Shown: positions 1 to 64,000 of the stretch, one piece after another
Numbering within the stretch: position 1 is the stretch's first letter
How the letters are laid out: each line of letters opens with the position of its first letter
Origin: Streptantibioticus cattleyicolor NRRL 8057 = DSM 46488
GTDB taxonomy: Bacteria; Actinomycetota; Actinomycetes; Streptomycetales; Streptomycetaceae
Direction: 5' to 3'
Length of the DNA stretch: 64,000 nt
NCBI RefSeq assembly: GCF_000240165.1
Contig: NC_017586.1
Location: 3,534,001 to 3,598,000 of the forward strand
Made by a program: the position numbers and the translations under genes
Notes under the pieces: model-generated
Told to the model about the DNA's origin: nothing
Seen by the model: only the letters and a program-made list of their open reading frames with translations
The model's database searches: none

Positions 1-158
1 CCGATGACCGGATACGCATCATCCGGAGGGATTCTGTTCCGAAAAATAGCCACTAAGGGTGACGGTGACAGCGCAATGTGTGATGTCCTGGAAATGCACC
101 GGCGCCCACCGAAGCGACCGTCGGACGACCACGCGCCGAGGGCGGGGGAGGGATACTC

Positions 159-1709
159 GTGGGAACGGACCAGATCCGCCGCTGGGACTCCGGCGCACTC
201 GCACACGCCGTGACCGACCCCTTCGGCCAGGGCCCGCTGCCCTGGCTGCGCGGACGCGAACAGTACCTGGACGACGGCCAGTTGCTGCCCTGGTACGCCG
301 GACGTTCCCTGCCCGACGACGGCGCCGACCGGCTGCCGGGCCAGCGCGCCGGACGCCGCCGCCGCTCCACCGGGCTGCGCAACGCCGACGACGTGGGCCT
401 GCAGATCAAGGGGTTCACCTCCGGCGGCTCGGTGACCCCGGGCGGCTCGGTCGACTTCCACGTCACCGTCGACCCGCCGCAGGACTTCGTGGTCGACATC
501 TACCGGATCGGCCACTACGGCGGCGACGGCGCCAACTACATCACCAGCAGCCCGCGGCTCTCCGGCGTCGTCCAGTCCGGGCCGCTCACCGCCGGCCGCA
601 CCGTCTCCTGCCACCACTGGTGGCTCTCCTGGCGCCTCCAGGTCCCCTCCTACTGGAGCACCGGCGCCTACGTGGCCGTCCTCACCACCCCCGACGGCTA
701 CCGCAGCCACATCCCGTTCACCGTGCGCGACCTGCCTCCCGACCCGCCCCGCGACCCGGCCGTGCGGCAGCCCCCCGACTACGAGGCCGACCTGCTGCTC
801 CTGCTGCCCGACGTCACCTGGCAGGCGTACAACCTCTACCCCGAGGACGGGCGCACCGGTGCCAGCCTCTACCACGCCTGGGACGAGGAGGGGCGGCTGC
901 TCGGCGAGGAGGCCGCCGCGGTCACCGTCTGCTACGACCGCCCGTACGCCGGCGCCGGGCTGCCGCTCCACGTCGGCCACGCCTACGACTTCATCCGCTG
1001 GGCCGAACGCTACGGCTACGACCTGGCCTACGCCGACGCCCGCGACCTGCACGCCGGACGCGTCGACCCCACCCGCTACCGGGGCCTGGTCTTCCCCGGC
1101 CACGACGAGTACTGGTCGGTGCCGATGCGCCGGGCCGTCGAGCGCGCCCGGGACCATGGCACCTCGCTGGTCTTCCTCTCCGCCAACACCATGTACTGGC
1201 AGGTCGAGTTGAGCCCCTCCGCCAGCGGCGCCCCGGACCGGCTGCTCACCTGCCGCAAGCGCCGCAGCGACGCCCGCGGGCGCACCGCGCTCTGGCGTGA
1301 CATGGGCGAGCCGGAGCAGCTGGTGCTCGGCGTGCAGTACGCGGGCCGGGTCCCCGAGCCCTCCCCGCTGGTCGTCCGCAACGCCGACCACTGGCTGTGG
1401 GAGGCCAGCGGGGCCGGCGAGGGCGACGAGCTGCCCGGCCTGGTGGCGGGCGAGGCGGACCGTTACTTCCCGCGCACCGCGCTGCCGGCGTACACCGCGC
1501 GAAGACTCCTCGCCCACTCGCCCTACCTGGACTCCACCGGCGTCCGCCAGCACCAGGAGACCTCGCTGTACCGGGCGCCCAGCGGCGCGTACGTCTTCGC
1601 CTCCGGCACCTTCGCCTGGTCGCCGGCGCTCGACCGGCCCGGCCACGTCGACCCCCGGATCCAGCGGGCCACAGCCAATCTGCTGGACCGTATCTGCAAG
1701 CGCGACTGA
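159..1709 (+). CDS. N,N-dimethylformamidase beta-subunit-like protein
   Basis: A 516-residue protein resembling the large (beta) subunit of N,N-dimethylformamidase. The family enzyme hydrolyses dimethylformamide to formate and dimethylamine, but most actinobacterial relatives have no proven substrate. The middle has the family hallmark FPGHDEYWS (about residues 312-320), followed by LVFLSANTMYW, the region carrying metal ligands and the glutamine-amidotransferase-like fold. An N-terminal beta-sandwich (about 85-190, with VDIYRIGHYGG) precedes it. No signal peptide is visible. The GTG start is preceded by GGGGGAGGG. No small alpha-subunit gene is adjacent, so true amidase activity is uncertain. 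It sits 71 nt upstream of purC. Confidence 0.8.
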   Translation: MGTDQIRRWDSGALAHAVTDPFGQGPLPWLRGREQYLDDGQLLPWYAGRSLPDDGADRLPGQRAGRRRRSTGLRNADDVGLQIKGFTSGGSVTPGGSVDFHVTVDPPQDFVVDIYRIGHYGGDGANYITSSPRLSGVVQSGPLTAGRTVSCHHWWLSWRLQVPSYWSTGAYVAVLTTPDGYRSHIPFTVRDLPPDPPRDPAVRQPPDYEADLLLLLPDVTWQAYNLYPEDGRTGASLYHAWDEEGRLLGEEAAAVTVCYDRPYAGAGLPLHVGHAYDFIRWAERYGYDLAYADARDLHAGRVDPTRYRGLVFPGHDEYWSVPMRRAVERARDHGTSLVFLSANTMYWQVELSPSASGAPDRLLTCRKRRSDARGRTALWRDMGEPEQLVLGVQYAGRVPEPSPLVVRNADHWLWEASGAGEGDELPGLVAGEADRYFPRTALPAYTARRLLAHSPYLDSTGVRQHQETSLYRAPSGAYVFASGTFAWSPALDRPGHVDPRIQRATANLLDRICKRD

Positions 1710-1780
1710 CCCCGCCGCACGCGGCCGGTGCGGCCATCGGGGAGAATCGGGGCAGCTGGGTCAACCTACGTGGAGGAAGC

Positions 1781-2680
1781 GTGTCCGGATTCGTGGAAAA
1801 GCCCGAGCCGGTGTCGGTGCCGGGTCTGGTGCATCTGCACACCGGCAAGGTGCGCGAGCTGTACCGGGACGGGCAGGGCCGCCTGGTGATGGTGGCCAGC
1901 GACCGGATGTCCGCCTTCGACTGGGTGCTGCCCACCGTCATCCCGGACAAGGGGCGCATCCTCACCCAGCTGTCGCTGTGGTGGTTCGAGCAACTCGCCG
2001 ACCTGGTGCCCAGCCACGTGATCTCCACCGAGCTGCCCGAGGGCGCCCCCGCCGACTGGGCCGGGCGCACCATGGTGTGCCGTTCGCTGGAGATGATCCC
2101 GGTCGAGTGCGTGGCCCGCGGCTACCTGACCGGCTCCGGGCTCGCCGAGTACCGGCGCGACCGCACGGTGTGCGGGCTGGCGCTGCCCGAGGGGCTCACC
2201 GACGGCTCCGAGTTGCCCGCCCCGATCTTCACCCCGGCCACCAAGGCGGAGGTCGGCGAGCACGACGAGAACGTCTCCTACGAGGAGGTGGCCCGGCGGC
2301 ACGGCGCCGAGACCGCGGCCGAGCTGCGCCGGGTCACCCTGGACGTCTACGCCCGCGGCCGGGACATCGCCCGGGAACGCGGCATCCTGCTGGCGGACAC
2401 CAAGTTCGAATTCGGCCGCGCGGACGGCGAGTTGGTCATCGCCGACGAGGTGCTCACCCCCGACTCGTCCCGGTTCTGGCCCGCCGACCAGTGGCAGCCG
2501 GGGCGCGCCCAGCCCTCCTACGACAAGCAGTTCGTCCGCGACTGGCTCACCTCCCCGGCCTCCGGCTGGGACCGGGCCGGCGAGCAGCCCCCGCCGCCGC
2601 TCCCCGCCGAGGTCGTCGAGCGCACCCGGGCCAAGTACGTCGAGGCCTACGAGCGGCTGACCGGCACCCCTTGGGCCTGA
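1781..2680 (+). CDS. purC: Phosphoribosylaminoimidazole-succinocarboxamide synthase
   Basis: SAICAR synthetase, 299 residues, of the usual stand-alone length. It joins aspartate to CAIR with ATP in purine synthesis in the cytoplasm. Family motifs seen: the N-terminal HTGKVRELY loop, ASDRMSAFDWVL, the VECVARGYLTGSG segment, and DTKFEFG followed by IADEVLTPDSSRFW, which carry substrate and magnesium contacts. The reading frame is open upstream, but GTG at 1781 follows GGAGG and gives the conserved N-terminus, so I chose it. It ends convergently with the MFS gene across a GC-rich hairpin. The rest of the purine genes lie 4.6 kb further on, so it is not in their operon. Confidence 0.97.
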   Translation: MSGFVEKPEPVSVPGLVHLHTGKVRELYRDGQGRLVMVASDRMSAFDWVLPTVIPDKGRILTQLSLWWFEQLADLVPSHVISTELPEGAPADWAGRTMVCRSLEMIPVECVARGYLTGSGLAEYRRDRTVCGLALPEGLTDGSELPAPIFTPATKAEVGEHDENVSYEEVARRHGAETAAELRRVTLDVYARGRDIARERGILLADTKFEFGRADGELVIADEVLTPDSSRFWPADQWQPGRAQPSYDKQFVRDWLTSPASGWDRAGEQPPPPLPAEVVERTRAKYVEAYERLTGTPWA

Positions 2681-2712
2681 CCCGCCGCCCGCCCCGGACA
2701 CGTCCCCCGCGC

Positions 2713-2736
2713 CCCCCGGCCGCGACGGGCCGGGGG
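2713..2736. terminator. Bidirectional hairpin between purC and the MFS gene
   Basis: CCCCCGGCC, a 6-nt loop, then GGCCGGGGG form a perfect 9-bp stem in the short gap between two convergent genes. There is no U tract, as is common in Streptomyces terminators. Confidence 0.65.
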
Positions 2737-2750
2737 ACGCGGTACGGGTC

Positions 2751-4016
2751 TCAGGCGGCCGGCAGGTTCTCCGGGCGCGGGGAGCCGGCGCCGCCGGGGG
2801 AGCCGAAGCGCACCCCCTTGGCCTCCTTGCCCACCGCGCTCAGCACGATCACCACCACCAGCGTCGGGAAGACGGTGGCCATCAGCGCCGTCGGATAGCT
2901 GTACGCCTTCGCCAGCGCCTCCTGGATCGGCAGGTTGAGGGCGGCGATCAGGTTGCCGAGCTGGTAGGTGACCCCCGGGTAGAAACCGCGGATGGCGTCC
3001 GGGCTCAGCTCGTTCAGGTGCGCCGGGATCACGCCCCAGGCGCCCTGCACGCACACCTGCATCAGGAACGAGCTGAACGCCAGCCAGCCCGCCGTGGTGG
3101 ACAGGGCGAAGATCGGCACCACCAGGATGCCCGCGCCGGCCGAGATCATGATGATCCGGCGCCGCCCGAGCCGCTCCGAGTAGGCGCCCAGCACCGTGCC
3201 GCCGACCATCGCCCCGATGTTGTAGACGACGGCGATCAGGATCGCGGTGTCCGGGGAGAGCCCGAGCCCCTTCTTGATGAAGGTCGGGTAGACGTCCTGG
3301 GTGCCGTGGGACATCCAGTTGAAGGCGGTCATCAGCAGCACCAGGTAGCCGAAGCGGCGCAGCACGGCCGGGTTGCGGAGGACCGCCCGCACCGGGGTGT
3401 CGGTCAGCCGCACCGCCCGTTCCCACACCTCGCTCTCCCCGACCCGGCTGCGTACCCACAGCGCGACCAGCGCCGGCACCAGGCTGAAGGCGAACAGGCC
3501 GCGCCAGCCGAAGGCCGGCTCGATCACCAGGAAGGCCACCGCCGCCAGCAGATAGCCCAGCGAGTAGCCGCCCTGGAGGACGCCGGACCAGAAGCCGCGC
3601 TTCTCGGCCGGGATCTTCTCCATCGCCAGCGCCGCGCCCAGCCCCCACTCGCCGCCCATCCCGATCCCGTACAGCAGGCGCAGCACCAGCAGCACGGTGT
3701 AGTTGGGGGCGAAGGCGCAGGCGAAGCCGACCACCGAGTAGAAGAGCACGTCCACCATGAGCGGCACGCGCCGGCCGCGTTTGTCCGCCCACAGCCCGAA
3801 GACGAAGGCCCCGACCGGGCGCATGATCAGCGTCGCCGTGGTCAGGAACGCCATGTCGGTCAGTGAGACCTTGAACTCGTCGGCGATCTCGCTGTAGACG
3901 AGGACGACGAGGAAGTAGTCGAAGGCGTCCATCGCCCAGCCCAGGAAGGCCGCGACGAACGCGTTGCGCTGGTCCTTGGTCAGGCCGCGCGCTTGCTCCC
4001 GTACCGTACTCAGCAT
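2751..4016 (-). CDS. MFS transporter, metabolite:H+ symporter type
   Basis: A 421-residue major facilitator protein with about 12 hydrophobic segments. Motif A is [10 protein letters not shown] in the loop after helix 2 (about residue 74-83), and the helix 4-5 region has [28 protein letters not shown], of which GMGGEWG is characteristic of the metabolite:H+ symporter/sialate-lactate branch. [10 protein letters not shown] is the repeat of motif A in the second half. It probably imports a small organic acid in the cytoplasmic membrane; the substrate cannot be read from sequence. It is a single gene with no catabolic neighbours, convergent with purC. Confidence 0.85.
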
Positions 4017-4077
4017 CTGCGGAACCTACGGCCGGGCCGGTTGGCTGTCAACGGTCGTGATCATGACCGGGGAACGC

Positions 4078-4115
4078 GGAAGGGCCCGGCCCCCTCACGG
4101 GGACCGGACCCTTCC
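4078..4115 (-). terminator. Terminator after tRNA-Gly
   Basis: GGAAGGGCCCGGCCCC, a short CTCAC loop and GGGGACCGGACCCTTCC form a long stem with a few internal mismatches. It lies 8 nt beyond the 3' end of the leftward tRNA-Gly gene. Confidence 0.75.
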
Positions 4116-4122
4116 GGCACGG

Positions 4123-4195
4123 AGCGGACGACGAGGCTCGAACTCGCGACCTCAACCTTGGCAAGGTTGCGCTCTACCAACTGAGCTACGTCCGC
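4123..4195 (-). tRNA. tRNA-Gly (GCC)
   Basis: 73 nt folding as a complete cloverleaf: acceptor GCGGACG/CGTCCGC, D arm GCTC/GAGC with GG in the loop, anticodon stem CAACC/GGTTG around TTGCCAA, and T loop TTCGAGC. The anticodon is GCC. The CCA end is not encoded. An identical copy lies at 6287-6359. Confidence 0.97.
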
Positions 4196-4220
4196 GTGCG
4201 CGGTGCGCTGCTGTGCCCCA

Positions 4221-4835
4221 TCATAGCCAACCGCGGCGGCGTGCGGCACGGACGGCCGCGTGCCGGTTCTCGGCGCCCAGCTTCGCGGTGGCCGAGGAGA
4301 GGTAGTTGCGGACCGTCCCCGGGGACAGGCAGGCCCGCGCGGCGATCTCCGCGACCGGGGCGCCGTCGGCCGCCAGCGTCAGCAGCTCGGCCTCCCGGGC
4401 GGTGAGCGGCGACTCCCCGGCGCTGATCGCGTCGGCCGCCAACTCCGAGTCCACGTACCGCCCTCCGCCGTGCACGGTGCGGATGATCTCGGCGAGCCGC
4501 TGGGCGGAGACGGTCTTGGGCACGAAGCCGCGCACCCCGGCCGCCAGCGCCCGCTTCAGGTGGCCGGGGCGCCCGTGGCCGGTGACGATCATGACCCGGC
4601 ACTCCGGCACCTCGGCGCGCAGCGATGTGGCCACTGTCACACCGTCCGCCCCCGGCATCTCCAGGTCGAGTACGGCGACGTCCGGCCGGTGGGCCCGGGC
4701 CATGGCGAGCGCCTCGGGGCCGGAGGCGGCCTCGGCCACCACCCGCAGATCGTCCTCGAAGGAGAGCAGCGCCGCCAGCGCCCCCCGGATCAGGTGCTCG
4801 TCGTCGGCGAGCAGCACCCGTACCGTCCCGGTCAC
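4221..4835 (-). CDS. NarL/DesR-family response regulator
   Basis: A 204-residue response regulator. The N-terminal receiver domain has the DDEH acidic pocket near residue 10, the phospho-acceptor Asp in VAVLDLEMPG (about 55) and the Thr/Lys positions VTGHG and VPKT. The C-terminal LuxR-type HTH begins LTAREAELLTLAADG, with the recognition helix in LSPGTVRNYLSSATAKLG. The GTG start overlaps the kinase stop by 4 nt, so the two are translationally coupled partners. Family members bind promoters as dimers after phosphorylation. The target is unknown; membrane-lipid or envelope stress is the common role of DesR-like proteins. Confidence 0.92.
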   Translation of the reverse strand: MTGTVRVLLADDEHLIRGALAALLSFEDDLRVVAEAASGPEALAMARAHRPDVAVLDLEMPGADGVTVATSLRAEVPECRVMIVTGHGRPGHLKRALAAGVRGFVPKTVSAQRLAEIIRTVHGGGRYVDSELAADAISAGESPLTAREAELLTLAADGAPVAEIAARACLSPGTVRNYLSSATAKLGAENRHAAVRAARRRGWL

Positions 4836-6226
4836 GAGGTCACCGCCGGCTCCACCGGGTCCGTGGCGGGGCGGGACGCCTCGTCCGCCGCCGTACCGGA
4901 CGGCCACGGCACCGTCGCCGTCAGCCGGAAGCCGTCCGGGGCGCAGGGGCGGGCGGCGAGCGTGCCGTCCAGGGCCGCCAGCCGCTCGCGCAGCCCGGCC
5001 AGCCCGCTGCCCGAACCGGGCGGGCGGGCGGCGTCCACCCCGTCGTTCTCCATGGTCAGCACGGCCGGACCGGGCGGCCCCGCGCGCAGGCCGATGACGC
5101 AGGTCCGGGCGTCCCCGTGGCGCAGCACGTTGGTGGTCCCCTCCCGCACCACCCAGGCCAGCGCCGACTGGACCACCGGGGGCAGCGCCGTGCCGTCGTC
5201 CCCCTCGATCCGGGCGGCCACCCCGGCGGCCCGCAGCACCGACAGGGCGCCGGTCAGCTCCGAGCGGAGGCCGGCCGTGCGGTAGCCGCGCACCACCTCC
5301 CGCACCTCCGCCTGCGACTCCTGCGCGATCCGCTGCACCTCGACCATCTGCTCCACCGCCTCCGGGCGCCCCCGGCGGGCGAGTTGGACGGCCAGCTCGC
5401 CCTTGAGCGCGATCACCGCGAGGTTGCGCCCGAGCACGTCGTGCAGGTCCCGCCCGAACCGCAGCCGTTCCTCGGCGACCGCCAGCCGCGCCTGCGCCTC
5501 CCGGGCCGCCGCCAACTCCCGCACCACCGAGACCACCCAGGCCGAGCAGCGGACCGTGGCCGCCGTGGAGGCGGTGGAGAACGCCCCCACCAGCAGGCTG
5601 ACGACGACCCCGTAGACGTTGAGCCCCAGCCCGGCCAGCAGCACCGCGACGCAGACCGTGGGGACCGCCGCGATCACGGCCACCGTCCGCCGCCGGGCCA
5701 CCAGCAGCGCGTACGAGCCGGTGAGGACGGACGTCACGAAGGACAGGCCGGCCGGGAGGAGGTAGACCGCGACCAGCAGCCCGGTGCCGGCCAGCGCGCC
5801 GAACCCGGCCAGCAGCAGCGCGGTGACCACGCCCAGCGCGCACACCGGCCACGGGTGCGGCCGGGGCGCGGTGGCCGCCAGCCGCCGCGTCATCGCCTGC
5901 CCGGTCACCACGACGGCCAGCACGCACTGAGCCACCGTCAGCGGCACCAACAGCCAGGGGAGTACGGAGTCCCACCGGCGGCCGATACCGGGGAGCGCCA
6001 GTACCAGTTCCGAGCAGCCGAAGACCACGTAGGTGGCGTTGACCGACTTCCTGGTGTACGACTCCACCCGTTCCGCGCTGCTGCGCCGCTGCCGCCGCAC
6101 CCCGGCCCCCTCCACGCGCCCGTCCGCTCCGCCGCCGTCCCGTCGACCACCGTCCGGCCCAAGCGTCCCGCGTGGCAAGGGGGTACGGCGGTGCGCGGTG
6201 TCATCGGCGCGGATGACATTTGTCAC
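4832..6226 (-). CDS. DesK-type sensor histidine kinase
   Basis: A 464-residue membrane kinase. After a charged, probably disordered N-terminus (about 1-60) there are roughly six hydrophobic segments (about 65-235), a short coiled linker rich in Ala/Arg/Glu, then the HisKA_3 dimerisation domain with the phospho-acceptor His in GRDLHDVLGRNL. The HATPase domain has the N box VVREGTTNVLRHG and the G box GSGSGLAGLRERL. It autophosphorylates and passes phosphate to the regulator encoded just downstream with a 4-nt overlap. The first 50 residues are poorly constrained, so an internal start near residue 50 is possible. Confidence 0.9.
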   Translation of the reverse strand: MTNVIRADDTAHRRTPLPRGTLGPDGGRRDGGGADGRVEGAGVRRQRRSSAERVESYTRKSVNATYVVFGCSELVLALPGIGRRWDSVLPWLLVPLTVAQCVLAVVVTGQAMTRRLAATAPRPHPWPVCALGVVTALLLAGFGALAGTGLLVAVYLLPAGLSFVTSVLTGSYALLVARRRTVAVIAAVPTVCVAVLLAGLGLNVYGVVVSLLVGAFSTASTAATVRCSAWVVSVVRELAAAREAQARLAVAEERLRFGRDLHDVLGRNLAVIALKGELAVQLARRGRPEAVEQMVEVQRIAQESQAEVREVVRGYRTAGLRSELTGALSVLRAAGVAARIEGDDGTALPPVVQSALAWVVREGTTNVLRHGDARTCVIGLRAGPPGPAVLTMENDGVDAARPPGSGSGLAGLRERLAALDGTLAARPCAPDGFRLTATVPWPSGTAADEASRPATDPVEPAVTS

Positions 6227-6246
6227 CGGAACCCCGGGCGAATAGC

Positions 6247-6280
6247 CGTAGGGCCCGATCCGGAAGGATCAGGCCCTACG
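6247..6280 (-). terminator. Terminator after the second tRNA-Gly
   Basis: CGTAGGGCC-CGATCC, loop GGAA, GGATCA-GGCCCTACG form a near-perfect stem just past the 3' end of the leftward tRNA-Gly at 6287-6359. Confidence 0.8.
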
Positions 6281-6286
6281 TTGTGG

Positions 6287-6359
6287 AGCGGACGACGAGG
6301 CTCGAACTCGCGACCTCAACCTTGGCAAGGTTGCGCTCTACCAACTGAGCTACGTCCGC
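6287..6359 (-). tRNA. tRNA-Gly (GCC), second copy
   Basis: 73 nt, base-for-base identical to the copy at 4123-4195, anticodon GCC, no encoded CCA. It has its own terminator, so the pair is not one simple processed transcript. Confidence 0.97.
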
Positions 6360-6436
6360 AGGTTGCCCCCGAGCGGCTCTCACCGCCCGGTGCGCTGACC
6401 ACTCTACCTGATCGATGGACCCGGTAGGGCTGTCGG

Positions 6437-6508
6437 AGCGGGTGACAGGAATTGCACACTGCGCCTCCCCTTTGGAAAAGGGGCGCTCTGCTACTGAGCT
6501 ACACCCGC
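6437..6508 (-). tRNA. Atypical tRNA-Gly (TCC)
   Basis: 72 nt with a good acceptor stem (GCGGGTG/CACCCGC), D stem GCTC/GAGC and anticodon stem CCCCT/AGGGG around TTTCCAA, giving anticodon TCC. The D loop reads AGTAGCA rather than having the usual G18-G19, and the T region reads CAGTG-TGCAATT-CCTGT. This has no proper five-pair T stem and lacks the TTC of a normal T loop. It is clearly tRNA-derived and may be the cell's GGA/GGG reader, but a role outside translation cannot be excluded. Confidence 0.75.
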
Positions 6509-6599
6509 GCGGTTCGGTTGCCCGGCCCTTCGGCCTCGCCCCCGGCGCGCTCCAGACTTTAGCGGATCACCGGGGGTGGTTGTCCAATCGGCTTCCGGG

Positions 6600-6637
6600 G
6601 CCCTCGCCGCGCCCCCGACCAGGGGCGCCGCGAGGGC
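6600..6637 (-). terminator. Terminator downstream of lsrL
   Basis: GCCCTCGC, inner arms around CGACC, and GCGAGGGC form a long GC-rich hairpin 10 nt beyond the lsrL stop codon. Confidence 0.75.
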
Positions 6638-6647
6638 GGGCGGCGGC

Positions 6648-6965
6648 TCAACTCGCCGCTTCGAACGCCTCGTAGACCTTCTTGGGGATCCGGCCGCGCG
6701 GGGGCACGTCCATGCCGTTGGAGCGGGCCCAGGCGCGCACCGCCGCCGGGTCGGGGGCGACCGAGGTGCGCTGGTACGCCTTCCCGGAACGGCTGCGGCG
6801 CCGGCCGGCCTTGAGGTAAGGCGTCAGCGCATTGCGCAGCTTGTCCGCGTTGGCGGCGGAGAGATCGATCTCGTACGCCTTCCCGTCGAGGCCGAAAGCG
6901 ATCGTTTCCGTGGCCTCGCCGCCGTCGATGTCGTCGGAGAGTGTGACCACCACGCGCTGCGCCAT
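6648..6965 (-). CDS. lsrL: Lsr2-family nucleoid protein (LsrL type)
   Basis: 105 residues. The N-terminal half (MAQRVVV to about residue 60) is the Lsr2 dimerisation domain with the FGLDGKAYEIDLS strand. The C-terminal half has the DNA-binding helices AVRAWARSNGMDVPPRGRIP; the usual RGR AT-hook is preserved as RGR in this segment. Lsr2 proteins bind AT-rich, often foreign, DNA and silence it. Position next to purS matches the second Lsr2 paralogue of Streptomyces (LsrL, SCO4076) rather than Lsr2 itself. The frame is open further upstream, but ATG at 6965 follows AAAGGAC and gives the conserved start. Confidence 0.93.
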   Translation of the reverse strand: MAQRVVVTLSDDIDGGEATETIAFGLDGKAYEIDLSAANADKLRNALTPYLKAGRRRSRSGKAYQRTSVAPDPAAVRAWARSNGMDVPPRGRIPKKVYEAFEAAS

Positions 6966-7297
6966 GGATATCGGTCCTTTCGTTCGGCAACGGCCGGGCG
7001 ACGGATGGCCAACCGCATCCGCCGAGCCGTTCTGACGTGCGGCAATGTGCCAGAGTCCGCGGGCCCAAGTCAATGGTCCGGTATTTCTTCGGGAGAACGA
7101 TTACAGGCCGCGACCGTGAGTTATTTCCCAACGGTGCCGGAACGTAATCGGAACCTTGAGGTTTTCCTCGCGTTTTTCCTGGCAGGTTAGCCCGGTCGAT
7201 GCATAACCGTGATGGGGTGACCGGCATATCTATGCGCGTAGATTCTCCGGCCGGGTACGCTGAAGGCACCTCACGCACCACACCACCGGGAGTGCCA
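6966..7297. other. Divergent intergenic region between lsrL and purS
   Basis: About 330 bp without a gene. The stretch 7080-7220 is conspicuously AT-rich for this genome (for example GAGTTATTTCCCAACGG and CGCGTTTTTCCTGG) and probably carries the promoters of both lsrL and the purSQL operon. An AT-rich tract beside an Lsr2-type gene is also a plausible autoregulatory binding region. No riboswitch or clear operator was recognised. Confidence 0.5.
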
Positions 7298-7543
7298 GTG
7301 GCACGCGTCGTAGTCGACGTCATGCTCAAGCCGGAGATCCTCGACCCCCAGGGCCAAGCGGTGCAGCGCGCGCTTCCGCGCCTGGGCTTCGAGGGGATCT
7401 CCGACGTTCGTCAGGGCAAGCGCTTCGAACTCGAAGTGGAAGGGGCGGTCGACGACGACGCCCTGGCCCGCATCCACGCGTTGGCCGAAACGTTCCTCGC
7501 CAACACCGTGATCGAGGACTTCGTCGTAAGGGTCGAATCGTGA
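7298..7543 (+). CDS. purS: FGAM synthase subunit PurS
   Basis: 81-residue PurS, the small structural subunit that bridges PurQ and PurL in phosphoribosylformylglycinamidine synthase. Sequence features: [19 protein letters not shown] at the start, [17 protein letters not shown] in the middle and [14 protein letters not shown] at the end, as in the family. GTG at 7298 follows GGGAG and gives the standard N-terminus; the upstream open frame is not conserved in type. It overlaps purQ by 4 nt. Confidence 0.95.
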
Positions 7544-8295
7544 CCCACCCGTCGCCCGCCACCACCCTCGACGGAGGCCCTACGGGCCGCGGTGCCAAGC
7601 GGATCGGTGTCGTCACCTTCCCCGGCACCCTGGACGACCGGGACGCGCTGCGGGCGGTCCGGGTCGCGGGTGCCGAACCGGTGCCGCTGTGGCACCGGGA
7701 GAAGGACCTGCGGCAGGTCGACGCGGTGATCCTGCCCGGCGGCTTCTCCTACGGCGACTACCTGCGGGCCGGGGCCATCTCCCGGTTCTCGCCGATCATG
7801 GAGAAGGTCATCGAGGGCGCCCGTGAGGGGCTGCCGGTACTCGGCATCTGCAACGGCTTCCAGGTGCTCACCGAGAGTCACCTGCTGCCCGGCGCGATGC
7901 TGCGCAACAACCACCTGCACTTCGTCTGCCGCGACCAGAGGCTGCGGGTGGAGAACGCGGAGACCGCCTGGACCTCCGAGTTCACCGCGGGCCAGGAGAT
8001 CCGCATCCCGCTGAAGAACATCGACGGCCGCTACACCGCCGACCGGCGCACCCTGGAGGAGCTGGAGGCCGAGGGCCGGGTGGTCTTCCGCTACCTCACC
8101 GACGGCGACCCCGCCGACGGGTACGGCAACCCCAACGGCTCGCTCGACGACATCGCCGGCATCACCAACGAGGCGGGCAACGTCGTCGGCCTCATGCCCC
8201 ACCCCGAGCACGCCGTGGAACCGCTGGTCGGCACCGGCGGCACCGACGGCCTCGGGTTCTTCACCTCGATCCTGAGGAAGCTGGTCAGCGCATGA
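7540..8295 (+). CDS. purQ: FGAM synthase glutaminase subunit PurQ
   Basis: 251 residues. Class I glutamine amidotransferase that releases ammonia from glutamine for PurL. The nucleophile Cys is in LGICNGFQ (about residue 104) and the His/Glu pair in MPHPEHAVE near the C-terminus. The oxyanion region is [10 protein letters not shown]. The first about 19 residues (to RGAKRIGVV) are an extension beyond the usual start. It overlaps purS and purL by 4 nt each, so the three subunits are translationally coupled. Confidence 0.96.
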
Positions 8296-10541
8296 CCCTG
8301 GACACCACCAAGCACGCAGCCCAGACCCCGGACACCGCGCTGCCCTGGGCCGAACTCGGGCTCAAGCCGGACGAGTACGAGCGCATCGTGGACATCCTGG
8401 GCCGCCGGCCCACCGGTGCCGAACTCGCCATGTACTCGGTGATGTGGTCCGAGCACTGCTCGTACAAGTCCAGCAAGGTGCACCTGAAGCAGTTCGGCGA
8501 GAAGGCGCCGGACAGCTCGGCCATGCTGGTGGGCATCGGCGAGAACGCCGGCGTGGTCGACGTCGGCCAGGGGTACGCGGTCACCTTCAAGGTCGAGTCG
8601 CACAACCACCCCTCCTACATCGAGCCGTACCAGGGCGCGGCCACCGGGGTGGGCGGCATCGTCCGTGACATCCTGGCGATGGGCGCCCGTCCGGTGGCCG
8701 TGATGGACCCGCTGCGGTTCGGCGCCGCCGACCACCCCGACACCAAGCGGGTGCTGCCCGGCGTGGTGGCCGGCATCGGCGGCTACGGCAACTGCCTGGG
8801 CCTGCCCAACATCGGCGGCGAAGTGGTCTTCGACCCCTGCTACCAGGGCAACCCGCTGGTCAACGCGCTCTGCGTGGGCGTGATGCGGCACGAGGACATC
8901 CACCTGGCCAAGGCGTCGGGACCGGGCAACAAGGTGATCCTGTACGGCGCCCGCACCGGCGGCGACGGCATCGGCGGCGTCTCGGTGCTCGCCTCCGAGA
9001 CCTTCTCCGACAGCGGCCCGGCCAAGCGCCCCGCGGTGCAGGTCGGCGACCCGTTCCAGGAGAAGCTGCTCATCGAGTGCACCCTGGAGATCTTCGCCGA
9101 GAAGCTGGTGGTGGGCATCCAGGACCTCGGCGGGGCCGGGCTGTCCTGCGCCACCAGCGAGCTGGCCTCGGCCGGCTCCGGCGGCATGCGCGTCGAGCTG
9201 GACCGGGTGCCGCTGCGCGACTCCTCGCTCTCCCCCGAGGAGATCCTGATGAGTGAGTCGCAGGAGCGGATGTGCGCCGTCGTGGCGCCGGAGAACGTCG
9301 ACCGCTTCCTGGAGATCTGCGAGAAGTGGGACGTCATCGCCACCGTCATCGGTGAGGTCACCGACGGCGACCGGCTGGAGATCTACTGGCACGGCGAGCA
9401 GATCGTGGACGTCCCGCCGCGCACCGTCGCCCACGAGGGCCCGGTCTACCACCGGCCCTACCAGCGCCCGAGCTGGCAGGACGACCTCCAGGCGGACGAC
9501 CCGGCGAAGCTTGCGCGTCCGGCCACCGGGGACGAACTGCGCGCCGCCGTACTGGAGTTGATCTCCTCGCCCAACCAGGCGTCCAAGTCCTGGATCACCG
9601 ACCAGTACGACCGCTTCGTGCTCGGCAACACCGTCCTCGCCCAGCCCGAGGACGCCGGCATGGTCCGCATCGACGAGGAGACCAACCTCGGCGTGGCGGT
9701 GGCCACCGACGGCAACGGCCGGTACGCCAAGCTCGACCCGTACACCGGCGCGCAGCTCGCGCTGGCGGAGGCGTACCGCAACGTCGCCGCCACCGGGGCC
9801 CGGCCGCTGGCGGTCTCCGACTGCCTCAACTTCGGCTCGCCGGAGGACCCGGCGGTGATGTGGCAGTTCGCCGAGGCCACCCGGGGGCTCGCGGACGGCT
9901 GCCAGGCGCTGGGCACCCCGGTCACCGGGGGCAACGTCTCGCTGTACAACCAGACCGGCGAGACGGCCATCCACCCGACGCCGGTGGTGGCGGTGCTCGG
10001 GGTGATCGACGACGTCACCCGGCGCACCCCGGTCGCCTTCGCCGAGGAGGGGCAGCTGATCTACCTGCTCGGCGAGACCCGCGACGAACTCGGCGGCTCG
10101 GCCTGGGCCCAGGTCGCCCACGGCCACCTCGGCGGGCTGCCGCCGGCGGTGGACCTGGAGCGGGAGAAGCTGCTCGCCGAGATCCTCATCTCCGGCTCCC
10201 GGGACGGCATGATCGACGCCGCCCACGACCTGTCCGACGGCGGGCTGGTGCAGGCGCTGGCCGAGTCGTGCCTCAAGGGCGGCAAGGGCGCCCGGATCGT
10301 GCTCCCGGAGGGCGCCGACCCGTTCGTGACGCTCTTCTCGGAGTCGGCGGGGCGGGCGGTGGTCGCCGTGCCGCGCAGCGAGGAGCTGCGCTTCACCGAC
10401 ATGTGCGCCGCGCGCGGGCTGCCGGCCGCCCGGATCGGCGTGGTGGACGGCGACACCCTCGACGTGCAGGGCCAGTTCGCCATCCCGCTGGCCGAGCTGC
10501 GCCAGGCCCACGAGGCCACCGTCCCGGCGCTGCTGGCGTAA
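8292..10541 (+). CDS. purL: FGAM synthase subunit PurL (small type)
   Basis: 749 residues, the length of the small PurL that works with separate PurS and PurQ. It makes FGAM from FGAR with ATP and ammonia. The AIRS-type fold appears twice. Motifs: [11 protein letters not shown] near the N-terminus, [22 protein letters not shown] with the catalytic His, the [10 protein letters not shown] phosphate loop, and the second-half [10 protein letters not shown] and HDLSDGGL. It is the last gene of purSQL, followed by a strong terminator. Confidence 0.97.
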
Positions 10542-10552
10542 GGCCACGGCCG

Positions 10553-10599
10553 CCACGGCCCCGTACCCCACGCGCACGCGCCGGGGTACGGGGCCGTGG
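10553..10599 (+). terminator. Terminator of the purSQL operon
   Basis: CCACGGCCCCGTACCCC and GGGGTACGGGGCCGTGG form a perfect 17-bp stem with a 13-nt loop, starting 12 nt after the purL stop. Confidence 0.9.
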
Positions 10600-10620
10600 C
10601 GCGTCGGTAAGGTCGGCGGC

Positions 10621-11403
10621 ATGGCGACGACGGCTCGGCGCAAGGCGCGTTCGTACGATCCGCGGCGGACCCGGGGGGCGCTGACCGCGCAGACCGCTGC
10701 GGTGCTCACGGCGGCCCGCGGGCTCACCCCCGGGCAGCTCGACGCGCCCTGCGGCCTGCCCGGCTGGGACGTGCGCGACCTGCTGGCGCACCTCGCGGCG
10801 CAGATCGACGCCGTGCCGGCCGCGCTGGCGCTGCCCGCGCCGCCGCCCGGCACCCCCGTCACCGACGTCACCGGCCTGCCCGCCTCGCCGCCGGCCCCGG
10901 CGGGTTCCGCCGCGCGCACGGCCGACCCGGTGGCCGCCGTCGAGGCCGCCGCCGCCCGGCTGGAGCCGGTGCTGGACGAGGCGGTGCGCGCCGACCGGAT
11001 CGTCCCCCACCCCGGCGGCGCCGTGCGCGCCCTGGACCTCACCGTGACCCGGCTGCTCGAACTCGTCGTCCACGGCGACGACCTGGCCCGGGCCACCGGC
11101 GTCGACGTGCCGCCGGACCGGCAGGCGCTGGCCGCCGCCGTACGGCTGCTGGCCGACGCGCTGGCCGCCCGCGCCCCGGGCAACTCCGTGGAGCTGCGGG
11201 TGCCGCCGTTCGCCGCCGTACAGGCCGTTCCCGGGCCCCGGCACACCCGTGGCACCCCGCCGAACGTGGTGGAGACCGACCCGCTGACCTGGCTGCGGGT
11301 GGCGACCGGACGGGAGAGCTGGGCGGCGGCCTGCGAGCGGGCGGCGATCAGCGCCAGTGGCGAACGCGCGGATCTGTCCGGTTTCCTGCCGCTTCTCACG
11401 TGA
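10621..11403 (+). CDS. Mycothiol-dependent maleylpyruvate isomerase-type protein
   Basis: 260 residues of the DinB-like/MDMPI N-terminal family (TIGR03083 type), with a sterol-carrier-like C-terminus in related annotations. The likely metal-binding His residues are in DLLAHLAAQ (about 60) and LLELVVHGDDLARA (about 147). Family members use mycothiol, the actinobacterial thiol, or bind metal, but the substrate is unknown for most. A typical C-terminal segment RGTPPNVVETDPLTWLRVATGR is present. It lies between purL and purF, separated from both by non-coding gaps, and is probably transcribed on its own. Confidence 0.75.
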   Translation: MATTARRKARSYDPRRTRGALTAQTAAVLTAARGLTPGQLDAPCGLPGWDVRDLLAHLAAQIDAVPAALALPAPPPGTPVTDVTGLPASPPAPAGSAARTADPVAAVEAAAARLEPVLDEAVRADRIVPHPGGAVRALDLTVTRLLELVVHGDDLARATGVDVPPDRQALAAAVRLLADALAARAPGNSVELRVPPFAAVQAVPGPRHTRGTPPNVVETDPLTWLRVATGRESWAAACERAAISASGERADLSGFLPLLT

Positions 11404-11461
11404 CCGCTGCCACCACGCACCTGGGGCCGGGGGCACCGGCGGGGCCAGTAGACTCGTACTC

Positions 11462-12979
11462 GTGCCACGTGGCGACGGACGACTCAACCACGATCTCCTT
11501 CCCGGCGAGAAGGGCCCCCAGGACGCTTGCGGTGTCTTCGGTGTCTGGGCTCCGGGTGAAGAGGTCGCCAAGCTCACCTACTTCGGGCTGTACGCCCTGC
11601 AGCACCGCGGACAGGAGTCCGCGGGCATCGCAGTGAGCAACGGCTCCCAGATTCTGGTCTTCAAGGACATGGGACTGGTCTCCCAGGTCTTCGACGAGAC
11701 CTCGCTCAGCTCCCTCCAGGGCCACATCGCGGTGGGCCATGCCCGCTACTCCACCACCGGTGCCTCGGTGTGGGAGAACGCCCAGCCCACCTTCCGGGCG
11801 ACCGCGAACGGCTCCATCGCGCTGGGCCACAACGGCAACCTGGTCAACACCGCGGAACTGGCCGAGCTGGTCGCGGCCCTCCCGCAGGGCGACGGCCGGG
11901 CCACCAACGTGGCGGCCACCAACGACACCGACCTGGTGACCGCGCTGCTGGCCGGCCAGGCCGACGAGGACGGCAAGCCGCTCTCCGTCGAGGAGGCCGC
12001 GGCGCGGGTGCTCCCGCAGGTCAAGGGGGCCTTCTGCCTGGTCTTCATGGACGAGCACACGCTCTACGCGGCGCGTGACCCGCAGGGCATCCGGCCGCTG
12101 GTGCTGGGCCGGCTGGAACGCGGCTGGGTGGTCGCCTCCGAGACCGCCGCGCTCGACATCGTCGGCGCCTCGTTCGTCCGGGAGATCGAGCCCGGCGAGC
12201 TGATCGCCGTCGACGAGAACGGCCTGCGCACCTCCCGGTTCGCCGAGGCCCGCCCCAAGGGCTGCGTCTTCGAGTACGTGTACCTGGCCCGCCCGGACAC
12301 CGACATCGCGGGGCGCAACGTCTACCTCTCCCGGGTCGAGATGGGCCGCCGGCTGGCCAAGGAGGCCCCCGCCGACGCCGACCTGGTGATACCCACCCCG
12401 GAGTCCGGCACCCCGGCCGCCGTCGGCTACGCGGAGGCCAGCGGCATCCCGTACGGCTCCGGCCTGGTGAAGAACTCCTACGTCGGCCGGACCTTCATCC
12501 AGCCCTCGCAGACCATCCGGCAGCTCGGCATCCGGCTCAAGCTCAACCCGCTCAAGGAGGTCATCCGCGGCAAGCGGCTGGTGGTGGTGGACGACTCCAT
12601 CGTCCGCGGCAACACCCAGCGCGCCCTGGTGCGGATGCTCCGCGAGGCCGGCGCCGCCGAGGTGCACGTGCGGATCTCCTCGCCGCCGGTGAAGTGGCCG
12701 TGCTTCTTCGGCATCGACTTCGCCACCCGGGCCGAGCTGATCGCCAACGGGATGTCGGTCGAGGAGATCGGCAAGTCGCTCGGCGCCGACTCGCTGGCCT
12801 ACATCTCCATCGACGGCATGGTGGAGGCGACCACGATCGCCAAGCCCGACCTGTGCCGGGCCTGCTTCGACGGCGAATACCCGATGGAACTGCCCGACCC
12901 GGAGCTGCTGGGCAAGCAGTTGCTGGAGACCGAACTGGCCGGCGGTCCGGACGCGGCCAACGCGCTGCGCCGCCCGTAA
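11462..12979 (+). CDS. purF: Amidophosphoribosyltransferase PurF
   Basis: 505 residues. First enzyme of purine synthesis: PRPP plus glutamine gives phosphoribosylamine. An 11-residue-plus propeptide precedes Cys23 in DACGVFG, the N-terminal nucleophile exposed by autocleavage. The glutaminase domain includes HRGQESAGIAV and GHARYSTTG. The PRTase domain has the PRPP loop VVVDDSIVRGNTQ. Cysteines at RPKGCVFEY and in KPDLCRACFDG fit the Fe-S-cluster class of PurF. GTG at 11462 was chosen because it gives the usual PRGDGRLNHDLL leader; the open frame upstream overlaps the previous gene. Confidence 0.96.
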   Translation: MPRGDGRLNHDLLPGEKGPQDACGVFGVWAPGEEVAKLTYFGLYALQHRGQESAGIAVSNGSQILVFKDMGLVSQVFDETSLSSLQGHIAVGHARYSTTGASVWENAQPTFRATANGSIALGHNGNLVNTAELAELVAALPQGDGRATNVAATNDTDLVTALLAGQADEDGKPLSVEEAAARVLPQVKGAFCLVFMDEHTLYAARDPQGIRPLVLGRLERGWVVASETAALDIVGASFVREIEPGELIAVDENGLRTSRFAEARPKGCVFEYVYLARPDTDIAGRNVYLSRVEMGRRLAKEAPADADLVIPTPESGTPAAVGYAEASGIPYGSGLVKNSYVGRTFIQPSQTIRQLGIRLKLNPLKEVIRGKRLVVVDDSIVRGNTQRALVRMLREAGAAEVHVRISSPPVKWPCFFGIDFATRAELIANGMSVEEIGKSLGADSLAYISIDGMVEATTIAKPDLCRACFDGEYPMELPDPELLGKQLLETELAGGPDAANALRRP

Positions 12980-13020
12980 CCCCGCGCGCTGTCGTACATC
13001 ACTACCGAAAGATCCCAGCC

Positions 13021-14094
13021 ATGTCTGAGACCACGAGCACCGGTGCGAGCTATGCCGCGGCGGGTGTCGACATCGAGGCGGGCGACCACGCCGTCGAGCT
13101 GATGAAGGAGTGGGTGGCCAAGGCCACCCGCCCCGAGGTCGTCGGCGGCCTGGGCGGCTTCGCCGGTCTCTTCGACGCCTCGGCGCTCAAGCGCTACCAG
13201 CGTCCGCTGCTGGCCTCCGCCACCGACGGGGTGGGCACCAAGGTCGACGTCGCCCGCCGGATGGGGGTCTACGACACCATCGGCCACGACCTGGTCGGCA
13301 TGGTCGTGGACGACCTGGTGGTGTGCGGCGCCGAGCCGCTGTTCATGACCGACTACGTGTGCGTCGGCAAGGTCCACCCGGAGCGGGTGGCCGCCATCGT
13401 CAAGGGCATCGCCGAGGGGTGCTCGCTGGCCGGCTGCGCGCTGGTGGGCGGCGAGACGGCGGAGCACCCGGGGCTGCTCGGCCCGGAGGAGTTCGACGTG
13501 GCCGGGGCGGGCACCGGCGTGGTCGAGGCCGACCGGCTGCTCGGTGCCGACCTCATCCGTACTGGTGACGTGGTGATCGCCATGGAGTCCTCCGGACTTC
13601 ACTCGAACGGGTACTCGCTCGTGCGGCACGTGGTCTTCGACCGGGCCGGCTGGGCGCTCGACCGCGAGGTACCGGAGCTGGGCCGCACCCTCGGCGAGGA
13701 ACTGCTGGAGCCGACCCGGATCTACGCGCTGGACTGCCTGGCGCTCACCCGCACCACCGAGGTGCACGCCTTCGCGCACATCACCGGCGGCGGACTCGCC
13801 AACAACCTCGCCCGGGTGATCCCGGACCACCTGCACGCCACGGTGGACCGCGGCAGCTGGGCGCCGGCCCCGGTCTTCGGCCTGGTCGGCTCGCTCGGCG
13901 AGGTCAGCCGGCCGGAGCTGGAGAAGACCCTCAACATGGGCGTCGGCATGATCGCGGTGGTGCCCACCGGTTCGGTGGACGCGGCGCTGACCACGCTGGC
14001 CGACCGCGGGGTGGGCGCCTGGGTGGCCGGTGAGATCACCGACCGCGGCGACCGCGCCGAGGCCGTGACGCTGACCGGGGGGTACGCCGGGTAA
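13021..14094 (+). CDS. purM: Phosphoribosylformylglycinamidine cyclo-ligase PurM
   Basis: 357 residues, AIR synthetase, which closes the imidazole ring of FGAM using ATP. Motifs: SYAAAGVDIEAGDHAVELMK at the start, LLASATDGVGTKVDVA, GHDLVGMVVDDLVVCGAEPLF, LVGGETAEHPG and SSGLHSNGYSLVR. It starts at ATG 41 nt after purF and is very probably cotranscribed with it. It ends at a hairpin shared with the convergent DUF3073 gene. Confidence 0.97.
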   Translation: MSETTSTGASYAAAGVDIEAGDHAVELMKEWVAKATRPEVVGGLGGFAGLFDASALKRYQRPLLASATDGVGTKVDVARRMGVYDTIGHDLVGMVVDDLVVCGAEPLFMTDYVCVGKVHPERVAAIVKGIAEGCSLAGCALVGGETAEHPGLLGPEEFDVAGAGTGVVEADRLLGADLIRTGDVVIAMESSGLHSNGYSLVRHVVFDRAGWALDREVPELGRTLGEELLEPTRIYALDCLALTRTTEVHAFAHITGGGLANNLARVIPDHLHATVDRGSWAPAPVFGLVGSLGEVSRPELEKTLNMGVGMIAVVPTGSVDAALTTLADRGVGAWVAGEITDRGDRAEAVTLTGGYAG

Positions 14095-14114
14095 CCGGGG
14101 GCACGCACGACGAA

Positions 14115-14143
14115 ACCCGGTCCGGGCAGGCCCCGGACCGGGT
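14115..14143. terminator. Bidirectional terminator after purM
   Basis: ACCCGGTCCGGG, CAGGC loop, CCCGGACCGGGT: a perfect 12-bp stem between convergent genes. Confidence 0.85.
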
Positions 14144-14171
14144 GAGCGAGACGCGGTGAAAGACGGAAGCG

Positions 14172-14423
14172 TCAAGCGCGACGACGTTGCGAAGAGTGGT
14201 GCTGGCTCTCCTCGTCCTCGTCGTCCTCGTCGTTGTAGAGATCCGCGTACCGTGCGTACGGGTCGTCGTTCAGCTCATCGTCTTCCACGTGCTCCGGCTT
14301 CGCCGGCTGCGTCGACGATGCGCCCAGCTCCTCGGCCAGACGTGCAAGATCAGTACCGCCGCTGTTGTACTTCAGCTGGCGGGCGACCTTTGTCTGCTTG
14401 GCCTTGGCCCGGCCGCGCCCCAT
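14172..14423 (-). CDS. DUF3073 protein
   Basis: 83-residue small protein conserved in actinomycetes, recognised by the basic start MGRGRAKAKQTKVARQLKY followed by an acidic stretch (DDPYARYADLYNDEDDEDEE) and a basic tail. No enzymatic motif. The family's function is unknown; the charge pattern suggests binding to nucleic acid or ribosome, which is inference only. The position between purM and vdh matches SCO4088. Confidence 0.9.
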   Translation of the reverse strand: MGRGRAKAKQTKVARQLKYNSGGTDLARLAEELGASSTQPAKPEHVEDDELNDDPYARYADLYNDEDDEDEESQHHSSQRRRA

Positions 14424-14733
14424 GGCTCGACCCCCTCAACGGCGGGGCTCAACGGCCCCGAGTCTTGACACGCGTTCATGAAGTGGAACGGTCTTCAACC
14501 ACCGAAGACCGGTCCGTAGGGCTTCAACGGTACCTGCTTCTGTGGCCGCACGGTACGCCGCCCGCACGACGCGCGTCGAAGCAGGGGCCGTAAACGCCCC
14601 CGTCCTAGCTGGTCAGCCCTGATTTTACCTTCTTCTGTGCACGGATCGCCGCCGGGGCGTGGTACGGGTCGCACTTCGCCGGGTGCACGGCGCGGGCACG
14701 GACCGCCACCACGGTCCCCCGGACGGCCGACCC

Positions 14734-15873
14734 TCAGCCGGCCAGCGCCGCCGGACCGTCCTGCACACCCCCCGCGGCCAGCCACGATTGCGCCGGGGTG
14801 CGCTCGGCCATGCGCGTTTCGGCCAGCCGGTCGGCGGCGACCGCGGGGGGCACGCCGTCGGCCGCGGCCCGTTCGAAAATGGCCAGGGTGGTGTCGTAGA
14901 TCCGGGCCGCCTTCGCCTTGGCGCGCTCGAAGTCGAAGCCGTGCAGCTCGTCGGCGACCTGGATCACCCCGCCGGCGTTGACCACGTAGTCGGGGGCGTA
15001 GAGGATGCCGCGATCGGCGAGGTCCTTCTCCACCCCGGGGTGGGCGAGCTGGTTGTTGGCGGCACCGCAGACCACCGAGGCGGTCAGCTGCGGGACGGTC
15101 TCGTCGTCGAGGGCGCCGCCGAGGGCGCAGGGCGCGTACACGTCGAGGCCGGCGCGGATCAGGGCGGTGGTGTCGGCGACCGCCTCGACCTCGGGGTGGC
15201 GCTCGCGGATCGCGGCCACGGCCTCGGCGCGCACGTCGGTGACGACCACCCGGGCGCCGTCCGCCAGCAGGTGCTCCACCAGGTGGTGGCCGACCTTGCC
15301 GACCCCGGCGACGCCGACCCGGCGACCGCTGAGGGTGGGCTCCCCCCAGCGGGTGGCGGCGCTGGCCCGCATGCCCTGGAAGACGCCGAACGCGGTGAGC
15401 ACCGAGGAGTCGCCGGCGCCGCCGCCGGCCACCGAACGCCCGGTGGTCCAGCGGTTCTCGGTGGCGACCACGTCCATGTCGGCGACGTAGGTGCCGACGT
15501 CGCAGGCGGTGACGTACCGGCCGCCGAGGGAGGCGACGAAACGGCCGTAGGCGCGCAGCAGTTCGTCGGTCTTGTCGCTGACCGGGTCGCCGATGATGAC
15601 GGCCTTGCCGCCGCCGTGGTCCAGGCCGGCGAGGGCGTTCTTGTAGCTCATGCCGCGGGCGAGGTTGAGGGCGTCCTCCACGGCCTCGTCCTCGGAGGCG
15701 TAGGGGAAGAAGCGGGTGCCGCCGAGCGCGGGGCCCAGGGCGGTGGAGTGGATGGCGATCACGGCCTTCAGGCCGGTGGAGCGGTCCTGGCAGAGCACGA
15801 CCTGCTCGTGTCCCCCCTGTTCCGATCGGAACAGCTTGGAGACCACGGAGTTCGTCTGACGTACGTCGGTCAC
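14734..15873 (-). CDS. vdh: Valine (branched-chain amino acid) dehydrogenase
   Basis: 379 residues, Glu/Leu/Phe/Val dehydrogenase family. It deaminates valine and related amino acids with NAD+, supplying branched acyl-CoA precursors. Seen: [15 protein letters not shown], catalytic Lys in [17 protein letters not shown], the second [18 protein letters not shown], and the Rossmann [34 protein letters not shown] is the C-terminal cofactor contact. The frame runs far upstream, but GTG at 15873 sits after GGGAG and matches the family N-terminus. It is divergent from the SCO4090-type gene, as in S. coelicolor (SCO4089). Confidence 0.95.
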
Positions 15874-16137
15874 GGTGGTGACTCCCGAGGTCGGTGGTGA
15901 CCCTCCGGATGGGTGGGGAGGGCTCGATGACGAAAGCGTAGAGCCAGCGGTGCCCGCGAACCACGGCGTGTCGTGGATCAGTACCTTGTGGGTGACATCG
16001 TCCGGTGACCGGGGGCGGCAGACGCACACCGCGGCGGCGTGGGACGATGCGCGTACAGGCGGCGACGGAGCGATGGGCCGACGCGCCCGCTGGGCGGGCG
16101 AGGAGGGGCACGCGCCGGCGGGAGCACGAGGGAGCGG

Positions 16138-17022
16138 GTGTCGGTCTTGGCTTCGGTGGTGGTCCCGTACACGGCGTACCTGCGCGTCTACGAGCCGTTG
16201 TCGGCCTTCCCCGAGCCCGAGCGCACGCACTGGAAGCGGTACGCGGCGGCCGGCGCGGCCCCGACCGCCCAGGACGAGCTGCGGCAGTCGCTCGCCGGGC
16301 TGCTGCCGGTGCCGCCGGTGGCGGTGCCGGTGCACGAGAGCCGGGACGCCTTCGTGGCGGTGGTGGACGACGTCACGCACATCTGCCCGTGGCGTACCCG
16401 GTTGCGCGGCTGGCTGGCGCTGGAGCGGCTGGCCGAGGAGTTCCCGGCGCCGGTGCTGGACGCGGTGCTGCCGCCGGTGGTGCGCCGGCAGGCGGAGGCC
16501 GACTTCGAGCAGTGGCGGGCCGCGCACCCGGACGACCGGCCGTGGATCCGCACCGCGACCTGGCACGTGCCGGTGCGGTGGTTCGCGCTCTTCGACGACT
16601 CCGAGCGGGTGTTCGAGCCCGGGGGACCGGTCGCGGTGGAGGATTCCTCCAGTGAAGGCGATCGCAAGCGGCGTACCGAGCCGGTGATGCGGTACCGCAC
16701 GGCGATGGTGCAGGCCCGCCGACGGGTGGCGCGCACCCTGCGGGTGCTGCGGGACACCCTGGAGGAGGGGCCGCTCATCGACGGCCTGGTGGACGTCGGG
16801 CGCTGGCTGGAGGAGTTCCACCCCCGGTCGCTGGTGGAGCTGGACTACGGCGGCCTGGTCCATGTGATCCCGGAGGGCGGGCTGGCGGCGGACCACAGCG
16901 CCGCGGAGGTCGCCGAGGGCGTGGCGGCGCTGCGGGAGGGCGACGGCGCCCGGGCCGGGGAGGCGTACGGGCGGCTCACCGAGCGCTGGCGCCGGGTGCG
17001 GGAACTCCAGTTCGCCAACTGA
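16138..17022 (+). CDS. Conserved hypothetical protein (SCO4090-type)
   Basis: 294 residues, function unknown. The N-terminal [19 protein letters not shown] and a later [19 protein letters not shown] identify it with the protein found between vdh and bldC in Streptomyces. There is no signal peptide or membrane segment; the C-terminal 100 residues are helical and Arg/Glu-rich, ending in [13 protein letters not shown] at 16138 follows GAGGGAG and was preferred to an ATG 99 nt upstream whose extra residues are low-complexity Arg. A cytoplasmic role in development is suggested only by its neighbour. Confidence 0.8.
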
Positions 17023-17595
17023 CACGATCGAGCCAATCTCGCGCCACCGATGCATTCCGGCCACCGGTCGGTGGGCCGTCCACGGTGCGGATGGCCGGCC
17101 GGACCGCGCGCCGCGTATGAGTACCCTTACCGAACGCTGATGCCCAGGCCAGAACCTTGGCCACTATCCAGGCCAACGTGTCAAGCGTGACGCAGAGCAC
17201 GTTTCCGGACTCTTGCCCTTATAGCCATTGCTCGTGTCAAAATAGGACAACGGGTCCAGGAATGGCTCGTTCCGCCCGAGGTGGGGCGGAATGCCCGACA
17301 TTGCTGCTCTTGAGGCGTCTGGGGTCGCGTGATCGGTCTGTGACTGATCGTCACGCCTGCGTGACTGTCCGTTATGACACGGTCCATCGGCTTCCGTCGA
17401 GCTTGAACACCTGAGAGGGCAATTCCATCGGTTTGGCCGACGCGGCTGGACGGATGGTGTAGTTGTAGTGCCGAGGACAAGCCGTTCGTCCTATTACCGA
17501 CTCGGCTCGCGTCCGCCATTTCGGGCAACGCGGGTCAAGGTGCAGAATTTAGAGGAAAGAACCGTGATGGTTCGGTTCTCCCGAGGAGGCCGCTC
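17023..17595 (+). promoter_or_regulatory. Long upstream region of bldC
   Basis: 573 bp without a convincing gene, and lower in GC than its flanks. It should contain the bldC promoter and leader. Near the gene, GAACC-GTGAT-GGTTC (about 17559-17573) can form a small hairpin just before the GAGGAGG ribosome site at 17584. A perfect palindrome is listed separately. Nothing else was recognised. Confidence 0.55.
17350..17365. promoter_or_regulatory. Perfect inverted repeat upstream of bldC
   Basis: GTCACGC-CT-GCGTGAC, two 7-bp arms. A further GTGAC lies 10 nt to the left of the first arm (17340-17344), pairing with the same GTCAC, so three GTGAC-type half sites fall in 26 bp. This is the shape of a dimeric regulator's operator. 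The cognate protein is unknown. Confidence 0.4.
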
Positions 17596-17802
17596 ATGAC
17601 CGCTCGCACCCCTGATGCCGAGCCGCTGCTGACCCCCGCTGAGGTCGCCACCATGTTCCGCGTGGACCCGAAGACCGTCACGCGCTGGGCCAAGGCCGGC
17701 AAGCTCACGTCCATCCGCACCCTCGGTGGCCACCGCCGCTACCGCGAGGCGGAGGTTCGTGCCCTGCTCGCGGGCATCCCGCAGCAGCGCGCGGAGAGCT
17801 GA
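17596..17802 (+). CDS. bldC: Developmental regulator BldC
   Basis: 68 residues, a small MerR-type winged-helix DNA-binding protein without an effector domain. LLTPAEVATMFRVDPKTVTRWAKAG is the HTH and GGHRRYREAEVRALL the wing and following helix. BldC controls the onset of aerial growth and binds direct repeats cooperatively by head-to-tail multimers; this is established in S. coelicolor and S. venezuelae. The sequence looks full-length and unaltered. A strong GAGGAGG lies 5 nt before the ATG. Confidence 0.98.
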   Translation: MTARTPDAEPLLTPAEVATMFRVDPKTVTRWAKAGKLTSIRTLGGHRRYREAEVRALLAGIPQQRAES

Positions 17803-17870
17803 ACGACCTCGTCCTACGGGTGATTCCGGGTCCCCCAGCCCGGTTCCGCCCCTTTTCCCGCAACACTTCC

Positions 17871-17894
17871 AGCCCCCCGCTCCGGTCGGGGGCT
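17871..17894 (+). terminator. Terminator after bldC
   Basis: AGCCCCC and GGGGGCT (with one extra C beside the loop) form a short strong hairpin about 70 nt after the bldC stop. Confidence 0.7.
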
Positions 17895-18302
17895 GTGGCA
17901 GATCGCGTCGGACTCCGCCGGGTCCGGCGCGATTTTCATTGCCCGGAACGGCTGCCGGGTCCGCCCACACGGGCCCCGCGAGGGCCCCGCAGACGGCCCT
18001 GTGTGCCCTTCCAGGCCCCCCGCACGGCCCCGACGGCCCCTCAAGGCCCGAGGGGCCGTTGTGCGTTCATGTGCGGAGGTGTCCGGCCGTGCCGCCCGCC
18101 GGGGTGTTCCGGGGGGTATGGGAGCGGCGGTGCAATTGCACATATTAAATTGAGGCCCCCTGGCAAGGGCGGAAGTTCCACCGGCCTGCCAATATTTTGG
18201 GTGACTCCCGTCACACGCATCACTCTTGCCGCCCGAAGTAGGCGTGCGGTAGAGGGGGTTGGCGCCTCGCGGGGGCGCCGGGCCGCGGAACGTCCGGCCG
18301 CC
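17895..18302. other. Non-coding stretch between bldC and the small CxxCH gene
   Basis: About 400 bp with open frames of low-complexity Pro/Arg only. An AT-rich island at 18130-18160 (GCACATATTAAATTG) stands out and may be a promoter or a nucleoid-protein site. No gene is supported. Confidence 0.4.
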
Positions 18303-18467
18303 TCAAGTCCCCGCCGGGCGTGGGGTGTTGGGGTCGCGCGGCTCCATCGCCAGCCGCAGCAGACGGTGGCAGACGGGGCAGTGGCGGGTCAGGTGGCCGC
18401 GTCCGGCTATGGCCGCCAGATGGGCGCGCAGCAGCGCCCGGGTCTCATGCCTGTCGCGCTCCGGCAC
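18303..18467 (-). CDS. Small CxxCH-motif protein (DUF6274-like)
   Basis: About 54 residues with the core HETRALLRAHLAAI, then HLTRHCPVCHRLLRLAMEP. This resembles a small protein I associate with the DUF6274 family found next to bldC in Streptomyces. CPVCH looks like a heme c site, but no export signal is present, so a half zinc-finger with the preceding His residues is more likely. The start is uncertain: GTG at 18467 begins just before the conserved part; a longer frame reaches 18596. Function unknown. Confidence 0.6.
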   Translation of the reverse strand: MPERDRHETRALLRAHLAAIAGRGHLTRHCPVCHRLLRLAMEPRDPNTPRPAGT

Positions 18468-18705
18468 CTCGCCCCACCGCCTTCCGGCTCGGCCGTTGTG
18501 CCAGGGGTACCGGGGCCGCGCCCCGCCCGTCAAGACGGTACCCACGGGTATGCCCCGCTGCGTCCGGAGTGCACGGTTCCAGCGCGCCCGCCGCACACCC
18601 CGGCGTGCGCCCGTCGCACGGTGCCCCCCGCGGGGCCCCGGACCCTGGACCCCCGGAGCCCACCCGGGAACGACGAAGGCCCGGCATCCTCACCTTCCGT
18701 TCTAG

Positions 18706-19987
18706 TGGTCGTCGCAACACCCCAGTTCAGGGGATGCTGCGATGGACTTCAAGATCCGGGAGATCCGGACGGTGGCTCAGGGGCCCAAGAAGCTGCTGCG
18801 TGAGCGGGAGGCATACTCCCAACTCATGCAGCAGGGCCTGAGCAACAAAGAGGCGTGCCGGATCGTCGGTATCAACGAGAAGACCGGCCGGCGATGGCGG
18901 AACGGCCGCAGCGCGGACCGCCGGCAGAAGGCGGCGCCACCGATCCACGCGGTGGTGCCGCCTTCTGGTCCGTCCCGGTACCTGCGCGAGGACGACCGGA
19001 TCTACATCGCCGACCGGCTGCGGGAGAAGGCCACGGTTCGGGCGATCGCGGCCGAGCTGGGCCGCAGCCCGTCGACCGTCAGCCGCGAGATCCGCCGCAA
19101 CCGGCATCCGGGCAACGGCCAGTACCGACCACACGCAGCCCAGGCCCGTGCCGATGCCCGCCGGCCCCGCCCCAAGCCGGGGAAGATCAGCCAGAACCCC
19201 GAACTGCGGCGCTTCATCCAGGATCGCCTGCATCTACGGTGGAGCCCCGAGCAGATCTGCCAGGCTCTGCGGGCACAGTTCCCCCAGCGGCCGGAGATGC
19301 ACGTGGTCCACGAGACGGTCTACCAGGCCCTCTATGTCCAGGGCCGGGGAGAGCTGCGCCGCGAGCTGGCCCGCGCCCTGCGGACCGGCCGCGCCCGGCG
19401 CAAGCCTCGCCGCCAGGCCCAGCAGCGCCAACCGCGGTTCTCCACTCCCATGGTGATGATCAGCGAACGGCCCGCCGAGGCGGAAGACCGGGCCGTGCCC
19501 GGCCACTGGGAGGGCGACCTCATCATCGGCAAGGACGGAGCCTCCGCCATCGGCACCCTGGTCGAACGAGCCACCCGCTACGTCATGCTCCTGCACCTGC
19601 CCGACGGCCGCAGCGCCGAGCACGTCCGTGACGCCCTGACTGACACCGTCCAGACGCTGCCCGCCCACCTGGTGCGCTCGCTGACCTGGGACCAAGGCGC
19701 GGAGATGGCCGCGCACGGCGCGTTCACCATCGCCACCGACATCCCGGTCTACTTCTGCGATCCGGCCAGCCCCTGGCAGCGCGGCTCCAACGAGAACACC
19801 AACGGCCTGCTGCGGCAGTACTTCCCCAAGGGCACCGACCTGTCCGTCCACACCCGCGAGCACCTGGACGCCGTCGCTGCCGAACTCAACGGCCGCCCAC
19901 GCAAAACGCTCGGCTGGGAAACCCCAGCCGAGCGCCTGCATAAACTGCTCGCGGCCTGATCAACACGACCACGTGTTGCGACGACCC
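18706..19987 (+). mobile_element. IS30-family insertion sequence
   Basis: 1,282-bp element. Terminal inverted repeats are TGGTCGTCGCAACAC (left) and, as reverse complement, GGGTCGTCGCAACAC (right), 14 of 15 matching. CTAG lies at both outer ends (18702-18705 and 19988-19991) and is either the target duplication or a palindromic continuation of the repeats. One intact transposase gene fills the interior. Both ends and the gene look undamaged, so the element is probably active or recently inserted. Confidence 0.9.
18742..19959 (+). CDS. IS30-family transposase
   Basis: 405 residues. The N-terminal HTH is LMQQGLSNKEACRIVGINEKTGRRW, with a second in VRAIAAELGRSPSTVSREIRRN, the signature IS30 helix. 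The DDE catalytic core shows Asp in GHWEGDLIIG, Asp in LTWDQGAEM and Glu in RGSNENTNGLLRQYFPKGTD. Length and order match complete family members, so it is likely functional. Starts at ATG 36 nt inside the left end. Confidence 0.95.
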   Translation: MDFKIREIRTVAQGPKKLLREREAYSQLMQQGLSNKEACRIVGINEKTGRRWRNGRSADRRQKAAPPIHAVVPPSGPSRYLREDDRIYIADRLREKATVRAIAAELGRSPSTVSREIRRNRHPGNGQYRPHAAQARADARRPRPKPGKISQNPELRRFIQDRLHLRWSPEQICQALRAQFPQRPEMHVVHETVYQALYVQGRGELRRELARALRTGRARRKPRRQAQQRQPRFSTPMVMISERPAEAEDRAVPGHWEGDLIIGKDGASAIGTLVERATRYVMLLHLPDGRSAEHVRDALTDTVQTLPAHLVRSLTWDQGAEMAAHGAFTIATDIPVYFCDPASPWQRGSNENTNGLLRQYFPKGTDLSVHTREHLDAVAAELNGRPRKTLGWETPAERLHKLLAA

Positions 19988-20027
19988 CTAGAAACCGCCC
20001 ACCGGATGCCGGGCCTTCACCAACGTG

Positions 20028-20102
20028 CGGTCCTGACGGGATTTGAACCCGCGGCCTCCACCTTGACAGGGTGGCGAGCACTCCAAACTGCTCCACAGGA
20101 CC
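20028..20102 (-). tRNA. tRNA-Asp (GTC)
   Basis: 75-nt cloverleaf: acceptor GGTCCTG/CAGGACC, D stem GAGC/GCTC with a 10-nt loop, anticodon stem CCACC/GGTGG around CTGTCAA, T stem GCGGG/CCCGT with TTCAAAT. Anticodon GTC. Identical to the copy at 25508-25582. Its downstream hairpin has been split by the IS30 element. Confidence 0.97.
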
Positions 20103-20208
20103 AGGCGGGGGGCTTTGGGGCCCTCCTTGCGCTGCGTGGACGACTCTACAGCAGGTCAGGCCCTCAGGTCGAACCCGCCCCGGGGACCCCGCGACGCACG
20201 CCCGGCGC

Positions 20209-23200
20209 TCACGGCCAGGCCGCGTCGATCGCCTTGAGGATCCGCTTGTCCGAGACCGGGTAGGCGGTGCCCAGGGCGTGGGCGAAGTAGCTCACCCGCA
20301 ACTCCTCGATCATCCAGCGGATCTCCCGCACCTCGGCCGGGACGGGGCGCCCCTCGGGGAAGGCGGCCAGCAGCTGCGCGTACTCGTCCCGCATCTCGTG
20401 GACCTTCTCCATCCGCGCCCGGTCCCGCTGCGCGCCGGAGGGCATCTGCTGGAGCCGGCGGTCCGCCGCGACCAGGTAGCGCAGCAGGTCCGGCAGGCGC
20501 CGTACCCCCGCGGCGGTGACGAACCCGGGGTGGATCAGCGCCGCCAACTGCTCCTTGACGTCGGTGAGGTTGGGCACCAGCACCAGGCTCGTGGTGGCCT
20601 TCAGCCGGCGCTCGCAGGAGTGCCAGGCCGCCAGCACCCGCTGCACCGCCGAGACGGTCTCCAGCGTCGCGTCGGTGATGTCGGCGCGCACCGAGTCGAA
20701 GAGCTTGCGGAACCCCTCCTCGTCCCACGCCGGGCCGCCGTGCGCCGCGATGAGCCGGTCGGCCGCCGCGGTCAGGCAGTCCTCGAAGAGCGCCTGGACG
20801 CTGCCGTGCGGGCTGCGGGAGAGCGCCAGCTTCTCGGCGTTGCCCATCCGGTCCTGCGCGAACTTGGCCGGATTCGACGGCAACCCGAGCAGGATCAGCC
20901 GCCGGGTACCGCGCCACATCGCCTCGGACTGCTCGATCGCGGTGTCGAAGAGGCGCACGGCGACCGAGGCGCCCTCGTCCACCAGCGCCGGGTACGCCTT
21001 GACCGGCTGGCCGCCGCGGCGTACCTCGAAGGTGCGCGGCAGCGTGCCGACGGTCCACGCGGTGAGCCCGCCGCGCTGCTCGATGCCGACCGATCCGGCG
21101 GCCTTGGTGATCGCCTCCCGGGTCCTGGGCTTGAGCCGCAGCTTGAGCGCCTCCAGGTCCTTGTCCTCGGCGATCTTGCGCTTGCGCTCGTCGACCACCC
21201 GGAAGGTGGGCTTGAGGTGGTCGGGGACCTTGGACCGGTCGAAGTCCTCCGGGGCCACCGAGGTGCCGCCCATCCGGTGCAGCTCCCGGGCGAGCGCGGT
21301 GGTCAGCGGCTCGGGGCCGGCGGCCACCCGGTCCAGGAACGCCCTGGCGAAGTTGGGCGCCGGCACGTAGTTGCGGCGGATCGGCTTGGGCAGTGACCGG
21401 ATCAGCTCGGTGACCAGGTCCTCCCGCAGCCCCGGGATCTGCCAGTCGAAGCCGTCCGGGGTGACCTGGTTGAGCACCTGGAGCGGGATGTGCACGGTGA
21501 CCCCGTCCGCGTCCGCGCCCGGCTCGAACTGGTAGGTCACCTTGAACTTCAGCGCGCCCTGCCGCCAGGAGTCGGGGTAGTCGGCCTTGGTGACCGCCTC
21601 CGCCGATTCGTTGATCAGCATCGACTGCTCGAAGTTGAGCAGCTCGGGGGCCTCCCGGCGCTTGTGCTTCCACCACGAGTCGAAGTGGGCGCCGGAGACG
21701 ACGTGTTCGGGGATGCGCTCGTCGTAGAAGTCGAAGAGCGCCTCGTCGTCCACCAGGATGTCGCGGCGGCGCGCCCGGTGCTCCAGCTCCTCGACCTCCT
21801 GGAGGAGCTTGCGGTTGTCGTGGAAGAACTGGTGGTGGGTGCGCCAGTCGCCCTCGACCAGGGCGTTGCGGATGAACAGGTCGCGGGAGACCTCGGGGTC
21901 GATGCGGCCGTAGTTCACCTTGCGCTGGGCGACGACCGGGACGCCGTAGAGGGTGACCCGTTCGTAGGCCATCACGGCGGCCTGCTTCTGCTCCCAGTGC
22001 GGTTCGCTGTAGGTGCGCTTGAGCAGGTGCTGGGCGAGCGGCTCGATCCACTCCGGCTCGATGCGCGCGTTGACCCGGGCCCACAGCCGGGAGGTCTCCA
22101 CCAGCTCGGCCGACATGATCCAGCGCGGCGGCTTCTTGAAGAGCGCGGAGCCGGGGAAGACGGCGAACTTCGCGCTGCGGGCGCCCAGGTACTCGTTCTT
22201 CTCCGTGTCCTTGAGCCCCACGTGCGACAACAGCCCGGCCAGCAGCGCGGTGTGGATGTGCTGCGGGTCGGCGTCGGCGTCGTTGATGTGGACGCCCATG
22301 GACTTCACGACCGTGCGCAACTGGCTGTAGATGTCCTGCCATTCGCGTATCCGCAGGTAGTTGAGGTACTCGCTGCGGCACATCCGGCGGAACGCGGAGG
22401 AGGAGAGCGCCTTCTGCTGCTCGCGCAGGTAACGCCACAGGTTGAGGTAGGCGAGGAAGTCGCTGTTCTCGTCCTTGAAGCGGGCGTGCTGCTGGTCGGC
22501 CTGCTGCTGCTTGTCGGAGGGGCGTTCGCGCGGGTCCTGGATGGAGAGCGCCGCGGCGATCACCATCACCTCGCGTACGCAGCCGTTGCGGTCGGCCTCC
22601 AGCACCATGCGGGCCAGCCGCGGGTCGACCGGGAGCTGGGCGAGCTTGCGGCCGAGCGGGGTGAGCCGCTTGCGGGCGTCCTTCTCCTTCGGGTCGAGCG
22701 CGCCGAGTTCCTCCAGGAGCTGGACGCCGTCCTTGATGTTGCGGCTGTCCGGCGGGTCGATGAACGGGAAGCGGGAGATGTCGCCGAGGCCGGCCGCGGT
22801 CATCTGGAGGATCACCGAGGCCAGGTTGGTGCGCAGGATCTCGGCGTCGGTGAACTCCGGGCGGGCCAGGAAGTCGTCCTCGGAGTACAGCCGGACGCAG
22901 ATGCCGTCGCTGGTCCGGCCGCAGCGGCCCTTGCGCTGGTTGGCGCTGGCCTGGCTGACCGGTTCGATCGGCAGCCGCTGCACCTTGGTGCGGTGGCTGT
23001 AGCGGGAGATGCGGGCGAAGCCGGGGTCGATGACGTACCGGATGCCGGGGACGGTCAGCGAGGTCTCGGCGACGTTGGTGGCGAGCACGATGCGGCGGCC
23101 GGTGTGGGGCTGGAAGACCCGGTGCTGCTCGGCGTGGGTCAGCCGCGCGTACAGCGGCAGCACCTCGGTGAACGGCAGCTTCTTCTTCTCCAGCGCGTCG

Positions 23201-24171
23201 GCGGTGTCCCGGATCTCCCGTTCCCCGGAGAGGAAGACCAGGATGTCGCCGGGGCCCTCGGCCCGGAGTTCGTCGACGGCGTCGCAGATCGCGGTGATCT
23301 GGTCGCGGTCGGGGTCCTCGGAGCCCTCCTCCAGCAGCGGGCGGTAGCGCACCTCGACCGGGTAGGTACGCCCGCTGACCTCGACGATCGGGGCGCTGGG
23401 CGGGGTGGCGCCACCGCCGCCGTCCGGGCCGACGACGGCGAAGCGGCCGAAGTGCCGGGCGAAGCGCTCGGGGTCGATGGTGGCCGAGGTGATGACGACC
23501 TTGAGGTCCGGGCGGCGGGGGAGGAGCTGGGCCAGGTAGCCGAGGAGGAAGTCGATGTTGAGGCTGCGCTCGTGGGCCTCGTCGATGATGATCGTGTCGT
23601 AGGCGCGCAGCTCGCGGTCGGTCTGGATCTCGGCGAGCATGATGCCGTCGGTCATCAGCTTGACCAGGGTGGACTCGCTCACCTGGTCGGTGAAGCGGAC
23701 CTTCCAGCCCACCACGTCGCCGAGCTGGGTGCCCAGCTCCTCGGCGATCCGCTCGGCCACGGTGCGGGCGGCGATCCGGCGCGGCTGGGTGTGGCCGATC
23801 AGCCCCTTGACGCCACGCCCCAGCTCCAGGCAGATCTTGGGGATCTGGGTGGTCTTGCCGGAGCCGGTCTCGCCCGCCACGATGACCACCTGGTGGTCGC
23901 GGATGGCGGCGAGGATGTCGTCCTTCTTCTGGCTGACCGGCAGCGACTCGGGGTAGCGGATCTCGGGCACGGCGGCCCGGCGCAGCGCGATCCGGCGCTC
24001 GGCCTCGGTGATCCGCTCGTCGATCTCCGCGAGCACCGCCGCGCGGGCTTCCGGCTTGCGGACCTTGCGGACGCCGTCGAGGCGGCGGCCGAGACGCTGC
24101 TGGTCGAGCAGGGTCAGTTCGGACAGGCGCGCCAGCAGGGCGGCCAGGGCGGGGGCAGGCGCAGTGGACAT
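20209..24171 (-). CDS. hrpA: ATP-dependent RNA helicase HrpA
   Basis: 1,320 residues, full length for HrpA. DEAH-box helicase: Walker A GETGSGKT at 100-107, DEAH at 197-200, motif III SATID, motif VI QRKGRCGRTSDG. The helicase core is followed by the HA2/OB region and the long DUF3418-type C-terminal domain characteristic of HrpA. In E. coli HrpA acts on mRNA and rescues collided ribosomes; the same role here is inference. Monocistronic, divergent from the membrane protein gene, with its 3' end about 100 nt from tRNA-Asp. Confidence 0.95.
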   Translation of the reverse strand: MSTAPAPALAALLARLSELTLLDQQRLGRRLDGVRKVRKPEARAAVLAEIDERITEAERRIALRRAAVPEIRYPESLPVSQKKDDILAAIRDHQVVIVAGETGSGKTTQIPKICLELGRGVKGLIGHTQPRRIAARTVAERIAEELGTQLGDVVGWKVRFTDQVSESTLVKLMTDGIMLAEIQTDRELRAYDTIIIDEAHERSLNIDFLLGYLAQLLPRRPDLKVVITSATIDPERFARHFGRFAVVGPDGGGGATPPSAPIVEVSGRTYPVEVRYRPLLEEGSEDPDRDQITAICDAVDELRAEGPGDILVFLSGEREIRDTADALEKKKLPFTEVLPLYARLTHAEQHRVFQPHTGRRIVLATNVAETSLTVPGIRYVIDPGFARISRYSHRTKVQRLPIEPVSQASANQRKGRCGRTSDGICVRLYSEDDFLARPEFTDAEILRTNLASVILQMTAAGLGDISRFPFIDPPDSRNIKDGVQLLEELGALDPKEKDARKRLTPLGRKLAQLPVDPRLARMVLEADRNGCVREVMVIAAALSIQDPRERPSDKQQQADQQHARFKDENSDFLAYLNLWRYLREQQKALSSSAFRRMCRSEYLNYLRIREWQDIYSQLRTVVKSMGVHINDADADPQHIHTALLAGLLSHVGLKDTEKNEYLGARSAKFAVFPGSALFKKPPRWIMSAELVETSRLWARVNARIEPEWIEPLAQHLLKRTYSEPHWEQKQAAVMAYERVTLYGVPVVAQRKVNYGRIDPEVSRDLFIRNALVEGDWRTHHQFFHDNRKLLQEVEELEHRARRRDILVDDEALFDFYDERIPEHVVSGAHFDSWWKHKRREAPELLNFEQSMLINESAEAVTKADYPDSWRQGALKFKVTYQFEPGADADGVTVHIPLQVLNQVTPDGFDWQIPGLREDLVTELIRSLPKPIRRNYVPAPNFARAFLDRVAAGPEPLTTALARELHRMGGTSVAPEDFDRSKVPDHLKPTFRVVDERKRKIAEDKDLEALKLRLKPRTREAITKAAGSVGIEQRGGLTAWTVGTLPRTFEVRRGGQPVKAYPALVDEGASVAVRLFDTAIEQSEAMWRGTRRLILLGLPSNPAKFAQDRMGNAEKLALSRSPHGSVQALFEDCLTAAADRLIAAHGGPAWDEEGFRKLFDSVRADITDATLETVSAVQRVLAAWHSCERRLKATTSLVLVPNLTDVKEQLAALIHPGFVTAAGVRRLPDLLRYLVAADRRLQQMPSGAQRDRARMEKVHEMRDEYAQLLAAFPEGRPVPAEVREIRWMIEELRVSYFAHALGTAYPVSDKRILKAIDAAWP

Positions 24172-24290
24172 ACGGACCCCAGGATCTCACCTGCGGCACG
24201 GCGGCGGCGAATAGCTTTTCCGCGCCCGCCGCGCGGTGGCGCCCCGGGCGGACGGGATGCGAAGCCGCGCCACGTACGTATGGTGATCGT

Positions 24291-25376
24291 ATGAGTGCGG
24301 AGCGGGACGGAGGCGCCGCCGACGGCGCGGACCGGCACGGGGCCCACGCCCGGCGCCGCGCGTTCCGCGACCGCCGGGCCGCCTTCCGCCGGTCCCCGTT
24401 TCTCCCGGCCACCGTGCTGACGCTGCTGGTGGCCGCGGCGGCCGGGCTCTTCGCCGGCTCCTACACCTACGCCATGGCCAACCCCACCCCGCACCGCATC
24501 CCCACCGCCATCGCCGGGGCGCCCGCCTCCGACAGCGCCCATCTGCGCTTCGTCCAGGGGATGGAGAAGGCGCTCGGCGCCTCGCTGCAACTGCGCGTCT
24601 ACCCCACCTACCGGCGGGCCCAGGAGGCGCTCGCGCAGCAACGGGAGTTCGCGATCCTGCGCAACCGCCCGGCCGGCGTCGAGCTGGACGTGGCCGGCGC
24701 CTCCGGGGCCTCGGTGGCGCAACTGCTCGCCGAGACCGCGCCGAAGGTCGGGGCGGCCACCGGGGTGACGGTCGCGGTGCGGGACGTCATCCCGTTGCAG
24801 CAGGGCGATCCGCGCGGCCTGGCGCTGTTCTACGTCTCGCTCGCCGCGGTGATCCTCGGCTTCGTCGGCGCCATCCAGCTCAGCGTGCACGCCAAGGCGC
24901 TCAACCCGGCCGAGCGGATCGCCTTCACGGTGGCCTACGCGCTGCTCGGCGGGTTCACCATCGCCGCGGTGGTCGACTGGGTGCTCGGCGCGCTGCGGCT
25001 GCCGTTCACCGAGTCGTGGCTGATCCTGGCGCTGACCATGTTCACCTCGGGGATGGTCTTCACCATGTTCAACACCCTGATCGGACGCTGGGCGATGCTG
25101 CCGACCTGGGGACTGATGGTGCTGCTGGGCAACCCCTCCTCGGGCGGCGCGGTCTCCTGGCCGCTGCTGCCCTCGCCGCTGGGCACGATCGGCCGCTGGC
25201 TGCCCCCGGGTGCCTCGGTCAACGCCCAGCACACCGCCGTCTACTTCCGCGGACACCAGCACTTCTTCCCGTTCGGGGTGCTGCTGGCATGGGCGGCGGT
25301 CTCCTGCGCCGTCTTCTGGGTCTGGCGCCACCGCCACCCGGGCGGCCGTACGGTGCTGCGCGCCCACGCCGCGTGA
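24291..25376 (+). CDS. ABC-2-type/YhgE-like membrane protein
   Basis: 361 residues. One membrane segment near 42-62, an extracytoplasmic domain of about 130 residues (ANPTPHRIPTAIAG to about 180), then about five C-terminal segments (185-345). The order matches permease-like proteins of the ABC-2/DUF3533 type, in which a large external loop sits between helix 1 and helix 2. No ATPase gene is nearby, so it may act alone or with an ATPase elsewhere. Substrate unknown. The Arg/Gly/Ala-rich first 40 residues are cytoplasmic. Confidence 0.7.
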   Translation: MSAERDGGAADGADRHGAHARRRAFRDRRAAFRRSPFLPATVLTLLVAAAAGLFAGSYTYAMANPTPHRIPTAIAGAPASDSAHLRFVQGMEKALGASLQLRVYPTYRRAQEALAQQREFAILRNRPAGVELDVAGASGASVAQLLAETAPKVGAATGVTVAVRDVIPLQQGDPRGLALFYVSLAAVILGFVGAIQLSVHAKALNPAERIAFTVAYALLGGFTIAAVVDWVLGALRLPFTESWLILALTMFTSGMVFTMFNTLIGRWAMLPTWGLMVLLGNPSSGGAVSWPLLPSPLGTIGRWLPPGASVNAQHTAVYFRGHQHFFPFGVLLAWAAVSCAVFWVWRHRHPGGRTVLRAHAA

Positions 25377-25390
25377 CCCGGGCCGGAGAA

Positions 25391-25424
25391 CGACGAAGAC
25401 CCCGCCGGAGCGGGGTCTTCGTCG
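25391..25424. terminator. Bidirectional terminator between the membrane protein and tRNA-Phe
   Basis: CGACGAAGACCCCG, CCGGAG loop, CGGGGTCTTCGTCG: a perfect 14-bp stem serving both the rightward gene and the leftward tRNA cluster. Confidence 0.9.
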
Positions 25425-25429
25425 CGCGG

Positions 25430-25503
25430 TGGCTGGGGCCGGGGTCGAACCGGCGACCTATCGCTTTTCAGGCGATCGCTCGTACCAACTGAGCTACCCA
25501 GCC
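25430..25503 (-). tRNA. tRNA-Phe (GAA)
   Basis: 74-nt cloverleaf: GGCTGGG/CCCAGCC acceptor, anticodon stem ATCGC/GCGAT around CTGAAAA, T stem GCCGG/CCGGC with TTCGACC. Last gene of a leftward Glu-Asp-Phe cluster. Confidence 0.97.
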
Positions 25504-25507
25504 GCAG

Positions 25508-25582
25508 CGGTCCTGACGGGATTTGAACCCGCGGCCTCCACCTTGACAGGGTGGCGAGCACTCCAAACTGCTCCACAGGACC
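25508..25582 (-). tRNA. tRNA-Asp (GTC), second copy
   Basis: 75 nt, identical to the gene at 20028-20102. Only 4 nt separate it from tRNA-Phe, so the two are processed from one transcript. Confidence 0.97.
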
Positions 25583-25620
25583 AAGCTTGTGCGAAACCTA
25601 GTCTCGCACATGGTGGTGCG

Positions 25621-25693
25621 TGCCCCCAACGGGATTCGAACCCGTGCTACCGCCTTGAAAGGGCGGCGTCCTGGGCCACTAGACGATGAGGGC
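25621..25693 (-). tRNA. tRNA-Glu (TTC)
   Basis: 73 nt. Acceptor GCCCTCA/TGGGGGC, anticodon stem CCGCC/GGCGG around CTTTCAA, T loop TTCGAAT. Anticodon TTC. First gene of the leftward tRNA cluster. Glu-tRNA also feeds tetrapyrrole synthesis in these bacteria. Confidence 0.96.
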
Positions 25694-25807
25694 TGATGGC
25701 CCGCCTATGGCGTGTTTCTCGCCGTCGGGGACGTGAGAAGCATATGGGATGCGCGGGGGTATCGCCAAAACGGTTGTCCGCGCCCGCGTCGGGACGGCCG
25801 CCCCTGG

Positions 25808-26155
25808 TCACCCCCAGCCCAGCTCGTGCAACCGGTGGTCCTCGATGCCGAAGTGGTGGGCGACCTCGTGCACCACGGTGGTGGCCACCTCGTGCACCGC
25901 CTCGTCGCGGTTGCGGCACAGGCGCAGGGTGGGCCCCGCGTAGACGGTGATGCGGTCGGGGAGCACCCCGGCGTACCACTCGCCGCGTTCGGTCAGCGGG
26001 ATGCCCTCGTACAGCCCCAGCAGCTCCGGGGTGGCCGGGTCGGGCTCGTCCTCCACGAAGACGGCCACGTTGTCCATGATCCGGGTCAGCTCCGCGGGGA
26101 TCAGGTCCAGCGCGTCACCGACCAGTTCCTCGAACTCCTCGCGTGACATCTGCAC
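25808..26155 (-). CDS. Minimal zincin-type metallopeptidase
   Basis: 115 residues. The zinc site is HEVAHHFGIEDHRLHELG (HExxH with a third ligand in the following Asp/His region), the form seen in the possible-zinc-metallopeptidase family of about 120 residues. The N-terminal half (EEFEELVGDALDLIPAEL, then DNVAVFVEDEP) matches it too. Cytoplasmic; the natural substrate is unknown. A single gene between the tRNA cluster and the crcB operon. Confidence 0.88.
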   Translation of the reverse strand: MQMSREEFEELVGDALDLIPAELTRIMDNVAVFVEDEPDPATPELLGLYEGIPLTERGEWYAGVLPDRITVYAGPTLRLCRNRDEAVHEVATTVVHEVAHHFGIEDHRLHELGWG

Positions 26156-26180
26156 CCGGTCATTGTCCCCGCGCGGCGGC

Positions 26181-26543
26181 TCAGCCCGCCAGCCACGCCC
26201 CGGCGAACGCCGCCGCCAGCCCCACCGCCACGCTCCCCGCCACGTTGGCCACCGCGTACCGCCCGGCGCCCTCCTTGGCCAGCCGCAGCGTCTCGTACGA
26301 GAACGTGGAGTACGTGGTCAGCGCCCCGCACAGCCCGGTGCCCAGCAGCAGCTGGAGGTGGGAGGAGGCGGCGCCCGCGGCGGCGGCGCCGGTGAGCAGG
26401 CCCAGCACCAGGCAGCCGGCCATGTTGACGGTGAAGGTGCCCCACGGGAAGAGCGAGTCGTGGCGGGACTGCACCGTCCGGTCGGTCAGGTAGCGCAGCG
26501 GGGCGCCCACCATCGCGCCGACGATCACCAGCAGCCAGTTCAC
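26181..26543 (-). CDS. crcB: Fluoride channel CrcB/Fluc
   Basis: 120 residues with four membrane segments. GAPLRYL in helix 1, [17 protein letters not shown] with the pore Asn, and [15 protein letters not shown] with the TTYSTF break are the Fluc signature. Dual-topology channels export fluoride from the cytoplasm. Last gene of a three-gene operon, overlapping the DUF190 gene by 4 nt. The presence of a second, sequence-different CrcB upstream suggests a heterodimeric channel. Confidence 0.93.
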
Positions 26544-26890
26544 CGGGGCTCCTTCGGGCCGCGTCCGACGTAACGGACGACCTCGCAGTCGTCCAGGATC
26601 ACCAGGCCCTCGGCGACCAGCTCGTCCAGCTGGGGCAGGAAGGCCCGCACCCGTTCCTCGGTGTCCACGATCACCACGGCCACCGGCAGGTCCTCGCTGA
26701 GCGACAGCAGCCGGGAGGTGTGGATCAGCGAGGAGGCGCCGAACCCCTCGATGCCGCGGAAGACCGAGGCGCCGGCCAGCCCGGCGGCGTGCGCGCGGTG
26801 CACGATCTCGCTGTGCAGCGGCTTGTGGTGCCAGGTGTCGTTCTCCCCGATGAAGATCGTCACCCGCAGTGCCGGACCGGTCGGCCTCAT
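26540..26890 (-). CDS. DUF190 (PII-like) protein
   Basis: 116 residues. DUF190 proteins have a ferredoxin-like PII fold; seen here: [38 protein letters not shown] and the C-terminal [16 protein letters not shown] at 26890 overlaps the upstream crcB stop, and its own stop overlaps the next crcB start, both as 4-nt ATGA. The tight placement between two fluoride-channel genes suggests it senses or gates fluoride export; a nucleotide ligand is possible by analogy with PII but unproven. Confidence 0.9.
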
Positions 26891-27384
26891 CGCATCCTCG
26901 CCCTCATCACGCCCCGGGTGGCGGCGGCGGCGAGGGCGACGCCCAGCAGCGCCGCCGTCACGGTGCCCGCCAGGTAGAGCACGGCCGCCCGCACTTGATG
27001 GTGGGTCAGCAGGCGCTGGGTGTCCACGGCGAAGGTGGAGAAGGTGGTGAAGCCGCCGAGGACGCCGGTGCCGAAGAACGGGCGCACCAGGCGGTGGGCC
27101 GGGCGCACCTCGGTGATCACCACCATGAAGACGCCGATCACCGCGCAGCCGAGCGCGTTGACCACCAGCGTGGTCCACGGGAAGGCACCGGGCGCGGTGG
27201 GCCACAGCAGCCCGGCGCCGTACCGGGCGCAGGCGCCGAGCGCGCCGCCGACCGAGACGACGGCGACCACCGCGGACTGCCCGCGCAGCGGGGAAGGGCG
27301 CCGGGGCCCGGGCGCCGGGCGCGGTCCCGCCCCGGCCCCGGCTCCGGTCGAGCCGCCCGTCAGGTGCGTTCCGGCCGTGTCCAC
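26887..27384 (-). CDS. crcB: Fluoride channel CrcB/Fluc, longer paralogue
   Basis: 165 residues. A proline/glycine-rich extension of about 45 residues precedes a CrcB core: [33 protein letters not shown], and [16 protein letters not shown]. The GTG start follows GGAGGCGAGG. First gene of the operon. No fluoride riboswitch was recognised in the 260 nt upstream. The extension is unusual for the family and may be cytoplasmic. Confidence 0.92.
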
Positions 27385-27647
27385 TCGTGCCTCGCCTCCT
27401 ACTCGTACCGCCGCTCCGTGCGCCCGTGGCCTGGACCACGGCAGCGTTGCGGGAACGTTCCGTCACAAGTAGGGACCGTTGGCGGTGAGGACCGCGATTC
27501 CTTGCGCGGCGAGCCCCACCGCCGCGCGGGCCGAAGCGCCGCTGCCCCCAACTGTAGTGGGGCGGGCGGCACGGGGCTCCCCGAGGCCCGGCGCGTTCGA
27601 CCGCTGCCTGGGCGTGTCCTGACCGGGGGCGGGGGCGTTGGGAAGGT

Positions 27648-28154
27648 GTGAGCGAGCCAAACTCCCGGCGGGACGCGCGGGTACGCCGTGCCGTCGCCGC
27701 GCTGCCGATCGCCTTCGTGCTCGCCGGGGCCACGGGGTGCATGCGGTTCTCCGAGCCGGCGGCGCCGCGGCCGTCGGGGTCGGCGAGCGCGGTCCCGGCC
27801 GCGGTGAAGGACCGTACGGTGCCGCAGGGCGGCGTGCTCCGGGGCCGCGGGACGCTGCCGGGGGCGCCCGCCTCCGGAGCCGCGCCGCAGCCGGGCCACC
27901 CCGCGCCCTCCGCCTCCGCCGCCGGCCACGCCGGGGACGGCCGTTCCGCGCCGCCGGCCCCGCCGGCCGGCCCGCGCCGTCCCGAGCCCCGCCCGCCCCA
28001 GTCGGGCCGCCCCGCGCCGCCCGCCTCCCCGCCGCCCGCCTCGGCCCCCGCGCCCGTACCGTCCACCGCCCCCGCGCCGCCCCCGCCGAGCCCGAGCCAG
28101 GCGCCCCCGTCGCCGGCCCAGCCACAGGCGCAGTCGCACGCCGGAGCGGCGTGA
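27648..28154 (+). CDS. Proline/alanine-rich putative lipoprotein
   Basis: 168 residues. Basic start, hydrophobic [15 protein letters not shown] and then Cys31: a lipobox-like LAGATGC, imperfect at position -3 (Ala). The rest is a low-complexity Pro/Ala/Ser tail without a domain, probably an extended envelope anchor or spacer. GTG start preceded by GGAAGG. Codon use in the tail is typical GC-rich third-base, so it reads as a gene, but function cannot be assigned. It ends about 180 nt before the helicase start. Confidence 0.6.
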
Positions 28155-28331
28155 TTTTGCGCTTTCGGGGCTGGTGCGTATCCTGGTAGATCGTTTGATC
28201 CCATTGCCCGGCGCCGCATAGAGCGCCGCGTGGCGCGTTCCTTTTCTCCTGTGGCTGACCGCATCGAGGCGGTCGTATGCGAATCCGCGGAGCTGGCGCG
28301 TGCCCAGTCCTCCGAGAGGTTCAGCTTCAGC

Positions 28332-30518
28332 ATGGCTTTTGACATCGCCGACCGTTCCGGCCTGCCCGTGACCGACGAGACGACCGACGTGACGACCGAC
28401 GTGACCGTCGTCACCGACGAGACCACCGCCCCCGTCACCGACGACACCACCACCGGCGGCAACGGTGAGGCCCCCGAGGCCCCGGCCGCCGACACCGTGA
28501 CCTTCGCCGACCTCGGCCTGGCCGAGCAGGTCGTGCGCAAGCTCGCGCAGAACGGCGTGACCACCCCGTTCCCGATCCAGGCCGCCACCATCCCGGACGC
28601 GCTGGCCGGCAAGGACATCCTCGGCCGCGGCCGTACCGGCTCCGGCAAGACGCTCTCGTTCGGCCTGCCGCTGCTGACCACGCTGGCCGGCGGCCGTACC
28701 GAGGCCAAGCGCCCGCGCGGCGTGATCCTCACCCCCACCCGCGAGCTGGCCATGCAGGTCTCCGACGCGCTCCAGCCGTACGGCGACGTCCTGGGCCTGA
28801 AGCTCAAGGTGGTCTGCGGCGGCACCTCGATGTCCAACCAGATCTACGCCCTGGAGCGTGGCGTGGACATCCTGGTGGCCACCCCGGGCCGGCTGCGCGA
28901 CCTGATCGACCGCGGCGCCTGCGCGCTCGACGCGGTGAAGATCGCGGTGCTGGACGAGGCCGACCAGATGGCCGACATGGGCTTCCTGCCCGAGGTCACC
29001 GAGATCCTCGACCTGATCCCGCCGGGCGGCCAGCGGCTGCTGTTCTCCGCCACGCTGGAGAACGAGATCGACACCCTGGTCAAGCGGTACCTGGTCGACC
29101 CGGTCACCCACGAGGTGGACCCGTCGGCGGGCGCGGTCACCACCATGACCCACCACGTGCTCGTGGTGAAGCCCAAGGACAAGGCGCCGGTCACCGCGGC
29201 CATCGCGGCCCGCAAGGGGCGCACCATCATCTTCGTCCGCACCCAGATGGGCGCCGACCGGGTCGCCCAGCAGCTCGTCGAGGCGGGCGTGCGGGCCGAC
29301 GCGCTGCACGGCGGCATGACGCAGGGCGCCCGCACCCGCACGCTGGCCGACTTCAAGGACGGGTACGTCAACGTCCTGGTCGCCACCGACGTGGCCGCCC
29401 GAGGCATCCACGTGGACGGCATCGACCTGGTGCTCAACGTGGACCCGGCCGGCGACCACAAGGACTACCTGCACCGTTCGGGCCGCACCGCGCGGGCCGG
29501 CCGCAGCGGCACCGTGGTCTCCCTCGCCCTGCCGCACCAGCGCAAGCAGATCTTCCGGCTGATGGAGGACGCGGGCGTCGAGGCGAGCCGGCACGTCGTC
29601 GGCGGCGCCGGCGCCTTCGACGAGGACGTGGCCCGGATCACCGGCGCCCGCTCCCTCACCGAGGTGCAGGCGGACGCGGCGGTGAACGCGGCCCAGCAGG
29701 CTGAGCGCGAGGTGGTCCAACTCACCCGAGAGCTGGAGCGCGTTCAGCGGCAGGCGGCCGAACTCCGCGAGGAGGCCGACCGGTTGACCGCCCGTGCCGC
29801 CCGCGAACGCGGCGAGGTCCCGCAGGACGCCCCGGCCGCCCCGGTCGCTCAGGCCGCCGACGAGGCCCCCGCCGCCGTCACCGAGCCCGTCTCCGCCGAG
29901 GCCGCGACCGTCGCCGCCCCCGCCGCCGCCCCGTCCCGCACCACGGACGAGCCGCGCGAGCGCGGGTCGTACGAGCGCCGGCCCGAGCGCCGTCCGTACG
30001 ACCGGGACCGCCGTGACGACCGTCGCCCGTTCGACCGTGACCGTCGTGACGACCGTCGTCCCTTCGACCGCGACCGCCGTGACGACCGCCCGTCGTTCAG
30101 CCGGGACCGGGACCGGGACCGCCGTGACGACCGTCGTGACGACCGCCGTCCGTTCGACCGTGACCGTCGTGACGACCGTCGTCCCTTCGACCGCGACCGC
30201 CGTGACGACCGCCCGTCGTTCAACCGGGACCGGGACCGGGACCGCCGTGACGACCGTCGTGACGACCGCCGTCCGTTCGACCGCGAGCGCCGTGACGACC
30301 GTCCGTCCTTCAACCGCGATCGGCGTGAACACCGCGGCAGCGACCGTCCGTTCAACCGTGACCGTCGTGACGAGCGTCCGGCCTTCGGCCGGGACCGGGA
30401 CGCGGACCGCCGTCCGTACGGCCGCCGCGACGACCACCGGGGCGGCTCCTCGTTCGGCCCGGGCAGCCGTGGCCACGACCGGCGGGCCGACAAGCCCCGC
30501 TGGAAGCGGAACGGCTGA
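28332..30518 (+). CDS. DEAD-box RNA helicase with repeated Arg/Asp tail
   Basis: 728 residues from this ATG. After an acidic Thr/Asp-rich leader (1-55) comes a complete SF2 core: Q motif TPFPIQ, Walker [23 protein letters not shown] as LDEADQM, SAT, and [14 protein letters not shown] coiled segment follows (about 450-500), then 170 residues of [11 protein letters not shown]-type repeats. RhlE/CsdA-type enzymes remodel RNA, often in the cold. The frame is open back to a GTG at 28230; I preferred the ATG after GAGAGG. A possible promoter TTGCGC-N16-TATCCT lies at 28157-28184. Confidence 0.93.
30010..30300 (+). repeat. 123-bp tandem repeat inside the helicase gene
   Basis: TCGACCG marks recur at 30031, 30154 and 30277, exactly 123 bp apart, so two full units and part of a third are nearly identical. 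Each unit encodes 41 residues of the form [12 protein letters not shown]...PSF(N/S)RDRDRD. The period is a whole number of codons, so expansion or contraction keeps the frame. Confidence 0.9.
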
Positions 30519-30620
30519 TCCCACCCTTCGGGCCCGTCCGGCGCACCTCGCGCCGGGCGGGCCCGTTCGCGTACCGGGGCGCGCCCGGGGGCATGGACGC
30601 CGGGCGGCGAGGGAATCGCT

Positions 30621-32156
30621 GTGGGCATGACAGACGATCAGGGTGGCGGCGGGCCGGTCTCGGACGAGGAGCGGCTACGGCAGCTCGGATACACCCAGGT
30701 GCTGGCGCGGCGGATGACCGCGTTCGCCAACTTCGCGGTCTCCTTCACCATCATCTCGGTGCTCTCCGGCTGCCTCACCCTCTACGGCTTCGGGCTGACC
30801 ACCGGCGGCCCGGCCATGCTGATCTGGGGCTGGGTGGCGGTCGGCGCGATGACGCTGGTGGTCGGGGCGGCCATGGCGGAGGTCTGCTCGGCGTACCCGA
30901 CCTCGGCGGGGCTCTACTTCTGGGCGCACCGGCTGGCGCCGCCCCGCTCGGCCGCCGCGTACGCCTGGTTCACCGGCTGGTTCAACGTGCTCGGCCAGGT
31001 CGCCGTCACCGCCGGGATCGACTTCGGCGCGGCGAGCTTCCTGGGCGCCTACCTCAACCTCCAGTTCGGTTTCACGGTCACCCCGGCGCGGGTGGTCGGG
31101 CTGTTCGCGGTGATCCTGCTGGCCCACGGGGTGGTCAACACCTTCGGGGTGCGGCTGGTCGCGCTGCTCAACACGGTGAGCGTGTGGTGGCACGTGCTGG
31201 GGGTGGCGGTGATCGCCGGCGCGCTCACCTTCGTCCCGTCCCGCCACCAGTCGGCCGCCTTCGTCTTCACCCGTTTCGTCAACCTCACCGGCTGGCACAG
31301 CGGTTTCTACGTCGGGCTGCTGAGCCTGCTGGTGGCGCAGTACACGTTCACCGGGTACGACGCCTCGGCGCACATGACGGAGGAGACCCGGGACGCCTCG
31401 GTGGCCGGCCCGCGCGGCATCGTGCGCTCCATCTGGCTGTCCTGGATCGCCGGACTGGTGCTGCTGCTCGGCTTCACCTTCGCCATCCAGTCGTACCAGG
31501 GCACGCTCACCACGCGGACCGGCGTGCCGCCGGCCCAGATCCTACTGGACGCGGTCGGGGCGACCGGCGGCAAACTCCTGCTGCTGGTGGTCATCGGCGC
31601 CCAGCTCTTCTGCGGGATGGCGTCGGTCACCGCCAACAGCCGCATGATCTACGCCTTCTCGCGCGACGGCGCCCTGCCGTTCTCCGCCGTCTGGCACCGG
31701 ATCAACCCGCGTACCCGCACCCCCACCAACGCGGTCTGGCTGGCCGCCCTCGGCGCGCTGGCGCTCGGCCTGCCGTACCTGATCAACTCCACCGCCTACG
31801 CGGCGGTGACCTCGATCGCCACCATCGGCCTGTGCCTGTCCTACGTCATCCCCACCTACCTCCGGCTGCGCCAGGGCTCCCGCTTCGAACGCGGCCCGTG
31901 GCACCTGGGCCGCTGGTCCACCCCGGTCGGCGCGGTGGCGGTGGGCTGGGTGACGGTGATCACCGTCCTGTTCATGCTCCCCCAGTCGAGCCCGGTCACC
32001 CCCGAGACGTTCAACTACGCCCCGCTGGCGGTCCTGGCCGTCCTCGGCTTCGCCACCACCTGGTGGATCGCCTCCGCCCGCCACTGGTTCCTGCGCCGCG
32101 ACACCCCCGCCCCCGTCCCCCGAGCGCCCCACACGAGCGACCAGAACCCCCTATGA
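30621..32156 (+). CDS. APC-family amino acid permease
   Basis: 511 residues, about 12 membrane segments. Family motifs: FANFAVSFTIISVLSGCLTLYG in helix 1, AMAEVCSAYPTSAGLYFWAHRLAP, and TGYDASAHMTEETRDASVAGPRGI, typical of the GABA/amino acid permease (BAT1/UGA4-like) group. It imports amino acids or polyamines by cation exchange; the substrate is not fixed by sequence. GTG at 30621 or ATG two codons on are both possible starts. Monocistronic. Confidence 0.88.
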   Translation: MGMTDDQGGGGPVSDEERLRQLGYTQVLARRMTAFANFAVSFTIISVLSGCLTLYGFGLTTGGPAMLIWGWVAVGAMTLVVGAAMAEVCSAYPTSAGLYFWAHRLAPPRSAAAYAWFTGWFNVLGQVAVTAGIDFGAASFLGAYLNLQFGFTVTPARVVGLFAVILLAHGVVNTFGVRLVALLNTVSVWWHVLGVAVIAGALTFVPSRHQSAAFVFTRFVNLTGWHSGFYVGLLSLLVAQYTFTGYDASAHMTEETRDASVAGPRGIVRSIWLSWIAGLVLLLGFTFAIQSYQGTLTTRTGVPPAQILLDAVGATGGKLLLLVVIGAQLFCGMASVTANSRMIYAFSRDGALPFSAVWHRINPRTRTPTNAVWLAALGALALGLPYLINSTAYAAVTSIATIGLCLSYVIPTYLRLRQGSRFERGPWHLGRWSTPVGAVAVGWVTVITVLFMLPQSSPVTPETFNYAPLAVLAVLGFATTWWIASARHWFLRRDTPAPVPRAPHTSDQNPL

Positions 32157-32197
32157 GATCGAACGCGACGCCCCACCCCGGCTATGCTGCGGTGTGC

Positions 32198-32270
32198 GGG
32201 CCATTAGCTCAATTGGCAGAGCAGTGGACTTTTAATCCATTGGTTCAGGGTTCGAGCCCCTGATGGCCCA
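32198..32270 (+). tRNA. tRNA-Lys (TTT)
   Basis: 73-nt cloverleaf: GGGCCAT/ATGGCCC, D stem GCTC/GAGC, anticodon stem GTGGA/TCCAT around CTTTTAA, T stem CAGGG/CCCTG with TTCGAGC. Anticodon TTT. It borders the accessory block to its right, but no integrase or repeated 3' end was found. Confidence 0.97.
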
Positions 32271-32379
32271 CCGATCTTGACCGGGGTCGCCTGGTGTGAC
32301 CTGGGTCGGAGCGTTTCCGGGCGCGTGCGGGTCGCGGTTGGTGCCGCCCCGCTGGAGGTGCGCTGTCGGTACGAGGGTG

Positions 32380-32562
32380 TCAGGCGCCCTCGTACTCCCA
32401 GGCCCGCCCGGTCTGCCGGTACTCCTCCACCGGAATGATGCGCTCGGCTCCGTCGCGTTCGGCGGGCAGATCGAAGGCGCGGGCCGGTTCGGCGAGGATC
32501 CCGGCGCCGCCCTGGACGACGCCGAGGTCTCGCATGCGCTGGCTGGGCCGTACGTCAGTCAT
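32380..32562 (-). CDS. Small hypothetical protein in the ASCH/aaRS-like cluster
   Basis: 60 residues, MTDVRPSQRMRDLGVVQGG at the start and ERIIPVEEYRQTGRAWEYEGA at the end. No recognised domain or membrane segment. The ATG overlaps the upstream ASCH stop by 4 nt and follows GAGAGG-type sequence, so it is most likely a genuine, coupled gene. Function unknown. Confidence 0.65.
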   Translation of the reverse strand: MTDVRPSQRMRDLGVVQGGAGILAEPARAFDLPAERDGAERIIPVEEYRQTGRAWEYEGA

Positions 32563-32966
32563 GTGAGGTCCTCTTCACCGGGTGTCGCGTTCGGGGCCGG
32601 GTGAACTGCCGGGGCCGGAACGATCTCGATCTCGATGGCCAGGGCGCCGAGCGCTTCCTTTTCGGGCGGGTAGATCGCCCGGATGTTGGCGAGCTGCTCG
32701 TCGCGGCCGGCGGTCGGGTTGACGTTCGCGGGCCCTTCACCGTCGAGCAGCGCTTCGAAGCCGTCGTACGCCGTGACCCGCTTCACGCGGACGTCGCACG
32801 TCTCGTCGGTGCCCTTGATCCGGAAACGGATCACATCCTCGGCCGCCAGGTCTTCGAGATGCGGGTACCGCACCCGTACCTCGATCGTCTTGCGGCCGGT
32901 GGCTACCAGGTCGAAGTACCGGCGGTAGAGGTTGAGCTCGTGGATCCGAGCGGCGGTTTCCGTCAT
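32559..32966 (-). CDS. ASCH-domain protein
   Basis: 135 residues. HELNLYRRYFDLVATGRKTIEVRV is the ASCH signature (the GRKTIEVR loop), followed by VIRFRI and a beta-strand pattern, with VTAYDGFEALL further on. ASCH domains have a PUA-like fold and bind RNA; some are amidohydrolases acting on acetylcytidine (YqfB type). Either is possible. It overlaps by 4 nt with genes on both sides, so it belongs to one transcript with the synthetase-like protein upstream, consistent with an RNA-directed job. Confidence 0.85.
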   Translation of the reverse strand: MTETAARIHELNLYRRYFDLVATGRKTIEVRVRYPHLEDLAAEDVIRFRIKGTDETCDVRVKRVTAYDGFEALLDGEGPANVNPTAGRDEQLANIRAIYPPEKEALGALAIEIEIVPAPAVHPAPNATPGEEDLT

Positions 32967-34078
32967 GGGGAGGGGACGCTCCTGGTGGCTGGCGCGGTCA
33001 TCAGACGGCCGATTTCTGCGGCCGAGTACGAGCGGAAGAAATGCCGGGGGTCGCTGAGCAGTACCTCGGCCGTGGCGAGCAGCCGCTCGACGTACTCGGA
33101 CAACGATCCGGACCATGTACGGGTGTCGAGCATCCACGGCGCGGCGCCGTCGGGCAAGGACGCGTGTCCTTGCCCGATGAGGGACTTGGAGAGCTTGGCG
33201 CCGGTGTCGGTGACGACCTGCGGGCAGAACAACCGAGCGGGAAGCCGGTCGCCGACGGTCCCGACGGCCTGAAGGGCGCCGTCGACGAGCTGCGAGCCGA
33301 ACACCCAGTCACCGCCCTTGACCATCACGTACAGCGTGTCGAAGGTGCTGGTGAGCGCGAGTTCCTTGACCAGGTTCCGGTACAGGGTCGCCAGGCCGAG
33401 GTACCCGCCCCCTGTCGGCTCGACGGCGACCTCGTACGGTCCGTGGTGGAGGCAGACCGCGCTGATCTCGGCGCGCTCGACGCCGACCGGGTGTACGCGC
33501 GTGCGCTCGGCGTACTTCTCGGCCCATCCGCAACCTGGCCGCGGGCAGGGGACACGGACGTGTGGAACCCCGGTGGAGGGAGCCAGCCACCAGCGGGCCG
33601 CGTCGAGTCGGGGCAGCACGCGCAACCAGGTGCGTCGGTAGTGCTCGTCGGCCTGCTGACGTGAGTACGTCTCGATGCGGTACGGGATACGCAAGTTCTC
33701 GGACAGCTCGGCGAACAGGGGCCGGTAGAGGGCGTCCACCTGCTCGGTCACGGCCCGCTCGCCGAGTGCCTGCGCGTAAGCGCGCTGGTACCGGTGACCG
33801 GTGACGGCGTCGGTGACGACCTCGCGCGGGGCGTTGTCGAGAGCGCCGAACACGACCTCGACAGGAACGCCGAAACGGTGCCGGATGCGTTCCGCGGTGG
33901 CGAACGTGAGGGACTGGACGAGCGAGGTACCGATGTGCGGGGCGCCGTTGATCTGGGTCCCCACCACGAACACGACACGTTCGGGCATCGCGGCGTGGAT
34001 GCGGGGGGCGAGGACGTCCTCGGCGTTGATCAGCGCGTTGGCGAGCACGGTGCTCGGCGAGACAGGGTGAACGGTCAC
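32963..34078 (-). CDS. Stand-alone class I aminoacyl-tRNA-synthetase-like protein
   Basis: 371 residues. A HIGH-type motif (NGAPHIGTSL, HIG at 48-50), a zinc-binding insertion CPRPGC at 178-183 with Cys209/His211-212, and a KMSKS-type motif AKLSKSL at 294-300 mark a class I catalytic domain. VMVKGGDWVFGSQLVDGALQ near 251-270 recalls class I LysRS. Only about 70 residues follow KLSKS, so the anticodon-binding domain is missing. It may activate an amino acid for a carrier or a modified tRNA rather than for translation. Cotranscribed with an ASCH protein and an ATPase. Closest family is uncertain. Confidence 0.75.
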   Translation of the reverse strand: MTVHPVSPSTVLANALINAEDVLAPRIHAAMPERVVFVVGTQINGAPHIGTSLVQSLTFATAERIRHRFGVPVEVVFGALDNAPREVVTDAVTGHRYQRAYAQALGERAVTEQVDALYRPLFAELSENLRIPYRIETYSRQQADEHYRRTWLRVLPRLDAARWWLAPSTGVPHVRVPCPRPGCGWAEKYAERTRVHPVGVERAEISAVCLHHGPYEVAVEPTGGGYLGLATLYRNLVKELALTSTFDTLYVMVKGGDWVFGSQLVDGALQAVGTVGDRLPARLFCPQVVTDTGAKLSKSLIGQGHASLPDGAAPWMLDTRTWSGSLSEYVERLLATAEVLLSDPRHFFRSYSAAEIGRLMTAPATRSVPSP

Positions 34079-34094
34079 CGATCGGTCTCCTCGG

Positions 34095-34577
34095 TCAGGT
34101 GGACGGAACTTCGGCGAGATGCTGAGCAGTGATCGTGAACTCGATCCACACGACTTTCCCGCGCGGTGCGCGTGGCCTCACCCCCCACTCGTCCGCGAGT
34201 GTTTCCACCAGGAGCAGGCCGCGCCCCGTGGGGTCCTGCGTGTTCGGGTGGCGTGGGCGTGGGCGCCGACGGCTTGTGTCGTGCACCTCCACGCGCAGTC
34301 GTCCGCCGTCCATTCCAGCCTTGACGAGAAAGTGGTCGTCGGCCCGTAGCCCATGCCGTACGGCGTTCGTGGCGAGTTCCGTCAGGCAGAGCAACACGTC
34401 GTCGGAGCGGTCGATGACGTGCCATTGAGCGAGGGCGTGTCGCACCAGTGAACGGGCCGCGGGCACGGAGACGTCGGTGCGCGGAAAACGTCCGGTCACG
34501 GGTGCCGTCCGTGAGCGCGCTGCCGAAGGGGCGTCGCCGGGCATCGCCGGTGGGCTACCGTCGGTGTCGTTCCCCAT
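34095..34577 (-). CDS. Anti-sigma-type ATP-binding protein (HATPase_c_2)
   Basis: 160 residues of the RsbW/SpoIIAB-like fold: N box LTELATNAVRHG and G box DPTGRGLLLVETLADEWGV. The first about 30 residues are disordered. Streptomyces encodes many of these small ATPases, often beside HTH regulators; they may be anti-sigma kinases, but most are uncharacterised. First gene of the leftward ATPase / synthetase-like / ASCH / small-protein group, and divergent from the HTH/TPR regulator. Confidence 0.85.
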   Translation of the reverse strand: MGNDTDGSPPAMPGDAPSAARSRTAPVTGRFPRTDVSVPAARSLVRHALAQWHVIDRSDDVLLCLTELATNAVRHGLRADDHFLVKAGMDGGRLRVEVHDTSRRRPRPRHPNTQDPTGRGLLLVETLADEWGVRPRAPRGKVVWIEFTITAQHLAEVPST

Positions 34578-34712
34578 CGGTGCAACTCCCTTGCGCCCGT
34601 GACTGGTTACTGCACTCAGGCAACTGCTGTCGTGAGCGCGGGGGTACCGTCAGGAGGGGTCTCGAAGGGTGTCACTTCCGCTACCGCCCGTGCCGAGGGG
34701 TAAGAGGTCGAC

Positions 34713-36062
34713 ATGAAAGAGCCGAACACGGATCTCGCGCAAGCGCTTCAGCGATCCGGGTTGAGCAACAAGGAGCTGGCGCGTCGCATCAAAGCCGCAG
34801 CTCAGGCGTGGGGTGAGCCGCACGTCAACCCGAACGCGACCGCCGTGCGGCGCTGGCTCGACGGCCAGGAACCGCGTCCGCCGGTGCCCGACATCCTCGC
34901 CGATGTCTTCTCGGCGCACTTCGGATACCGGGTCACAACGTACGATCTCGGCCTCGGCAGGAGCCGGAGCGCTGATCGTTCGCTCGTTTACAACACGTCG
35001 TACGCCGTTACCGTGGAAGCTGTCGCCGACTTGGGGAGAGCGGACGTGGACCGTCGAAAGTTCTTGGCAGCGGCGCCCTTCGCCGCGGTGGCAGCCGTCG
35101 GGCCCTCCCGCGACTGGCTGCTCAACACCCTTGACCAGCAACCCGAGCCGGGGCCGCGGGTGCGCCTGGAAGACGTCGCTTCGGTCCGGAACATGTTCGG
35201 CGAGTTCCAGAAGATGGACGTCCTCCAGGGCGGTGGCTCCGGGCGGCTCGTCCTCGCCGAGTACATGAACCAGCACGTCTACCCGCTGCTTCGCCGCACC
35301 CACACCGAGGAGGTGCGGCGGGCGCTGTGCGAGGCCGCCGCCGAGCAGACGTATCTGCTCGGTTGGATGGCGTACGACAACGGCGAGCACGGTACGGCGC
35401 AGCGGTACCTGATCCAGTCTCTGCGGCTCGCCGAAGAGTCACGGAATCCGGCGCTCGGCGCGCATGTCCTGGCGGGCCTGGCCGACCAGGCGACTCTCCT
35501 GGGCAACCCCGAGGAAGGACGTCGCCTCGCGCAGGCCGGACGCGCCGGCCTCGGCCCGCGGACATCCGCGGCCTGCCTGGCCGACCTGTGGGCACTGGAG
35601 GCGCGCGCACTGGCCAGGCTGGGGGACAGGAGCGGGGCCACGCACGCGGTGGCCCAGTCGGAGGCGGCGTACACCCGGGTGCGCGTCGAGGAGGAACAGG
35701 AGTGGGCCGCCTTCATCGACCCCGCCTACCTCCACGGCGAACACGCCAACACCTTCCGCGACCTGGGCCAGGCCGCGATCGCGGAACAGCACGCCCGCCG
35801 GTCGATCGACCACGCCCGTCGGCAGCGACGCGCCCGGCGCGGCGCGATGTCCCACGCCGCCCTCGCCGCCTCCCACCTCCAACGGCGGGACCTGGAAGCC
35901 GCGCACGCCGCCGGACTGCGGACGCTCGCCTTGTCGAAGCAGGTCAAGAGCTCGCGCTGTGTCGAGGCCGTACAGGATCTCCAGCGGCGCATGAAGCCCT
36001 TCGGCCGGCACCGTCTCGTCGCCGACTTCACCGAACGCGCCCGCGAACTCGTCGCTTCCTAA
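34713..36062 (+). CDS. HTH/TPR regulator
   Basis: 449 residues. The N-terminal HTH (LSNKELARRIKAAAQ to AVRRWLDGQEPRPP, about 18-56) is followed by a linker with RRKFLAAAPFAAVAAVG, then a long alpha-helical TPR-like region (about 180-440) with repeats such as GTAQRYLIQSLRLAEES. Architecture like NsdA and other developmental repressors of Streptomyces. Divergent from the ATPase group, which it probably controls. Its stop codon is 9 nt from the IS110 transposase stop, so the insertion lies directly against its end. Confidence 0.82.
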   Translation: MKEPNTDLAQALQRSGLSNKELARRIKAAAQAWGEPHVNPNATAVRRWLDGQEPRPPVPDILADVFSAHFGYRVTTYDLGLGRSRSADRSLVYNTSYAVTVEAVADLGRADVDRRKFLAAAPFAAVAAVGPSRDWLLNTLDQQPEPGPRVRLEDVASVRNMFGEFQKMDVLQGGGSGRLVLAEYMNQHVYPLLRRTHTEEVRRALCEAAAEQTYLLGWMAYDNGEHGTAQRYLIQSLRLAEESRNPALGAHVLAGLADQATLLGNPEEGRRLAQAGRAGLGPRTSAACLADLWALEARALARLGDRSGATHAVAQSEAAYTRVRVEEEQEWAAFIDPAYLHGEHANTFRDLGQAAIAEQHARRSIDHARRQRRARRGAMSHAALAASHLQRRDLEAAHAAGLRTLALSKQVKSSRCVEAVQDLQRRMKPFGRHRLVADFTERARELVAS

Positions 36063-36070
36063 TGCTGTTG

Positions 36071-37267
36071 TCAAGCAGCCGTAGTCACTGGAGGTGCGAC
36101 TTGATAGCACCGTCGGTCACGGATCAGGGCCCACAGAACGTTGACGCGTCGGCGGGCGAGGGCGAGCACAGCTTGGACATGCTTCTTCCCCTCGGCGCGT
36201 TTGCGGTCGTAAAACGCCCTCGAGTTCGGGTCGTACCGGACGCTGACGAGCGCGGAGGTGTAGAAGACGCGCTGAAGTCTTCGGTGATAGACGGCAGGCC
36301 GGTGGAGGTTGCCGCTGACCTTGCCCGAGTCGCGGGGTGCGGGAGCGACGCCGGCGAAGGCCGCCAGGGCGTCCGGGGAGTCGAAACCGTCCAGACTGCC
36401 GCCGACGGCGGCAAGGAACTCCGCACCGAGCACGGTGCCGATGCCCGGGACGCTCTGCACTATGTCAGCGAGTTCGTGCTCGCGAAACCGGCCCTCGATG
36501 AGCTTGTCCATCTCGGAGATCTGCTCGTTGAGGGCCATCACCTCCTCGGCCAGGGTGTGGACCAGCCGCGCGATGGTCTTCTCCCCGGGGACGGCCGTGT
36601 GCTGGCGCTCGGCTGCCTCGACGACTGCTTCGGCGAGGGCTCTGGCGTTTCGGACCTTGCGGTTGGCCAGCCATTTGGTCAGCCGCGTGACGCCGGCGCG
36701 GCGGATCGCGGCCGGGGTCTGGTAGCCCGTCAGCAGCTTGAGCGGGCCGGTGTTGGTCAGGTCCAGGGCCCGTTCCAGGGCAGGGAACATGCCCAGCAGC
36801 GTGCCGCGCAGGCGGTTCACCGAGCGGGTGCGGTCCTCGACGAGGTCGCCGCGGCGGCCGGTCAGCAGCCGCAGTTCGATGGCGGCTTCGTCGCCGGGGC
36901 GGACGGGCCGCAGGTCGCGGCGCATCCTGGCCTGGTCGGCGATCACGTAGGCGTCGCGGGCGTCGGTCTTGCCCTCTCCGCGGTAGCCATCGGAGGCCCG
37001 GTTCACCAGTCGGCCGGGGATGTAGAGGATCTCCTGGCCGTGGCTGACCAGCAGGGCCAGCAGCAGCGCGGGTTCCCCGCCGGTCATGTCGATGGCCCAG
37101 GTGACCTGACGGCCGTCGGCCAGGTCCAGGACGTCGCCGATCAGCTTCAGCAGCTCGGGCTCGTCGTTGGCGACCCGCCGCGACAACAGGGTCTTGCCGT
37201 CTGCGTCCAGTGCGAGGCCGTGATGGTGGCCCTTGCCGCTGTCGATCCCCGCCCATATCCGGCTCAT
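36071..37267 (-). CDS. IS110-family transposase
   Basis: 398 residues. N-terminal RuvC-like DEDD domain: WAGIDSGKGHHHGLAL, then WAIDMTGGEPALLL, and GEGKTDARDAYVIAD with acidic residues. C-terminal Transposase_20 domain: VQSVPGIGTVLGAEFLAAVGG and ALAAFAGVAPAPRDSGK, with the serine typical of this recombinase. Intact. IS110 elements have no terminal inverted repeats and are directed by a bridge RNA from a non-coding end, so element limits cannot be fixed here. On this strand the upstream non-coding space (37268-37426) is the place to look for that RNA. Confidence 0.95.
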   Translation of the reverse strand: MSRIWAGIDSGKGHHHGLALDADGKTLLSRRVANDEPELLKLIGDVLDLADGRQVTWAIDMTGGEPALLLALLVSHGQEILYIPGRLVNRASDGYRGEGKTDARDAYVIADQARMRRDLRPVRPGDEAAIELRLLTGRRGDLVEDRTRSVNRLRGTLLGMFPALERALDLTNTGPLKLLTGYQTPAAIRRAGVTRLTKWLANRKVRNARALAEAVVEAAERQHTAVPGEKTIARLVHTLAEEVMALNEQISEMDKLIEGRFREHELADIVQSVPGIGTVLGAEFLAAVGGSLDGFDSPDALAAFAGVAPAPRDSGKVSGNLHRPAVYHRRLQRVFYTSALVSVRYDPNSRAFYDRKRAEGKKHVQAVLALARRRVNVLWALIRDRRCYQVAPPVTTAA

Positions 37268-37426
37268 CGTGCTCCTGACGTGCGTGTTCGTTCTGTTCGT
37301 GCCACGGACGACCTCGCCGGCATTGCTCTACTCAGCGACTTGTTCGCCGCCTGACGGCCACCGAGCGTGTCGTCCCCTCGGCTCCGCGAGCCGGACGGAG
37401 GACGATGGCCGGGGGAAAGGGGAGAG

Positions 37427-37861
37427 ATGACAGTCAGCGAGCCCCGGACGTCCGGCGCCGCAAAGGGCACCGGAGTGGCCGTCCTCATCACCAACAGCCA
37501 GGGCGAGTACCTGCTGCACCTGCGCGACGACATCGAAGGGATCTGCTGGCCCGGCTACTGGGCGCTGGTGGGCGGAAGTCCCGAACCCGGCGAGCCGTTG
37601 GCGGACGCCATCGCGCGGGAGTTGAAGGAGGAGACCGGACTCACCATCGCGCTGGAGGAGTTCGCCACCGTTGCGCAGCGGGGTGCCGAGGACCTCGGCA
37701 AAGGTCCCATCGCCGTCTATCAGGGGCATTGGGACGGTGACGCCCACGCCCTCCCGCTCACCGAGGGCGTCATGCTGCATTGGTTTCCGGTGACGACGAT
37801 TCCCCGGCTTCGGGTTCCGCCGTGGTGCCGGGAAGTGATCGGCCTCCATCGGGCGCGTTGA
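37427..37861 (+). CDS. NUDIX hydrolase
   Basis: 144 residues. The NUDIX box is complete: GGSPEPGEPLADAIARELKEE followed by TGL, with the GE...REL.EE core, so metal-dependent pyrophosphohydrolase activity is expected. LLHLRDDIEGICWPGYWALVGG precedes it. Substrate not predictable. ATG at 37427 follows AAAGGGGAGAG. It may have been part of the accessory group before the IS110 insertion. Confidence 0.9.
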   Translation: MTVSEPRTSGAAKGTGVAVLITNSQGEYLLHLRDDIEGICWPGYWALVGGSPEPGEPLADAIARELKEETGLTIALEEFATVAQRGAEDLGKGPIAVYQGHWDGDAHALPLTEGVMLHWFPVTTIPRLRVPPWCREVIGLHRAR

Positions 37862-37950
37862 CCGCCGGGCGCACTCCTCGGCGTAACGGGTCGATCACAC
37901 CCACCCCCCGGGTGGTTCGCCCGTGTCAGGCTGCGTCTGGCGGATGTGTC

Positions 37951-38595
37951 GTGAATGTGTGGGGGTGGGTCGTGGGTGGGGCGCGGATATCGGGGGGTTC
38001 GGGGCGGCGGGGGAAGAAGGTCGCGTGGGGGGTGGGGGGCGCGGTGGGGGTGTTGGTGGTGGTCGGGGTGATCGGGAACGCCGTCGATCCGCGGCCGGAC
38101 AAGGTGGTGGACGCGGGGCCGGCGGTGGCGTCGCCGTCGCCGACGCCGTCGGGGGAGTTACCGGTGCTGACGGGGCGGATGCTGACCGACGCGCGGCTGG
38201 CGGCGCGGGAGGCGGGGTTCACGCGGCTGGTCACGCATGACGCGACGGGTGCCCGGCGCGGGCAGGGGAGCGCGGCGGACTGGAAGGTGTGCTTCCAGCG
38301 GCCGGTGCCGGGGCAGGCGCGTACCGACGCCGCCGTCGATCTGGCCGTCGTGCTCGCCACCGAGCGCTGCCCCACCGCCGACGGCCGCCCGGCCCCGGTC
38401 CGTACCCGCGCCACGCCGCCCGTGGTCGGGACCCCGGCGGCCCCGTCGCAGTCACCGACACCGACACCGACCGACGACGGCACGGGCGACGACAGCGGCC
38501 CCACCGCCGCGTGCAACGACGGCACCCTCTCCTACGCCGTCCACCACCAGGGCGCCTGCTCGCACCACCACGGCGTCGCCGAGTGGTACCGCTGA
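37951..38595 (+). CDS. Membrane-anchored PASTA/DUF3761 protein
   Basis: 214 residues. One membrane segment (about 28-48, VAWGVGGAVGVLVVVGVIG), a short Pro/Ser linker, a PASTA-like domain (LPVLTGRMLTDARLAAREAGF to about 130), a second Pro/Thr linker, and a Cys/His C-terminus, CNDGTLSYAVHHQGACSHHHG then VAEWY, that matches DUF3761. Orientation is probably outside, with the wall-binding part exported. The start is uncertain: GTG at 37951 or 37957. Confidence 0.7.
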   Translation: MNVWGWVVGGARISGGSGRRGKKVAWGVGGAVGVLVVVGVIGNAVDPRPDKVVDAGPAVASPSPTPSGELPVLTGRMLTDARLAAREAGFTRLVTHDATGARRGQGSAADWKVCFQRPVPGQARTDAAVDLAVVLATERCPTADGRPAPVRTRATPPVVGTPAAPSQSPTPTPTDDGTGDDSGPTAACNDGTLSYAVHHQGACSHHHGVAEWYR

Positions 38596-38608
38596 GGGGC
38601 TACCGAGG

Positions 38609-38827
38609 TCAGCCCTGTTCCTCGTCGAGCCGGAAGCCCACCTTCAGCGCCACCTGGTAGTGCTCGATCCGGCCGTTCTCCAGTTGGCCGCGTACCTGGA
38701 GGACCTCGAACCAGTCGAGGTTGCGCAGGGTCCGCGCGGCGCGCTGGACGGCGTTGCGGATCGCGGCGTCGACGCCTTCGTGCGACGAGCCGACGATCTC
38801 GGTCACCCGGTAGACGTGTTCGGACAT
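38609..38827 (-). CDS. Dodecin
   Basis: 72 residues. MSEHVYRVTEIVGSSHEGVD, the W of NLDWFEVLQVRGQL and QVALKVGFRLDE give the dodecin family. The dodecameric hollow protein stores flavin. ATG at 38827 follows CGGAGG. The frame extends upstream, but that part is non-conserved. Confidence 0.95.
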   Translation of the reverse strand: MSEHVYRVTEIVGSSHEGVDAAIRNAVQRAARTLRNLDWFEVLQVRGQLENGRIEHYQVALKVGFRLDEEQG

Positions 38828-39153
38828 CGGGCCTCCGTAAGTTGTGGGGGGGCGGATGTCACCTTGCCCCGGTTCGTCCCGTTCCGCATGTGCAAGCGGG
38901 GCAGTGTGCGGGGTTGGCCGGGGAACCACCGAGAACCACCGATTCGCAGCCCCACCGTGCGACAATGCGACCGCGTCGGCGGGGCCACGCCGGTCCGCCG
39001 GACGCCGGGGCACCCCGAACACGGCCGCCGGACGCCAGTGCCGCATCAGCCGAGGTTCGCCCCGTCGCGACGCCCGGCAACGCCGCGAGGCACCGCACCG
39101 GACGCCGTTCCTTACCGGGCAAACCTTGGCTGACGCGGCACTAGGGAGAGCAC
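38828..39153. other. Divergent gap between dodecin and the FtsW/RodA gene
   Basis: 326 bp of GC-rich DNA that must hold both promoters. Open frames across it are low-complexity. No operator or terminator was recognised. Confidence 0.4.
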
Positions 39154-40563
39154 GTGGGGGAGACCACCCCGGGCATCGTGACCCGGCGCAGGAACACGGA
39201 GCTGGCGCTGACCGTCCTCGCCGTGCTGCTCGGCGTGGCCGGATCCGCCACCGCCGGGCTCGCCCTCGACGGCCGGGTGCCGGCCCGGCTGCCCACCGCC
39301 GCCGCCGTCCTCGGCGCCCTCGCGCTCGCCGCCCACCTCGCCGTCCGCCGCTTCGCCCGCTACGCCGATCCGCTGATCCTGCCGCTCGCGGTGGTGCTCT
39401 CGGCCCTCGGGGTGATGCTCATCGCCCGGCTGGACCCCAGCTACGCGATGGCCTACGGCTCCCCGCCCAAGGCGCCCAACCAGGTGATGTGGCTGGCCGT
39501 CGCCGGGGTCGGCTTCATCGCCGTGGTCGCCCTGCTGCGCCACCACCGGCTGCTCCAGCGGTACTCGTACGTGACGATGGCCGGCGCGCTGGTGCTGCTG
39601 ATGGCCCCGGCCTTCTTCCCCGGGGACGTCTACGGCGCCAAGCGGTGGATCCGGCTGCCGGGGATGACCGTGGAGCCGGACGAGTTCGTCAAGCTCGCCA
39701 TCACCGTCTTCTTCGCGGCCTATCTGATGGCCAACCGGGACGCGCTGGCGCTGGTGGGGCGCCGGGTGTGGGGGCTGAGCCTGCCGCGGGGCCGCAACCT
39801 GGGGCCGGTGCTGGCGATCTGGGCGGTCAGCCTGCTGGTGCTGGTCTTCGAACGCGACCTGGGCACCTCGCTGATCTTCTTCGGGATCTTCGTGATCATG
39901 CTCTACGTGGCCACCGAACGCACCGGCTGGGTCGTCTTCGGCCTGCTGATGGCGGCGGGCGGGGCCGTGGTGGTCGGCTCGCTCGAACCCCATGTGCACG
40001 GCCGGGTGGTGGCGTGGCTGCACCCGATGGCCGCCCTGCTGCCGCAGAACCAGGCCAGGGGGATGAGCCAGCAGGCCGCGCAGGCGCTCTTCAGCTTCGG
40101 CAGCGGCGGGGTGCTCGGCACCGGGCTGGGCCACGGCCACCCGTGGCTGATCGGCTTCGCCGGCCAGTCCGACTTCATCCTCACCACGGTCGGCGAGGAG
40201 CTGGGGCTGGCCGGGGTGACCGCCGTGCTGATGCTCTACGTCCTGCTGGTGGAACGGGCGGTGCGCACCGCGCTGGTGCTCACCGACCCGTTCGGCAAGC
40301 TGCTGGCGGCCGGGCTCGCCACCTCGCTGGCGCTCCAGGTCTTCGTGGTGGCCGGTGGGGTCACCGGGCTGATCCCGCTGACCGGCAAGGCGCTGCCGTT
40401 CCTGGCCGCCGGCGGCTCCTCGATGGTCTCCAACTGGCTGCTGGTGGCCATCCTGGTCAAGCTGAGCGACGCCGCCGGGCGCACCCGGTACGCCGACGCC
40501 GTGCCCCGCCCGGTCAGTGCCGCGGAGGCGCTGACCGCTGCGGTGCCGAGAGTTGTTGGCTGA
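39154..40563 (+). CDS. FtsW/RodA/SpoVE-family peptidoglycan polymerase
   Basis: 469 residues, about 10 membrane segments. SEDS features: GAKRWIRLPGMTVEPDEFVKL, VFERDLGTSLIFFG, the loop QNQARGMSQQAAQALFSFGSGGVLGTGLG, and TGLIPLTGKALPFLAAGGSSM. SEDS proteins polymerise lipid II with a class B PBP. No PBP gene is adjacent, so this is an extra paralogue rather than the usual rodA-pbpA pair. It ends inside the last 50 nt of the convergent esterase gene. Confidence 0.93.
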   Translation: MGETTPGIVTRRRNTELALTVLAVLLGVAGSATAGLALDGRVPARLPTAAAVLGALALAAHLAVRRFARYADPLILPLAVVLSALGVMLIARLDPSYAMAYGSPPKAPNQVMWLAVAGVGFIAVVALLRHHRLLQRYSYVTMAGALVLLMAPAFFPGDVYGAKRWIRLPGMTVEPDEFVKLAITVFFAAYLMANRDALALVGRRVWGLSLPRGRNLGPVLAIWAVSLLVLVFERDLGTSLIFFGIFVIMLYVATERTGWVVFGLLMAAGGAVVVGSLEPHVHGRVVAWLHPMAALLPQNQARGMSQQAAQALFSFGSGGVLGTGLGHGHPWLIGFAGQSDFILTTVGEELGLAGVTAVLMLYVLLVERAVRTALVLTDPFGKLLAAGLATSLALQVFVVAGGVTGLIPLTGKALPFLAAGGSSMVSNWLLVAILVKLSDAAGRTRYADAVPRPVSAAEALTAAVPRVVG

Positions 40564-41653
40564 GCCAGCCGAACGCGGCCGGGTACTCGCTCGTCCAGGT
40601 GCCGTAGTTGTGGCCGCCGGTGGGCACCAGGACGACCTTGACCCGTACCGGCCCGCCGGCCGCGACCTGCTGGAACTGGGTGAGGTAACGCGGCGGGCTG
40701 AACCGGTCCTGGCGTGAGGTGGCCAGGAAGATCCCGACGTCGGCGGTGGAGTGGCGGACCAGGTAGGTGGGGGCGTTGGCCTCCCGCACCGCACGGTCCG
40801 GGAGCACCGAGGGGTCTCCGGTGAGCCGGTCGGGGTCGAGCGCCGCCCCCGCCCCGAAGACCCCCGGGTACTGCAACGGCAGCTTGGCCGCGCAGTAGCC
40901 GCCGGTGGAGAACCCCAGCACGCCCCACGCCTTGGGACCGGGCAGGGTGCGGAACTTGTGCCGGATCAGCTCGGGCACGTCGGACGCCAGCCAGGTGGCC
41001 ACCTTGCGGTCCGGCAGGTCGGTGCAGTCGGTGTCCACCCCACCCGGGTTGATCGCCGGCATCGCCAGGATGAACGGGTGCGAGGTGCCCGCCTCCATCA
41101 GCTGCTGGACGTCACCGGGCACCCCGCCGTGCTCCAGCCAGGACTGCGGCGACCCGGGGACGCCGTGCGCGAGGAGCAGCACGGGGAAGCGGGTGTCGCG
41201 GTAGCGCGGGTCGTCGTACTGCGGCGGGGTCCACACGATGACCTCGCCGGAGAGCTTGGAGTGCGGTCCGTGGACGTAGGTGTCGAGCAGGCCGTTGCCG
41301 GTGCGGTTGAACTTGGCCCGGGACGGCGGCGGGCCCGGCATGGCCACCGTGTTGGCGTTCTTGTCGGTGCCCAGCAGGTCGTCCCACGAGGCGTACAGGC
41401 CGTAGCTGGTGTTGATCCACACGGCGACCACGGAGATCGCGGTGAGCTGGCACAGCCCGATCATCACCAGCCGCGCCGCCAGGCGCACCACCCGTGGCCC
41501 CGGCACCCGGGCCCACAGCACCAGCGTGCCGACGACCATCAGGACCGTCGCGGCGATCAGTACGGCCAGGAACGGCGTTCCGGTGAGGCTCACGCGACGG
41601 ACTCCCGCGGACTCGAAGGGCGTCCGCTCCATCCGCGGGACCCTTGGTTTCAT
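40514..41653 (-). CDS. Membrane-anchored esterase (esterase D/antigen 85-like)
   Basis: 379 residues. Three N-terminal membrane segments (about 27-85) followed by an alpha/beta hydrolase: VLLLAHGVPGSPQSWLEHGG, the nucleophile elbow GFSTGGYCAAKL, and the C-terminal His in PTGGHNYGTW. This is the esterase D/mycolyltransferase-like group found in actinomycetes. The catalytic domain is probably outside. Its last 50 nt overlap the convergent ftsW-like gene. Confidence 0.85.
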   Translation of the reverse strand: MKPRVPRMERTPFESAGVRRVSLTGTPFLAVLIAATVLMVVGTLVLWARVPGPRVVRLAARLVMIGLCQLTAISVVAVWINTSYGLYASWDDLLGTDKNANTVAMPGPPPSRAKFNRTGNGLLDTYVHGPHSKLSGEVIVWTPPQYDDPRYRDTRFPVLLLAHGVPGSPQSWLEHGGVPGDVQQLMEAGTSHPFILAMPAINPGGVDTDCTDLPDRKVATWLASDVPELIRHKFRTLPGPKAWGVLGFSTGGYCAAKLPLQYPGVFGAGAALDPDRLTGDPSVLPDRAVREANAPTYLVRHSTADVGIFLATSRQDRFSPPRYLTQFQQVAAGGPVRVKVVLVPTGGHNYGTWTSEYPAAFGWLSQQLSAPQRSAPPRH

Positions 41654-41998
41654 CGGCTGAACTACAGCGAGGATCCAGCATCACCAGGCACCTGGGCAAC
41701 AAAACCGGGGAAATGTAACGAACCTGGGCGTTGGTAGTGCGTATTTCGCAATACGGTCGGCGCAACCGCCGCCCGAGGCCCCCGGGCCTACCGGAGAAGA
41801 CGACGTGGCGGCCCGAGACGTTGCGCCCCGACCGGTCCCGTTCGTCCGCCGCCCCGGTCCCGCCGCCCCCGGTCCCGTCGTCCGGCCCGTCCCGCCCTTC
41901 GCCCGCCCGGCCCAGCCGGACGGGACGCCCCGCGCCCCGGGTGGCAGCGTCGGAACCACCCCGTCCGCCGCAGCCCCGCACCGTGAGGAGGCCCCGGC
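41654..41998. promoter_or_regulatory. Divergent region with a small palindrome
   Basis: 345 bp between the leftward esterase and the rightward metalloprotease. CGTATT-TCGC-AATACG at 41740-41755 is a perfect 6-bp inverted repeat in an AT-richer patch (41700-41760), placed where promoters of either gene would lie. An open frame 41805-42002 with a GGAGAAG start site overlaps the next ATG by 4 nt but encodes only Pro/Arg-rich sequence; I do not call it a gene. Confidence 0.45.
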
Positions 41999-43300
41999 AT
42001 GAAGCCCAGTGGCCGCGTACGGTCGGTGCTGCTGTGCCTGCTGGTGTGGGCGGCCGTGACGGCGGCGCCCGGGGCCGCCGCGCCCGGGGCCGACCCGGTG
42101 GGGCCGTGCGCGCTGCCGCGGACCGACGCCTGGCTCTCCGAGGGGGTCACGCCCTGGGACGACGCCCATGTGCGCCCGCTGGGCACGGTGCGGGCCGCGA
42201 TGGTCTTCGTCCGCTTCCCCGACCACGTACCCCGGCGGGCGCCGCGGCAGGTCGAGTCGGCGTACCTGCCCTCGGTGCCCAAGTTCTACCTCGACGCCTC
42301 CTACGGCAAGGCCCGGCTGGCGATCGACCCGGTCGAGCGGTGGATCACGCTGCCCAGGACGGCCGCCGGGTACGGCATCCACCGCGGCACGCCGTACGAC
42401 CGTACGGTGGCGTACCTGCGGGACACCGTACGGGCGGCGCACCGGGCCGGGGTGGGCTTCCCCGGCGACCGGCTGCTCTACGTGGTCGCCGACCCGGACG
42501 CCCCCGGGGTGGACCACGACGCCACCGCCGCCGTCACCCTCGCCGCCCGCGACACGCTCGCGGTGGACGGCACCCGCATCCGCAACGTCGCCCTCATCTG
42601 GGAGGCGGCCACCCCGGACCGCAACGTCGTCGCCCACGAGACCGGCCACCTGTTCGGCCTGCCCGACCTGTACGTCCAGCCGCAAGGGGCGGGCGGCGAC
42701 TGGGACTCCATGGTCGGCGACTGGGACCTGATGGGCGACCAGCGGGCGGCGGCACCGGAGTTCCTGGCCTGGAACAAGTGGAAGTTCGGCTGGTTCGACC
42801 CCGGCCAGGTGGAATGCGTGGCCGCCCCCGGCGTCAGCCGGCACACCCTGACGCCCACCGAAGTCACCGGCGGCACCAAGCTCGTCGTGGTCGCCCACGG
42901 CCCCACCGACGCGTACGCGATCGAGGCCCGCAGCCCGTACGGCAACGACCGCGGGCTGTGCGCGCCCGGCGTGCTCGTCTACCACGTGCGCACCACCGTG
43001 GACTCCACCCTCGGCCCGATCGACGTGCGCAACGCCCACCCCGGCACCGTGGCCGCCGACCTCCCGGCCACCGCCGACGGCCCCTCCGGGGTGCCCGGGG
43101 TGCCCCGCAGGTGCGCCCGGGTCCAGGAGCCCTCGATGGCCCGGGCCACCCTCCAACCCGGCGAGAGCTACACCGCCGACGGCGGCGCGCTGAAGGTCAC
43201 GGTGGTCGCCGAGCGCCCCGACGGCGACTACCTGGTGGACGTCACCGCCGGCCCGCCCGCCCCGCCGCCGGGCCGGGGTGGCGGGCCCGTGGCGCGTTGA
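41999..43300 (+). CDS. Secreted M6-type metalloprotease
   Basis: 433 residues. Signal peptide: basic start, VLLCLLVWAAVTAAPGAAA, cleavage likely near 28-30. The zinc site HETGHLFGLPDLY has the HExxHxxGxxD arrangement of M6 and relatives, and DSMVGDWDLMGDQ after it supplies the Met-turn-like segment. LGTVRAAMVFVRFPD and GKARLAIDP upstream are typical of the immune-inhibitor-A/M6 fold. A C-terminal beta domain follows. An extracellular protein-degrading enzyme; GTG/ATG ambiguity does not apply as the ATG has GAGG upstream. Confidence 0.88.
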   Translation: MKPSGRVRSVLLCLLVWAAVTAAPGAAAPGADPVGPCALPRTDAWLSEGVTPWDDAHVRPLGTVRAAMVFVRFPDHVPRRAPRQVESAYLPSVPKFYLDASYGKARLAIDPVERWITLPRTAAGYGIHRGTPYDRTVAYLRDTVRAAHRAGVGFPGDRLLYVVADPDAPGVDHDATAAVTLAARDTLAVDGTRIRNVALIWEAATPDRNVVAHETGHLFGLPDLYVQPQGAGGDWDSMVGDWDLMGDQRAAAPEFLAWNKWKFGWFDPGQVECVAAPGVSRHTLTPTEVTGGTKLVVVAHGPTDAYAIEARSPYGNDRGLCAPGVLVYHVRTTVDSTLGPIDVRNAHPGTVAADLPATADGPSGVPGVPRRCARVQEPSMARATLQPGESYTADGGALKVTVVAERPDGDYLVDVTAGPPAPPPGRGGGPVAR

Positions 43301-43376
43301 CCGATGCCGTGACGGGCCATCAACTCCCGTGGGAGAATCGGCGCGTCGTTGACCCGCGAGGGGACGGGGGAACGCA

Positions 43377-43832
43377 GTGGGAGACGATGTCGTCATCACG
43401 GTGAGCGGGGTCAAGGCCCCGGACACCGAACTGGCCGCCCTGGAAACCTGGCTCCGCTCCGAGGACGAACTCAAGCAGAGCGTCAAACGGGAGGAACGCA
43501 CCCCGCAGGAGGCCATGGGCATCGCCTACGACCTCCTCGTCCAGATCGGCGGCGAGGCGGTCTTCGCCACCGCCATGGTGCTGCTGCGCTCCATCCGCAA
43601 CTTCCGCGGCAACCGGCACTCCCAGCGCGGCGGCGACGGCTTCACCGTCACCCTGCGGCTGCCCGAGCGCGACCTGGAACTCGTGCTGCGCTCCGGCGAC
43701 GACCTGACCACCCGGGACCTGGAGGAGTACGGCCGCCGCATCGAACGCGCCCTGACCGGCGGCGACGGCGACGGCCGGGGCGAGGACCCGCCGCGGTCCG
43801 GCACGACGCGACCGGCGCGGCCCACGGAGTAG
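43377..43832 (+). CDS. EACC1-like protein (effector-associated constant component)
   Basis: 151 residues. The pattern is LAALETWLRSEDELKQSVK, then IGGEAVFATAMVLLRSIRNF (a hydrophobic, probably membrane-inserting helix) and TVTLRLPERDLELVL, which I recognise as the EACC1 family. EACC1 proteins are encoded next to varied effectors in bacterial conflict systems of multicellular bacteria. The gene is the first of an operon and ends 3 nt before the caspase-like gene. GTG start after GGGGG. Function is inferred from the family and neighbours. Confidence 0.75.
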   Translation: MGDDVVITVSGVKAPDTELAALETWLRSEDELKQSVKREERTPQEAMGIAYDLLVQIGGEAVFATAMVLLRSIRNFRGNRHSQRGGDGFTVTLRLPERDLELVLRSGDDLTTRDLEEYGRRIERALTGGDGDGRGEDPPRSGTTRPARPTE

Positions 43833-43835
43833 GCG

Positions 43836-46367
43836 GTGGCCTACGAGCCCAACGCCTCCCGCTCGCGGGCGGTGCTCATCGGCGTCTACGCCTACGAGCA
43901 CCGGGCGGACTTCGCCAACCTGCCCTCGGTGCGCACCAACGTCCGCAAGCTCCACGAGGTGCTCACCGACCGCACCCTGGGGCGGATGCTGCGCACCACC
44001 GTCGAGGCGCCGCGCGAGTCGTGCACCCGCGACGAGGCGTTGCGGCTGATACGCACCTCCGCCGCGCAGGCCACCGACCTGCTGCTGGTCTACTTCGCCG
44101 GCCACGGCTACATGGACGTCCTGGGCGACGAGCTGTACCTGATGACCCGCGAGTCGTCCCGGCGGACCGCCCGCACCACCGGCATCCCCTACACCGGCCT
44201 CCTCGCCGAACTGGCCCGGTCCCGTGCCGAACGGGTCGTCCTCATCCTGGACTGCTGCTGCTCCGGCAACGCGAAGCTCGAATCCCTCGACGACCGGAAG
44301 TTCTCGCTGCTGGTCTCCTCCCGGCCGCGCAGCATCATCTACGGCGGCGACGGCATCGCCCCGACCCCGTTCACCGCCGCCCTGCTCAAGCTGCTGACCA
44401 CCGGCACCCACGAGGACGGCTCGGTCACCGTGCAGAGCCTGGGCCAGGGGCTGAAGGAGATCGCCGAGGCCGAGGCGGCGGCCATCGACCCGGACGCCGA
44501 CTACGACCCGTGGGTGCCGCGCGAGGTCTCCAGCGGCGGGGCGGGCGACACCGTGCTGTCGGCGGCCCGCCACCACCACGCCGAACCGTGGTGGCGGGCC
44601 GCCGCGTCACGCGCCGGGCAGCGGCTGCGGCGCGTCATCGGCTACCTGGGCTTCTGCTGGAAGACGTGGGCCTGGGGGCCGGGCCAGCCGTGGTGGCACC
44701 GGCTGCTGGCCGGCGTGGTGATCACGGCGGCGCTGGCCGGCCTCGGGATGGGCGTGCTGACCGCCACCCGCCCCGAACCGCTGTGCCCCACCCCGCTGGA
44801 ACTGCGGGCGCTCACCTCACCGGAGACCCGCGACGCGCTGGCCGCGGTGGCCGACGCCTTCCGGACCAGCCAGGAGGACCTGCGCCCGCTGGGCGGACGC
44901 CCGGCCGGCTGCTACCAGATCAACGTCACCGTGCAGGCCGCCCCCAGCGACCAGACGGTGGCCGCCTTCTCCGACTCGGCGGCCTGGGCCGAGCCCCAAC
45001 TCGCCTGCCCGCAGCCCGGATCGACCGCCTCCCCCTGCCCGGAACCGCTGCGGGACGTCGGCCCCCACCCCGATGTGTGGCTGCCCGCCTCGGCCACCGA
45101 GTACCAGCGGGTGGCCGACGCCGTGCGCCGCCCGGAGTCCGCGGTGAGCCTCGGCGTACCGTTCACCGTCGCCCGTTCGCCCGCCGTCCTCGCCGTCTCC
45201 CGCCGGGACGGGCTGACCGGCCGCGCCAGGGCCGGGGAGACCGACGCCGATCTGGTACGGGCCGCCACCGCCCAGGGGTTCACGGTGCGCGGCGCCGCCC
45301 CGCTCTCCTCCGACACCGCCCTCGTCCACGCCCTCCACCTGCCCGCCGGCACCGGCACCGACGACCCCGCGCCACGCGGCGACGACACCGCCGTCATCTG
45401 CGACGCCGCCACCGCCACCGGACAGCGGCGGGCGCTGCTGATCACCGAGGCCGAGGCGGCGGCGCTCTTCGACCCCACCATGCCCGGCCGCCCCTCCTGC
45501 CTCGGCCAGTACGCCGACCCGTACACCGCCTACTACCCCCGGGACGTCCCCGGGCTCGACCTGACCTTCGTACCGGTGACCTGGCGCGACGCGCACGCCG
45601 ACACCGCGCAGCGCACCGAGGCGGTACGCCGCTTCGCGCAGTGGCTGCGCTCCCCGGACGGTCTGCGGGAACTGGGCCGGGAGGGGTTCCGCGGCGCCGA
45701 CCCGAAGGCGCGGCCCACCACCGCCCCGCTGCTGCGCGACGTCTTCGTCCGCGACCCCGGCCCGCCGCCCCCACCGCCCCCGGCCGCCGACGTCGACGCC
45801 CTGGTCCGCCGCTACGGGCAACCCGGCGGCCGGCGCGACGTGCTCTTCGCGGTGGACGTCTCCACCTCGTCCTACTCCGGCAGCCGGGCCGCCACCATCA
45901 GGTCCGTGCTCTCGGCGGCCGTCGGCGGCCTCGCCGCGGACGACCGGTACGGCATCGCCGCGATCCCCGGCTCGACCGGAACCGACGGCCACCCGGCCGC
46001 CCCGCTGCCGCTGGGCACCCACCCCGCGGCCGACGCGCACCGGGCCATCGGCGCGCTGACCGCGGTCGACGACGACGCGCCGATCGCCGCCGCCCTGACC
46101 GGCTGGTCCGACCAACTCGCCCGGGACCACGCCGGGTTGCCACTGCTCGTCCTGATCACCGACGACGAGGACAGCCGCGGCATCAGCCGGCCGCCGCGCG
46201 GCGACGTCCCCGTGGTCGTCGTCTCCACCGAGGAGTTCGGCTGCAAGCTCGACTTCAACATCGAGCTGACCCGCGCCAAGGGCGCCTGCCTGGACGCCTC
46301 GCAGGACCTGCCGGGCCGGATCGGCCGCACCATCGCCCAGCTCACCGCCACGGGAGGCACCGGATGA
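43836..46367 (+). CDS. Transmembrane caspase-like protease with SBP-like and vWA domains
   Basis: 843 residues. N-terminal caspase-like (peptidase C14) domain, about 10-245: RAVLIGVYAY, catalytic His in YFAGHGYM (His90) and catalytic Cys in LILDCCCSGN (Cys141). A basic linker leads to one membrane segment, about 289-310. Beyond it are a periplasmic-binding-like domain (about 315-645, with PDVWLPASATEYQRV) and a vWA domain from about 669 with the MIDAS DVSTS (Asp674). Inference: an external sensor controlling an internal death protease. Its stop overlaps the next gene by 4 nt, and EACC1 lies directly upstream. Confidence 0.9.
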   Translation: MAYEPNASRSRAVLIGVYAYEHRADFANLPSVRTNVRKLHEVLTDRTLGRMLRTTVEAPRESCTRDEALRLIRTSAAQATDLLLVYFAGHGYMDVLGDELYLMTRESSRRTARTTGIPYTGLLAELARSRAERVVLILDCCCSGNAKLESLDDRKFSLLVSSRPRSIIYGGDGIAPTPFTAALLKLLTTGTHEDGSVTVQSLGQGLKEIAEAEAAAIDPDADYDPWVPREVSSGGAGDTVLSAARHHHAEPWWRAAASRAGQRLRRVIGYLGFCWKTWAWGPGQPWWHRLLAGVVITAALAGLGMGVLTATRPEPLCPTPLELRALTSPETRDALAAVADAFRTSQEDLRPLGGRPAGCYQINVTVQAAPSDQTVAAFSDSAAWAEPQLACPQPGSTASPCPEPLRDVGPHPDVWLPASATEYQRVADAVRRPESAVSLGVPFTVARSPAVLAVSRRDGLTGRARAGETDADLVRAATAQGFTVRGAAPLSSDTALVHALHLPAGTGTDDPAPRGDDTAVICDAATATGQRRALLITEAEAAALFDPTMPGRPSCLGQYADPYTAYYPRDVPGLDLTFVPVTWRDAHADTAQRTEAVRRFAQWLRSPDGLRELGREGFRGADPKARPTTAPLLRDVFVRDPGPPPPPPPAADVDALVRRYGQPGGRRDVLFAVDVSTSSYSGSRAATIRSVLSAAVGGLAADDRYGIAAIPGSTGTDGHPAAPLPLGTHPAADAHRAIGALTAVDDDAPIAAALTGWSDQLARDHAGLPLLVLITDDEDSRGISRPPRGDVPVVVVSTEEFGCKLDFNIELTRAKGACLDASQDLPGRIGRTIAQLTATGGTG

Positions 46368-47737
46368 GCCGCGTCCCGACGACCCGCCGCCGGGGCCGCC
46401 TCGCCGGGCTGCTGCTCGCCGCGGCGCTCGCCCTGCCCGCCGGATGCGGCTCGGGCCCGTCCGCCGCGCCGCCCCGCCCGCTGGACGACGGCCGGCCCCT
46501 CGTGGTGGCCAGCGGCGCCGACCTGACCACCGGTTCCGGCGCCGGGATACGCAGCCACCTGATCGACCGGTGGAACGCCGACCCGCACCACCGCAAGGCG
46601 GTCCTGGTGGAGCTGCCCTGGGCCGCCGACGGCCAGCACAGCGAACTCGTCGGCGCCCTCCAGTCCGGCGCCGCCGACTACGACGTGGTCAACCTCGACA
46701 TCACCTGGATACCCGAGTTCGCCGCCGCCGGACTGATCCGCCCGCTGCCGGACACCATGGTGGACTCCGGCTTCCTGCCCGCCGCGGCGGCCACCAGCCG
46801 CTGGCAGGGCCGCACCTACGCCGTACCGTTCAACTCCGACGTCGGCCTGCTCTACTACCGCACCGCAGACCTGGCGGAGGTCGGCCTGAAACCGGCCGAC
46901 CTCGGCGGCTACGCCTCCGTCGGCGACCTGCTCTCGGTGATCAACCAGCACGGCCGCCCGATCTACACCACCCAACTGCGCGAGTACGAAGGGCTCACCG
47001 TCAACACCCTGGAGGCGTTCTGGGACGCCGGGGCCGACCTGGTCGACGCCAAGGGGCGCTACATCGGCACCGACAACGGGCTGCGCAAGGGGCTGGAGGC
47101 GCTGCGCGGCCTCGGCGTCGGCGGCACCACCGACCAGCGGTCGCTCGACGCCGACGAGTCCGACTCGCTGGCCATGTTCGTCCAGGGCAAGCAGGGCGCG
47201 GGCATGCTGATGCGCAACTGGCCGTACGCCTTCAACCGGCTCGACGCCGGCCTGCCGCCCGGCACCGGTTTCGGGGTGACCCGGCTGCCCGGCGTCGCCG
47301 CGCTGGGCGGGCAGAGCCTCGCGGTCACCACCGGCAGCGACCACCCCGACGACGCGCGGGAACTGATCCGCTTCCTCACCGGCGACAGCAGCGAACGCGC
47401 CCTGCTGGACGCCGGACTCCCCGCCGCCCGTACCTCCGCGTACGACCCGCGCGGGATCACCTGCGGCACCCCCAGCACGTCCTCGGTCGAGGTCGACCGG
47501 CAGGGCGGCAAGGAGCGTTCGGCCGTCACCGCGGCGGTACGGCGGCGGTGGACCGAGGTGCTGTGGTGCGCGCTGCGGCAGGCGCGGGCACGGCCCGCCT
47601 CGACGCACTACGTCCCCTTCAGCCGGGTACTGCAACGCGAGGCCCACCGCTTCCTGCTCAACCCCACCGGCACCGCCGAACAGCAGGCCGTCGACGACCT
47701 CCCCGGCGAACTGGGCAAGGCGCTCGGCGGTCGATGA
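46364..47737 (+). CDS. Orphan extracellular solute-binding lipoprotein
   Basis: 457 residues. Signal and lipobox LPAGC (Cys about 28). Family 1 (sugar-type) solute-binding fold: VVNLDITWIPEFAAAGLIRPL, AVPFNSDVGLLYYRTADL, MRNWPYAFN and GGQSLAVTTGSDHPDDARELIRFL. A C-terminal helical tail follows. No ABC permease or ATPase gene is adjacent; instead it is coupled by a 4-nt overlap to the caspase-like gene, whose outer part also resembles a binding protein. Probably it presents a ligand to that receptor rather than serving import. Confidence 0.9.
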   Translation: MSRVPTTRRRGRLAGLLLAAALALPAGCGSGPSAAPPRPLDDGRPLVVASGADLTTGSGAGIRSHLIDRWNADPHHRKAVLVELPWAADGQHSELVGALQSGAADYDVVNLDITWIPEFAAAGLIRPLPDTMVDSGFLPAAAATSRWQGRTYAVPFNSDVGLLYYRTADLAEVGLKPADLGGYASVGDLLSVINQHGRPIYTTQLREYEGLTVNTLEAFWDAGADLVDAKGRYIGTDNGLRKGLEALRGLGVGGTTDQRSLDADESDSLAMFVQGKQGAGMLMRNWPYAFNRLDAGLPPGTGFGVTRLPGVAALGGQSLAVTTGSDHPDDARELIRFLTGDSSERALLDAGLPAARTSAYDPRGITCGTPSTSSVEVDRQGGKERSAVTAAVRRRWTEVLWCALRQARARPASTHYVPFSRVLQREAHRFLLNPTGTAEQQAVDDLPGELGKALGGR

Positions 47738-47869
47738 GTGATGCCCCGGTGGCCCACGGTGAGCCAAAGGGGGGATTCGGGCGAACGGCTTGGATTCAAA
47801 CCCCGAGTCTATTAACGTTCGATAACGCAACGCGGTCGGAAACGTCACCGACTCGGTGGCACCGTGCGC

Positions 47870-48010
47870 CGTCGCCGAATCCCGCGCGCTCACCGCGCCG
47901 TGGGAACCGGGGAACCACCTTCTGGGGTGAATCGGGCTGATCAGAGGCGACTCTGACGGCCCGTAGGAGACCTTCCTGCTCCGAACCCGTCAGCTAACCC
48001 GGTAGGCGGA
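47870..48010 (+). ncRNA. c-di-AMP riboswitch (ydaO/yuaA type)
   Basis: The leader contains the conserved blocks of this class in actinobacteria: CGTGGGAACCGGGGAACCACC, GGGGTGAATCGG, and CCGAACCCGTCAGCTAACCCGG, the last followed by TAGGCGG. The order and spacing match. It lies directly upstream of an M23 peptidase gene, the usual arrangement in Streptomyces, where c-di-AMP switches off wall-hydrolase expression. A GGAAGGAAAGGAG purine tract carrying the ribosome site follows. Ends are approximate. Confidence 0.88.
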
Positions 48011-48034
48011 AGGAAGGAAAGGAGTGCGCCAGCA

Positions 48035-48967
48035 GTGGCGTCGATGGAGCCTGCCGTAGCGGAACCCGCCCAGGACGAACCGGCGGTGACCCCGGACCCG
48101 GTCCCGGTCCCGGGTCCCGGGGACGGTGATCGGGGGCGGCACCGGCTGCCCAAGCAACGTACGGTCTCCCGTGGTTCGACGGTGCTCGGCGTGGCGGCGA
48201 TGGCCGCCGTGGGCGCCGGCGGCGTCGCGGCGGCCCAGGGCAAGTCCCCGGTGCCCGTCTCCGTCCCCGACCTCGTGCCGGAGGGCGTCAAGCAGGCGTT
48301 CACCGGCGAGTCCGCGGAGCAGTCCGCGCAGCCGGCCGCCGCCGACGAGCCGGTGGCCGTCGCCGACCCCGGCGAGGCGCTGCGCAACCGCATCCTCGCC
48401 CAGGTCGACCAGCAGAAGTCCGCCGCCGAGCGGGCCGAACTGGAGAAGCGGGCGGCGGCCGAGGCCAAGGAGGCCGCGGCCCGCCGGGTGCGGGAGGAGG
48501 CCGAGGCCAAGCGCCAGGCGGTCGCCGAGGCCGCGCGGAAGGCCGAGGCGGAACGTATCGCCAAGCTGGCCAGGAGCTACGTCAAGCCGGTCGCCTCCTA
48601 CACCCCCAGCTCCCACTTCGGCGAGGTCAGCTCGTTGTGGGCCACCACCCACACCGGCCAGGACTTCGCCGCCCCCACCGGTACGCCCGTGACGGCCGTC
48701 CACTCCGGCACCATCACCTCGGCCGGCTGGGCCGGCTCCTACGGCTACCGCATCGTGCTGCGCCTCGACGACGGCACCGAACTGTGGTTCTGCCACCTGT
48801 CCTCGATGGTGCGCACCTCCGGCCAGGTCACCACCGGCGACGTGATCGGCCGCGTCGGCGCCACCGGCAACGTCACCGGCCCCCACCTCCACCTGGAGGT
48901 CCGCCCGGACGGCGGCGCCCCGATCGACCCGGTGGGATGGCTGGCGGAGCGTGGCCTGACGGTGTGA
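48035..48967 (+). CDS. M23 peptidoglycan endopeptidase
   Basis: 310 residues. An N-terminal cytoplasmic stretch, a membrane or signal segment (STVLGVAAMAAVGAGGVAAAQG, about 48-69), a coiled Ala/Glu/Arg-rich region (about 115-180) and a C-terminal LytM domain. Metal ligands: His in TTHTGQDFAAP (HxxxD), and GPHLHLEVR (HxH). It cuts cross-links in the cell wall. Regulated by the riboswitch in its leader. GTG at 48035 or the ATG 9 nt on could be the start. Confidence 0.93.
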   Translation: MASMEPAVAEPAQDEPAVTPDPVPVPGPGDGDRGRHRLPKQRTVSRGSTVLGVAAMAAVGAGGVAAAQGKSPVPVSVPDLVPEGVKQAFTGESAEQSAQPAAADEPVAVADPGEALRNRILAQVDQQKSAAERAELEKRAAAEAKEAAARRVREEAEAKRQAVAEAARKAEAERIAKLARSYVKPVASYTPSSHFGEVSSLWATTHTGQDFAAPTGTPVTAVHSGTITSAGWAGSYGYRIVLRLDDGTELWFCHLSSMVRTSGQVTTGDVIGRVGATGNVTGPHLHLEVRPDGGAPIDPVGWLAERGLTV

Positions 48968-49152
48968 GGGCGCGCGGCGCGGCGGTGTCCTGACAGGGGC
49001 GCGGGTTGCCGCGTCCTGCCGCCGTGTGCGGGGGCTCGTCGCGGCGTGGCCGTCGTAACGGGCGTGCCCGTCGTGGCCGGGCGTCCCGGAATCCCGCCGT
49101 GTGAGGCATGCCGTGGCGGACGCCCCGTTCCCCCGCCGCGTATGAAGCCGTC

Positions 49153-49189
49153 GGCGGCCCTGGTGCCTTCCCCCGACGCCAGGGCCGCC
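49153..49189. terminator. Hairpin between M23 peptidase and the small membrane protein
   Basis: GGCGGCCCTGG and CCAGGGCCGCC, perfect 11-bp stem with a 15-nt loop, between convergent genes. Confidence 0.8.
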
Positions 49190-49213
49190 GGCCTCATCCG
49201 GCCGTACGGACGG

Positions 49214-49516
49214 TCACGCCTTGCGGTCGGCGACCAGCCAGGAGGTGACGGCGACCGCGCCGGCCACGGTGAAGACCGCCGGCCAGGCGCCGACCTTCTT
49301 CGCCAGCGGGTGGGAGCCGGCGAAGGCGGCGGTGTAGAGACCGGTCAGCGCGGCGGCCTTGCCGGTACCGGCCTGGCGCTGCCACTGACGGGCCGCCACC
49401 GTGCCGGCCGCGGCCAGTGCCACCCCGCCGAGCTGCCGCTTCTTCGTCCAGCGCGCCACCCCGTACCCCCCGACGAGCCCGCTCGCCGCGACGACAGCAC
49501 CCGGAATCTTGGCCAT
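49214..49516 (-). CDS. Small membrane protein
   Basis: 100 residues with about three hydrophobic segments (5-22, 34-45 weak, 57-95). MAKIPGAVVAASGLVGGYGVA at the start. No known domain. ATG at 49516 follows GGAAGG. Directly upstream are a palindrome overlapping the ribosome site and a sequence resembling an iron box, so it may be regulated in an unusual way. Function unknown. Confidence 0.7.
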   Translation of the reverse strand: MAKIPGAVVAASGLVGGYGVARWTKKRQLGGVALAAAGTVAARQWQRQAGTGKAAALTGLYTAAFAGSHPLAKKVGAWPAVFTVAGAVAVTSWLVADRKA

Positions 49517-49529
49517 GGCCACACCTTCC

Positions 49530-49563
49530 ATTTCCACTGGAAATTCTTAGGGTGAGGCTAACT
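49530..49563 (-). promoter_or_regulatory. Palindrome and iron-box-like site upstream of the small membrane protein
   Basis: ATTTCCA-C-TGGAAAT (49530-49544) is a perfect inverted repeat covering the region just before the ribosome site. Next to it, CTTAGGGTGAGGCTAACT (49546-49563) resembles the DtxR/IdeR/DmdR iron box, but with one extra base in the spacing, so it is only a candidate. Confidence 0.35.
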
Positions 49564-49580
49564 CCCGGCGCTCGACGTGT

Positions 49581-49949
49581 TCATACCAGGTCCGGGTCGG
49601 TGATCTGTTCGGCGTAGTACGTGGCGAGCGGCTGCGGCCCCACGTACTGCTGGCACGCGCACGGCCGCGACTCGTAACTGAGCGGCTTGCGCTCCCGGTC
49701 CCACGCCGCGGGCACCTCCACCGTCTCGTGGCACCTGCCCTGCTTGTCGTGTTTCGCCAGGTGATGCGTACAGCCGCACACCGGCTCCGGAGCCTTCCCC
49801 GCCGCCTCGATCTCCGCCCTCCTGCGCTCCTCGAACGCCAACCGCTCCATCCGCCTGCTGTGCCGGGTCCGCAACGCCCCGCGCACCCACCCACCCCCCA
49901 TCACGGCCACCCACACAACCGCCCACCACGGCACCCCCGAGACATGCAT
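49581..49949 (-). CDS. Cys-rich membrane-anchored hypothetical protein
   Basis: 122 residues. A short N-terminal membrane segment (about 7-25), a basic helix, then a Cys/His module, CGCTHHLAKHDKQGRCH, and a further CACQQYV. The CxC-HH-C-H arrangement suggests bound zinc. Found as a family in Streptomyces but with no assigned function. Confidence 0.7.
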   Translation of the reverse strand: MHVSGVPWWAVVWVAVMGGGWVRGALRTRHSRRMERLAFEERRRAEIEAAGKAPEPVCGCTHHLAKHDKQGRCHETVEVPAAWDRERKPLSYESRPCACQQYVGPQPLATYYAEQITDPDLV

Positions 49950-50019
49950 CCCCGTTCCCCCGTCTTCCCCGCTGTTGTGTTCTCCCTGTGGTCAGTGCAG
50001 TATCGCAGCGGCTTCCCCG

Positions 50020-50232
50020 TCAGCGGAGCCCCCCGCCCCGCACCGCCGCGACGAACGCGTCCCACGCCTGACGGCTGAAGGTGAGGACGGGGCCGTTCGG
50101 GTCCTTGGAGTCCCGGACGGCCACCGGGCCGTGGCTGTCGGCCACTTCGACACAGTTACCGCCGGTGCCGTTGCTGTAGGAGGACTTGAACCAGGTCACT
50201 GTGGCTTCGGAGGGCGAGGTGGAGGTGCGCAT
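50020..50232 (-). CDS. DUF397 protein
   Basis: 70 residues. TWFKSSYSNGTGGNCVEVAD, VAVRDSKDPNGPVLTFSRQAW is the DUF397 pattern. These small proteins accompany WhiJ-type XRE regulators in Streptomyces and are thought to modulate them. Second of two adjacent paralogues here. Confidence 0.93.
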   Translation of the reverse strand: MRTSTSPSEATVTWFKSSYSNGTGGNCVEVADSHGPVAVRDSKDPNGPVLTFSRQAWDAFVAAVRGGGLR

Positions 50233-50255
50233 CACGGCTCCTGCTGGGCGGCGCT

Positions 50256-50468
50256 TCAGCTCAGTGTGTCTTCCCGGATGGCGTCCAGGAAGTCGGCCCA
50301 TGCTCCCGGCGCGAACGTGAGCACAGGGCCTTCGGGGTCCTTGGAGTCTCGGACGGCCATCCCCTCCGTGAGGACGGCGGCCTCGACGCATTCGGTACCG
50401 GATCCGCCGCTGTAGGAGGACTTGAACCAGGTGGTGGTGGCTTCGGAGGAAGAGGTTGGGCGGCGCAT
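50256..50468 (-). CDS. DUF397 protein, first of the pair
   Basis: 70 residues from ATG at 50468 (a GTG one codon upstream is also possible). TWFKSSYSGGSGTECVEAAV, then MAVRDSKDPEGPVLTFAPGAW. It overlaps the XRE regulator stop, so it is coupled to it, and probably arose with its neighbour by duplication. Confidence 0.93.
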   Translation of the reverse strand: MRRPTSSSEATTTWFKSSYSGGSGTECVEAAVLTEGMAVRDSKDPEGPVLTFAPGAWADFLDAIREDTLS

Positions 50469-51313
50469 CACAACTCCCGCTCGGCTTGTCGGATCAGGGT
50501 GATGGATGATTCGGGATCGAGTGCCCGCGCTTTGAGGTAGATGAAGGCGCGTCGGTAGCGATCCAACTCCGCCTCCGTCTCAAGGAACAGCGCTCCGGCG
50601 AGGGTGTCGAGGTAGACGACATCCAGCGACGGCTCGGCTCCGCCGAGGACCACGAAGCTACCGCTGGCCGACGCGTGCGCGCCAGTGGAGAACGGCAAGA
50701 CCTGAACGGTGACGTGCGGACTGTCCGCGCACGCCGACAGGTGGGCCAACTGCTCGCGCATGACCCCGCCACCACCTACAACTCGGCGGATCACGGACTC
50801 GTCCAGAACGGCCCAGATGTGAGGCGGTCGCGGTCTCCTGAACAGCTCTTGGCGTCTCATGCGGATGCCGACCATGCGCTCCACTTCCGCGTCCGGCACG
50901 CTTCTCTCCGACGCGCGGTGCACCGCCTCGGCATAGCGTCGGGTCTGGAGCAGGCCGGGGACGTACATGGTGGCGAACTGATCCTCACGCGTGGCTTCGT
51001 TTTCCAGGGTGAGCATGAGGTTCATCCACTCCGGGATGGTGTCGGTGTACGGGGTCCACCAGCCTTGCAGCTTCGCGTCCTTCGCCATCTGGACGATGGC
51101 TGTGCGTTCCGCCTCGCTCGCTCCGTACTCACGGCACAGGGCGTCAACGACGAGCCACTTCACCGGGCCCTCAGTCGTCTCGTAGCGGCTGACCGTGGCC
51201 TTCGACACGCCCACGAGACGACCGGCCTCCTCAAGGGTCATCCCCTTCCGGGTGCGCAGCTTCCGCATCGTCGCGCCGAGCTGGCGCCGACGGGTCGTTG
51301 GTCCATTCCGCAT
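50468..51313 (-). CDS. WhiJ-type XRE regulator with DUF5753
   Basis: 281 residues. HTH at about 10-70 (RKLRTRKGMTLEEAGRLVGVSKATVSRYE), followed by the DUF5753 ligand-like domain (YVPGLLQTRRYAEAVHRA, then VTVQVLPFSTGAHAS). With DUF397 partners and the ATPase divergently encoded, it forms the WhiJ triad used in developmental control. ATG at 51313 follows AAAGGACG; a longer frame exists upstream. Confidence 0.92.
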   Translation of the reverse strand: MRNGPTTRRRQLGATMRKLRTRKGMTLEEAGRLVGVSKATVSRYETTEGPVKWLVVDALCREYGASEAERTAIVQMAKDAKLQGWWTPYTDTIPEWMNLMLTLENEATREDQFATMYVPGLLQTRRYAEAVHRASERSVPDAEVERMVGIRMRRQELFRRPRPPHIWAVLDESVIRRVVGGGGVMREQLAHLSACADSPHVTVQVLPFSTGAHASASGSFVVLGGAEPSLDVVYLDTLAGALFLETEAELDRYRRAFIYLKARALDPESSITLIRQAEREL

Positions 51314-51529
51314 GGCGTTCGTCCTTTGGTCAGCGCGTACGTGGGAGGAAGACGCTTGGTCGCTCAAGAGGCTATTGGCTGACGGGAGTTGAGAGGCGTG
51401 AGGTTCACTCGATCGATTCGGGCTGAGAAGTTACATTCGGCAACTTCTCCCTGCCATACTCGACCGCGAAGAGCGATGGGTGCGGCGCGCTCTGTAACCG
51501 TCGATGGCCGAGTGAGAGGACATACACCC

Positions 51530-52174
51530 ATGTGCCTCCGACAAGAAGAACCTCCACGTCAGCAGTGCGTCCTTCCTTTCCGTGCGACCCCGAGAGCCGT
51601 GGGCGAGCTGCGTCGAGTCGTCCGCGCCCAACTCGGCGCCTGGGGCCTGGGGAACCTCGCCGACCTGGCGGAGTTGGCCCTCTCCGAACTCGCGACCAAC
51701 GTCGTTCGGCACGTCGGCGACGGCACGCCTGCCGCGTGCACGCTGGAGGCCCACCACGACCGCGTGCGTCTCACCATGCATGACGTCAGCGCGACGCTTC
51801 CGGCCCAGCGGCAAGCCACGGTCTTGGACGAGAACGGTCGCGGGCTCGACCTGGTCGCGGCCGTATCAAACGCGTGGGGAGCGTCCCCCGGCCCGGCCGG
51901 CAAGAGCATCTGGTGCGAGTTGGCGGACTGGACGAGCCCGGAAGACCGCATGCTGCGCCGCCGTATCCAGCGGGCGTCTCGCGTGGTGGAGTCATACCGG
52001 CGGGAGTACAACAGCGACCGCCACCTGCTCGCTCACGTCCCAACCGCGGAGGAGACCACGACCGCCCTGATCTCTGACCTGCTCCGCTGGCTCGACGCTC
52101 AGGGAGGAGACCCCCGAGAGGTGGTGGAGCAGGCATGCATCCACCACTTCGGGAGGTTTGAGAAGGGTTGGTAG
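51530..52174 (+). CDS. Anti-sigma-type ATPase of the WhiJ triad
   Basis: 214 residues. HATPase_c_2 domain: N box LALSELATNVVRHV and G box DENGRGLDLVAAVSNAWG. An extra C-terminal helical region of about 70 residues (RMLRRRIQRASRVVESY onward) distinguishes it from minimal members. ATG at 51530 follows GAGAGGA; the open frame starts earlier but is not conserved in type. Divergent from the XRE gene. Confidence 0.88.
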   Translation: MCLRQEEPPRQQCVLPFRATPRAVGELRRVVRAQLGAWGLGNLADLAELALSELATNVVRHVGDGTPAACTLEAHHDRVRLTMHDVSATLPAQRQATVLDENGRGLDLVAAVSNAWGASPGPAGKSIWCELADWTSPEDRMLRRRIQRASRVVESYRREYNSDRHLLAHVPTAEETTTALISDLLRWLDAQGGDPREVVEQACIHHFGRFEKGW

Positions 52175-52190
52175 CCCTAGGCGAGAACCG

Positions 52191-55100
52191 TCAACTCGCG
52201 TTCATCGCCGAGTAGGACCAGACGTCAGCGGGAAGCTCGTGGCGTAGTCTCCACACGACGCCCATCGGCTTGCTGCCTTCATGGGTGACGTACTCGGCAG
52301 GGCCTAGAAGCATCCACGGCTGAGGGCCGCCTATGTCGGTCTTCTTGTAGCGACGGATGAAGAGCAGGACGTCTGTTCCCCGCTCCCGGTGTTCTCTGTA
52401 GCGCAGGCCGGTCGGCGACTCGCTCGACGTCCGGTTCTGGGACTCCCAGTGGAAGAGGGACTCACTCATCGCGTAGTCCTTGTAGCGCGTTTGCGGGGAG
52501 AAATCCTTTTCGTTCTTCTCGTGCGTGATCAGTAGAGCGTCTGTTTGCACGTTTTCACACCAACAGACGCCCGCTTGGAAGTGCCCGGGAAGGTAACTTC
52601 CGAGGGACGCTTGCCCGAGGGCCGGAAGAATCTCTTCACGGCTGTAGTAGGCATGCACGGTCAGCGGCAGAGGGTGGTTCATACCCAGCAAGGGCACGGG
52701 TACATGCTCGGCGTGCTCCAACGCGTACGAAAGTACCTGTGTCACCTCGTCTCGGAAGGCCGCGTGTGGGCGCAGGGCGTCGAGTCCTTCGCGGTAGCTG
52801 GTGAACCCGCCGCCGAGCGGCCAGATCGAGAAGAAGAGCATGCGGGCAAAAGCCTGATCTCGCTCGTTCAAGTCGTCGTACCCAGGCGCGTCGTCCGCGA
52901 GGATCCGCTGGTAGGCGTCGACTCGGGCAGGGTCGCTGGCGTGCAGGAAGGCAGGCACGCGCCGGAGCAGTGCGGCTTCTCCCTCCGGGGCGGGGGAAGG
53001 CAGGAGGTTTGCTGTGCGCAGCAAGCCGGTCCACGAGTTGTCTTTGCCTCGGTAGAGATCCTTGATCTCCCGGGTGCTCTCTTCGAGGTATCCGGCAAGT
53101 CGCAGCTTGCCGTAACTACGGACCTCGCGTACGAGTTGTCTCGCATTAACCCGGAGTTGACTCCGGATGTTGTTGAGGATCTCATCCTTGGCTTTCGGCT
53201 CAAGGATGATCTGGCAGCCGGACGGGAGTTGTGGAAAGTCTCGCTCGATGTTGTCCAACAAGCGATTGCGAGTAAAGCTTGTCAATGCTTGGAAGGGTTC
53301 CTCGAAGCGGAATTCCTTCCGGTGGTGTCCGATGAAATCAAGGACGGTGAGCACTGCCTTGCCTTCGCTACGCCGCAAGCCTCGTCCGAGCTGCTGAAGG
53401 AAGACGGTGGCGCTGGAAGTCGGCCGTAGCAGCAACAGTGTATCGACGTCCGGAATGTCGAGTCCTTCATTGAAGAGATCGACGGAGAAGATCACCTGAA
53501 GGTTGCCGTTCTTGAGCTCTTCAAGTGCTGCCTTTCGCTTCTCCTTGGGTGTTTCTCCTGACAGTGCTACGGCGTTGAGGCCTGCTTTGCGGAAGTAGTC
53601 GGCCATGAAGTGCGCGTGTGGTACGGAGACGCAGAAGCCCAGTGCACGCATGGAGCCAGGGTCTGCGATCTTGTCCTTGACCGCCTGCACCACAAGGCGG
53701 GCTCGGGCGTCGTTGCCGGTGAACAGGTTGTCCAGGGCGCCGGGGTCGTAGGAACCGCGCTTCCATTCGATCGCCGTCATGTCCGTGTTGTCGGCGATAC
53801 CGAAGTAGTGGAAGGGACAGAGGAGATCGTTCTCCAAGGCTTCCCAGAGCCGCATTTCTGCGGCGATGCGACCGCCGAAGAACTCGTCCTGAATATTGCG
53901 GCCATCGGTTCTTTCAGGAGTCGCTGTCAGGCCCAGGAGTTCCATCGGTGTGAAGTGATCCACGATCTGACGATAGGTGCGGGCCGTGCCGTGATGGAAC
54001 TCGTCGATGACGACCACGTCGAAGTGGTCTGGCGCTAGGTTCAGGACGCGATTGGTGAGTGACTGGACGCTGGCGAATACGTGTGTCCACTCGGTAGGCG
54101 CTTCACCGTCCGCCAAGAGTTCCCCGAAATTGGCATCGATCAGCACATCCTGGTAAGTGCGTAGCGACTGCTCCAGGATCTCCTTGCGATGGGCGACGAA
54201 GAGCAGCTTGAGGTCACGTCCGTGTTTGGCTCGTAGGCGCTTGTAATCAAGAGCGGCCATGACCGTCTTGCCTGTCCCCGTGGCGGCGACGAGAAGATTG
54301 CGGTGCAGCTTGTGGATCTCCCGCTCGACCTCTAGACGCTCCAACATGTCGCGTTGGTGTGGGAACGGACGGATTTCCAGGCCGGAGAGGGTGATGCGTC
54401 GGGTGGCGCTTGCTCCGCTCAACGGTCTCCCGGCCGCAGTGAGTGCCTCGTCGAGGCGCTGGGCATCCCGATCGGGGTCGTAGGGCTCGAAGGCCGGTTC
54501 GCTCCAGTAAGAGTCGAAGGTGGCCTCGAATTTCTTCAGCACGGCGGGGGTGGCTACGGATGACAGCCGTACGTTCCACTCCAAGCCGTCAAGCAGGGCC
54601 GCCCGGGACAGATTGGAACTGCCTACGTAGGCGGTGTGGTAGCCCGTATCGCGCCGGAAGAGCCATGCCTTGGCGTGTAGGCGGGTGGAGCGCAACTCAT
54701 AGTTGATCTTCACCTCGGCGCCGAACTCGCGGACGAGGCGGTCAAGGGCACGGCGTTCCGTTGCGCCCATGTAGGTCGTGGTGATGACCCGTACGGGCAC
54801 ACCACGGGACTTGGCCGCCTGGAGTGACCGTTCCAGCACACGCAACCCGTGCCATTTGACGAAGGCGCAGAGCAGGTCGATGCGGTCGGCGGTGGCCAGT
54901 TCGGCCCGCAACTCGTAACCGAGGTTGGGGTCCTCCGGCGCGTTGGTGATCAGCGCTGTCTCGGATAGGGGGGTGGCCGGACGGATGGCGTAGACGCCTG
55001 GGGCCTCCTGCTCAGCGAGCGCGAGGAGTTGGCGTGGCCCGTCGGCGACCGGATCGATCCACTCTTCGGCGCCCTTTATGGTGCTCAGTGAGTGCAACAC

Positions 55101-55334
55101 CGCGTTGGCTGCGGTGACTTGGTCCTCTGGGTCCAAGTGTCGGATGACGTTCTGTACCGTGTCGCCGATGTGGCGGGAGAGTACGTGCGGCGACGACTCT
55201 TTGGTCACCACTTCGTCGACGGCATGCCATCCCTTGCCGTTCAGTTCCTTGATGCGTTTGGCAAGCTGGCTGGTGATGATCTGCTCGTAGAGCCCCGCCA
55301 CCGGCTTGCCGTCTCGCTGTACCGCGTCCGTCAC
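52191..55334 (-). CDS. PLD-nuclease / SF2-helicase / DUF3427 protein
   Basis: 1,047 residues. N-terminal PLD-like domain with HAKAWLF (His220, Lys222) and VGSSNLS (Asn241), a single active site, so a dimer or tandem is needed for cleavage. SF2 helicase core: Walker A ATGTGKT 351-357, DEFH 444-447, LTATPERTDG, and QLGRGLRRSEGK. The rest matches DUF3427. Such fusions are found in anti-phage islands and act on foreign DNA. GC is lower than in neighbouring core genes, consistent with transfer. Convergent with the ATPase, 16 nt apart. Confidence 0.9.
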   Translation of the reverse strand: MTDAVQRDGKPVAGLYEQIITSQLAKRIKELNGKGWHAVDEVVTKESSPHVLSRHIGDTVQNVIRHLDPEDQVTAANAVLHSLSTIKGAEEWIDPVADGPRQLLALAEQEAPGVYAIRPATPLSETALITNAPEDPNLGYELRAELATADRIDLLCAFVKWHGLRVLERSLQAAKSRGVPVRVITTTYMGATERRALDRLVREFGAEVKINYELRSTRLHAKAWLFRRDTGYHTAYVGSSNLSRAALLDGLEWNVRLSSVATPAVLKKFEATFDSYWSEPAFEPYDPDRDAQRLDEALTAAGRPLSGASATRRITLSGLEIRPFPHQRDMLERLEVEREIHKLHRNLLVAATGTGKTVMAALDYKRLRAKHGRDLKLLFVAHRKEILEQSLRTYQDVLIDANFGELLADGEAPTEWTHVFASVQSLTNRVLNLAPDHFDVVVIDEFHHGTARTYRQIVDHFTPMELLGLTATPERTDGRNIQDEFFGGRIAAEMRLWEALENDLLCPFHYFGIADNTDMTAIEWKRGSYDPGALDNLFTGNDARARLVVQAVKDKIADPGSMRALGFCVSVPHAHFMADYFRKAGLNAVALSGETPKEKRKAALEELKNGNLQVIFSVDLFNEGLDIPDVDTLLLLRPTSSATVFLQQLGRGLRRSEGKAVLTVLDFIGHHRKEFRFEEPFQALTSFTRNRLLDNIERDFPQLPSGCQIILEPKAKDEILNNIRSQLRVNARQLVREVRSYGKLRLAGYLEESTREIKDLYRGKDNSWTGLLRTANLLPSPAPEGEAALLRRVPAFLHASDPARVDAYQRILADDAPGYDDLNERDQAFARMLFFSIWPLGGGFTSYREGLDALRPHAAFRDEVTQVLSYALEHAEHVPVPLLGMNHPLPLTVHAYYSREEILPALGQASLGSYLPGHFQAGVCWCENVQTDALLITHEKNEKDFSPQTRYKDYAMSESLFHWESQNRTSSESPTGLRYREHRERGTDVLLFIRRYKKTDIGGPQPWMLLGPAEYVTHEGSKPMGVVWRLRHELPADVWSYSAMNAS

Positions 55335-55442
55335 AGCAGCCCCCCTGCTTCGCGTCGTGTGCTCAATTTCTAGCAGGGGCCACCGACAAGCAGCATGCGG
55401 TGGCGAGCCGTCGAGACGCGTTCCAGCACCGGGAAGCCGCGC

Positions 55443-57029
55443 TCACCGACCATACGGCCCCGCCCCCGGCCCCCACCCCTGCCCCGGCACCCCACCCTGC
55501 CCCGGGAACGGCCCCTGCCCACCCGGCGGGGGACCGTACGGACCCGAGCCGTACGGACCCGAGCCGTACGTGGCTGGACCCGGCCCATACGGACCCGGAC
55601 CCGGCCCATACGGAGCCGGACCCACCCCATACGGGCCCTGGGCCGGCCACTGCGGGGGCATCGGGGGATGGACGGCGTAGGCGGCTTGGACGAGGACGGG
55701 CTGGGCCAGGGCTTTGCGTTGCCACATGTGGTGGAGGAGTTCCTGCTCGCGGAGGGCGAAGTCGGGATCGACGGTGCCGCGGGCGGCGCGGGCGCGGAGG
55801 AAGGCGAGGGAGGTGGCGAAGGACTCGTACTCGCGGACGGCGCGGGCGTCGGCGGGGCCGCGGGCGCGCAGGGCCATGTCGCGGGCGAGTTTGCGGGCGC
55901 GCAGGGAGGACAGGGCGAGGGGTTCGAGGGGGGAGAGCCAGCCGGCCATGGCGTAGGCGGGCAGTTGGGTGCGTATGGTCTTCAGTTCGTTGCCGCGGGA
56001 CCAGACCGCGAGCCATATCAGCAGGCCGAAGACGGGCACCATGAACGCCGCGTAGACCACGAGGAAGCCGAACGGGCCGAGGGTGGACGAGCCGTTCCAT
56101 ATGCCGTGCATGGTCATGGCGAGCAGCCAGCCGCCGAGCGGGGCGAGCCAGCGGCGTATCTGGCCCCGGCGGGCGGCGGCGGCGATGCCGAAGCCGATCC
56201 CGGTCATCGAGGTGAACAGCGGGTGGGCGAACGGGGACATCACGACGCGGATGAAGAACGTGCCCAGCAGGGTGACCGCCGGGGCGCCGGTGTGGCCGGC
56301 CGCCTGGTCGTGGCCGAAGGCGGAGCCGAGGTAGAGGATGTTCTCGGTGAACGCGAAACCGGTGGCCGTGGTCCCGGCGAGGACCACGCCGTCGACGATG
56401 CCCTGGAAGTCCCGGCGGCGGAAGAGGAAGAGCAGCAGCACCGCGGTGCCCTTGCAGCTCTCCTCGACCAGTGGGGCCACGAAGGTCGCCCCCCAGGCGT
56501 CGCTCTGCCTGGGGGTGGCGGTGAACGTCGTGGCCAGCAGGTGTTCGGCGTAGCTGTTGGCCAGGATGGCGATGAGGGTCGCCGCGCAGGCGCCCCAGGC
56601 GAAGGCGAAGACCAGGTGGCGGAAGGGCTGCGGTTCGACGCGGTCGATCCAGCGGAACGTCAGGATCAGCAACGGCACCGGAAGCACCGCCAGCGCCAGG
56701 CCGACCCCGAGGCCCGCGGTGCCCGTCTGGCGGCGCACGATCGCCAGGATCAGCAGCCCGCACAGCGCGAGCAGCACGGCCATCGCGCCCACCCGCACCG
56801 CCTTGGACTCCCAGAACGCCCGGCGCGGCTTGTAACGCCACCGCGAGGGCAGGGTGAACCGCGGCTCGGGGTCGTACGAGGGGACCTCCGGTCCGCCGGG
56901 CGCCTGCCCGTCCGGCACGTCACCGGTGACGGCGGCTGCGGGGGCGGGCGGCTGGGGGCCGAAGGCTCCGGGCGGGGCGGACGGTCTCGGCGGTTCGGAC
57001 GGGCCGGACGGATGCGACTGCGAGAACAC
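55443..57029 (-). CDS. PrsW-family intramembrane metalloprotease
   Basis: 528 residues from GTG at 57029. About eight membrane segments in the central part (about 78-370). PrsW motifs: VEESCKG (EExxK), FAFTENILYLG (FxxxE), and HPLFTSMTG with MHGIWNG. PrsW in Bacillus cuts anti-sigma factors. The C-terminal 60 residues are glycine/proline repeats (YGPGP-type). The frame extends to 57098 with weak content; the start is uncertain. 91 nt downstream of trmB's stop. Confidence 0.85.
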   Translation of the reverse strand: MFSQSHPSGPSEPPRPSAPPGAFGPQPPAPAAAVTGDVPDGQAPGGPEVPSYDPEPRFTLPSRWRYKPRRAFWESKAVRVGAMAVLLALCGLLILAIVRRQTGTAGLGVGLALAVLPVPLLILTFRWIDRVEPQPFRHLVFAFAWGACAATLIAILANSYAEHLLATTFTATPRQSDAWGATFVAPLVEESCKGTAVLLLFLFRRRDFQGIVDGVVLAGTTATGFAFTENILYLGSAFGHDQAAGHTGAPAVTLLGTFFIRVVMSPFAHPLFTSMTGIGFGIAAAARRGQIRRWLAPLGGWLLAMTMHGIWNGSSTLGPFGFLVVYAAFMVPVFGLLIWLAVWSRGNELKTIRTQLPAYAMAGWLSPLEPLALSSLRARKLARDMALRARGPADARAVREYESFATSLAFLRARAARGTVDPDFALREQELLHHMWQRKALAQPVLVQAAYAVHPPMPPQWPAQGPYGVGPAPYGPGPGPYGPGPATYGSGPYGSGPYGPPPGGQGPFPGQGGVPGQGWGPGAGPYGR

Positions 57030-57120
57030 CCGTCGAGCGTAAGGCCGGTGGACGGTCCGCGCGACGAGACCCCGGGTACGCCGGCGCACTCCGGTCACCC
57101 CCGCCGGCGGGCCGGGGACG

Positions 57121-57900
57121 TCAGCGGCGGACGAAGATCACGTCGTGGACGACGTGGCCCTTGGCCAGGCCCTGGCGTTCGAACTTGGTCATCGGGCGCC
57201 AGTCGGGGCGCGGGGCGAAACCGTCGTGCGCGTTGCGCAGCGCGGGCTCGGCGGAGAGCACGTCCAGCATCTGCTCGGCGTACGGCTCCCAGTCGGTGGC
57301 GCAGTGGACGACGGCGCCGGGCGCGAGCCGGGAGACGGCCAGGCGCACGAAGTCGGGCTGGATGAGCCGGCGCTTGTGGTGGCGGGCCTTGGGCCAGGGG
57401 TCCGGGAAGTAGACACGCAGCCCGGCGAGGGAGTCCGGCGGCAGCATGTCGCGCAGCAGGATCACCGCGTCGCCGTTGGCCACCCGGACGTTGTCGAGCC
57501 CGTCGCGTTCCGCGAGGTGCAGCAGGTTGCCCTGGCCGGGGGTGTGCACGTCCACCGCGAGGATCCCGGTGGACGGATCGGCGGCGGCCATCCGCGCGGT
57601 GGCGTCGCCCATGCCGAAGCCGATCTCCAGCACCACGGGGATCCCGGTGCCGCCGAAGAGCGCGGTCAGGTCGAGCGGGGTGCCGTCGATGTCCACGCCC
57701 CAGGCCGGCCACAGCCGGTTGATGGCGTCCGCCTGGGCCCCGGTGACCCGGCCGCGCCGCGGGTGGAAGCTGCGGATGCGCCGCTCATGGTGGGAGCCCG
57801 CCGGATCCGCGGCCGGCCCGTCCGGGAACATCGGCGCGCCGGCGGTGCGTGACCTGTTGCCGTCCGCCGTGGTGTCGGTCGCCGTGGGGGAAGTGGACAT
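57121..57900 (-). CDS. trmB: tRNA (guanine-N7)-methyltransferase
   Basis: 259 residues. SAM-binding motif VLEIGFGMGDATARMA, the DVHTPGQGNLL segment, and the catalytic and tRNA-binding PDPWPKARHHKRRLIQPDFVRL. It modifies G46 in the variable loop. The first about 45 residues are an extension. ATG at 57900. Confidence 0.96.
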   Translation of the reverse strand: MSTSPTATDTTADGNRSRTAGAPMFPDGPAADPAGSHHERRIRSFHPRRGRVTGAQADAINRLWPAWGVDIDGTPLDLTALFGGTGIPVVLEIGFGMGDATARMAAADPSTGILAVDVHTPGQGNLLHLAERDGLDNVRVANGDAVILLRDMLPPDSLAGLRVYFPDPWPKARHHKRRLIQPDFVRLAVSRLAPGAVVHCATDWEPYAEQMLDVLSAEPALRNAHDGFAPRPDWRPMTKFERQGLAKGHVVHDVIFVRR

Positions 57901-58010
57901 GGGGTCCAAGTCTACGGGCCCGTGCGGGTACGCCCGGCGGCGCGGTCGAGGCGGCGCGGGGCCGGTGGGGGACGCTTCGGGCGAGGGCTCCGGCGTCGGC
58001 GCCCGGGGTG

Positions 58011-59243
58011 TCAGCGGCTGGCGACGCTCGGGCGGGGCGCGCCGGTGAGGGATCCCAGCGCCCGGGAGGCTATCTCGCGGCCGATGGGGAGGGCGGCGGT
58101 GGCGGCGGGGGAGGGGGCGTTGAGGACGTGGACGAAGGGGCCGGAGCCGGTGAGGAGGAAGTCGTCGACGAGGGTGCCGTCGGCGAGGACGGCCTGGGCG
58201 CGGACGCCGGAGGGGGCGGGGCGCAGGTCGTCGGGGGTGACGTCGGGGAGCAGGCGGCGTACGGCGGCGGTGAAGGCGCGCTTGGACAGCGAGCGGTGGA
58301 TCTCGTCGACCTCGTACCGCCAGTGGCGGCGGGCGATCCGCCAGGTGCCGGGGAAGGCGGCGGTGCCGGCCAGGTCGCGCAGGTCGACGTCGCGCCAGCG
58401 GTATCCCTCGCGGGCGAGCGCGGGGACGGCGTTGGGGCCGATGTGCACCGTGCCGTCCACACCCCGGGTGAGGTGGACGCCGAGGAACGGGAAGGCCGGG
58501 TCGGGCACCGGGTAGACCAGGCCGCGCACCAGGTGCCGGCGGGCCGGGGCCAGCGCGTAGAACTCCCCGCGGAACGGCACGATCCGCATGCCCGGGTCGG
58601 TGCCGGCCAGCCGGGCCACCCGGTCGCAGTGGAGGCCGGCGCAGTTGACCAGCACCCGGGCCCGTATCTCGGCGGGGCCGGTGCCGACCACCACGCGGCC
58701 GGCGTGCCGGGTGATCGAGCGCACCTCGCACCCGTACCGCACCCGCGCGCCGGCCTCCTCGGCGAGGCGGGCCAGGGTGCGGGCGACGGCGGTGAAGTCG
58801 GCGACGCCGGTGGTGCCGACGTGGATGGCGGCGACCCCGCGGACGTGCGGCTCGTATTCGGCGATCTGGGACGGGACGAGTTCGCGCACGGGTATGCCGT
58901 TCTCCCGGCCGCGCTGCACCAGGGCGTGGAGCCGGGGCAGCTCGGCGCGGTCGGTGGCGACGATCAGCTTGCCGGTGACCTCGTGGGCGATGCCGTGCTC
59001 GGCGCAGAAATCGACCATCTCGGCGGCGCCGCGCACCGCGTAGCGGGCCTTGAGGGAGCCCGGGCGGTAGTAGACGCCGCTGTGGATCACCCCGCTGTTG
59101 CGCCCGGTCTGGTGGCGGGCCGGGGCGGGCTCCTTCTCCAGCACGGTGACCCGGGTGCCGGGGGCGGCCCGGGTGATCGCGTACGCCGTGGACAGGCCGA
59201 CGATCCCCCCGCCGACCACCACCACGTCGCACTCGTGCGCCAT
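58011..59243 (-). CDS. lhgO: L-2-hydroxyglutarate oxidase
   Basis: 410 residues, DAO-type FAD enzyme. The dinucleotide-binding motif is VVVVGGGIVGLSTAYAI, then QTGRNSGVIHSGVYYRPGSLKA, typical of LhgO, and LVNCAGLHCDRVA and IVPFRGEFYAL later. It oxidises L-2-hydroxyglutarate to 2-oxoglutarate. Single gene. Confidence 0.93.
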   Translation of the reverse strand: MAHECDVVVVGGGIVGLSTAYAITRAAPGTRVTVLEKEPAPARHQTGRNSGVIHSGVYYRPGSLKARYAVRGAAEMVDFCAEHGIAHEVTGKLIVATDRAELPRLHALVQRGRENGIPVRELVPSQIAEYEPHVRGVAAIHVGTTGVADFTAVARTLARLAEEAGARVRYGCEVRSITRHAGRVVVGTGPAEIRARVLVNCAGLHCDRVARLAGTDPGMRIVPFRGEFYALAPARRHLVRGLVYPVPDPAFPFLGVHLTRGVDGTVHIGPNAVPALAREGYRWRDVDLRDLAGTAAFPGTWRIARRHWRYEVDEIHRSLSKRAFTAAVRRLLPDVTPDDLRPAPSGVRAQAVLADGTLVDDFLLTGSGPFVHVLNAPSPAATAALPIGREIASRALGSLTGAPRPSVASR

Positions 59244-59349
59244 CGGGCACCTCCCCGGGTCCAGTACCGCCGCCGACCATCCCCATCATGGACTGGCCCA
59301 CTGACAACGGCCCCAAACCCGTTTCCCGGCGGCATCCCGGCCGGGCGGA

Positions 59350-60741
59350 CTACGCCGGGGCGGCCAGCAGCGGCCTGGCCCGCTCGCGCAGCTCCACCAC
59401 GCACGGCTCGTTCCCGTACCGTTCCAGCCGGTGCAGCAGGTCGCGGACGTACTCGGTGGTGCGGGCCGAGGAGATGCGGCCGGCCACCTCGACGGCCCGG
59501 GCGCCGGCCGCGCAGGCGGCGTCCAGGTTGCCGGACTCCAGCTCGGCGACGGCGGAGACCACCAGGCGCAGCCCGTGCGAGCGGACGAAGTCCTCGGTGG
59601 GGCGGGCCAGCGCGGTCTCGGTGAAGCGCCGGACCTGCCGGGGGACGCGCAGGTCGCGGTAGCACTCGGCGGCGTCGGCGGCGAGCCGGTCGTAGGAGTA
59701 GAAGCCGAGCCAGGCCGGGTCCTGGTCGCCGTCGCGGGAGCGCTCCAGCCAGCTCTCGGCGGCCGACAGCGCGGCGGCGCAGGCGGCGGCGTCCCCGGCC
59801 TTGGCGTGCGCGCGCGCCTCGACCATGTGGAAGAAGCTCAGGGTGCGCGCGGTGGCCAGGCCCCGGTTGCGTTCCACGGCGGCCTGGGCGAGGTCGACGC
59901 CCTCGTCCGCGAAGCCGCGGTAGATCGCCTGGAGGCTCATCGAGGCGAGGACGTAACCGCCCAGCGGAAGGTCGGCGGCGGCCCGGGCCAGCCGCAGCGC
60001 CTGGATGTAGTAGCGCTGGGCGGCCTCCTGCTGGCCGGTGTCGAAGGCCATCCAGCCGGCCAGCCGGGTCAGCTCGGCGGTGGCGCCGAAGAGCGCGCGG
60101 CCCACGTCGTCGCTGTACGAGCCGAGCAGCAGCGGTGCCGCCTCCACCCGCAGGCACTCCGGGACCATGCCCGAACGCCAGTCTCCGCCGCCGTACTTGG
60201 AGTCCCAGCGGCGGGCGTCGTCGGCCGCCTCGCGCAGCTTGGTGACGTCGGAGTGGCCCACCCGGACGGCCCCCGGCCCGGTCGGCTCGCGGGCGACCGA
60301 ACCGTCCGCGGGGGTGATCAGCCAGCGGGACGCCGGGGTGGCGTAGGCGGTCACCGCGAAGGAGCCGGTGAGGAAGTCGCGGCGGCCCGCGAGGTCGAGC
60401 CGCCACAGATCGGTGGCGCTCTTGACCGCCTCGCCCACGTCGCGCGGGAAGGCCAGCCCCACCTCGGGCGTGGGATCGGCGTCGGCGAGGCCGATCTCGT
60501 GCAACGGCACCGGGCGGCCCAGCTTGCTGCCGATCGCCGCCGCGATCAGATGGGGCGCGGCCCCCTGCGGCACCATGCCCTTGGCGACCCAGCGGGCGAC
60601 CGAGGTCTTGTCGTACCGGAGGGTGAGCCCGCGCTGGGCGCCGAGATCGTTCACCCGCCGGGCGAGACCGGCGTTGCTCATGCCGGCCAGGGCGAGCATG
60701 GTGCCGAGCTTCTCGTTCGGCCCGCGGTGTTCTCTGGGCAT
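59350..60741 (-). CDS. Sporulation-associated HTH/TPR regulator
   Basis: 463 residues. An N-terminal HTH-like segment ([20 protein letters not shown] to [15 protein letters not shown], about 15-57), then a long helical TPR-like region, with [20 protein letters not shown]. The type is that of NsdA and of the S. coelicolor sporulation-associated protein SCO4114, whose context this matches. ATG at 60741 follows GAGGAG. Compared with the regulator at 34713 it has the same plan but little direct sequence identity. Confidence 0.85.
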
Positions 60742-61633
60742 GCGCACTCCTCGTCGCGCTCGCCGGCCCGTCCGCCGCGGGCCGCGGCTCGATCCGATCG
60801 CTCCGACCGGCTGCCCTGTGCGGCCGGCAGCATCGGCCGGCCGTCGGTCGCCCCCCAGGGGCCGTGGCCGAGCCCCGAGCCGTCGGGACGTCCGCTCCTC
60901 GGGTAAACCCAGCGTAGTTCGCCGCATCCCGACCGTTAAGAGGCCGTGTTTCGGATGGCGAGATTCCTGCCAACCGAACGATCGCCGGCCGCATCGCAAA
61001 AGCCCCGGTACGGCGGGTCGGGTGGGTACTGGTGTACGTGCTACCGGTCCGTGTGGCCGTGCGCCCGGCCGTGCGCTCTGTGCCGTGCGGGACGTCGGCG
61101 CTTGAGTGGAGGGCGTGGGTCGGCCCCCGTCGAAACTGCGGCTTCGGACAATTCGGCGGAGGCCAGGGGACACCGTCGCCTCATTCCCCGCGGGCGGCGG
61201 ATCCGGTCCGGGGGGCGTGCCGACGCCCCCCGGACCGATGAGTCGGACCGGATGCCGATGGCCGGTGGACGCGGTATCACTTTGGCGTGAAACCGCCGGT
61301 TTAGGGCTCCGGTTCGTGGCGTACCGCCCGTTTCCGGACCGTCGGAGGGGGAGGCCCGGCCCGGGCGGTACGCCACCCGACGCACCGCAAAGCCCCTGAG
61401 AACGGACGAAACAGTCCGTACGGGATGAGGCATTTGGCATACGGCACTTGGCATACCGCGAACAGGGATGTATGCCGTATTCCGCCGCATAATGTCCGAT
61501 CCTTCCCTCGCACCGGCACACCGCCCGCCGCTCGCCGCCCGTCCGCCCCCGAAGCCGCGTGGCAGCATGGTGCCTTTACGGCGCGGCAGTTCACGGGCGC
61601 CGGGCCAGTTGCCCATGGCCGGTGGAGGCTGCG
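60742..61633. other. Long non-coding gap
   Basis: 892 bp between divergent genes. Open frames here have no recognisable domain and biased Arg/Pro composition. The right end has repeated elements listed separately. Confidence 0.45.
61434..61480. promoter_or_regulatory. Paired TTGGCATAC repeats and an inverted partner
   Basis: TTGGCATAC occurs at 61434 and 61448, 14 bp apart. ATACGGCA (61439-61446) is the reverse complement of TGCCGTAT (61473-61480). The cluster lies 154 bp before the asparagine-synthetase-like gene and looks like a multi-site operator. The binder is not known. Confidence 0.45.
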
Positions 61634-63742
61634 ATGCGGTGGTTGGTGGGATGGGGCGGCGCCCCCGGGCGGCCGTCGGACGCCACCCCGTTCGCCGCGC
61701 CCCGGGACGTCGTCCCGATCGGCGCCCTGCCGCTGTGGGCGGGGCCCGACCCGCTGTGGGCGGTGGGCGACTGGCGGTCGGACGAGATCCGGGTGGTGGC
61801 CCGCGGCGACCGCCACGCCGCCGCCGGAGGCGGTGGACGGTACGGGGACCGGGTCGCGCGGCTGGCGGTGTTCGGCCGCTGCGCCGCCTCCGACGACCAG
61901 CTGCGCGCCGCGCTCGGCGCGGCCCGCGGCGGCGCCCTGCGCCACCTGACCGCGTGGCCCGGCAGCTACACCGTCGTCCTCCAGACCGGACGCCGGATCA
62001 CCGTGCTCGGCGACCTGGCCGGCGCCCGCCCCGTCTTCCACACCCCGTGGGCCGGCGGCACCGCCTACGCCACCGCCGCCCTGCCCCTGGCCGACCTGGC
62101 CGGCTCCACCCTCGACACCGGCCACCTCGCCGCCCGGCTGGCCTGCCCCGACGCCCCCGAGGCGCTGCGCGACGGCACCCCCTACACCGGCGTACGCCGC
62201 CTGCCGCCCGGACACGCGCTGACCCTGCGGGCGGGCGGCGCCCCGCAGATCACCGGCTACGAACCCGCCGCCTCCCTCGCCCTCGGCGCCCCGCACGACG
62301 GCACCGACCCGGACGCGGCCGTCGCCGGGGTGCGCGAGGCGCTCGTCGGGGCGGTACGCGCCCGGCTCACCGCCCCCCGCCACCCGCCCGGCCCGGACGA
62401 CCCGCCCGCCCCCGGCGTCGGCGCCGACCTCTCCGGCGGCAGCGCCTCCGGCACCGTCGCGCTGCTCGCCGCCGGACTGCCCGGACCCCTGGGGGCGCCG
62501 CCCGGCGACGGCCACCGGCTGCTCGCGGTCACCTTCAACGACCTTGCAGGAACGGCCGGTTGGGGCCCCGACGTACGCGCCGCCGAACTCGACCGGGCCC
62601 GCCGCATGGCCGCCGACCCCCGGCTGCGCCACGTGGTGGTGGCCGGCGGCGCCGAGGCGCTGCCCTACGCCGGGCTGGCGGCCGGGCCGCTCACCGACGA
62701 ACCCGGCCCGGCGCTGATCACCGCCGCCCGCCACCGCGCCCGCCTCGCGGCCGGCGGCGCCGACCACCTCACCGGGCACGGCGCCCGCCACGTCCTCGAC
62801 GGCCACCCCGCCCGCCTCGCCGACCTGCTGCTCGACCGGCACCGGCGGCATCTGCTGCGTCCGGTGACCGCGCTGGCCCGCGCCGAGGGCGCCCCGGCCC
62901 GGGCGGCGTTCGTCCCGCTGACCGTCTACCGGGCCGCCCGGCGGCTCGCCCGCACCAGCCGTCAACAGGGTGTGGAGGACGCGGCGGCCCGGCTGCTGCA
63001 ACGCCGCTTCGACGACGACCCGGCCGGCAGCGGCGTCGCTGCCTCGGTGGCCGCGCTCACCTGGTGCCGCCCCGGCCCCGCCGCGCGCTGGCTGACCGGC
63101 GACGCGCTGGCCGAAGTATCGATTCGTCTCCAGGACGCCGCCGCCCGCCCCGGCGCGTCCGGCCGCCCCGGGGAACGCCGCGCCCGCGCCGCCCTCGCCC
63201 GCGCCGCCGCCGACCACCGGATCTACGAGCAGGCCGTCGAGGTACGCGGCCAGCGGCTGCACGCGCCGTTCCTGGACAACGAGGTGGTGCGGGCGGCGCT
63301 GGCGCTGCCGGAGACTCTGCGGGTGCGGCCGGGGGCGCGCACCTCGGTCCTGCGCGCGGTGCTCGCCGGCTCCGGGGTCCGCGACCTGCCCCCCGGCTGG
63401 GGCGCCCCCTCCTACCCGGCCGGCGGCCCGGCCCTGCGCACCGGACTGCGCGTCGCCCTCGACGAGGTTCTCGACCTCTTCCAGGCCCCCCTGCTGGCCG
63501 AGGCGGGCCTGGTGGACGCCTCCGTCGTGCGCCACGCGCTCCGCGCGGCGGCACACGGCGCGCCCATCGCCCTGGAGGGGCTGGCGGACGTGGTGGCCAC
63601 CGAGGTCTGGCTGCGGCGGTTGGCCGCGCGGCGCGGCTCCTGCTGGCAGGGCCCCGCCTCGCCGAAGGCGAGGCTCGGCCGAGCAACGTTCCCCTCCACG
63701 GCCGAGCCGGCCATGACCCCCTGGCCGGTCCGCCCGTCCTAG
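61634..63742 (+). CDS. Asparagine-synthetase-like protein, diverged
   Basis: 702 residues. Two-domain plan of asparagine synthase: an N-terminal Ntn-type part that starts MRWLVGWGG, without the Cys2 nucleophile, and a C-terminal ATP-binding part with VGADLSGGSASGTVALL. The normal PPi-loop is SGGLDS; here Asp is replaced by Ala. RLHAPFLDNEVVRAALALPE is conserved. Relatives form beta-lactams or lasso peptide rings. With Cys missing it cannot use glutamine, and the altered loop leaves the adenylation activity in doubt. GGTGGAGG precedes the ATG. Confidence 0.85.
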   Translation: MRWLVGWGGAPGRPSDATPFAAPRDVVPIGALPLWAGPDPLWAVGDWRSDEIRVVARGDRHAAAGGGGRYGDRVARLAVFGRCAASDDQLRAALGAARGGALRHLTAWPGSYTVVLQTGRRITVLGDLAGARPVFHTPWAGGTAYATAALPLADLAGSTLDTGHLAARLACPDAPEALRDGTPYTGVRRLPPGHALTLRAGGAPQITGYEPAASLALGAPHDGTDPDAAVAGVREALVGAVRARLTAPRHPPGPDDPPAPGVGADLSGGSASGTVALLAAGLPGPLGAPPGDGHRLLAVTFNDLAGTAGWGPDVRAAELDRARRMAADPRLRHVVVAGGAEALPYAGLAAGPLTDEPGPALITAARHRARLAAGGADHLTGHGARHVLDGHPARLADLLLDRHRRHLLRPVTALARAEGAPARAAFVPLTVYRAARRLARTSRQQGVEDAAARLLQRRFDDDPAGSGVAASVAALTWCRPGPAARWLTGDALAEVSIRLQDAAARPGASGRPGERRARAALARAAADHRIYEQAVEVRGQRLHAPFLDNEVVRAALALPETLRVRPGARTSVLRAVLAGSGVRDLPPGWGAPSYPAGGPALRTGLRVALDEVLDLFQAPLLAEAGLVDASVVRHALRAAAHGAPIALEGLADVVATEVWLRRLAARRGSCWQGPASPKARLGRATFPSTAEPAMTPWPVRPS

Positions 63743-63769
63743 ACCGCCGGGGTGACCCCGGCAGCCCTG

Positions 63770-63950
63770 GTGTGGTGGGGGTGCCCCCGGATTCCCGCGG
63801 TGTGCGGCTGGCGTTGGCCTTGGCGTGGTGGCCGGTTCGCCCGTTTCAGGGTGCGGGGGTGCCTCCGGCGGGCCCGGGGTGGTGGGGGTGCCCCCGGATC
63901 CCCGCGGTGCCCGCGCTGGCGTTGGCCTTGCCGTGGTGGCCGGGTTCGCC
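63770..63950. repeat. Imperfect direct repeat, period about 107 bp
   Basis: GTGCCCCCGGAT(T/C)CCCGCGGTG at 63781 recurs at 63888, and the following CTGGCGTTGGCCTTG(G/C)CGTGGTGGCCG also repeats. Two copies, running toward the window end. An open frame on the other strand across it is a by-product of the repeat. Confidence 0.75.
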
Positions 63951-64000
63951 GGATTCGGGTGCTCGGGCGCACCGCTTCCCTCCTGCCCGGTGGGGGGTGG

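Follow-up and report, generated by a model that had tools for sequence, protein, structure and literature searches.

The window, the whole stretch of DNA that was analysed (64,000 nucleotides from Streptantibioticus cattleyicolor NRRL 8057), carries an operon in which a 371-residue protein resembling aminoacyl-tRNA synthetases is coupled to an ASCH-domain protein. Judged by profile comparison and predicted fold, the 371-residue protein represents a class I synthetase core that stands alone, its nearest kin being the class I lysyl-tRNA synthetases (LysRS-I). Synthetase and ASCH protein form a conserved unit in near-obligate partnership, and this cassette is found on independent mobile elements: phages, plasmids, viral contigs and relaxase-linked loci. 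The best reading of the pair is an amino-acid-activating enzyme in which the ASCH protein would recognize the acceptor, probably RNA and possibly a nucleoside-like metabolite. The result is a LysRS-I-derived family outside the Pfam and NCBIfam models; it has a near-obligate ASCH partner or fusion and is spread among temperate phages, plasmids and integrative elements. The cassette makes testable which amino acid is used, which acceptor receives it and why mobile elements keep the pair.

The cassette and its surroundings are laid out as follows:

32198-32272, + strand: tRNA-Lys(UUU), 108 nt from the cassette's end; probable integration site of a cassette-bearing element
32380-32562, − strand: 60-aa open reading frame overlapping the ASCH gene by 4 nt (32559-32562); GC3 0.85; uncertain
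32559-32966, − strand: ASCH-domain protein, 135 aa (PF04266, 1.2e-10); coupled partner of the synthetase-like gene
32963-34078, − strand: class I aminoacyl-tRNA-synthetase-like protein, 371 aa; GTG start; predicted LysRS-I-type core with zinc-type insertion
34095-34577, − strand: HATPase_c_2 anti-sigma-type ATPase (PF13581, 2e-17), first gene of the operon
34713-36062, + strand: NsdA-family HTH/TPR regulator, divergent (NF053720, 7e-128)
36071-37267, − strand: IS110-family transposase (PF01548, 2e-50; NF033542, 4e-69)

The open reading frames, their 4-nt overlaps (32963-32966 for the synthetase-like and ASCH genes), the HIG and KLSKS motifs and the Cys/His insertion are all exactly as a first-pass annotation of this DNA had described them; the tRNA-Lys(UUU) gene was absent from that annotation. 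GC3 of the cassette is 0.76-0.88, below the 0.97 of the permease gene. Two genes once thought to belong to the cassette do not. The 60-residue protein indeed overlaps the ASCH gene, but none of the more than 100 cassettes compared contains a relative of it; it is also without a match in Pfam, NCBIfam or PHROG, and was discarded as a partner. The NUDIX gene at 37427 is separated from the cassette by the IS110 transposase gene, a later insertion between the two; NUDIX genes occur near a few other loci without being a constant neighbour.

The 371-residue protein has HIG at positions 48-50, KLSKS at 295-299 and a zinc-type set consisting of Cys178, Cys183, Cys209 and His212. Across homologues, HIGT and KLSKS are near-invariant, as are the catalytic and zinc residues, with H48, G50, T51, C183, C209, H212, D257, K295 and K298 present in all 101 full-length homologues (23-76% identical). 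Comparison of the gene with six relatives yields a dN/dS of 0.22-0.30, indicative of purifying selection. Together, these observations argue that the synthetase-like motifs are not due to chance.

No Pfam or NCBIfam model matched the protein at E ≤ 0.1, including PF01921 (class I LysRS) at the same threshold and PF00749 (GluRS-type core), and a PDB sequence search with the protein or its profile returned nothing meaningful. The Macrococcus homologue reaches 21.9 bits against PF01921, of a cut-off of 27, and PHROG 35625, 'tRNA synthetase', matches the 371-residue protein at 1e-193. An AlphaFold (AF2) model, built with 41 rows and leaving out three plasmid/phage rows, has a pLDDT of 89.4 and a pTM of 0.89. 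Foldseek with this model lists class I LysRS 1irx first (E 1.1e-7) and GluRS structures just below it, followed by GlnRS, BshC, CysRS and MshC, with PyrN-C also in the list; the TM-scores of 0.4-0.5 denote the same superfamily, not the same family. In line with this ranking, hhalign against a profile of five LysRS-I proteins gives a probability of 92% (E 5.6e-7, 278 columns), as opposed to 5% for CysRS and 2% for MetRS. The first-pass annotation, which had called for such a placement among class I synthetases and named LysRS-I as its first guess, was thus right on the nearest family.

In the hhalign alignment, HIGT falls on HLGN and KLSKS on KMSSS of LysRS-I. The LysRS-I Ser/Thr two positions after the first motif Gly is replaced by a near-invariant Gln42, and the LysRS-I His following GxD by Trp258, likewise near-invariant. 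The matching positions have a role in lysine binding by LysRS-I, and their replacement suggests a different amino-acid substrate. The chain ends about 70 residues past KLSKS, with only short helices there in the AF2 model, and therefore leaves no room for an anticodon-binding domain, as had been noted before. Elsewhere, the same 8.1-Mb genome encodes a complete class I LysRS (L001, 382.8 bits, above the Pfam cut-off), so that the 371-residue protein represents an extra gene.

The ASCH protein scores 42.5 bits against PF04266 (cut-off 21.2), and the GxKxxExR signature is invariant in 93 of 93 ASCH partners. Its nearest solved structures are the archaeal proteins PH0355, PF0469 and PF0455 (E 1e-15 or better), all deposited as hypothetical proteins, while YqfB is remote (0.014), as is the N4-acetylcytidine amidohydrolase 9kyf (E 0.005). 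Phage Picard gp29, of PHROG 19935, is annotated 'RNA binding protein'. With the YqfB-type N4-acetylcytidine amidohydrolases, the cassette protein shares the ASCH fold and the Lys of the GxK motif. YqfB requires Lys21, Thr24 and Glu74 (PMC6972931), but the position of the nucleophile Thr24 is taken by Glu29 in the window protein and by Glu in all 93 partners; moreover, the YqfB-type NCBIfam model gives a score of 13, against a cut-off of 93. Nucleoside amidohydrolase activity, one of two roles considered in the first-pass annotation, was rejected on these grounds. Retention of GxKxxExR and loss of the YqfB nucleophile favour binding over hydrolysis, and we infer that the ASCH protein is left as a binder of nucleic acid or of a nucleobase.

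In nearly every locus scanned, the ASCH gene lies directly downstream of the synthetase-like gene, and both are on the same strand in 98 of the 98 loci that have both. Thirteen relatives (L048, L077, L080, L092-L094, L096-L101 and L113) even combine the two in one protein of 474-489 residues, which is modelled with a pLDDT of 88 and a pTM of 0.81. As L048 sits apart from the main fused groups on the tree, fusion or fission has occurred more than once, and the tree calls for two or more fusions. On Macrococcus plasmids the synthetase is 23% identical and the overlapping next gene encodes a 137-residue protein with KxxExR; in the Lactobacillaceae relatives of this partner the signature reads GRKTLEYRN, and a restriction-modification gene pair adjoins them. 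The hhalign score of the Macrococcus partner against the ASCH profile is 25.7, a value for which none of 20 shuffles exceeded 15, and the alignment falls exactly on the KxxExR signature; with an alignment probability of 18%, this is evidence at the motif level.

A species-level genome collection yielded 124 candidate loci with relatives of the 371-residue protein, 80 of which were kept. A relative is carried by 34 of 299 Streptomycetaceae genomes, but by only 3 of 297 in a phylum-wide sample. Relatives are also present on plasmids of Streptomyces, Amycolatopsis, Prauserella, Pantoea and Macrococcus, in the phages Picard and Mojorita and on 12 viral contigs; when the Pantoea and Macrococcus proteins served as queries, viral contigs gave no match. 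Besides the 101 intact copies there are 14 decayed ones, either split or cut short, as is to be expected for accessory cargo. The neighbourhood survey proposed in the first-pass annotation revealed a conserved pair, contrary to the lack of a conserved neighbourhood that the annotation had named as refuting its reading.

In the temperate phages Picard and Mojorita, the pair sits between the lysis genes and the serine integrase gene. In the chromosomal collection, a mobility hallmark (relaxase, MobC, integrase or phage structural gene) occurs within 8 kb of 28 of 66 loci, versus none of 40 equally long control stretches drawn from relatives' genomes, a contrast that is inflated because the case loci themselves supplied part of the hallmark set.

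The tRNA-Lys(UUU) gene next to the window cassette is best read as an attachment site. Reading of the sequence of relative G008 (L198) revealed a 569-residue integrase-like protein, called as a tyrosine integrase, abutting the same tRNA-Lys, and in relative G012 (L196) a probable C-terminal integrase-like remnant was called at this site in the same manner. The tRNA-Lys is duplicated in relative G006, where a 7-kb variable stretch and then a dodecin gene follow; in the window, the dodecin gene lies at 38609. The tRNA-Lys 3' end is not repeated elsewhere in the window, as it would be in a direct-repeat att site, so the borders of the element are lost and cannot be drawn. The window cassette adjoins a tRNA-Lys, but L003 has a tRNA for Arg in this position and L044 one for Ser; among 60 loci, just a few contain a tRNA, and these differ in kind. 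An adjacent tRNA thus points to the insertion site rather than to the substrate, and lysine as a substrate deduced from the neighbouring tRNA-Lys was rejected. Neither a cognate tRNA gene nor an Rfam RNA was found in the cassette, and an orthogonal tRNA/synthetase pair was rejected on this ground.

Upstream of the pair there is usually a gene for a small protein, an HATPase in about half of the loci, together with a divergent or nearby HTH/TPR regulator gene. The ATPase and regulator pointed out in the first-pass annotation therefore do recur, but not as fixed partners: the regulators come from multiple groups that are unrelated to one another (an NsdA type; REG4, accompanied by a SAM methyltransferase; TPR11, accompanied by DUF218 and WbqC proteins; others, accompanied by an HD protein) and look exchangeable. 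The window regulator shares 75-77% identity with those of the temperate phages SV1, ToastyFinz, Raleigh, Tubberson and SoJo, and an HATPase is also found upstream in Picard, SV1, Raleigh and Tubberson. SV1-like phages have the regulator between lysis genes and serine integrase, an interval that in SV1, Raleigh and Tubberson also contains an annotated histidine-kinase-type or regulator gene and in which the synthetase-like and ASCH genes follow in Picard. Since NsdA/TPR and HATPase regulators are present in SV1 without the synthetase-ASCH pair, they appear to constitute a general control module.

Distant relatives occur in other settings. In three Streptomycetaceae genomes (L176-L178), a copy lacking ASCH is part of a conserved amino-acid-derived biosynthetic cluster comprising MFS, SbnA-like PALP, SbnB-like OCD, carbamoyltransferase, SAM methyltransferase, PhyH dioxygenase and ABC amino-acid importer genes. 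On the tree, this ASCH-less branch is long and nests with the fused ASCH proteins, suggesting that the cluster copy may be a later recruitment. In Macrococcus, the operon of the ASCH-paired homologue also encodes an MFS exporter and two ATP-grasp ligases; neighbours of the Pantoea homologue are genes for a methyltransferase, a DMT exporter, a LOG-type protein and a Ham1-type NTPase. A methyltransferase common to Pantoea, the biosynthetic cluster and the REG4 loci was rejected, as the three are unrelated by BLAST. In some plasmid loci the cassette lies next to a PycTM effector.

We tentatively favour a two-subunit enzyme in which ASCH would present the acceptor and an aminoacyl group would be transferred to RNA, serving as an accessory cassette of mobile elements. 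What is established is an intact LysRS-I-type catalytic core under selection, paired with or fused to ASCH on mobile elements, under the seemingly exchangeable HTH/TPR and anti-sigma-type ATPase regulators. The proposed steps of the mechanism can be ordered by decreasing certainty. Most certain is the predicted conversion of amino acid and ATP to an aminoacyl-adenylate. Next comes a substrate that is unlikely to be lysine used in the ordinary manner, given Gln42 and Trp258 at the LysRS-I pocket positions. ASCH, a PUA-like nucleic-acid-binding domain, would then stand in for the absent anticodon-binding domain and present the acceptor, an RNA and most likely a (modified) tRNA base, by analogy with what GluQ-RS does for queuosine. 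Least certain, the modified RNA may be of use to the element, or to its host, under stress or in conflicts. An RNA acceptor is favoured because ASCH is PUA-like and without the hydrolase nucleophile, because the anticodon domain is missing and because GluQ-RS sets a precedent; against it counts that ASCH domains can also act on nucleosides. A more specific version, which we think rather unlikely in its entirety, holds that the pair aminoacylates an ASCH-selected base of tRNA or other RNA as a weapon or shield in the conflicts of mobile elements, its core having later been recruited without ASCH into natural-product biosynthesis.

The distant relatives lend weight to another explanation, doubtful yet the most serious competitor of RNA aminoacylation, namely that the enzyme ligates an amino acid to a metabolite or a nucleoside/nucleotide, ASCH forming a pocket for a nucleobase-like acceptor. 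The enzyme would then work in the manner of MshC or the MetRS-like hydrazine synthetases, and its product could be a signal, a toxin or a self-protection compound for the element. A small-molecule acceptor is suggested by the L176-L178 copies in their MFS/PALP/OCD cluster and by the Macrococcus operon with its ATP-grasp ligases and exporter; the Pantoea neighbours and the presence of MshC, BshC and PyrN-C among the Foldseek matches agree with it, and class I synthetase paralogues were earlier predicted as peptide ligases (PMC2922099). On the other hand, the cassettes of Streptomyces phages, plasmids and integrative elements share no other common biosynthetic gene, the ASCH-less branch looks derived, and ASCH itself is PUA-like.

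Carriage on mobile elements also fits a defence role. In a toxin-antitoxin or abortive-infection system, the synthetase would misacylate, modify or sequester host tRNA, restrained by ASCH or by the ATPase and regulator, for defence or superinfection exclusion. Position beside the integrase in phages and on plasmids, the adjoining PycTM effector and the ratio of decayed to intact copies all agree with such a system, but we consider it improbable: PADLOC models matched the synthetase, ASCH, ATPase and regulator with 0 families, fusion into one polypeptide is unusual for a toxin and its antitoxin, and the regulators occur in SV1 without the pair. More improbable still is an ordinary truncated LysRS isoform charging tRNA-Lys, conferring inhibitor resistance or compensating for damaged tRNA-Lys. 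Its kinship with LysRS-I and its location beside tRNA-Lys(UUU) in the window are offset by the full LysRS-I already encoded in the genome, the absent anticodon domain, the unmatched PF01921, the different pocket residues, and tRNA neighbours for Arg and Ser at other loci. Finally, lack of a Pfam or NCBIfam match might indicate a degenerate fragment or misannotated open reading frame without function; given the invariant motifs, low dN/dS, conserved operon and confident fold, this can practically be dismissed, conservation having already refuted it, and the pseudogene fragment of an ordinary synthetase that the first-pass annotation had allowed for falls with it.

Stand-alone synthetase paralogues are already known. 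GluQ-RS (YadB), the tRNA-Asp queuosine glutamylase, is a stand-alone class I core without an anticodon domain and in this respect resembles the 371-residue protein, providing a possible model for transfer to a tRNA base; unlike GluQ-RS, the latter has a predicted fold nearest LysRS-I rather than GluRS, lacks a PF00749 match and is paired with ASCH. With class I LysRS (LysRS1/LysK, PF01921, 1irx) it has in common the Rossmann core, the HIGH/KMSKS-type motifs and the zinc-type insertion, but it is about 140-240 residues shorter than the LysRS-I frames compared, lacks the anticodon domain and a Pfam match, and differs in pocket residues, ASCH operon and mobile distribution. MshC, BshC and the MetRS-like/PyrN ligases (8hfm, 4wbd, 9l8v) likewise have a class I core, which they use for non-translational amino-acid ligation, and MetRS-like systems also have a small beta-barrel partner; they belong to a different synthetase lineage, however, and that partner is a cupin instead of ASCH, outside the mobile-element context.

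The 2010 paper predicting class I synthetase paralogues as peptide ligases contains neither the term LysRS nor ASCH (PMC2922099), and literature searches for ASCH and synthetase gave no description of a LysRS-I-like/ASCH pair. The pairing, its fusion, its distribution and the relation to LysRS-I thus appear undescribed in the literature searched. The homology itself is not new, since phage annotators had named the two proteins: Picard gp28-gp29 is the same pair, 73% and about 80% identical and with the same coupling, recorded as 'tRNA synthetase' (PHROG 35625) and 'RNA binding protein' (PHROG 19935) by name only, with no function given. Phage Picard of S. venezuelae ATCC 10712 offers a ready laboratory system.

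Comparison with the tRNA-Lys regions of relatives (L196, L197 and L198) showed that the contents of the interval between tRNA-Lys and dodecin differ among them. Downstream of the IS110 insertion in the window lies a NUDIX gene, which may formerly have directly followed the NsdA-type regulator gene.

window:32198-38609, variable integration hotspot, tRNA-Lys to dodecin, contents varying among relatives
window:37427-37861, NUDIX gene

At L016, L041, L036, L059 and other loci, differing HTH/TPR regulators each have their own enzyme gene alongside (SAM methyltransferase; DUF218 and WbqC; HD phosphohydrolase), a pattern resembling interchangeable regulator-enzyme pairs on mobile elements. On several Streptomyces plasmids, including L116, a PycTM-type effector immediately precedes the synthetase-ASCH pair, with no cyclase annotated adjoining it.

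L116:5182-5664, PycTM-type effector

Mobilisable Macrococcus plasmids (L115, L182) carry the gene group listed below, adjoined by a tyrosine recombinase and with a divergent MFS exporter.

L115:4134-8048 (also L182), genes for two ATP-grasp ligases, a synthetase-like protein and an ASCH-like protein

ASCH-less synthetase relatives in Streptomycetaceae lie in a conserved cluster encoding MFS, SbnA-like PALP, SbnB-like OCD, carbamoyltransferase, SAM methyltransferase, LysRS-like ligase, PhyH dioxygenase and ABC amino-acid importer; this gene content suggests a product derived from diaminopropionate/ureidoalanine.

L176:767-12535 (also L177, L178), putative biosynthetic cluster

Elsewhere in the window, three further features were recorded.

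47863-48023, c-di-AMP riboswitch (RF00379, 89.9 bits)
61113-61239, Scr4115 small RNA, scoring barely over the gathering score
28230-30518, DEAD-box-helicase-like protein

The last has a long, repetitive tail of [11 protein letters not shown]-type, and spurious long open frames are retained on the strand opposite its gene.

Follow-up and report, generated by a model that had tools for sequence, protein, structure and literature searches.

The window, which is the whole stretch of 64,000 nt that was analyzed, contained a unit of 3 genes on the same strand at positions 43377-47737, here referred to as the trio. The first gene (43377..43832, plus strand, GTG start) encoded a protein of 151 amino acids that passed the Pfam cut-off for the Effector Associated Constant Component 1, EACC1 (PF19953, 43.6 vs. 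23.6 bits), and in which a hydrophobic stretch was recognized by eye. The second gene (43836..46367, plus strand, GTG start), identified from its open reading frame (ORF), Pfam and NCBIfam matches, and a structural model, encoded a putative receptor-protease of 843 amino acids in which a caspase domain was followed by a transmembrane (TM) helix, a solute-binding protein (SBP) domain, and a vWA domain. The third gene (46364..47737, plus strand, ATG start) encoded an SBP lipoprotein of 457 amino acids of the LpqY/TMBP/MalE3 type (PF13416, 76.3 bits vs. a cut-off of 27). The genes for EACC1 and the caspase chain were separated by a 3-nt gap, and those for the caspase chain and the lipoprotein overlapped by 4 nt (ATGA). 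This reading of the ORFs bore out the extent and tight coupling of the genes given in a preliminary description of the same DNA, and the Pfam match agreed with its assignment of the upstream protein as EACC1-like.

Genes for an M6-family metalloprotease and an M23 peptidase were located upstream (window positions 41999-43300) and downstream (48035-48967) of the trio, respectively. Relatives of the M23 peptidase were present in 6 related loci. No relative of the M6 protease or of the esterase was identified within the available flanks of loci L038 to L126, and both were therefore rejected as parts of the unit.

The domains of the 843-residue chain were examined in an alignment of 68 rows, which included the window protein, 6 of the 7 first relatives (without L043), 60 of the 67 remaining loci, and L172; 7 loci were omitted because their gene models were unusual or extremely long, and L047 duplicates L038. 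A model of the chain built on 68 relatives had a mean pLDDT of 88.9. The caspase domain (residues 10-210; 43863..44465, plus strand) passed the NCBIfam model caspase_w_EACC1 with 163.9 bits versus 140, and the modelled domain matched the fold of MALT1 with a Z-score of 23.3 over 209 residues (rmsd 2.6). The residues of the catalytic dyad, His90 and Cys141, were conserved in all 68 rows. A single TM helix was placed at residues 290-308 (44703..44759, plus strand) by hydropathy, charge bias, and the model, the best 19-residue hydropathy window starting at residue 290 with a value of 2.26 and the modelled helix covering residues 286-310. In the window protein, the 30 residues preceding the helix had a net charge of +5 and the 15 residues following it one of -1, and the former segment was more positive than the latter in 66 of the 68 rows. 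Because of this charge bias across the helix, the caspase domain is predicted to be located on the inner, cytoplasmic side. The TM score was below 1.6 in 3 of the 68 receptors, and additional TM-like windows were present in 5.

Beyond the helix, a predicted extracellular SBP domain (residues 317-620; 44784..45695, plus strand) was assigned from a match to PF13531 covering residues 324-619 (34.8 vs. 25 bits), the fold of the modelled domain, which resembled sulfate-binding proteins with a Z-score of about 22, and conserved cysteines. There were 6 such cysteines beyond the helix, at positions 317, 359, 555, and 803 in all rows, 522 in 67 of 68, and 818 in 66 of 68, a pattern that would be compatible with disulphides formed outside the cell. 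The SBP domain was followed by a predicted extracellular vWA domain with a MIDAS motif of the DxSxS type (residues 667-838; 45834..46349, plus strand). The vWA domain of the window protein alone was below the Pfam cut-off (14.5 of 27 bits), and a profile made from 8 relatives matched solved vWA domains with a best E-value of 1.5e-6. The MIDAS residues Asp674, Ser676, and Asp776 were present in all 68 rows and Ser678 in 67. The matches listed in a structure search with the whole-chain model were to caspase and SBP folds, and the vWA assignment comes from the sequence profile.

The preliminary description had read a caspase-type His90/Cys141 dyad, a membrane segment near residues 289-310, a binding-protein-like outer domain, and a vWA domain with a MIDAS motif from this chain. 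All of these were recovered here, as was the caspase fold for which a structure prediction had been proposed, and the placement of the caspase and vWA domains on opposite sides of the membrane was also predicted from the charge bias, the cysteine pattern, and the model. It was also noted that L043, one of the first relatives, encodes a caspase receptor (L043:1752-5096) in which a degenerate caspase-like stretch occurs in addition to the caspase domain, as judged from a second, weak match (i-E 0.019).

To survey the distribution of the gene order, 61 genomes were searched, 60 from relatives and the window's own, and matches reaching into the SBP-vWA part were obtained in at least 7 genomes besides the latter. 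A lipoprotein relative was encoded directly behind the receptor in all 7 first relatives, and an EACC1-like ORF was located in front in all 7, as recognized by phmmer in 3 cases and by eye in 4; these 4 ORFs were included in the EACC1 profile used for the later locus counts. A GTDB scan with the lipoprotein alignment confirmed at least 552 relatives. Among the best 80 of these, 75 of which were titled Streptomyces, a caspase was encoded upstream of the lipoprotein in 71 loci (68 in one frame and 3 in split frames), while the other 9 loci were cut by contig ends. The 12 cut or split loci were left out of the gene list, which thereby contains 68 rows. An EACC1-like ORF was located directly in front of 65 of these 68 caspase receptor genes, and the first start codon of the lipoprotein gene overlapped the receptor stop by 4 nt in 45 loci and by 1 nt in 20 loci, with other arrangements in 3. 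Locus L044 contained 2 tandem EACC1-like ORFs, recognized by eye, before one caspase receptor (L044:11426-12300, minus strand).

Among 150 Streptomycetaceae genomes, 27 encoded the lipoprotein type, with scores of 437 bits or more, and the same 27 also encoded the SBP-vWA type, with scores from 290 bits upward; the next relative below the lipoprotein type scored 334 bits. Of 293 genomes of the order, at least 58 contained the SBP-vWA type at 320 bits or more. Scoring was limited to a few top candidates in each genome, so that these counts are lower bounds. The trio is an accessory but common unit, and its occurrence in other genomes, a point on which the preliminary description had made its proposal depend, was seen both in the 7 first relatives and, for the caspase and lipoprotein genes, in 71 of the 80 loci. 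Because this arrangement of genes was found again in many other loci, chance or mis-annotation was rejected. Plasmids or phages as carriers were likewise rejected: no plasmid match was obtained at an E-value of 1e-20, and the single phage record that was retrieved covered 17% of the query, within the caspase part.

Another gene was often located near the trio. A caspase homolog of about 350 residues was encoded in 35 loci (for example at L058:2812-3873), 33 of which were among the 68 loci with one-frame caspase receptors. In 30 of these 33, the gene was located no more than 1 kb from the start of the caspase gene, i.e. before the EACC1 gene; no such homolog was found before the EACC1 gene in the window. 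Two scanned homologs scored 31.0 and 22.5 bits against the EACC1-type caspase model (E-values of 1.6e-7 and 6.6e-5; cut-off 140 bits). Of the 34 rows readable at His90, 33 had Gln in its place, and Cys141 was replaced by His, Tyr, or Arg in all 35 homologs. Judging from these substitutions, the protein looks like a catalytically dead caspase, which could serve as a brake on or a partner of the trio. The position of the dyad-less homolog near the receptor recalls c-FLIP.

The genome from which the window was taken contained 2 more EACC1-caspase pairs, at L045:5837-8044 and L046:5697-9572, with WD40-propeller and AAA/helicase-type tails, and a fourth caspase match at 1682836-1683561 with no EACC1 match beside it.

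The lipoprotein was studied in an alignment of 72 rows (8 plus 64). The predicted anchor residue, Cys28 (46445-46447, plus strand), was conserved in 71 of these. The nearest solved relatives were MalE3 (E-value 1.1e-56), TMBP (1.1e-50), and LpqY (4.4e-41). According to the text of PMC7949145, the residues through which LpqY contacts trehalose include Asp80, Asn134, Glu241, Trp259, Arg404, Gly334 (via its backbone), and Gln59. Based on motif and spacing, their counterparts in the lipoprotein are Asp112, Asn157, Glu265, Trp286, Arg410, Gly315/316, and Gln91, which were conserved in 72, 70, 72, 72, 72, 72, and 70 of the 72 rows, respectively. The lipoprotein is thus of the same SBP type as LpqY, TMBP, and MalE3, and to judge from these positions it keeps a putative pocket of the trehalose/maltose type, the ligand of which is probably a glucosyl disaccharide. 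Position 317, which follows the double glycine, was Gln in 71 of the 72 lipoproteins and Trp in the alignments with MalE3 and TMBP, and the specificity may differ from that of the latter 2 proteins because of this replacement.

Wider searches with the SBP-vWA region covered 246 genomes of the class, 396 of the phylum, and 2 other families (35 and 250 genomes). We fetched 20 class-wide loci as well as 40 high-scoring loci from the family of 250 genomes, most of which matched from the first model positions. In the latter set, a gene of the lipoprotein type followed the receptor gene within about 400 bp in all loci but L186 and L208 (38 of 40). The lipoprotein type also followed in 10 of the 20 class-wide loci, including 2 of the caspase type (L170 and L172), and in the other 10 the open frame stood alone and was 626 to 898 residues long. 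No lipoprotein type was found beside L166. A separate observation concerns L168, where the SBP-vWA protein (open frame 5496-8141, minus strand) had a weak N-terminal HTH match (24.9 of 27 bits) and no adjoining lipoprotein type; it is possibly a membrane-bound regulator.

Several other inner domains were identified in combination with the same outer cassette. A trypsin domain was found in 3 loci, at 46.5 bits in L193 and 48.2 bits in L195 versus a Pfam cut-off of 27.6, and just under this cut-off in L156 (25.0 bits). A gene for Trypco2 preceded the receptor gene in L193 (79.9 bits) and L195 (76.1 bits; cut-off 24.2). The receptors in L187, L188, L190, and L192 contained an inner domain of about 190 residues that had no Pfam match and matched a cyclase with a profile E-value of 0.027. 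Of the models of this domain, only the best was confident (pLDDT 88.9; the others 77.6, 59.8, 56.8, and 54.1), and its closest PDB folds were class-III nucleotidyl cyclases (E-value 8.8e-10, TM 0.66), a fold match that points to a cyclase fold for the inner domain in these 4 loci. Finally, the receptor in L154 contained an inner EAD1 domain (38.7 vs. 24.2 bits) and was preceded by a gene for an EAD1-TIR protein (EAD1, 39.0 bits; TIR_2, 89.7 vs. 28 bits). The 2 EAD1 stretches agreed at 93 of 96 positions; this type is represented by a single locus on a short contig of a fragmented assembly, and the arrangement may reflect a repeat or an effect of the assembly. A gene for a ThiF/E1-like protein (71.5 bits) and a radical-SAM-like ORF, the latter recognized by eye, were located before the EAD1-TIR and EAD1-receptor genes (L154:2276-3379 and 881-2029), and these recall ubiquitin-like conjugation modules.

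The commonest type among the 40 loci consisted of receptors with membrane helices and no cytoplasmic domain (31 of 40, as judged by eye). Two of the 40 loci were cut by contig ends, and the protein in L208 looked secreted. None of the cyclase-type and helix-only receptors that were scanned was assigned a name by NCBIfam.

To examine how the inner types are distributed over the outer part, a quick tree was inferred from 74 SBP-vWA regions, excluding L170, L172, L174, and L166; the tree contained one long branch. A branch with an SH-aLRT support of 99 separated 10 stand-alone proteins from the lipoprotein-linked clade, which also included L186, a locus without the lipoprotein. The caspase type (18 rows, support 78), the cyclase type (4 rows), and the trypsin type (3 rows) each required one change on the tree. 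All 7 inner-type labels together required 7 changes, as compared with a minimum possible of 6 and a mean of 34.5 for shuffled labels. Read from this tree, the inner part appears to have been exchanged several times beneath a related outer part.

Part of this arrangement is already in print. The 2-gene EACC1-caspase conflict system was described as "System 4" by Kaur et al. 2020 (PMC7159879). Section 33 of that paper gives up to 50 variable tails, among them a TM segment with an extracellular PBP, and also mentions MoxR-independent vWA tails and systems with a cNMP cyclase in place of the caspase. The EACC1 of System 4 is characterized by a TM helix in which small residues form a patch. The trio resembles System 4 in that a 5′ gene for EACC1 is followed by a 3′ gene for a protein with an N-terminal EACC1-type caspase, an intact dyad, and a variable C-terminus. 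The C-terminus also varied between the EACC1-caspase paralogs in the window's own genome, being of the SBP-vWA, WD40, or AAA/helicase type. Unlike System 4 as presented in section 33 of PMC7159879, the trio contains a lipoprotein as the third gene and a combined SBP-vWA ectodomain, the cassette of which recurs with trypsin and Trypco2 and with EAD1 and EAD1-TIR. EACC2-caspase systems, as described in PMC8195603, similarly have caspases with variable tails, some of which are extracellular with TM segments (CHASE2), and the same authors suggested that such tails join in sensing; they differ in the constant component, and no SBP-vWA or lipoprotein is described in the passages on these systems. 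In the passages of the 2 papers on EACC1- and EACC2-caspase systems, there is no description of the third gene, of an ectodomain combining SBP and vWA, or of the exchanged cassette, although their supplements may list such loci. The main new point is a possible wider receptor family built around the cassette of SBP-vWA and lipoprotein.

A tested actinobacterial precedent for signaling from a lipoprotein SBP via a membrane partner is the GlnH-GlnX-PknG system of Corynebacterium, in which, according to the text of PMC9769921, the lipoprotein signals via a separate membrane protein to a cytoplasmic enzyme. GlnX has 4 TM segments and helical periplasmic domains, whereas the window receptor has one modelled TM helix, an outer SBP-vWA part, and a fused inner enzyme.

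We find it somewhat probable that the trio is an EACC1-caspase system in which the variable tail functions as a membrane receptor, with the lipoprotein as sensor and the caspase as output. The ligand captured by the lipoprotein would be small, probably a glucosyl disaccharide, and the loaded lipoprotein would dock on the outer SBP-vWA part. The changed association of the receptors would bring the caspase domains close to one another and to EACC1 on the inner face of the membrane, and a proximity-type activation of the caspase would lead to cleavage of cytoplasmic targets. In the relatives, the same outer cassette is joined to the trypsin, to the domain with the cyclase fold, or to EAD1, a putative adaptor through which an EAD1-TIR effector could be recruited. 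Animal death receptors and Toll-like receptors also combine an outside sensor, a TM segment, and an inner caspase- or TIR-linked output. The overall action would be like that of a one-protein death receptor or Toll-type receptor, but the ectodomains are unrelated and the trio receptor has its caspase in the same chain, so that this is an analogy only, and we do not propose that these systems as a whole share an origin.

Other explanations were weighed against such a receptor. The lipoprotein might be a component of an ordinary importer that is linked to the other genes by chance, and its nearest solved relatives do include the SBPs of ABC importers (MalE3, TMBP, and LpqY). A linked permease gene is a feature of these importers. 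However, no MalF/G-type sugar-permease motif was found in the window, in any of the 80 trio loci (the best 80 of at least 552 relatives), in the 60 other SBP-vWA loci, or in the 7 first relatives, whereas 8 of the 14 loci used as a positive control, which encode ordinary SBP relatives, did contain the motif; the scan covered linked genes only, and an unlinked permease is possible. The trio lipoprotein further differs from LpqY, TMBP, and MalE3 by the score gap to its ordinary relatives, and its co-occurrence with the SBP-vWA type in the same genomes also speaks against a chance linkage. An importer was ruled out for now on the basis of the permease counts, and we regard this explanation as highly improbable. 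The term orphan used for the lipoprotein in the preliminary description is apt in the sense that no permease motif is linked to it, but not in the sense of rarity.

It is also conceivable, but in our view unlikely, that the signal runs from the inside out, in which case EACC1 would sense an intracellular or membrane event, the caspase would be the switch, and the outer SBP-vWA part and the lipoprotein would be the payload or effector. Such an order follows the proposal in section 33 of PMC7159879 that EACC1 is a membrane-associated sensor and the tails are effectors freed by auto-proteolysis, and it would suit the WD40 and helicase-type tails of the 2 other EACC1-caspase genes in the same genome. 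Yet a domain beyond the membrane could hardly be released by a cytoplasmic caspase, and the outer cassette was found without EACC1 or the caspase, on trypsin, cyclase-fold, EAD1, and helix-only inner parts. With the inner part exchanged repeatedly and each protease accompanied by its own small partner gene, it is hard to explain the outer part as a mere payload of the EACC1-caspase pair. The partner genes also weigh against a scaffold, to which we give still less credence: here, SBP-vWA and the lipoprotein would form a binding or assembly complex in the envelope, which the inner domain only anchors or trims, with no ligand-driven signal. The prevalence of helix-only receptors among the 40 fetched loci, which implies that the outer module must act without a cytoplasmic domain, and the SBP-vWA proteins without the lipoprotein type (10 of 20 loci) would agree with such a role, but the strict conservation of the caspase dyad and of the lipoprotein pocket would not.

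The best reading is signaling from the outside in, since one outer cassette is retained with different inner domains, which is the pattern of a receptor family. The outside-in arrangement put forward in the preliminary description is favored by this pattern and by the predicted topology; its mention of damage as a possible trigger was a guess. The chances seem to us evenly balanced that the trio belongs to a modular family of actinobacterial TM receptors with a constant SBP-vWA ectodomain, a lipoprotein co-receptor of the sugar-SBP type, and an exchangeable output, a counterpart by analogy of the death and Toll-like receptors. The loci examined suggest that the outputs of such a family are a caspase with EACC1, a trypsin with Trypco2, a nucleotidyl cyclase, and an EAD1 adaptor with EAD1-TIR.

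Bacterial caspase, TIR, and EAD systems have mostly been read as alarms for intracellular events. If the receptor reading is true, mycelial bacteria would also own surface receptors wired to death-type effectors, through which an extracellular cue would elicit protease, second-messenger, or TIR responses. The question of what EACC1 caspases sense would then become testable, with the lipoprotein, which is soluble and has a sugar pocket of a known type, as the candidate sensor.
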